Of a DNA stretch of 32,000 nucleotides, positions 1 through 32,000 are shown piece after piece. How positions within the stretch are numbered: position 1 is the first letter of the stretch; each line of letters opens with the position of its first letter. The DNA comes from Herminiimonas sp. GTDB lineage: Bacteria; Pseudomonadota; Gammaproteobacteria; Burkholderiales; Burkholderiaceae_D. The DNA is taken from assembly GCA_014376645.1 (NCBI GenBank), contig JACMRD010000215.1, positions 1 through 32,000 of the forward strand, in the 5' to 3' direction. The translations under genes and the position numbers were made by a program. Below the pieces are notes generated by a model that saw only the letters and a program-made list of their open reading frames with translations, had not been told where the DNA came from and did no database searches.

Positions 1-138
1 ACGGTCGAGGGCAGCTCGCTGACCGTATCGGCGCCTGGCGGCAAGGTCATGGTTGACAAGGCACACGTCGTCAAGACCGACATCATTGCCGACAATGGCG
101 TGATCCACGTCATCGACACCGTGATCATGCCGAAGTAA
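1..138 (+). CDS. Fasciclin (FAS1) domain protein, C-terminal fragment (5' truncated by window)
   Basis: Frame 1 reads [45 protein letters not shown], which resembles the FAS1 C-terminal motif. Confidence 0.85.
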
Positions 139-209
139 TCCGGCCTGACGGAGTATCGAAGGGGCGCAGCGGCGCCCTACGGTTGCCTGCAACATGAAAG
201 GCAGAGGCG

Positions 210-230
210 AAAAACCAGGCTGGCAGCCGG
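210..230 (-). terminator. Possible intrinsic terminator of the queE-queD-tadA-ldcA operon
   Basis: Minus strand CCGGCT-GCC-AGCCTGG followed by TTTTT, just after the ldcA stop; the stem is short with a 1-nt bulge. Confidence 0.45.
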
Positions 231-236
231 CCGACG

Positions 237-2874
<2,638 letters not shown>

Positions 2875-2971
2875 GGTTGGCGGGTCTCTACAATGCGGAT
2901 GGCAATGCGAGAGCAATGCGATACGGAATTTTACAGGAGAAAGCGGTGTTCTCCCTCAGGAGGCGACCGCG

Positions 2972-3001
2972 CAGACAGGCGCCACGATCAGCGCCTGTCT
3001 G
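2972..3001 (-). other. Perfect 11-bp stem-loop downstream of guaA
   Basis: CAGACAGGCGC-(8 nt)-GCGCCTGTCTG immediately after the guaA stop; no U-tract follows on either strand. Confidence 0.7.
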
Positions 3002-3010
3002 TGGGGCCGG

Positions 3011-4630
3011 TTACTCCCACTCGATGGTGGCAGGCGGCTTGCCGGAGATGTCGTAGACGACCCGGTTGATGCCGCGTACTTCATTGATGATGCGGTTCGA
3101 GACGCGTCCCAGCAGGTCGTGTGGCAGGTGCGCCCAGTGTGCGGTCATGAAGTCGAGCGTCTGCACCGCCCGCAGCGCAACCACGTACTCGTAAGTGCGG
3201 CCGTCGCCCATGACGCCGACCGATTTCACGGGCAGGAACACGGCAAAGGCCTGACTTGTGGCTTCGTACCAGTTCTTGTGCGGCGTCGTCTGTCCACCGC
3301 CCTCGCCGGCACCCACGGTGTCGGTGAACGGCGTGTTGCGTAGTTCTTCGATGAAGATCGCATCCGCACGCCGCAGCAGGTCGGCAAAATCCTGGCGTAC
3401 TTCACCGAGGATGCGTACGCCCAGACCTGGACCGGGAAACGGATGGCGATACACCATGTCGTGCGGCAGGCCGAGGGCGACGCCCAATTGACGCACTTCA
3501 TCCTTGAACAGTTCGCGCAACGGCTCGAGCAGTTTCAGGTTGAGCGTCTCCGGCAAGCCGCCGACATTGTGGTGGCTCTTGATGGTATGGGTGGCTTTCT
3601 TGCCTTTGCCGGCGCTTTCGATCACGTCCGGATAAATGGTGCCCTGGGCCAGCCATTTTGCGTTCTGCAGCTTGGCTGATTCGGCCTGGAACACTTCGAC
3701 GAATTCGCGGCCGATGATCTTGCGTTTGGCCTCCGGGTCGGTCACGCCGGCCAGGAACCCCATGAACTGATCGACCGCATCGACCCGGATCACCTTGACG
3801 CCGAGGTTGTCGGCGAACATGCGCATGACCATGTCGCCTTCGTCCAGGCGCAGCAGGCCATGATCGACGAACACGCAGGTCAGCTGTTTGCCGATGGCGC
3901 GGTGGATCAGCGCTGCCGCCACGCTGCTGTCGACGCCGCCCGACAGGCCGAGAATGACTTCGTCGTCGCCGACCTGGACGCGGATCGATTCGACCGCTTC
4001 GCCGATATAGTCGCGCATGTTCCAGTCCGACTTGCAGCCGCAGATCTGGTGCACGAAGCGATTCAGGATCGTGGCGCCCTGCACCGTGTGATTGACCTCA
4101 GGGTGGAATTGCACCGCATACAAGTGGCGCGCTTCGTCGGCCATGCCGGCGATCGGGCAATTCGGCGTCGACGCCATCAGTTTGAAGCCGGGCGGCATCT
4201 CGATGATCTTGTCGCCGTGGCTCATCCAGACCTTCAGCATGCCGTGACCGTCGGCCGTTGTGAAATCGGCGATGCCATCGAGCAGCGCAGTGTGGCCGCG
4301 TGCCCGCAGTTCGGCGTAACCGAATTCGCGTACTTTGCCGTTTTCGACGACGCCGCCGAGTTGGGCCGCCATGGTCTGCATGCCGTAGCAGATGCCCAGC
4401 ACCGGCACGCCGAGTTCGAAGACGGCCTGCGGCGCACGCGGGGTGTCGCCCTCGATCACCGAGCTTGGTCCACCGGAGAGGATGATGCCGGCCGCGCCAT
4501 AGTTGCGCACGAAATCCTCGCCCACGTCATGCGGGAAGACTTCCGAAAACACGCCAGCGTCGCGCACGCGGCGGGCGATCAGTTGCGTAACCTGGGAGCC
4601 GAAATCGAGAATGAGTATTTTTGCGTGCAT
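3011..4630 (-). CDS. guaA: GMP synthase (glutamine-hydrolysing)
   Basis: [71 protein letters not shown]; class I GATase plus ATP-PPase. Confidence 0.97.
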
Positions 4631-4634
4631 CGTC

Positions 4635-6127
<1,493 letters not shown>

Positions 6128-6267
6128 CAGAAATCTTGAATTTACGTAGGTTGCGATGCACAGAGACAACCCAATAAGGCGCATTCGTTGACACTTGCAT
6201 TGACAGCCGGAGCAATGCATGGCGAAATCAGAGAAATTGTTTCAAAGCACTATTAAAAGGATCGTTG

Positions 6268-6786
6268 ATGCGCGCCTACCTGATCAAAAACACAATTGGC
6301 TTGTTGCTGGCGATCGCCACCGGCAGTGCCTTCGCACAGTTCGTCTGGACCGATGCCAACGGCACCCGGCAGTACTCGGACCAGCCGCCACCAGCGTCCG
6401 TCCCGAAAAACAGGATCCTGCGCGAGCCGGGTGCGGAAGTGCGCAGCAATCGGCCAAGCGTAACCGGGACCGACCCGACCGCTTCTGCGCCGGTCAAGGA
6501 CCCGGCCGCTGCCCCCAAGGGGCCGATGACGACCGCCGAGAAGAATGCAGACTTCAGCAAGCGCAAAAATGAGCAAGCCGAAAAGGACAAGAAAGCGGCC
6601 GACGAGGCGAAGGAAGCTGCCGACAGGGGCAAGAACTGCGAGCGCGCTCAGGCCTACAATCGCAGCCTGCAGTCCGGCGAGCGTATCGCCGGAACAGACA
6701 AGGACGGCGAAAAAACCTACCTGTCGGATGAAAAACGGGCCCAGGATCTACGCGACACGAAGCGCGCACTGGAAGGCTGCAAGTAG
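6268..6786 (+). CDS. DUF4124 domain-containing secreted/periplasmic protein
   Basis: MRAYLIKNTIGLLLAIATGSAFAQFVWTDANGTRQYSDQPPPASVPKNRIL; signal peptide followed by the DUF4124 WxDxxGxxxYSDxPP pattern. Confidence 0.85.
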   Translation: MRAYLIKNTIGLLLAIATGSAFAQFVWTDANGTRQYSDQPPPASVPKNRILREPGAEVRSNRPSVTGTDPTASAPVKDPAAAPKGPMTTAEKNADFSKRKNEQAEKDKKAADEAKEAADRGKNCERAQAYNRSLQSGERIAGTDKDGEKTYLSDEKRAQDLRDTKRALEGCK

Positions 6787-6802
6787 GCGTTAGCGCGTAC
6801 CG

Positions 6803-7111
6803 TCAGCCGCGCGTCTTGCCGGCCTTGTCAGCGCGTCGCCGGCGCGCCTCCATCGGATCGGCGATCAATGGCCGGTAAACCTCGATCCGATCATGGTCTC
6901 TGACAACCGTCTCCAGCGTTTTCAGCTTGTTCCAGATACCGACCCGGCAGGCTGCCAGGTCCAGGTCCGGCACCTGTACCAGCAATCCGCTGCGGAGGAT
7001 CGCCTGCTGTACCGTGGTACCCGGCGCCACCTGCAGATCGATCAGCGCAATCCGCTGCGGGCTCGCCGCATGACAGACCTGGACGGCAAGGAATGCGGGC
7101 GCTTCAGCCAT
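6803..7111 (-). CDS. rnfH: RnfH family protein (RatB)
   Basis: VQVCHAASPQRIALIDLQVAPGTTVQQAILRSGL..VGIWNKLKTLETVVRDHDRIEVYRPLIADPMEARRRRA; RnfH motifs. Confidence 0.9.
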   Translation of the reverse strand: MAEAPAFLAVQVCHAASPQRIALIDLQVAPGTTVQQAILRSGLLVQVPDLDLAACRVGIWNKLKTLETVVRDHDRIEVYRPLIADPMEARRRRADKAGKTRG

Positions 7112-7535
7112 ACACTACGCCGGCGCGCTTGCAGAAGGAATCGACGAAACTGTTGGCGATGACCGAGAACACCGGTCCGATGATCTGCTCGAGCAATCGG
7201 CTGGAAAATTCATATTTCAGGTCGAAATCGATCTTGCAGGCATCCTCGCGCAAGGCCTTGAAGGTCCAGGTACCATCGAGCGATTTGAAAGGACCGTCGA
7301 CCAGCCGCATTTTCATGGAAACCGCCTGGACATTGACGTTTTCGGTCGTGAAGCTCTGGCGCACGCCGTGATAATTGATCGTCAACGTGGCAATCAGGCG
7401 CTCGCCCTCGCGTTCGCGCACGGCGACGCCGCCGCACCATGGCAAGAATTTAGGATAGTCCTCGACCTTGTCGACCAGGGAAAACATTTGCTCGGCGCTG
7501 TAATTGAGCAGCACGGATTTATGCACGACAGCCAT
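7104..7535 (-). CDS. ratA: RatA family protein (SRPBCC/START-like, COQ10-type)
   Basis: MAVVHKSVLLNYSAEQMFSLVDKVEDYPKFLPWCGGVAVRERE..FSSRLLEQIIGPVFSVIANSFVDSFCKRA. Confidence 0.93.
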   Translation of the reverse strand: MAVVHKSVLLNYSAEQMFSLVDKVEDYPKFLPWCGGVAVREREGERLIATLTINYHGVRQSFTTENVNVQAVSMKMRLVDGPFKSLDGTWTFKALREDACKIDFDLKYEFSSRLLEQIIGPVFSVIANSFVDSFCKRAGVVYG

Positions 7536-7709
7536 TGATGAAGAACCGTTTGATAGAATTAGGAAATCGTAATTTTAACCGACCAGTCACATGGTCACCC
7601 GAAGCCTTCGACAAGAGCCGCACCGCAAGGTAGGCCGGCGCCGCCGCCGCCGCACCGCCGATGCGCTTTTGACGGACGCTCCCGCACCGCAGGAAGCAGA
7701 TACCACTAC

Positions 7710-8159
7710 ATGACCATTGTTGATAACAGAAAGGCGTTCCACGATTATTTCGTCGAGGAGCGGTACGAAGCCGGCATCATGCTCGAAGGCTGGGAAGCAA
7801 AGGCCATTCGTGCCGGACGCGTGCAGCTGAAGGAAGCCTACGTCATCGTCAACAAAGGCGAAATCTTCCTGTTCGGCGCCCACATCAGTCCGCTGCTATC
7901 AGCGTCGTCCCACGTCACGCCGATGAACGTGCGCACGCGCAAGCTATTGCTGCATGCGGAAGAAATCAAGAAGCTGATTTCAAAGGTCGACCGCTCCGGC
8001 TACACGCTCGTGCCGATCAACCTGCATTATCTGAAAGGCCGCATCAAGTGCGAGATCGGCCTGGCCAAGGGCAAGAAGCAGCATGACAAGCGCGCCACCG
8101 AGCGCGAGCGCGATGGCCAGCGCGAAGCTGCCAGCGCGATGAAGCAGCACCGGCGCTAG
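7710..8159 (+). CDS. smpB: SsrA-binding protein SmpB
   Basis: [68 protein letters not shown]. Confidence 0.96.
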
Positions 8160-8194
8160 GCCCGGCCCAACAGCATGGCGCCAACGTCAGCCGG

Positions 8195-9127
8195 TCAAAG
8201 CTTGGGCTGCGACCGCACCACCTGCATGGCACTGGCGATCAGGCCGCCGATGTCGCTCAGGTTGGCCGGCACGATGATCGAATTGTTGGTCTTGGCCAGC
8301 TGCGAGAAGGCAGCCACGTACTGCTCCGCCACCTTCAGATTCACCGCATCCGAGCCGCCCGGCTCGCGAATGGCGGAGGCGGTTTTGCGGATGGCCTCGG
8401 CGCTGGCTTCGGCAATGGCGAGAATGGCGGCTGCCTGACCCTGGGCGCGGTTGATGGAAGCCTGCATCTCGCCCTCCGATTTGGCAATCGATGCTTCCCG
8501 CTCGCCGGTGGCGATGTTGATTTGCTCCTGCTTGCGGCCCTCGGAAGCGGCGATCAGGGCACGCTTCTCGCGCTCGGCGGTGATCTGGGCCTGCATTGCG
8601 TGCAGAATCTCCTTCGGTGGCGTCAGATCCTTGATTTCATAACGCAGGACCTTGACGCCCCAGTTGGCCGCCGATTCGTCGATCGCATTGACGATTGTGG
8701 TGTTGATATGGTCGCGCTCCTCGAAGGTTTTGTCGAGCTCCATCTTGCCGATGACGGAACGCAGCGTGGTCTGCGCCAACTGCGTGATGGCTGCGATGTA
8801 GTTCGATGAGCCGTAAGATGCGCGCATCGGATCAGTCACCTGAAAATACAGGATGCCGTCGACCTGCAGTTGGGTGTTGTCGCGCGTGATGCAGACCTGG
8901 GGCGGGACGTCGAGCGGGATTTCCTTCAGGATGTGCTTGTAGGCGATCCGGTCGATGAACGGCACCACGATGTTGAGTCCGGGACCGAGCGTCGCATGGT
9001 ATTTGCCGAGCCGCTCGACCACCCACGCATGCTGCTGCGGCACCACGTTGATGGTCTTGAAGACGAATACCACTGCCAGCAAAAAAACGATCACAGCCAC
9101 ACTGCCGAAACCTGTTCCCATTGTCAC
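8195..9127 (-). CDS. SPFH domain protein (stomatin/paraslipin, QmcA-like)
   Basis: VPQQHAWVVERLGKYHATLGPGLNIVVPFIDRIAYKHILKEIPLDVPPQVCITRDNTQLQVDGILYFQVTDP. Confidence 0.93.
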   Translation of the reverse strand: MTMGTGFGSVAVIVFLLAVVFVFKTINVVPQQHAWVVERLGKYHATLGPGLNIVVPFIDRIAYKHILKEIPLDVPPQVCITRDNTQLQVDGILYFQVTDPMRASYGSSNYIAAITQLAQTTLRSVIGKMELDKTFEERDHINTTIVNAIDESAANWGVKVLRYEIKDLTPPKEILHAMQAQITAEREKRALIAASEGRKQEQINIATGEREASIAKSEGEMQASINRAQGQAAAILAIAEASAEAIRKTASAIREPGGSDAVNLKVAEQYVAAFSQLAKTNNSIIVPANLSDIGGLIASAMQVVRSQPKL

Positions 9128-9161
9128 ACCCCTTGGTTGAATAACGGTTGAATGCGCCAGC

Positions 9162-9605
9162 TCAGTGATGGTTGGTCACTACCAGCCGGCTGCCGCGGAT
9201 TTCGCGGATGGTAAAGCTGCCGGGAACCGCCTCCGCATGCGGCTCCAGGTCGACATCCCATTGGGCGCCGCGGTACATCACCCGCGCCGCGGGACGACCG
9301 CCCGGCCCCTCGACCCAGGTATCGATGATCAGGTTTTGCCCGATGTCGAGATTGATGTTCGGATCGTGGGCAGCGTCGGTCCTTCCCGGTTTGCCGAACC
9401 GGCTGCGATGCAGGATCGTGGTGGCGACTACCCCGACGATTGCAGCGGCGATGATCTGTACCTCGACGCCCGCCCCTAGCCATGCCGACAGCGCGCCGGC
9501 AGCAAGGCCAATGGCGATCATCAGCAAATAGAACGTCCCGGAAAACAGCTCCAGGATCACCAGTGCCGCGGTCAGGACCGACCAGATCATCCAGTGCGCC
9601 ATCAT
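9162..9605 (-). CDS. NfeD family membrane protein
   Basis: MMAHWMIWSVLTAALVILELFSGTFYLLMIAIGLAAGALSAWLG; membrane segments plus C-terminal OB-like region; adjacent to an SPFH gene. Confidence 0.85.
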   Translation of the reverse strand: MMAHWMIWSVLTAALVILELFSGTFYLLMIAIGLAAGALSAWLGAGVEVQIIAAAIVGVVATTILHRSRFGKPGRTDAAHDPNINLDIGQNLIIDTWVEGPGGRPAARVMYRGAQWDVDLEPHAEAVPGSFTIREIRGSRLVVTNHH

Positions 9606-9686
9606 TTTCTCTCCTTGTGTTCCGGTACAGGTACGCCGCCCTGATCGGCCAGCGACATCTGGCGATGGACGACCGAAGTATGCGTC

Positions 9687-9724
9687 AAAAAACAAAAACC
9701 CCCGTGACCTTTCGGCGACGAGGG
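9687..9724 (-). terminator. Rho-independent terminator downstream of ppsA
   Basis: Minus strand CCCTCGTCGCC-GAAA-GGTCACGGGGG-TTTTTGTTTTTT; GC stem, GAAA tetraloop, T tract. Confidence 0.8.
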
Positions 9725-9770
9725 TTCAAACAACCACTGCTGATATTTACACTTCTTATCTTGAACAACG
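9687..9770 (-). ncRNA. Candidate short RNA (or attenuated nfeD leader) between ppsA and nfeD
   Basis: Promoter-like TTGAAA-16-TACACT (9804..9777, minus) followed by about 80 nt ending in the intrinsic terminator; internal GTTCAA/TTGAAC stem (9724-9729 / 9761-9766). Confidence 0.35.
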
Positions 9771-9857
9771 AAACTGAGTGTAGCCCAAAATCAGGTTGTT
9801 TCAAATTGTTTCAGGCGATGATGTTTCGTTAATCCAACATCATCGCCCCGATCGCGC

Positions 9858-12314
<2,457 letters not shown>

Positions 12315-12487
12315 AACTACCCCACTTTAATGATAAGAAATCGGTCGGCTGCGCTTCGCAGGGCCCCGGTTTTTGTTATTCTAGGGCGCCACGGCGGAAC
12401 AGCGTCGGCCGCCATTTTACAGGCTGCAACCCGACTCTGCCGTCAGACACACCGACTTTTTTAGCAACTTCAGGAAACGCTCCACAC

Positions 12488-13348
12488 ATGTCCGTCTCAG
12501 TCACCGTCCCTGCTGCAAGCCCCCTCGCGGCCCCAGTGCGCACTGTTTTCTTCGTCTCCGACGGCACCGGCATCACCGCCGAGACCTTCGGCCACTCGGT
12601 ACTGAGCCAGTTCGAACTGCGCTTCAAACAGTTTCGACTGCCGTTCATCGATACGATGGACAAGGCGCGCGATGCCGTGAACCGGATCAACGAGACCTTC
12701 GAGCGGGAGGGCAACCGGCCGATCGTCTTCTCGACCCTGGTCAACGCCGAGATGTCAGAGCTGGTACGCAAATCCAACGGCATGCACATGGACCTGATCA
12801 AGACCTTCGTCGATCCGCTGGAGCAGGAGCTGGGCGTGAAGTCGACCCATACCATCGGCCGCAACCACAACATCACCGATTCCGAGGAATACAAGAACCG
12901 GATCGAGGCAATTAATTTTTCATTGGCGCACGACGATGGCCAGACCAACAAGAACCTCGATGGCGCCGACGTGATCCTGGTGGGCGTTTCGCGCTCCGGC
13001 AAGACACCGACCAGCCTGTACCTGGCGATGCAATACGGGATCAAGGCAGCCAACTATCCGCTGATACCCGAAGATTTCGAACGCGGCAAGCTGCCCGGCG
13101 GGCTGCTCGAGTTCAAGCACAAGATTTTCGGCCTGACGATCGCGCCCGACCGCCTGGCGGAAGTCCGCAACGAGCGCCGTCCGGGCAGCAAGTACGCCGC
13201 CATCGAGAACTGCCGCTACGAAATCAATGAGGCCGAATCGATGATGCATCGCGAGGGCATCCGCTGGATGTCGTCGACCACCAAGTCGATCGAGGAAATC
13301 GCCGCCACCATCCTGCAGGAAATCAAGGTGGAAAAACGCTTCTACTGA
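12488..13348 (+). CDS. ppsR: PEP synthetase regulatory protein (PSRP kinase/pyrophosphorylase, DUF299)
   Basis: [57 protein letters not shown]; divergent from ppsA. Confidence 0.95.
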
Positions 13349-15323
13349 GTGGGCTGAAGATGGTTGTGAGCCGGTCCGGTTGTCCTTCGATGCGTTCGAG
13401 GTGCGGATAGCGCAGGCCTCCGGCATACGGCACGTTGACGACGCTGACCCGGTTCTCGCGCCGGACGATCAGTTCGATTGGTGTCGATTTACCGGCGCCG
13501 TCGGCCAACGCTGCGCTCAACTCCGGACATTTGTAGACATGCCCGTTGACGGCGAGAAGCGTGGCGCCGGCACTCAGTCCGGCCTTGAATGCCGGGCCGT
13601 CCCACAGCACGCTACCGATCGCATCGTTCTTTCCCACGGTCAGCCCAAGCGAGTAAAACGCCTCGCATTCGCCGTTCTCCTTGTTGTTCAGGACGGTCAC
13701 CGGATTGGGTGTGCTGCGGTAGGCCAGGCGCCAACCCGTGAGCGTAAAATCGGCCAGCAGCTCGCGCTCATCCCTGGCCGTCAGCCGGGCCCGCAACAGC
13801 GTCGCCCAATCGTAGGGCGCCACCGCATTCAATCCCGCCACCACATCTTCGAAGCGATACGCCAGCGGAGTGCGCAAGGGCTCTCCATCGACTGCAAAGA
13901 AGGCTGCCGAAAAATCGTCGAGCGAGCGGCGCTCGCCGGCCAGCGAGCGGATGCGAGCATCGATGCCGAGCCACATGATGGCGGCTTCGCCGTAGTAATC
14001 GAGCTGGCGCTGCCAGTTCGGCCAGCTGCGCGGCACGCTGCGGTGGGCCATGATTTCATCGTTGACCGTATCCTGCAGATCGCGCCAGGCCCGGCCCCGG
14101 CGCACCTCGATACCGGCCAGTTGCAGGGCCAGGCGATCGCGCGCCGTCTCCAGACTGCGAAAACCGGCACGCGCCGACAGGACGTCGCCGTAGTAGGAAG
14201 TCTGGCCCTCGTAGACCCAGAGCAGGGAGTTCTGCAGCGGCTCGCTAAAGTTGCCGGTGAACTGATCGGCCGGACGCCGGAACTTGCCATTCCAGGCGTG
14301 CACGTATTCATGCGGGACGACGCCGCTGCGCGCCGAGGATGTCAGCACTTCGGCAAGATAGGCCGGCTTTTCGACGATCTCGGTCGACTGGAAATGTTCG
14401 CGGCCGATGCCGCCGATACCATCGGTGAGCGCCATCAGGAAATCGTAGTGCGCGAAGGGTGGTGCGCCGAATACTTTCTGTCCCTGCTCCACCAGCGATC
14501 GGTGCGCCGCCAGTACCTTGTCGCCAGCGGCCAGTTGCTCGGCGCGCTCGGCGAAGACATTGAAGCGCACCGGCGGCGCACCGGAAGGCGCCAGATCGTA
14601 GCGCTTGAAGTGGCTGCCTGCCATCAACGGCGAATCGATCAGGGTGCCCAGGTCGGTCGACTTGAAGCGCACCGTGGATCCATCGCGACCGGCTTCTTCC
14701 AGCGCCGTGGCATAGTCCCAACGGGCCGGCAGGCGCACGCGCGGCTCGACCGTGATGCCGCTGGCCGCGACGCCGGCCGGATACAACAACACGGAATGAA
14801 ACTGCAGATGCACGATGTCGCTGGTCATGACGACCCGGCCCTGGGTCGGCAACAACGGCGAGACGAACTGGAAATCGATTTCCAGCGAGCTCACTCCCGC
14901 CGGCACATCCACATGAAACGCAAACACGTTGAGGCCATCGCGCAGCCAGCGCAGCGGCTTGCCGGCGGCCGTGATCTGCAAGCCCGTCAGTGCTGCAACG
15001 GTGCCGATCGGCGCGTGCGAACCTGGTATCCATTGCGGGTGCAACAGCACCAGGTGACCGGCCGTGACCGGCACGCTCTGATGCACCGACATGATCTTGT
15101 GATCGAGGTCGCTGAGATCGATCTCCAGGCCGATGGTGCCGGCGTAGCGGGGCGCCAATGACGCAGCGGCAGCAGGCATGCCGGCGCTCGCGTTTTCGGC
15201 TGCAGCGTGCGCGGCCTGAATGCCTCCCAAGCTCAGAACCAGTCCCGCCAGGACAACCGGGATCGTTGCGCACGCACCGACGATCCGTCCGACCGAGCGA
15301 CGTGCAACTCCAAGAAACGACAT
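13323..15323 (-). CDS. M61 family metallopeptidase with PDZ domain, exported
   Basis: Signal peptide [50 protein letters not shown] (HExxH); C-terminal PDZ-like [24 protein letters not shown]. Confidence 0.92.
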
Positions 15324-15328
15324 GCGTA

Positions 15329-15364
15329 CTCCAGCAAAATTATTGGTTTGCAATGTTGCTGGAG
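15329..15364 (-). promoter_or_regulatory. RBS-sequestering hairpin in the M61 peptidase leader
   Basis: CTCCAGCAA-(18 nt)-TTGCTGGAG; the right arm contains the GGAG Shine-Dalgarno located 5 nt before the ATG at 15323. Confidence 0.55.
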
Positions 15365-15419
15365 CACTTGTCAGAAGGCAAGTGAATTGTGCCACCCGGA
15401 TACAGGCGGTGGCCGATCC

Positions 15420-16226
15420 TCAGGACGAGGTGGGGATGTGCGCTCGTTGCCGTACTTGCTCGAAAAAGCAGACGGCGGCACTGGCGGCGACATTCAGGGA
15501 TTCGATCGCGCCCGGTTGCGGAATGGCGACACGGTGCGTGGCCAGTGCCATCAACGGCTCGGACACGCCCTGCCCTTCATGACCGAACAGCCAGGCCACC
15601 GGCTGGCGCAAGTCGAGCGCATAGAGCGACGTGCTGGTGTGCGAACTGGTCGCGACCACCGGGATGCTGCTGGCGGCGACGAGCGCGGCCAGGTCGACGT
15701 TCTCGGCGATGGTCAACAGGAAATGCGCGCCCATGCCGGCCCGCAGCACCTTCGGCGCCCAAGCGAAGACGGTGCCGGGGCTGCAGAAGACGGACGCGAC
15801 CCCGGCAGCGGCCGCGCTGCGCAGGATCGACCCCATATTGCCAGGGTCCTGCAGGTTGTCGAGCAAGACCGCCGATTGGGTGAGTTGCGGCGCCGTCACC
15901 GCTTGCGGGGTATCGACCACGAACAGCAGGTCGATGCCGTGCTCCACCTGGCTCAGCGCCTGGAACAGCGCATCGGGCAGGACGATGCAGTTGGCGCGGC
16001 CGGCATCGCACGCCGCCATCAGTACGACGACCTCGGGATGCAGGCGCGCCGATTCGCCGATCACGCACAGCTGCGGCATGCCGACCTGCTGCAGGTAGGC
16101 TTCGCACAAATGCACGCCGTCGAGCAGCGTGCGCCCGGAACGACGCCGCGCTTGCGAGCTCGTCGCCAGCAGCCGCATGTCTTTGTAGAGCGGGTTGTCA
16201 CGAGAGGTGATGGTCTTGATGGTCAT
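15420..16226 (-). CDS. TrmH/SpoU family RNA methyltransferase
   Basis: [89 protein letters not shown]. Confidence 0.93.
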
Positions 16227-16861
16227 CCGGGGACACGGCGCGCGAACGCCGCCAGTTCGTCGATCAGGGCGCGCACCGGCCCGTAGGTCCTGCGGTGCAC
16301 CGGCGAGACGCCGTGCAGGCGCAGGCGCGCCAAATGCAATGCAGTCGGATAACCCTTGTGCTGATCGAAGGCATATTGTGGATACTGCTCGTGCAGCCGC
16401 AGCAACGCTGCGTCGCGCGCCGTTTTGGCCAGGATCGAGGCGGCCGATATTTCGATCACCCGGTCGTCGCCCTGGATGATGGCGTCGCAACGCACGTCGA
16501 TTACCGGACTGCGGTTGCCATCGATGAGCGCAAGTGTAGGACGCCGGTGTAATCCCAGGATCGCGCGCCGCATCGCCAGCATGCTGGCCTGCAGGATATT
16601 GATGTCGTCGATTTCCTGCTCCGAGGATTCGGCGATGGCCCAAGAGAATGCTTTTTCGCGGATCTCCAGGGCCAATGCCTCGCGCCGTGCCGCCGTCAGT
16701 TTTTTCGAGTCGCGCAAACCTTCGATCGGGCGCTGCGGATCGAGGATGACTGCCGCTGCGAACACCGGACCGGCCAGCGGCCCGCGACCCGCTTCATCGA
16801 CGCCGCACACCACCTCATTGGTTCGATCGAACAGCGGCAAGGGCGCTTGCCGGGCTTTCAT
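16223..16861 (-). CDS. rnhB: Ribonuclease HII
   Basis: [64 protein letters not shown]. Confidence 0.96.
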
Positions 16862-18027
16862 CGGGCCGCCCGTGGCTGGTCGATCAGCGTCATGACGGCT
16901 TCCGCGCCCAAGCGCGCCGTGTCGCGCAGCAGAGCGTGGTGCATGTCGGTAAAGCGCTTGACGAGCTTCACGCGGTTCGCGGCATCGTGCAACTGGAACC
17001 AGACCGCATCGGCCAGCGCCGCCGGGGTCGCGGCATTCTGCAACAGTTCCGGCACCAGGAACTCGCGTGCCAGGATGTTGGGCAGGCCGATCCACGGCTG
17101 GTAGCCGAGGTGGCGCAGGATTTCCCACGACGCTCGCAGCATGCGGTAGGCGATTACCATCGGCTTCTTGAACAGCGCCACTTCCAGCGACGCTGTGCCC
17201 GACGCCACCAGCACGGCGTCGGCAGCGGCGAGCGCGGTGTGCGAATCACGCTCGACGATCTGCAGCGTCACGTTGTGCAGCCCAGCGTGCGCCAGCAATT
17301 GCAGGAAGTAGCTGGTCTGCGCCGCACCGGCCATCGGCACTACGAAGCGCAGCGTCGGATCGCGCAGCGACAACATGCGGGCAGCCTCGATGAACGGTAC
17401 GGCGTTGTACTTGAGCTCCGACATGCGGCTGCCCGGCAAGATCGCCACCACCGACGCCTGCGCAGGCAAGCCGAGCGCGATGCGTGCGGCAGCGCCGTCG
17501 GGGGCCATCGGGATGACTTCAGCCAGCGGATGGCCAACATAGGTCACGGCAATGCCGGCATCGCGGTAGATCGCTTCTTCGAACGGAAACACGACCAGCA
17601 TGTGCGATACCGCAGCCGCGATCTTCTTGATGCGTCCGCCGCGCCAAGCCCAGATCGACGGGCTGATGAAATGCATGGTCGGGATACCGGCCTGCTTGAG
17701 CCCGGTTTCCAGCGCCAGATTGAAGTCCGGTGCATCGACGCCGATGAAGGCGGCCGGACGCTCGCGCAACAACTGCCCGCGCAAGGCAGTCTGGATGCCC
17801 TTGATTTCACGGTAATGGGCGAGCACTTCGAAGACGCCGCGCACGGCCAGTTTTTCCATCGGCCAGTCGCTCACGAAACCGTGGCTCGCCATGTCGGGAC
17901 CGCCGATGCCGTGCAGATGCGCATGTGGCAGCAGCGGGCGCAGACCCGCCAGCAACCGGCCGGCCAGCAGGTCACCCGAGCTTTCGCCGGCCACCAGGGC
18001 CAGCGTCGGTTCAGCGGACGATGCCAC
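16858..18027 (-). CDS. lpxB: Lipid-A-disaccharide synthase
   Basis: [52 protein letters not shown] start at 18027 inferred from homology-like length and overlap with lpxA. Confidence 0.94.
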
Positions 18028-18811
18028 GCGTGGTCTGGAGCAGAAAATCCCGCAGCGCGTGCAGATGACTTGCCGCTTCCGGTATCGCATCCGCCTGGAC
18101 GGCGATGGCCGCCTTGGCCTCTTCCAGCGTCAGCCCGGTCTTGTAGATGGTCTTGTAGGCCGTGCGCAAGGCGCCGATCTGATCGCGCGTGAAGCCGCGA
18201 CGTTTCAGGCCTTCGATGTTGATGCCGTAGGGCGTTGCGGGATTACCGGACAGGAGAACGAACGGCGGCACATCCTGCGACAGGCTGGTGTTCATGCCCA
18301 GCATCGCATGCGCTCCGATCTTGCAGAACTGGTGCACGGCCGAAAAGCCGCCCAGGATCACCCAGTCGCCGACATGCACGTGCCCGGCGAGCGTGGCATT
18401 GTTGGCGAAGATGGTCTGGTTGCCGACCTGGCAATCGTGCGCCACATGAACATAGGCCATGATCCAGTTGTCGTCGCCGACCCGGGTCACGCCTTCGTCC
18501 TGGGTGGTACCGAGATTGAAGGTGCAGAATTCGCGCACCGTATTGCGGTCGCCGATCTCCAGCCGCGTCGGTTCACCCGCATATTTCTTGTCCTGCGGCG
18601 CGCCACCGATGGCCGAAAAAGGAAAGAACACATTGTCGCGACCGATGCGGGTATGCCCGTCGATGACCACATGCGCGCCGATGCGAGTGCCGGCGCCGAT
18701 CTCCACGTGGGGACCGATCACCGCGTAGGCGCCGACCGACACCGAACCGTCGAGCCGGGCCGCCGGATCCACCAGCGCACTCGGATGGATCAGACTGGTT
18801 GCCGCCTTCAC
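18011..18811 (-). CDS. lpxA: UDP-N-acetylglucosamine O-acyltransferase
   Basis: [51 protein letters not shown] hexapeptide repeats; GTG start at 18811 inferred (ORF open to 18859). Confidence 0.95.
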
Positions 18812-19281
18812 TACTGCCCCGCTGGCTGACTCGCGTCCACCGCATTGCGCATGGTGCACATCAGTTCGGCTTCCACCGCCAGTTGACCATCGACGCTGGC
18901 GATGGCTTTGTATTTCCAGATGCCGCGGGCGTTGCGCAGGATCGTCACTTCCATCTTGAGCTGGTCGCCCGGCTCCACCGGCCGCTTGAAGCGCGCGCCG
19001 TCGATACCGACGAAATACACCACGCTATTGTCGTCCGGCTTGACGCCCATGGTCAGGAACGACAGCAGGGCCGCCGTCTGCGCCAGCGCCTCGATCATCA
19101 GCACGCCAGGCATGACCGGTTTGTGCGGGAAGTGGCCGTTGAAGAATTCTTCGTTGATTGTCACGTTCTTGATAGCGGTGATCGACTTACCGGAATCCCA
19201 GTCCAGTACCCGGTCGACCAGCAACATGGGATAGCGGTGTGGCAGGTATTGTTTGATCTGGTTGATGTCGAGACTATTCAT
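18811..19281 (-). CDS. fabZ: 3-hydroxyacyl-[ACP] dehydratase FabZ
   Basis: [53 protein letters not shown]. Confidence 0.96.
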
Positions 19282-20329
19282 TCTTTTTTTCGATCAGCTG
19301 GGAGAGGGTTTTTTCGAGGTCGCGAATTTTCTCACGCATCGAGGCGAGATTGCGAACAATTGCCGCCGATTTTTCCCAATCGGCGTTCTTGGACAAAGGA
19401 AAAAATCCGGTGTACTGCCCGGCTTCGTGAATCGAGCGCGACACCATGCTGGCCGACGAGATATGCACGTGATCGGCGATCGTCAGATGACCGAGCACCA
19501 TGGCAGCGCCGCCAAAGGTGCAATACTTGCCGATGCGTGCGCTGCCTGCCACGCCGACGCAGCCGGCCATGGCCGTGTGCGCGCCGATATAGCAGTTGTG
19601 GCCGATCTGGATCTGGTTGTCGAGCTTGACCCCCTCCTCGATCACGGTATCGGTCAGGGCGCCGCGGTCGATGCAGGTATTGGCGCCGATCTCGACATCG
19701 TCGCCGATCAGCACGCCGCCGGTCTGGGGAATCTTGATCCAGGCGCCGCCTTCATTGGCAAAGCCGAAGCCATCGGCGCCGATCACGGCACCGGCGTGCA
19801 CGATGCCGTTGCTGCCGATGCGGCAGTTCGATTCGAAGGTCACGTTCGGATGAAGATGGGTGCCGTTGCCGATACGCGCTCCCCGGCCGACGAAACAGCC
19901 GGCCTCGACGGTAGCCCCCGGCCCGATCACGGCGTCGGCATCGACGGTCACGTGCGCGCCGACGATGGCCGAGGCATCGACCTGCGCGCTCGGATGGATG
20001 CTGGCGGTAGCGTGGATGCCGGGCACCCGCGGCGCTGCATTGCGCGCCGCGAACCACTGGGCTGCGCGGGCAAAATAAGCGTAGGGGTTATCGGTGACGA
20101 TGCGGGCGCCGGCGTAACTGTCGCCGAGTGCGATATCGTCGGCGGGTGCCAGGATCAGCGCCGCCGCCTGCGATTGCGCTGCCTGCGCACGCAATTTAGC
20201 GCTGCTGAGAAAACTGATGTGGGACGCGCCGGCTTCGCTCAACGGCGCGATGCCATCGATGCGCAAGGCGTCGTCGCCACGCAGCTGGCCGCCGAGGCGT
20301 TCGACCAATTCAGCCAGCCGAGTGCTCAT
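19274..20329 (-). CDS. lpxD: UDP-3-O-(3-hydroxymyristoyl)glucosamine N-acyltransferase
   Basis: [42 protein letters not shown]; long hexapeptide-repeat region. Confidence 0.96.
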
Positions 20330-20347
20330 CGTCGCCCCTGCATCCGG

Positions 20348-20896
20348 TTATTTCGCGTTAAGCGCCTTGAGCACTTTGTCGGTGATGTCGATGCGCGGAT
20401 TGACCGTCACGGCGTCCTGCAGAATGATGTCGTACTTTTCTGCTTCGGCGATCTGCTTGATGACCTTGTTGGTGCGCTCGAGGACATTGGCGACTTCCTC
20501 GTTACGCCGCTGGTTGAGGTCCTCGCGGAACTCGCGCTGCTTGCGCTGGAAATCTTTGTCCATGTCGGTCAGCTCGCGCTGCCGGCGCGCACGGTCGGTC
20601 TCATTTAGCACCGAGGCGTCCTTGTCGAGCTTCTCGGACATGACCTTGATGCGCGCCGACAGCTCCTGCAGATCTTTTTCGCGCTTGGAAAACTCCTGCT
20701 CGATCTTCACTTGGGCGGCCTTCGCCGGCGGTGCTTCGCGCAAGATGCGCTCGGTGTTGACGAAGCCAATCTTGGTTTCCTGCGCCATGCCCGGTGAACT
20801 GACCAGCAGGGCCAGTGCGCAACAGGCAGCCTGGGTTGCCGCGACCACGGACTGGGGTACGAACTGGGGTAGAAACTTCACAGTCATTCTCCGCAT
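20348..20896 (-). CDS. skp: OmpH/Skp family periplasmic chaperone
   Basis: Signal peptide; KIGFVNTERILREAPPAKAAQVKIEQEFSKREKDLQELSARIK; lies between bamA and lpxD. Confidence 0.92.
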   Translation of the reverse strand: MRRMTVKFLPQFVPQSVVAATQAACCALALLVSSPGMAQETKIGFVNTERILREAPPAKAAQVKIEQEFSKREKDLQELSARIKVMSEKLDKDASVLNETDRARRQRELTDMDKDFQRKQREFREDLNQRRNEEVANVLERTNKVIKQIAEAEKYDIILQDAVTVNPRIDITDKVLKALNAK

Positions 20897-20964
20897 TTCA
20901 AATGAACGTCCACACCGCCGGCTGACACGCCCGGCTTACTATTATGCCATCGCACGATCATCGG

Positions 20965-23310
20965 TCAGAAGCCGGTGCCGAGCTGGAACTGGAAAGTCTG
21001 CGGCTTGTCGCCGGGCTTCAGGTTCAACGCCTTGCCGTAGCTGAGCTTCAGCGGTCCGACCGGCGAGACCCAGCTCAAACCGACACCGGCAGAGTACCGC
21101 AGGTCCTTGAGCTGCATTTTCTGCTTTTCGGCAAACACCGTGCCGCCGTCGGAGAACACGAACCAGCGCAGGCTGCGATCGTTGCCCTGACCAGGGAACG
21201 GGAACTGCAATTCGGCGTTCAAGATGACGCGTTTGCTGCCGCCCAGCGAATCGCCGGTCAGCGGATCTTTCACATCGCCCAAGGACGAACTGTCGTAACC
21301 GCGCACCGAGCCGATGCCGCCGGCATAGAAGTTCTTGAAGATCGGATATGGCTTGCCGTTGAGGCCGCGGCCGTAGTCGAACTCGCCATTCAAGGCCAGC
21401 GTGATCGTCTTGAAGAAAGGCTTGAAGTACTGATGCTGGTAGATCGCCCGGTAGTAACGCAGGTCACCAGTCGGCGCCAGTTCCAGGTTCACGCGCTGGT
21501 AGCGGCCGCTGCTCGGTGTCAGGGCGCTGTCGCGGCTGTCGCGCTGCCAGGCGGCCGTCAACGGGAACGAAGTCGTGGTGGCGCTGACGCCATTGCCGAA
21601 ATCGCGCGCGTAGTTCAGGTAGATCTGCGGGCTGTTGATTTCATCCGGCTGGTTCAGGAAAGTCTGGACCTTGGTGCGCTCGACACCCAGTCCGAAATAG
21701 ACGGTATCGAGCTCGGAAAACGGCACGCCGAACTTGATGTTGCCGCCCAGCGTACGGACGACATAATCGCCGCTGTTGATTTCCGGCGGACGAGTGGTGC
21801 GCAGGAACAGCTCGTAGCTGCGGCTGACGCCATTGTCGGTAAAGTACGGATTGACTTCCGAAAAGGCGATGGTCCGGTTACGGCGACTGGTGTTGACCTC
21901 GAGGCCGATGGTGTCGCCGCTGCCGAAGGCATTGCTTTGCTGAATGGAGCCGGTCAGGGTCAGCTTTTCGCTGCTGGAGAAACCGGCGCCGAGCAGGATG
22001 TTCCCGGTCGGCTTTTCAACCACCGTCATGTTGACGTCGACCTGATCGGTGGTGCCCGGCACCTCCGGCGTCTCCATCGTCACTTCCTTGAAGTAGCCGA
22101 GGCGGTCGACACGGTCACGTGACAGGCGGATCTTGGCGCCGTCGTACCATGAACTTTCGAACGCGCGGAATTCGCGCCGCACGACTTCGTCGCGGGTCTT
22201 GGTATTACCAGCAACATTGATCTTGCGGATGTAGACGCGCTTGCCCGGATCGATCAGCACTGTGAAGGCAACTTCCTTCTTCTCGCGATCGAGTTCCGGA
22301 TTGGTGTTGACGTTGGCGAATGCATAACCGAAGTTACCGAGCCGCTCAGAGACGCGCTTGACACTCTCGGCCAGCAGTTCGCCATTGTAGATATCGCCCG
22401 GCTTCAACAGCACCAGCGATTTCAATTCGTCCGCACGGCCCAGGGTCTCGCCTTCGAGCTTGACGTTCGAGACGGTGTACTTTTCGCCCTCGCTGATGTT
22501 GACCGTGATGTAGATGTCCTTCTTGTCGGGCGTGATCGACACCTGCGTCGATTCGATCTGCATTTCCAGATAGCCGCGATTGAGGTAATACGATTTCAGT
22601 GACTCGATATCGCCGGTCAGTTTTTGCTTCGAGTACTGGTCGGACTTGGTGTACCAGGTGAACCATCCTGGTGTCGTCAGCGAAATCGCGCTGCGCAGTT
22701 CCTTGTCGCTGAACACCTTGTTGCCGACGATGTTGATCTGGCGGATACGAGCGACGTCGCCTTCATCCACGGCGAAGGTGATGTTGACCCGGTTGCGCTC
22801 GATCGGCGTGACGGTGGTCGTGATGACGACGCCGTACAGACCTTTGGAGAGGTACTGGCGCTTGAGTTCCTGCTCGGCGCGCTCGACCAGCGACTTGTCA
22901 TAGATCCGGGCCTCGCCGAGGCCGATTTCCTTCAGCGCCTTGGTCAGTATGTCTTTCTCGAATTCCTTGGCACCGGTGAAGTCAACTGCGGCGATCGCCG
23001 GGCGCTCCTCGACCAGCACCACCAGCACGTCGCCTTCGGCTTCGATCCAGATATCCTTGAAGAAGCCGGTTGCGTACAGCGCCTTGATGGCGGCGGCGCC
23101 CTTCTCGTCCGTGAAGGTTTCGCCCACGCGCACCGGCAGGTAACTGAATACCGTTCCTGCCTCGGTACGCTGGATCCCTTCGACGCGGATGTCGCGCACG
23201 GTGAACGGATCAACCGCGAGCACATGTCCCGAACAGAGGGCCAGGGCGGCTAGAGCAATCAAACGACGTGGGAACGAAGGCAGGACAAAACGCTGGGGAT
23301 GTAATTTCAT
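20965..23310 (-). CDS. bamA: Outer membrane protein assembly factor BamA
   Basis: DPFTVRDIRVEGIQRTEAGTVFSYLPVRVG; POTRA repeats; GGIGSVRGYDSSSLG; C-terminal QTFQFQLGTGF. Start at MKLHPQRF (23310). Confidence 0.97.
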   Translation of the reverse strand: MKLHPQRFVLPSFPRRLIALAALALCSGHVLAVDPFTVRDIRVEGIQRTEAGTVFSYLPVRVGETFTDEKGAAAIKALYATGFFKDIWIEAEGDVLVVLVEERPAIAAVDFTGAKEFEKDILTKALKEIGLGEARIYDKSLVERAEQELKRQYLSKGLYGVVITTTVTPIERNRVNITFAVDEGDVARIRQINIVGNKVFSDKELRSAISLTTPGWFTWYTKSDQYSKQKLTGDIESLKSYYLNRGYLEMQIESTQVSITPDKKDIYITVNISEGEKYTVSNVKLEGETLGRADELKSLVLLKPGDIYNGELLAESVKRVSERLGNFGYAFANVNTNPELDREKKEVAFTVLIDPGKRVYIRKINVAGNTKTRDEVVRREFRAFESSWYDGAKIRLSRDRVDRLGYFKEVTMETPEVPGTTDQVDVNMTVVEKPTGNILLGAGFSSSEKLTLTGSIQQSNAFGSGDTIGLEVNTSRRNRTIAFSEVNPYFTDNGVSRSYELFLRTTRPPEINSGDYVVRTLGGNIKFGVPFSELDTVYFGLGVERTKVQTFLNQPDEINSPQIYLNYARDFGNGVSATTTSFPLTAAWQRDSRDSALTPSSGRYQRVNLELAPTGDLRYYRAIYQHQYFKPFFKTITLALNGEFDYGRGLNGKPYPIFKNFYAGGIGSVRGYDSSSLGDVKDPLTGDSLGGSKRVILNAELQFPFPGQGNDRSLRWFVFSDGGTVFAEKQKMQLKDLRYSAGVGLSWVSPVGPLKLSYGKALNLKPGDKPQTFQFQLGTGF

Positions 23311-23425
23311 GTGCAATCGGTAGAGTAGGATACTTTTCAGTCGGCGCACTGTGCAGCCACACGAAGCCGGGCGTGCGCCCGTCTCGTCGGCACCGCAGGA
23401 TTCCGGCGACGACTTGCGCCTTGCG

Positions 23426-24793
23426 TCAGGACATGAGCCTGACGATGTCGTTGAATACGGCCACGACCATCAGGGTCATCAGAATTCCTACGCCAGCGCG
23501 TTGCGCCATTTCGCCGAACCGCTCGGAAACAGGTCTCCCTGTCAAAACTTCCACCGAATAATACAGCAAAAGACCCCCATCCAGCACTGGAATGGGCAGC
23601 AGATTCATGACACCGAGACTGATGCTGATGAGAGCGATAAAGCTCAGATAGCTGACCATGCCGATGCGCGCAGTCTGCCCGGCGTAATCGGCGATCGTGA
23701 TCGGACCGGTGATATTTTTCAGCGAGACTTCACCGACAATCATCTTCCCAACCATTTTGAGCGTCAGTGCGCTGGTGTCCCAGGTCTTCCGGATTCCCTT
23801 CCCGATTGCCGTCAGCGGCGCGTCGCTGGCCACCGTCATCTCCGGCATCAGCGGCACCTCGACCTGGATGCGGCCGACGTTCTTGCCTTCCTGCGTGACC
23901 GCCAGCGGCGTGACGTTGATGGTCATCGGTGTACCGCCGCGCATGATCTGCAGTGTCAGGGGCTTGCCGCCTGAAGCGCGGATGATTTCCAGGAAGCGCA
24001 GGCCATCGGCGAGTGGTTGTTCGTTGATCGCTTGGACCGTATCTCCCTCGCGCAGACCTGCACGTGCCGCAGGGCCGTCCGGCACCACGCGCCCCAGTAC
24101 CGCTTTCGGGCGAGCCAGATCAAGGCCCAGCTTCTGCAGGAAATCGCTTTCCAGGTCCTTTGTGGTGATGGTGTCGAGCGGCAGCCTGATCGAGTCGAGT
24201 AACTGGCCGCCCGGCTGCAGCTGATTGGGACGGCTGACGTCGAGGCGCACTGGGGTTTTTTCAATTGCCGACTGCAGCAGCTTCCAGCGCAAATCGGACC
24301 AGATCCGGATCGGCTCGTCATTGACGGCCGTGATCAGTTCACCACCCCGCAGGCCGGCCTGATAGGCCACGGTGTCGGTGGCCATGGCGCGCAGTTTCGG
24401 TATCGGCTCCGGAATCCCATGCATGAATAGTCCGCTGAAGACGGCGATCGCCAGCAGGAAATTGGCGATCGGTCCGGCAGCCACGATGGCCATGCGGCGC
24501 CAGACACTCTGTCGGGTGAATTCCCGCTTCAGATCTTCCGGCGACAAGGTGCCGAGATCCTGGTCGCGTGCGTCAAGCATCTTGACGTAGCCACCGAAAG
24601 GCAGGATCGACAACGCCCATTCGGTCTGGTCGGGACCAATGCGCTTCGAATAGATGACTTTCCCCATGCCGACCGAGAACCGCAATACCTTGACGCCGCA
24701 CCAGCGGGCGACCCAGTAATGGCCGAGTTCATGGATGACGATCAGCACGCCGATGACGACGAGAAAAGCCAGCACTGTCTGCAGGAAGTTCAT
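23426..24793 (-). CDS. rseP: RIP metalloprotease RseP
   Basis: [49 protein letters not shown], two PDZ regions, [11 protein letters not shown]. Confidence 0.96.
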
Positions 24794-25968
24794 GTTGGAA
24801 TGAGCGAATGCGTTAGGGTTCGAGCAAGACGATCCTGCTCCAGCAGCGCATCGATTTCGGTCACGGCCACCACCGGCAGGTGGTCCATGACCCGAGCGAT
24901 CAATTGATCGATCATGCGAAATCCGATGCGCCCCGCGAGAAATGCTTCGACTGCGACTTCGTTGGCGGCGTTCAGGAGTGCCGGCGCAGCATTGCCGCAT
25001 CTCAATGCATCATACGCGAGTTTCAAACATGGAAATCGGTCCAGGTCCGGCTGCTCAAATGCCAGATTCCCAATAGTTGTCAAATCGAGCGGCGCCACGC
25101 CGGAGGCGATCCGGTCCGGATACGCCAGGGCATGTGCGATCGGCGTGCGCATGTCGGGGTTACCGAGCTGCGCCAGCACCGAACCATCGACGTAGGCCAC
25201 CATCGAATGGATCACGCTCTGGGGATGGATCACGACTTCGATGCTCGAAGCCGGGACGCCAAACAACCAGTGCGCCTCGATCACTTCCAGACCCTTGTTC
25301 ATCATGGTGGCGGAGTCGACCGAAATCTTGCGGCCCATGACCCATTTCGGATGGGCCACGGCTTCGTCGGGCGTCACGCTGGCCAGGCTGGCGACTGCCC
25401 GATTGAGAAACGGACCACCGGAGGCCGTCAGCAGGATCCTGGCGATTCCTGGCGCGACCCGGCTGCGGTCGAAGTCATGCGGCAGGCACTGGAAGATCGC
25501 ATTGTGCTCGCTGTCGATCGGCAGGAGCACCGCGCCGCTGGCATGCACCGTGTCGATGAAGAGCTGGCCGGACATGACCAATGCTTCCTTGTTCGCCAGC
25601 AGGACCTTCTTGCCAGCGCGCGCGGCGGCCAGGGTCGGCGCCAGCCCGGCGGCGCCGACGATTGCCGCCATGACGGCATCGCAGCGCGGCCCACTGGCGA
25701 CCGCGCACAGGGCTGCTTCGCCGTAGGCGACTTCGGTGTTGGTGCCCGTTGAACGCAACAGGGCAGACAGTTCGGCGGCCGCAGCCGCAGTGCCGACGAC
25801 GGCTACTTCGGGCCGCCAGCGCGCGCACTGCGCAGCTAATTGGGCCACGCTCGAGTGCGCGGTCAGCGCATACACAGCGTAGCGGTCGGGGTGCAGTGCC
25901 AGCACCTCGAGCGTGGAGACACCGATCGATCCGGTGGCTCCGAGAATCGTAATGCGCTGCATTGTCAT
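24790..25968 (-). CDS. dxr: 1-deoxy-D-xylulose-5-phosphate reductoisomerase
   Basis: [75 protein letters not shown]; start 25968 or 25962. Confidence 0.96.
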
Positions 25969-25994
25969 CGTCCGGTTGATTGCCGCTGCTGCGG

Positions 25995-26822
25995 TCAAAG
26001 GAAGGCATCCACCAGCAACGCTAGCGGCAGAGTCGGGATCAGGGCGTCGATCCGGTCGAGCACCCCGCCATGGCCTGGCAACAGCGCACTGCTGTCTTTG
26101 GCGCCGGCGCGACGCTTGAGCATCGATTCGAACAAGTCGCCGATCACGCTGGCGGCAGTCATCAGGGTCAGCACCACAATCAGGGTCGGCCAACCGCGCG
26201 CGGCCCGCACATGCGCTGCGAACGTGTCATGCAGCGCCGGCACCTGCGTCGAGACGCCCGCCAGAACAAGTACGGCGAGCCAGCCACCGATTGCACCCTC
26301 CCAGGACTTACCCGGTGAAATCGTCGGCGCCAGCTTGCGCTTGCCGAGTGCCTTGCCGGAAAAATAAGCGCCGATATCGGCGATCCAGACGATCGCCATC
26401 ACTGACAGAAGGTATAGCGGCGAATGCGCGAACAGCGCCAGGATGGACACGAAGCAGCCAAGAATCGCCAGTCCGTAGATCCCGCCAAGCAGGCTGTTAC
26501 CCACGCCATCGATCGGTGGCAAACCGAGCTTGAGCGAGGGCGCCAGGCGGATTGCCCAGATCAGCACGCACAGCGACATCAGCGTCAGCAGTACGCGCGG
26601 ATTGGTGAAGGCCTGGCGCGAGACCGCAATCGCGAACAGCACGACCCACCCAGCCGCCACCACAACGGCGACCCGGCTCTTGAACAGCCGCGCCGCTTCC
26701 CATACAGCGGCTGCGAGGAAGACGCCGGCAGCAATCGCCACGGCCAAGATCGAATTCGACGCCAGCAGCGCCAATAGTCCGACAAGGAGAACGACCGCCG
26801 TGATGATCCTCGTCTTGAGCAT
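25995..26822 (-). CDS. cdsA: Phosphatidate cytidylyltransferase
   Basis: [64 protein letters not shown]. Confidence 0.95.
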
Positions 26823-27592
26823 CAGGAAGCTTTCTTCTGGTTGACCAGTTGTTCGCTGGTGCGGCCGAACCGGCGTTCGCGCTGCCGGAACGAGTCGATG
26901 GCCAGTCCCAACTGGGCATCGTCGAAATCTGGCCAGAAGGTATCGGTGAAATAAAGCTCCGTGTAGGCGAGCTGCCAAAGCAGGAAATTGGAAATGCGCT
27001 CTTCCCCGCCGGTGCGCACGAACAGGTCGGGCTCCGGCGCGTAGGCCATCGCCAGGTGCGGCTCGAGGTCGGTCTCCTCGAACGCTGGCGAAGCGCCGGG
27101 CTCCATGCCCGAGGCCGCAACCATCTTGTTGATTGCCTGCGTGATGTCCCAGCGCCCGCCGTAGTTGGCGCAAATGGTAACGGTCATGCTGGTGTTGTTG
27201 GCAGTGCGACGCTCGGCGTCGGCGATCATGGCGCGCAGTTTTACATCGAAGCGCGACAGGTCGCCGACCACTTTCAGGCGGATGTCGTTAAGGTGCATTT
27301 TTGCCACTTCCCGTTCCAGCGCAGTGACGAAAAGCCGCATCAGCAACGACACTTCATCGGCCGGCCGGCGCCAGTTTTCGGAGCTGAACGCGAACAGGGT
27401 CAGATACTCGACGCCGCGTTCGGCACAGGCCTCTACCATGCCGCGTACGGCATCGACGCCCTTGACATGTCCGGCCACGCGCGGCAGGAAGCGTTTCGTC
27501 GCCCAGCGCCCGTTGCCGTCCATGATGATCGCAATATGGCGTGGAACGGTCGTGCCCGGTGGCACGACCTGAGTCGAACTAGCGGGCTTCAT
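26822..27592 (-). CDS. uppS: Isoprenyl transferase (undecaprenyl diphosphate synthase)
   Basis: [77 protein letters not shown]. Confidence 0.96.
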
Positions 27593-27676
27593 GGCTGAGA
27601 GTCCGAGAAAATGGCACGACGCAAAGTGATGTTCCCGACTCTGGGTGAAAGGGTGGCAGACATGGGCAATCGATGC

Positions 27677-28237
27677 CTACACCGTCAGGACTTCTTTTTC
27701 TTTGTCAGCGACGAGCTTGTCGACTTCAGTCACGAAACGGTCCGTCATTTTCTGTACCTCGTCCTGTGCACGCCGCTCGTCGTCTTCCGAACATGCCTTG
27801 TCCTTGAGGATTTTCTTCAAACCTTCATTGGCATCCCGACGGATGTTCCGGATCGCGATCTTGGCATCTTCTGCTTCGCTCTTGACAAGCTTGACCATCT
27901 CCTTGCGCCGCTCTTCGGTCAGCGGTGGTGTCGGGACGCGGATCATCTCTCCCTGGGTGGACGGATTCAAGCCCAGGTCGGCATCGCGGATCGCTTTTTC
28001 GACGCCGGCGACCATCTTCTTTTCAAAGGGTTGAACACCGATGGTGCGAGCGTCGATCAGCGTCACATTGGCAACCTGCGACAGCAGCGTCGGGTTGCCG
28101 TAATAGTCGACATGGACATGGTCGAGAATGCCGATGTGGGCGCGGCCGGTACGAACCTTGGCCAGGTCCGCCTTGAGCGTCTCGATCGACTTGTTCATGC
28201 GTTGATCGGTATTCTTCTTGACGTCAGCAATGGTCAT
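27677..28237 (-). CDS. frr: Ribosome recycling factor
   Basis: [58 protein letters not shown]. Confidence 0.97.
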
Positions 28238-28259
28238 GCCGCTCTCCTGTAAGACAGTT

Positions 28260-28286
28260 GGTTTTCAATGCATCGGTTTTCAATGC
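28260..28286. repeat. Two-copy direct repeat GGTTTTCAATGC (period 15) upstream of frr
   Basis: GGTTTTCAATGC at 28260-28271 and 28275-28286. Confidence 0.8.
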
Positions 28287-28333
28287 GTGTGCGATGTCGG
28301 GGTCCGCACGGGCCATGTGGTCAGGCCCGGCAC

Positions 28334-28369
28334 CCGGATGCACGACCGGATTCATGACCGGATTCAAAC
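28334..28369. repeat. Three-copy 12-bp degenerate tandem repeat spanning the pyrH stop codon
   Basis: ccggatgcacga / ccggattcatga / ccggattcaaac in register. Confidence 0.8.
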
Positions 28370-29080
28370 GTGCACAAGTGTACCCTCGTCCTCACCCAAA
28401 ATCACGCGCTTCAATGCGCCCGGCTTGATGATCGAAAATACCTTGATCGGCAGTTTTTGGTCGCGGCACAGCGCGAACGCGGTGGCATCCATGACCTGCA
28501 GATGTTTGGCGATGGCTTCGTCGAAGGTAATGGTGGAGTAGCGGGTGGCAGTCGGGTCCTTCTTCGGATCGGCGCTGTAGACACCATCGACCTTGGTTGC
28601 CTTTAGGACGATCTGCGCACCGATTTCCGAGCCGCGCAAGGCGGCGGCGGTGTCGGTGGTAAAAAACGGGTTACCGGTGCCGGCGGCGAAGACCACGATC
28701 TTGCCCTCTTCGAGGTACTGCAAGGCCTTCGGCCGCACGTAGGGCTCGACCACCTGCTCGATGGCGATGGCCGACATGACGCGGGCGGTGATGCCGGCCT
28801 GGCGCATGGCATCGGCTAACGCCAGCGAATTCATGACGGTCGCCAGCATGCCCATGTAATCGGCGGTGGCGCGATCCATGCCTTGGGCGCCGGGCGCGAC
28901 GCCACGGAAGATATTACCGCCACCGATGACGATCGCAAGCTCGACGCCCAGCGCCGCGACTTCGGCGACGTCGGATACCATCCGGTCGATCGTCACGCGG
29001 TTGATGCCATAGGGATCGTCGCCCATCAGCGCTTCACCGGAGAGTTTGAGTAGGACGCGCTTGTACGCTGCTTTGGTCAT
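28364..29080 (-). CDS. pyrH: UMP kinase
   Basis: [55 protein letters not shown]. Confidence 0.97.
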
Positions 29081-29116
29081 GTCAGGACTCCTGTCGGGTA
29101 CGGTGTGCTCAGTATG

Positions 29117-29137
29117 AAAAACGGGCCTTTCGGCCCG
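29117..29137 (-). terminator. Rho-independent terminator of tsf
   Basis: Minus strand CGGGCC-GAAA-GGCCCG-TTTTT, between the tsf stop (29158) and the pyrH start (29080). Confidence 0.85.
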
Positions 29138-29157
29138 ATGGTCCTGCCTGTCGTTGC

Positions 29158-30069
29158 TTATGCCTGTTTGGCCGCCGCAACCTGCGCTGCCACCTCGGCA
29201 GCAAAGTCATCCTGCTTCTTCTCGATGCCCTCACCCACCACGTACATGGTGAACGACTTGACCGCGGTCGCAGTCGCTTTCAGCATCTGCTCGACGGTCT
29301 GCTTGTCATTCTTGACGAAGGTCTGATTGAACAGCGAGACTTCCTTCAGGTACTTCTGGACGCCGCCATCGATGCGCTTGGCAACGATTTCAGCCGACTG
29401 CACCGGCTTGCCGGCAGCTTCGGCGGTCTTGCGGTCTTCGTCCGCCTTGGCGGTTGCAACCGAACGCTCGGTCTCGATCAATTCGGCTGGCACGTCGGCG
29501 CTGGTGAGTGCGACCGGCTTCATTGCCGCCACATGCATCGCCACGTCCTTGGCGACCTGCTCTTCGGCGCCTTCATATTCTACGATGACGCCGATACGGG
29601 TGCCGTGCAGGTACGAGGTCAGCTTGGCGCCGGTGTCGAAGCGCTTGAAGCGGCGGATCGACATGTTTTCGCCGATACGGCCGATCAGTTCGGCACGCTT
29701 TTCTTCTACCGTCTTGCCATCCATCGGCAAGGCGCCCAAGGCAGCGAGGTCGGCCGGGTTCTTCTCGGCGATCAGCTTGGCGCAAGCCTGGGCCAAGGCC
29801 AGGAACTCATCATTCTTGGTGACAAAGTCAGTTTCGCAATTGATCTCGACCAAAGCACCGACGTTTCCTTGGATGTAAGCAGCGACCACGCCTTCGGCAG
29901 TCACACGCGACGAGGCCTTGGAAGCCTTGCTGCCCAGTTTCACACGCAGTATTTCTTCGGCCTTGACTGCATCGCCATCGGCTTCGGTCAGTGCTTTCTT
30001 GCATTCCATCATCGGCGCGTCGGTCTTTGCACGCAGTTCGCCGACCATTGCAGCGGTAATTGTCGCCAT
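29158..30069 (-). CDS. tsf: Translation elongation factor Ts
   Basis: [46 protein letters not shown]; start at 30069. Confidence 0.97.
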
Positions 30070-30138
30070 ATCAATCTCCTCAATCAGCACCCGTCCGCTC
30101 GGACCGATGCTGCAAAATCATGTAATAAAAACGGATCG

Positions 30139-30166
30139 AAAAAAAGGGGCTAACCCATGGTGCCCC
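30139..30166 (-). terminator. Intrinsic terminator/attenuator between rpsB and tsf
   Basis: Minus strand GGGGC-ACC-ATG-GGT-TA-GCCCC-TTTTTTT. Confidence 0.8.
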
Positions 30167-30211
30167 AATTCTGCTTCACCTCCGAAGCACGCTGTCGTCA
30201 GAGGCGAAGAC

Positions 30212-30967
30212 TCAGGACTGCTCGCTGACCTCGACGAATTCGTCGCCGGTAGCGCCGCTCTTGATGGCGTCGACCAGTTCATTGGTCGCGCTGGCGCGGC
30301 CTTCGAGGATCGCGTCAGCGACACCGCGGGCGTACAGCATGATTGCCTTCGACGAGTCGTCGTTACCTGGAATTACGTACGTCACGCCTTCCGGCGAGTG
30401 GTTGGTATCGACCACGCCGATGACCGGGATGCCGAGCTTGGCCGCCTCGGTGATCGCGCCCTTGTGATAGCCGACGTCGACGACGAAAATCGCGTCAGGG
30501 ATACCGCCCATGTCCTTGATGCCGCCAATGGATTTTTGCAGCTTGATCATTTCACGCTGAAACATCAGGCCTTCTTTTTTCGACAGCTTCTCGACCGAAC
30601 CGTCTTCGATCGAGGCTTCCATTTCCTTCAGGCGTTTGATCGATGTCTTGATCGTCTTGAAGTTGGTCAGCATGCCGCCGAGCCAGCGCTGGTCGACGAA
30701 AGGCACGCCGGCACGTGCTGCCTCGGCTGCGATCGTTTCGCGCGCCTGGCGCTTGGTACCGACCATCAGGATAGTGCCGCGGTTCGACGACAACTGGCGG
30801 ATGTACTTCATCGCATCCTGGTACATGGCCAGGGTTTTTTCCAGGTTGACGATGTGAATCTTGTTACGATGACCAAAGATGTACGGCGCCATCTTCGGGT
30901 TCCAGAAGCGGGTTTGATGGCCAAAGTGAACGCCGGCTTCCAGCATTTCGCGCATTGTGACTGACAT
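30212..30967 (-). CDS. rpsB: 30S ribosomal protein S2
   Basis: [45 protein letters not shown]; start at 30967. Confidence 0.97.
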
Positions 30968-30993
30968 GATGATTTCTCCAGGGTTGGGTCTGG

Positions 30994-31099
30994 AATCCGC
31001 CCAGCTACACCGGCCGACAGCCTTTGCGTTGCTCCCGGAAAACATGATCCGGGTGATGGCTGCGCTGGCATCGGACGGGCACCCTTGATGGGGCGGACT
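30994..31099 (-). promoter_or_regulatory. Structured rpsB 5' leader (candidate S2-type autoregulatory element)
   Basis: Long-range pairing AGTCCGCCC/GGGCGGATT (31099-31091 with 31002-30994; 8 Watson-Crick + 1 G:U) enclosing hairpin CCCGGA-8-TCCGGG (31034-31053). Confidence 0.45.
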
Positions 31100-31147
31100 C
31101 GCGATTTTAAAAACAATTAGCGTGATTACTTTCCAAGCTAACCCGAG

Positions 31148-31177
31148 ATTCTACCCTAAAACGTACCCTTCCTTCAA
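31148..31177 (-). promoter_or_regulatory. Candidate rpsB promoter
   Basis: Minus strand TTGAAG-18-TAGAAT; implies a leader of roughly 170 nt. Confidence 0.45.
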
Positions 31178-31289
31178 GTCCGGCAGGCTTTTGCGCAGCG
31201 CATCTTGCGGCGCTGGCCCACAGCCCGCCGTTAGAGGCTTCGTTGAAAGCTCCATTACAAGCTCCGAAGCCCCTGCTGATAAGCTCGTT

Positions 31290-31295
31290 TATAAT
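31290..31295 (+). promoter_or_regulatory. Candidate -10 element (TATAAT) for map
   Basis: TATAAT 67 bp upstream of the map ATG; no clear -35 seen. Confidence 0.4.
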
Positions 31296-31362
31296 CTGCA
31301 GAACAGCTCATTCACTCAGGCCCCCAGCGCAACACCGCTCCGGCCGTAATAGGTTTACCCCC

Positions 31363-32000
31363 ATGGCATCCCCAATCAAGACTGAAAAAGACATCGCCGG
31401 CATGCGCGTCGCCGGCAAACTGGCTGCGGAAGTGCTCGATTTTATCGCGCCGCATGTCAAGGCAGGCGTGACCACAGGCGAGATCGACCGCCTATGCCAC
31501 GAATACATGACCGACGTCCAGGGCAGCATCCCGGCCCCGCTGAACTATTGCCCGCCGGGCTACACACCGTATCCGAAGGCAATCTGCACTTCTGTCAATG
31601 ATGTGGTCTGCCACGGCATCCCGGGCGACAAGGTCCTCAAGAACGGCGACGTCGTCAATCTCGACATCACCGTGATCAAGGATGGTTATCACGGTGACAA
31701 CAGCCGCATGTACTACATTGGCGAGCCGTCGATCCTGGCCAAGCGCCTGGGTGACATCACCTATGAATGCATGTGGCTGGGCATTTCGAAGATCAAGCCG
31801 GGCGCCCACTTGGGCGACATCGGCTTCGTGATCCAGCAGCATGCCGAAAAAGCCGGCTACAGCGTTGTGCGCGAATTCTGCGGCCACGGCATCGGCACCG
31901 TCTTCCACGAAGAGCCACAGGTCCTGCACTACGGCCGGCCCGGCACGCTGGAAGAACTGGTGGCAGGCATGATCTTCACGGTCGAGCCGATGATCAACGC
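31363..32000 (+). CDS. map: Methionine aminopeptidase type I (3' truncated by window)
   Basis: MASPIKTEKDIAGMRVAGKLAAEVLDFIAPHVKAGVTTGEIDRLCHEYM..NDVVCHGIPGDKVLKNGDVVNLDITVIKDGYHGDNSRMY..FCGHGIGTVFHEEPQVLHYG. Confidence 0.97.
   Translation, partial: MASPIKTEKDIAGMRVAGKLAAEVLDFIAPHVKAGVTTGEIDRLCHEYMTDVQGSIPAPLNYCPPGYTPYPKAICTSVNDVVCHGIPGDKVLKNGDVVNLDITVIKDGYHGDNSRMYYIGEPSILAKRLGDITYECMWLGISKIKPGAHLGDIGFVIQQHAEKAGYSVVREFCGHGIGTVFHEEPQVLHYGRPGTLEELVAGMIFTVEPMIN

Follow-up and report, generated by a model that had tools for sequence, protein, structure and literature searches.

A predicted stable hairpin over the Shine-Dalgarno sequence of an M61 metallopeptidase gene in Herminiimonas: a possible lineage-specific brake on translation

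The spacer between a trmH-type RNA methyltransferase gene and an M61 family metallopeptidase gene contains one exceptional hairpin. Its 3' arm covers the only good Shine-Dalgarno sequence (SD) of the peptidase gene, and the SD is predicted to be held closed. Both genes lie on the minus strand of the window, that is, the whole stretch of 32,000 nucleotides of Herminiimonas sp. DNA that was analysed. The meaningful element of the spacer may be a static, lineage-specific brake that sequesters the SD and holds down translation of the M61 gene. This reading is offered tentatively, at a little less than an even chance, and draws on folding predictions and genome comparison. The element is of an ordinary kind, an SD-sequestering hairpin, in a lineage-specific place. 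If it forms in the cell, the stem is notable mainly for a stability well beyond that of a thermosensor and for preceding a gene that, among the genomes examined, occupies this locus in a single one. The features concerned are as follows, in window coordinates.

15420..16214, minus strand: trmH-type (SpoU family) RNA methyltransferase gene; stop codon at 15420-15422; Pfam SpoU_methylase, 3.7e-33
15391..15413, minus strand: hairpin 1 (GCCACC-11-GGTGGC); partly populated, near chance level
15365..15384, minus strand: hairpin 2 (CACTTG-8-CAAGTG); near chance level
15326..15367, minus strand: hairpin 3, predicted to sequester the SD; 5' arm 15367-15356, 3' arm 15337-15326
15329..15332, minus strand: GGAG, the SD of the M61 gene; wholly within the 3' arm of hairpin 3
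15321..15323, minus strand: ATG start codon of the M61 gene; outside the helix
13323..15323, minus strand: M61 family metallopeptidase gene; 666 aa plus stop; HEYVH motif; signal-peptide-like N-terminus; Pfam Peptidase_M61_N, 1.5e-31, and Peptidase_M61, 4.2e-29

The trmH stop and the M61 ATG are separated by 96 nt on the minus strand, and the five nucleotides TACGC stand between GGAG (15332-15329) and the ATG. The M61 frame extends open upstream to a GTG at 15395, which would add 24 codons. This GTG was considered as the start and rejected. The 24 codons have a noncoding composition (GC3 of 0.29 versus 0.77 for both M61 and the genome median), and no SD was seen by eye ahead of the GTG. For these reasons, and because the signal-peptide-like N-terminus starts at the ATG at 15323 (judged by eye, not by a predictor), this ATG was taken as the start. 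The peptidase frame is intact and its GC3 is normal.

The first-pass annotation had described the spacer as three abutting perfect inverted repeats, with GGAG inside the 9-bp arm of the last, 5 nt from the ATG. All three repeats are exactly where they had been placed, and the arm and its distance from the ATG are as described. Hairpins 2 and 3 do abut, but a six-base gap (15385-15390) separates hairpins 1 and 2. The third stem was real but understated, as folding extends its 9 Watson-Crick pairs by 3 more, one of them the only G-U, so that 12 pairs join the 5' arm GUGCUCCAGCAA (15367-15356) to UUGCUGGAGUAC (15337-15326). In the feature listing, the arm letters are 5' GTGCTCCAGCAA and 3' TTGCTGGAGTAC. 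The folding prediction gives this helix about -19.8 kcal/mol at 37 °C. Its loop of 18 nt is A/T-rich, has a weak inner 4-bp stem, and is predicted to be largely single-stranded. Because the extension of hairpin 3 uses three bases of hairpin 2, the latter is mostly displaced at 37 °C, with a predicted probability of 0.06; the value for hairpin 1 is about 0.42. The predicted pairing probability of hairpin 3 is 0.92-1.0 in a 520-nt native context. The SD is predicted to be closed in every context tried, from 91 to 520 nt, and the proposal that the last stem occludes it is borne out at this level. Such stable pairing of the SD in the leader, as predicted here, is what marks a generic SD-sequestering attenuator. 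The outer three bases lengthen the stem only in the sense RNA, via the G-U pair, and the fold energies are -19.8 kcal/mol for the sense strand and -16.9 kcal/mol for the antisense strand. This asymmetry slightly favours RNA over DNA as the level at which the stem acts.

The background rates show where the unusual structure lies. Of 5000 spacers shuffled with their dinucleotide content preserved, 47 contained a perfect repeat of 9 bp or longer and 2 contained three non-overlapping repeats of 6 bp or longer. Hairpin 3 alone has a z of -5.8, with 0 of 1000 shuffles as stable, and the trmH-side 55 nt, comprising hairpin 1 and most of hairpin 2, are no better than their shuffles (z -0.2). The excess structure of the spacer sits almost wholly in hairpin 3; it is one exceptional stem, not three. 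A triplet of hairpins read by eye can thus shrink to a single significant stem once the background and competing folds are counted. The stem was also compared with 403 starts that carry an SD-like motif, taken from about 1.03 Mb of contigs of the same genome. The ranks are approximate, as the background genes were called crudely, by ORF length and codon-position G+C, but the M61 SD is, of all 403, the least likely to be unpaired (1.4e-4; median 0.44), and no other SD is covered by so long a perfect repeat (9 bp; the next has 7). The opening cost is 14.2 kcal/mol, compared with a median of 6.25. It is as high at 11 of the 403 starts, which weakens the case for a brake, and it is reached by 5 of 267 in a cleaner subset (ATG starts with a good SD).

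These figures also bear on a neutral explanation, in which the palindrome arose by chance or came in together with the M61 gene and, even if it alters expression slightly, was not selected for any role. The 47 shuffles with an equally long repeat leave room for this. There is also a selection effect, since the stem was picked from a window of roughly 30 genes that was read for oddities, and a rank of one in 403 multiplied by roughly 30 genes is not negligible. Conservation was not seen in the relatives searched. However, the stem ranks first of 403 on two separate measures, and its 3' arm falls exactly over the only good SD. A chance origin is regarded as fairly unlikely.

The thermosensor suggested by the first-pass annotation fails on the prediction, since the SD is closed at all temperatures from 10 to 75 °C. 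An RNA thermometer was rejected on this temperature series, in which the SD bases are unpaired at 0.02 or less even at 75 °C. A thermometer of the fourU or ROSE type was rejected as well: there is no family match and no fourU, and the helix is uninterrupted. The closest parallel in layout is the yscW-lcrF fourU thermometer, also an intergenic operon spacer, roughly 100 nt long, in which hairpins follow one another and the final one pairs with the downstream SD (PMC3280987). The lcrF stem of Yersinia, imperfect and rich in A-U and G-U pairs, opens over the range from 25 to 37 °C and was locked off by mutations that stabilised it (PMC3280987). It has internal loops and weak pairs, and the whole 124-nt region has about -19.7 kcal/mol (PMC3280987). 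Here, in contrast, a single uninterrupted 12-bp helix has that energy alone and is predicted to be closed up to 75 °C.

A ligand switch, which had also been raised, finds no footing either. Rfam searches, run at the gathering threshold and also more permissively, returned nothing beyond chance matches to hairpin-shaped miRNAs, and there is no surplus structure upstream of the stem. A translational riboswitch was rejected as a candidate, with no aptamer family, an upstream z of -0.2, and an SD that stays paired when hairpin 2 is enforced. In the platform of the gonococcal gcvT glycine riboswitch, a hairpin between leader and SD likewise blocks translation (PMC13104608); unlike that system, the present spacer has no recognised aptamer, surplus upstream structure, or competing antisequestor. 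A consensus scan found no intrinsic terminator, and no T-run follows the stem on either strand.

A genuine switch might instead be worked in trans, by a small RNA, an RNA-binding protein, a helicase, or a processing nuclease that, under some condition, unfolds the stem or cleaves within the A/U-rich loop and so turns on an otherwise silent exported peptidase. Such very tight predicted closure in front of an intact gene of normal composition suggests that some route to expression exists, and the 18-nt loop is A/U-rich and predicted to be largely single-stranded. Nevertheless, there is no antisequestor, aptamer, or Rfam element, the rest of the genome contains only 14-base matches to the spacer, and nothing found points to any factor; a switch of this kind is considered quite improbable. 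In its boldest form, the exported M61 peptidase, its gene recently inserted, would be kept silent by a newly evolved, non-thermal RNA lock and released by an RNA, protein, or nuclease acting in trans. This form is judged highly improbable. If true, it would be a case of a regulatory hairpin arising together with a gene insertion at a conserved junction.

Coupling to upstream translation was another early suggestion, by which ribosomes finishing trmH would open the stem. The two genes are on the same strand and in the right order, and many coupled gene pairs have structures that close the SD (review PMC12548453). The phage f1 VII-IX, MS2 coat-lysis, and rpmI-rplT pairs resemble the present case in that, within a polycistronic mRNA, the SD of the downstream gene is covered by a hairpin (PMC12548453). 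They differ in that their upstream ribosomes reach or overlap the hairpin, whereas the trmH stop is 53 nt short of the 5' arm. When sequence was removed computationally from the 5' side, the SD remained closed until about 54 nt or more beyond the stop had been cleared, so at least 53 nt past the stop would have to be traversed and terminating ribosomes do not come close enough. In f1 VII-IX, coupling was abolished when the stop was shifted well upstream of the hairpin, at a spacing of +89 nt (PMC12548453), a loss that speaks against coupling across the present gap. Inspection of the spacer by eye showed no leader ORF preceded by a credible SD. With 53 nt between the trmH stop and the helix, coupling is extremely unlikely.

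The inverted repeat could also act as DNA, as an operator or protein-binding site for an M61 promoter within the spacer. The dyad is near-perfect, with 9 bp about an A/T-rich centre that contains AATAAT. In addition, a palindrome, TTGCAAA-N4/5-TTTGCA, precedes some M61 genes of the same family; it is found upstream of M61 at seven family loci (L120, L123, L125, L129, L130, L136, and L137), where it is possibly an operator. Against an operator here, the repeated occurrence expected of a regulon is missing. The 9-bp dyad is present just once in the 3.38-Mb genome, with no second copy to support the annotation's alternative, and in 3 of 294 other family genomes, there with unrelated centres. A consensus scan found no convincing promoter. 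Across the 300 nt that precede the ATG, the most promoter-like pair, which includes the AATAAT of the hairpin loop, was equalled in 27 of 100 shuffles. Overall, an operator is improbable. The genome's own TTGCAAA...TTTGC echo of the relatives' palindrome was set aside: its gap differs, and two occurrences in the genome versus one control match are at chance level.

The genomic setting is unusual. In relatives with a readable locus, rnhB and trmH point towards ppsR (and ppsA), with at most a short stretch between them, and in a same-genus genome the ends of trmH and ppsR overlap. The window differs in having the M61 gene between trmH and ppsR. The simplest reading of these arrangements is that the M61 gene was inserted at the trmH/ppsR junction in this lineage. 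On this reading, the insertion exchanged one convergent overlap, trmH/ppsR, for another, M61/ppsR. The last codons of M61 overlap the 3' end of ppsR in antisense at window positions 13323-13348. The nearest M61 proteins, from family genomes and wider genome contigs, have about 50% identity. At that level, the same-genus genome has no M61 gene. Plasmid M61 relatives are below 50% identity and share no common locus. No M61 leader homologous to this spacer was found in any relative searched, which counts against the brake. The spacer has no other copy in its own genome, with matches of at most 14 bases to any part of it; no viral copy of the spacer or dyad was found, and plasmids gave just a weak 42-base match. 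In M61 leaders elsewhere, the median unpaired probability of the SD is 0.23 (n = 48 with a good SD; starts chosen automatically), and the SDs of most M61 relatives are not comparably closed. The enzyme therefore does not need such a brake in general.

A lineage-specific static brake would work as follows. Read-through mRNA from the rnhB-trmH side would fold hairpin 3 while being made, 30S subunits would seldom reach GGAG, and peptidase output would settle at a low basal level. The stem would be peculiar to the lineage in which M61 came between trmH and ppsR. The analysis shows the repeat, its rarity, the predicted closure of the SD, and the place of M61 between genes that are neighbours elsewhere. 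We infer that the stem forms in the cell, that the gene is co-transcribed with trmH, and that protein output is affected. Several findings are consistent with this model: a helix stability matched by none of the 1000 shuffles, a first rank among 403 starts on both SD measures, persistence of the fold in 520 nt, extension pairs available in the sense RNA only, an intact peptidase frame, and an M61 gene between otherwise adjacent genes. On the other hand, a transcription start inside the loop of hairpin 3 would mean that the stem never forms. If the brake operates in the cell, it adds another example of an SD-masking hairpin that sets translation.

Other observations concern the same junction and the same gene family. 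Three other family genomes carry a different trmH/ppsR insert (L145 520-1226, L146 2268-2790, and L148 2262-2893), namely a small ORF, encoded on the opposite strand, whose product of roughly 120-150 aa has a hydrophobic N-terminus. The trmH/ppsR junction appears to tolerate insertions. In one further relative (L149 2268-2371), this junction contains a long inverted repeat, GTAGTGCAGGCCTCCGTGCCTGC ... GCAGGCACGGAGGCCTGCACTAC, which resembles a repetitive extragenic palindrome. In a same-family relative (L125 3516-3642), M61 and its neighbour diverge, and the protein encoded by the neighbour looks, by eye, like a small heat-shock protein of the Hsp20 kind.
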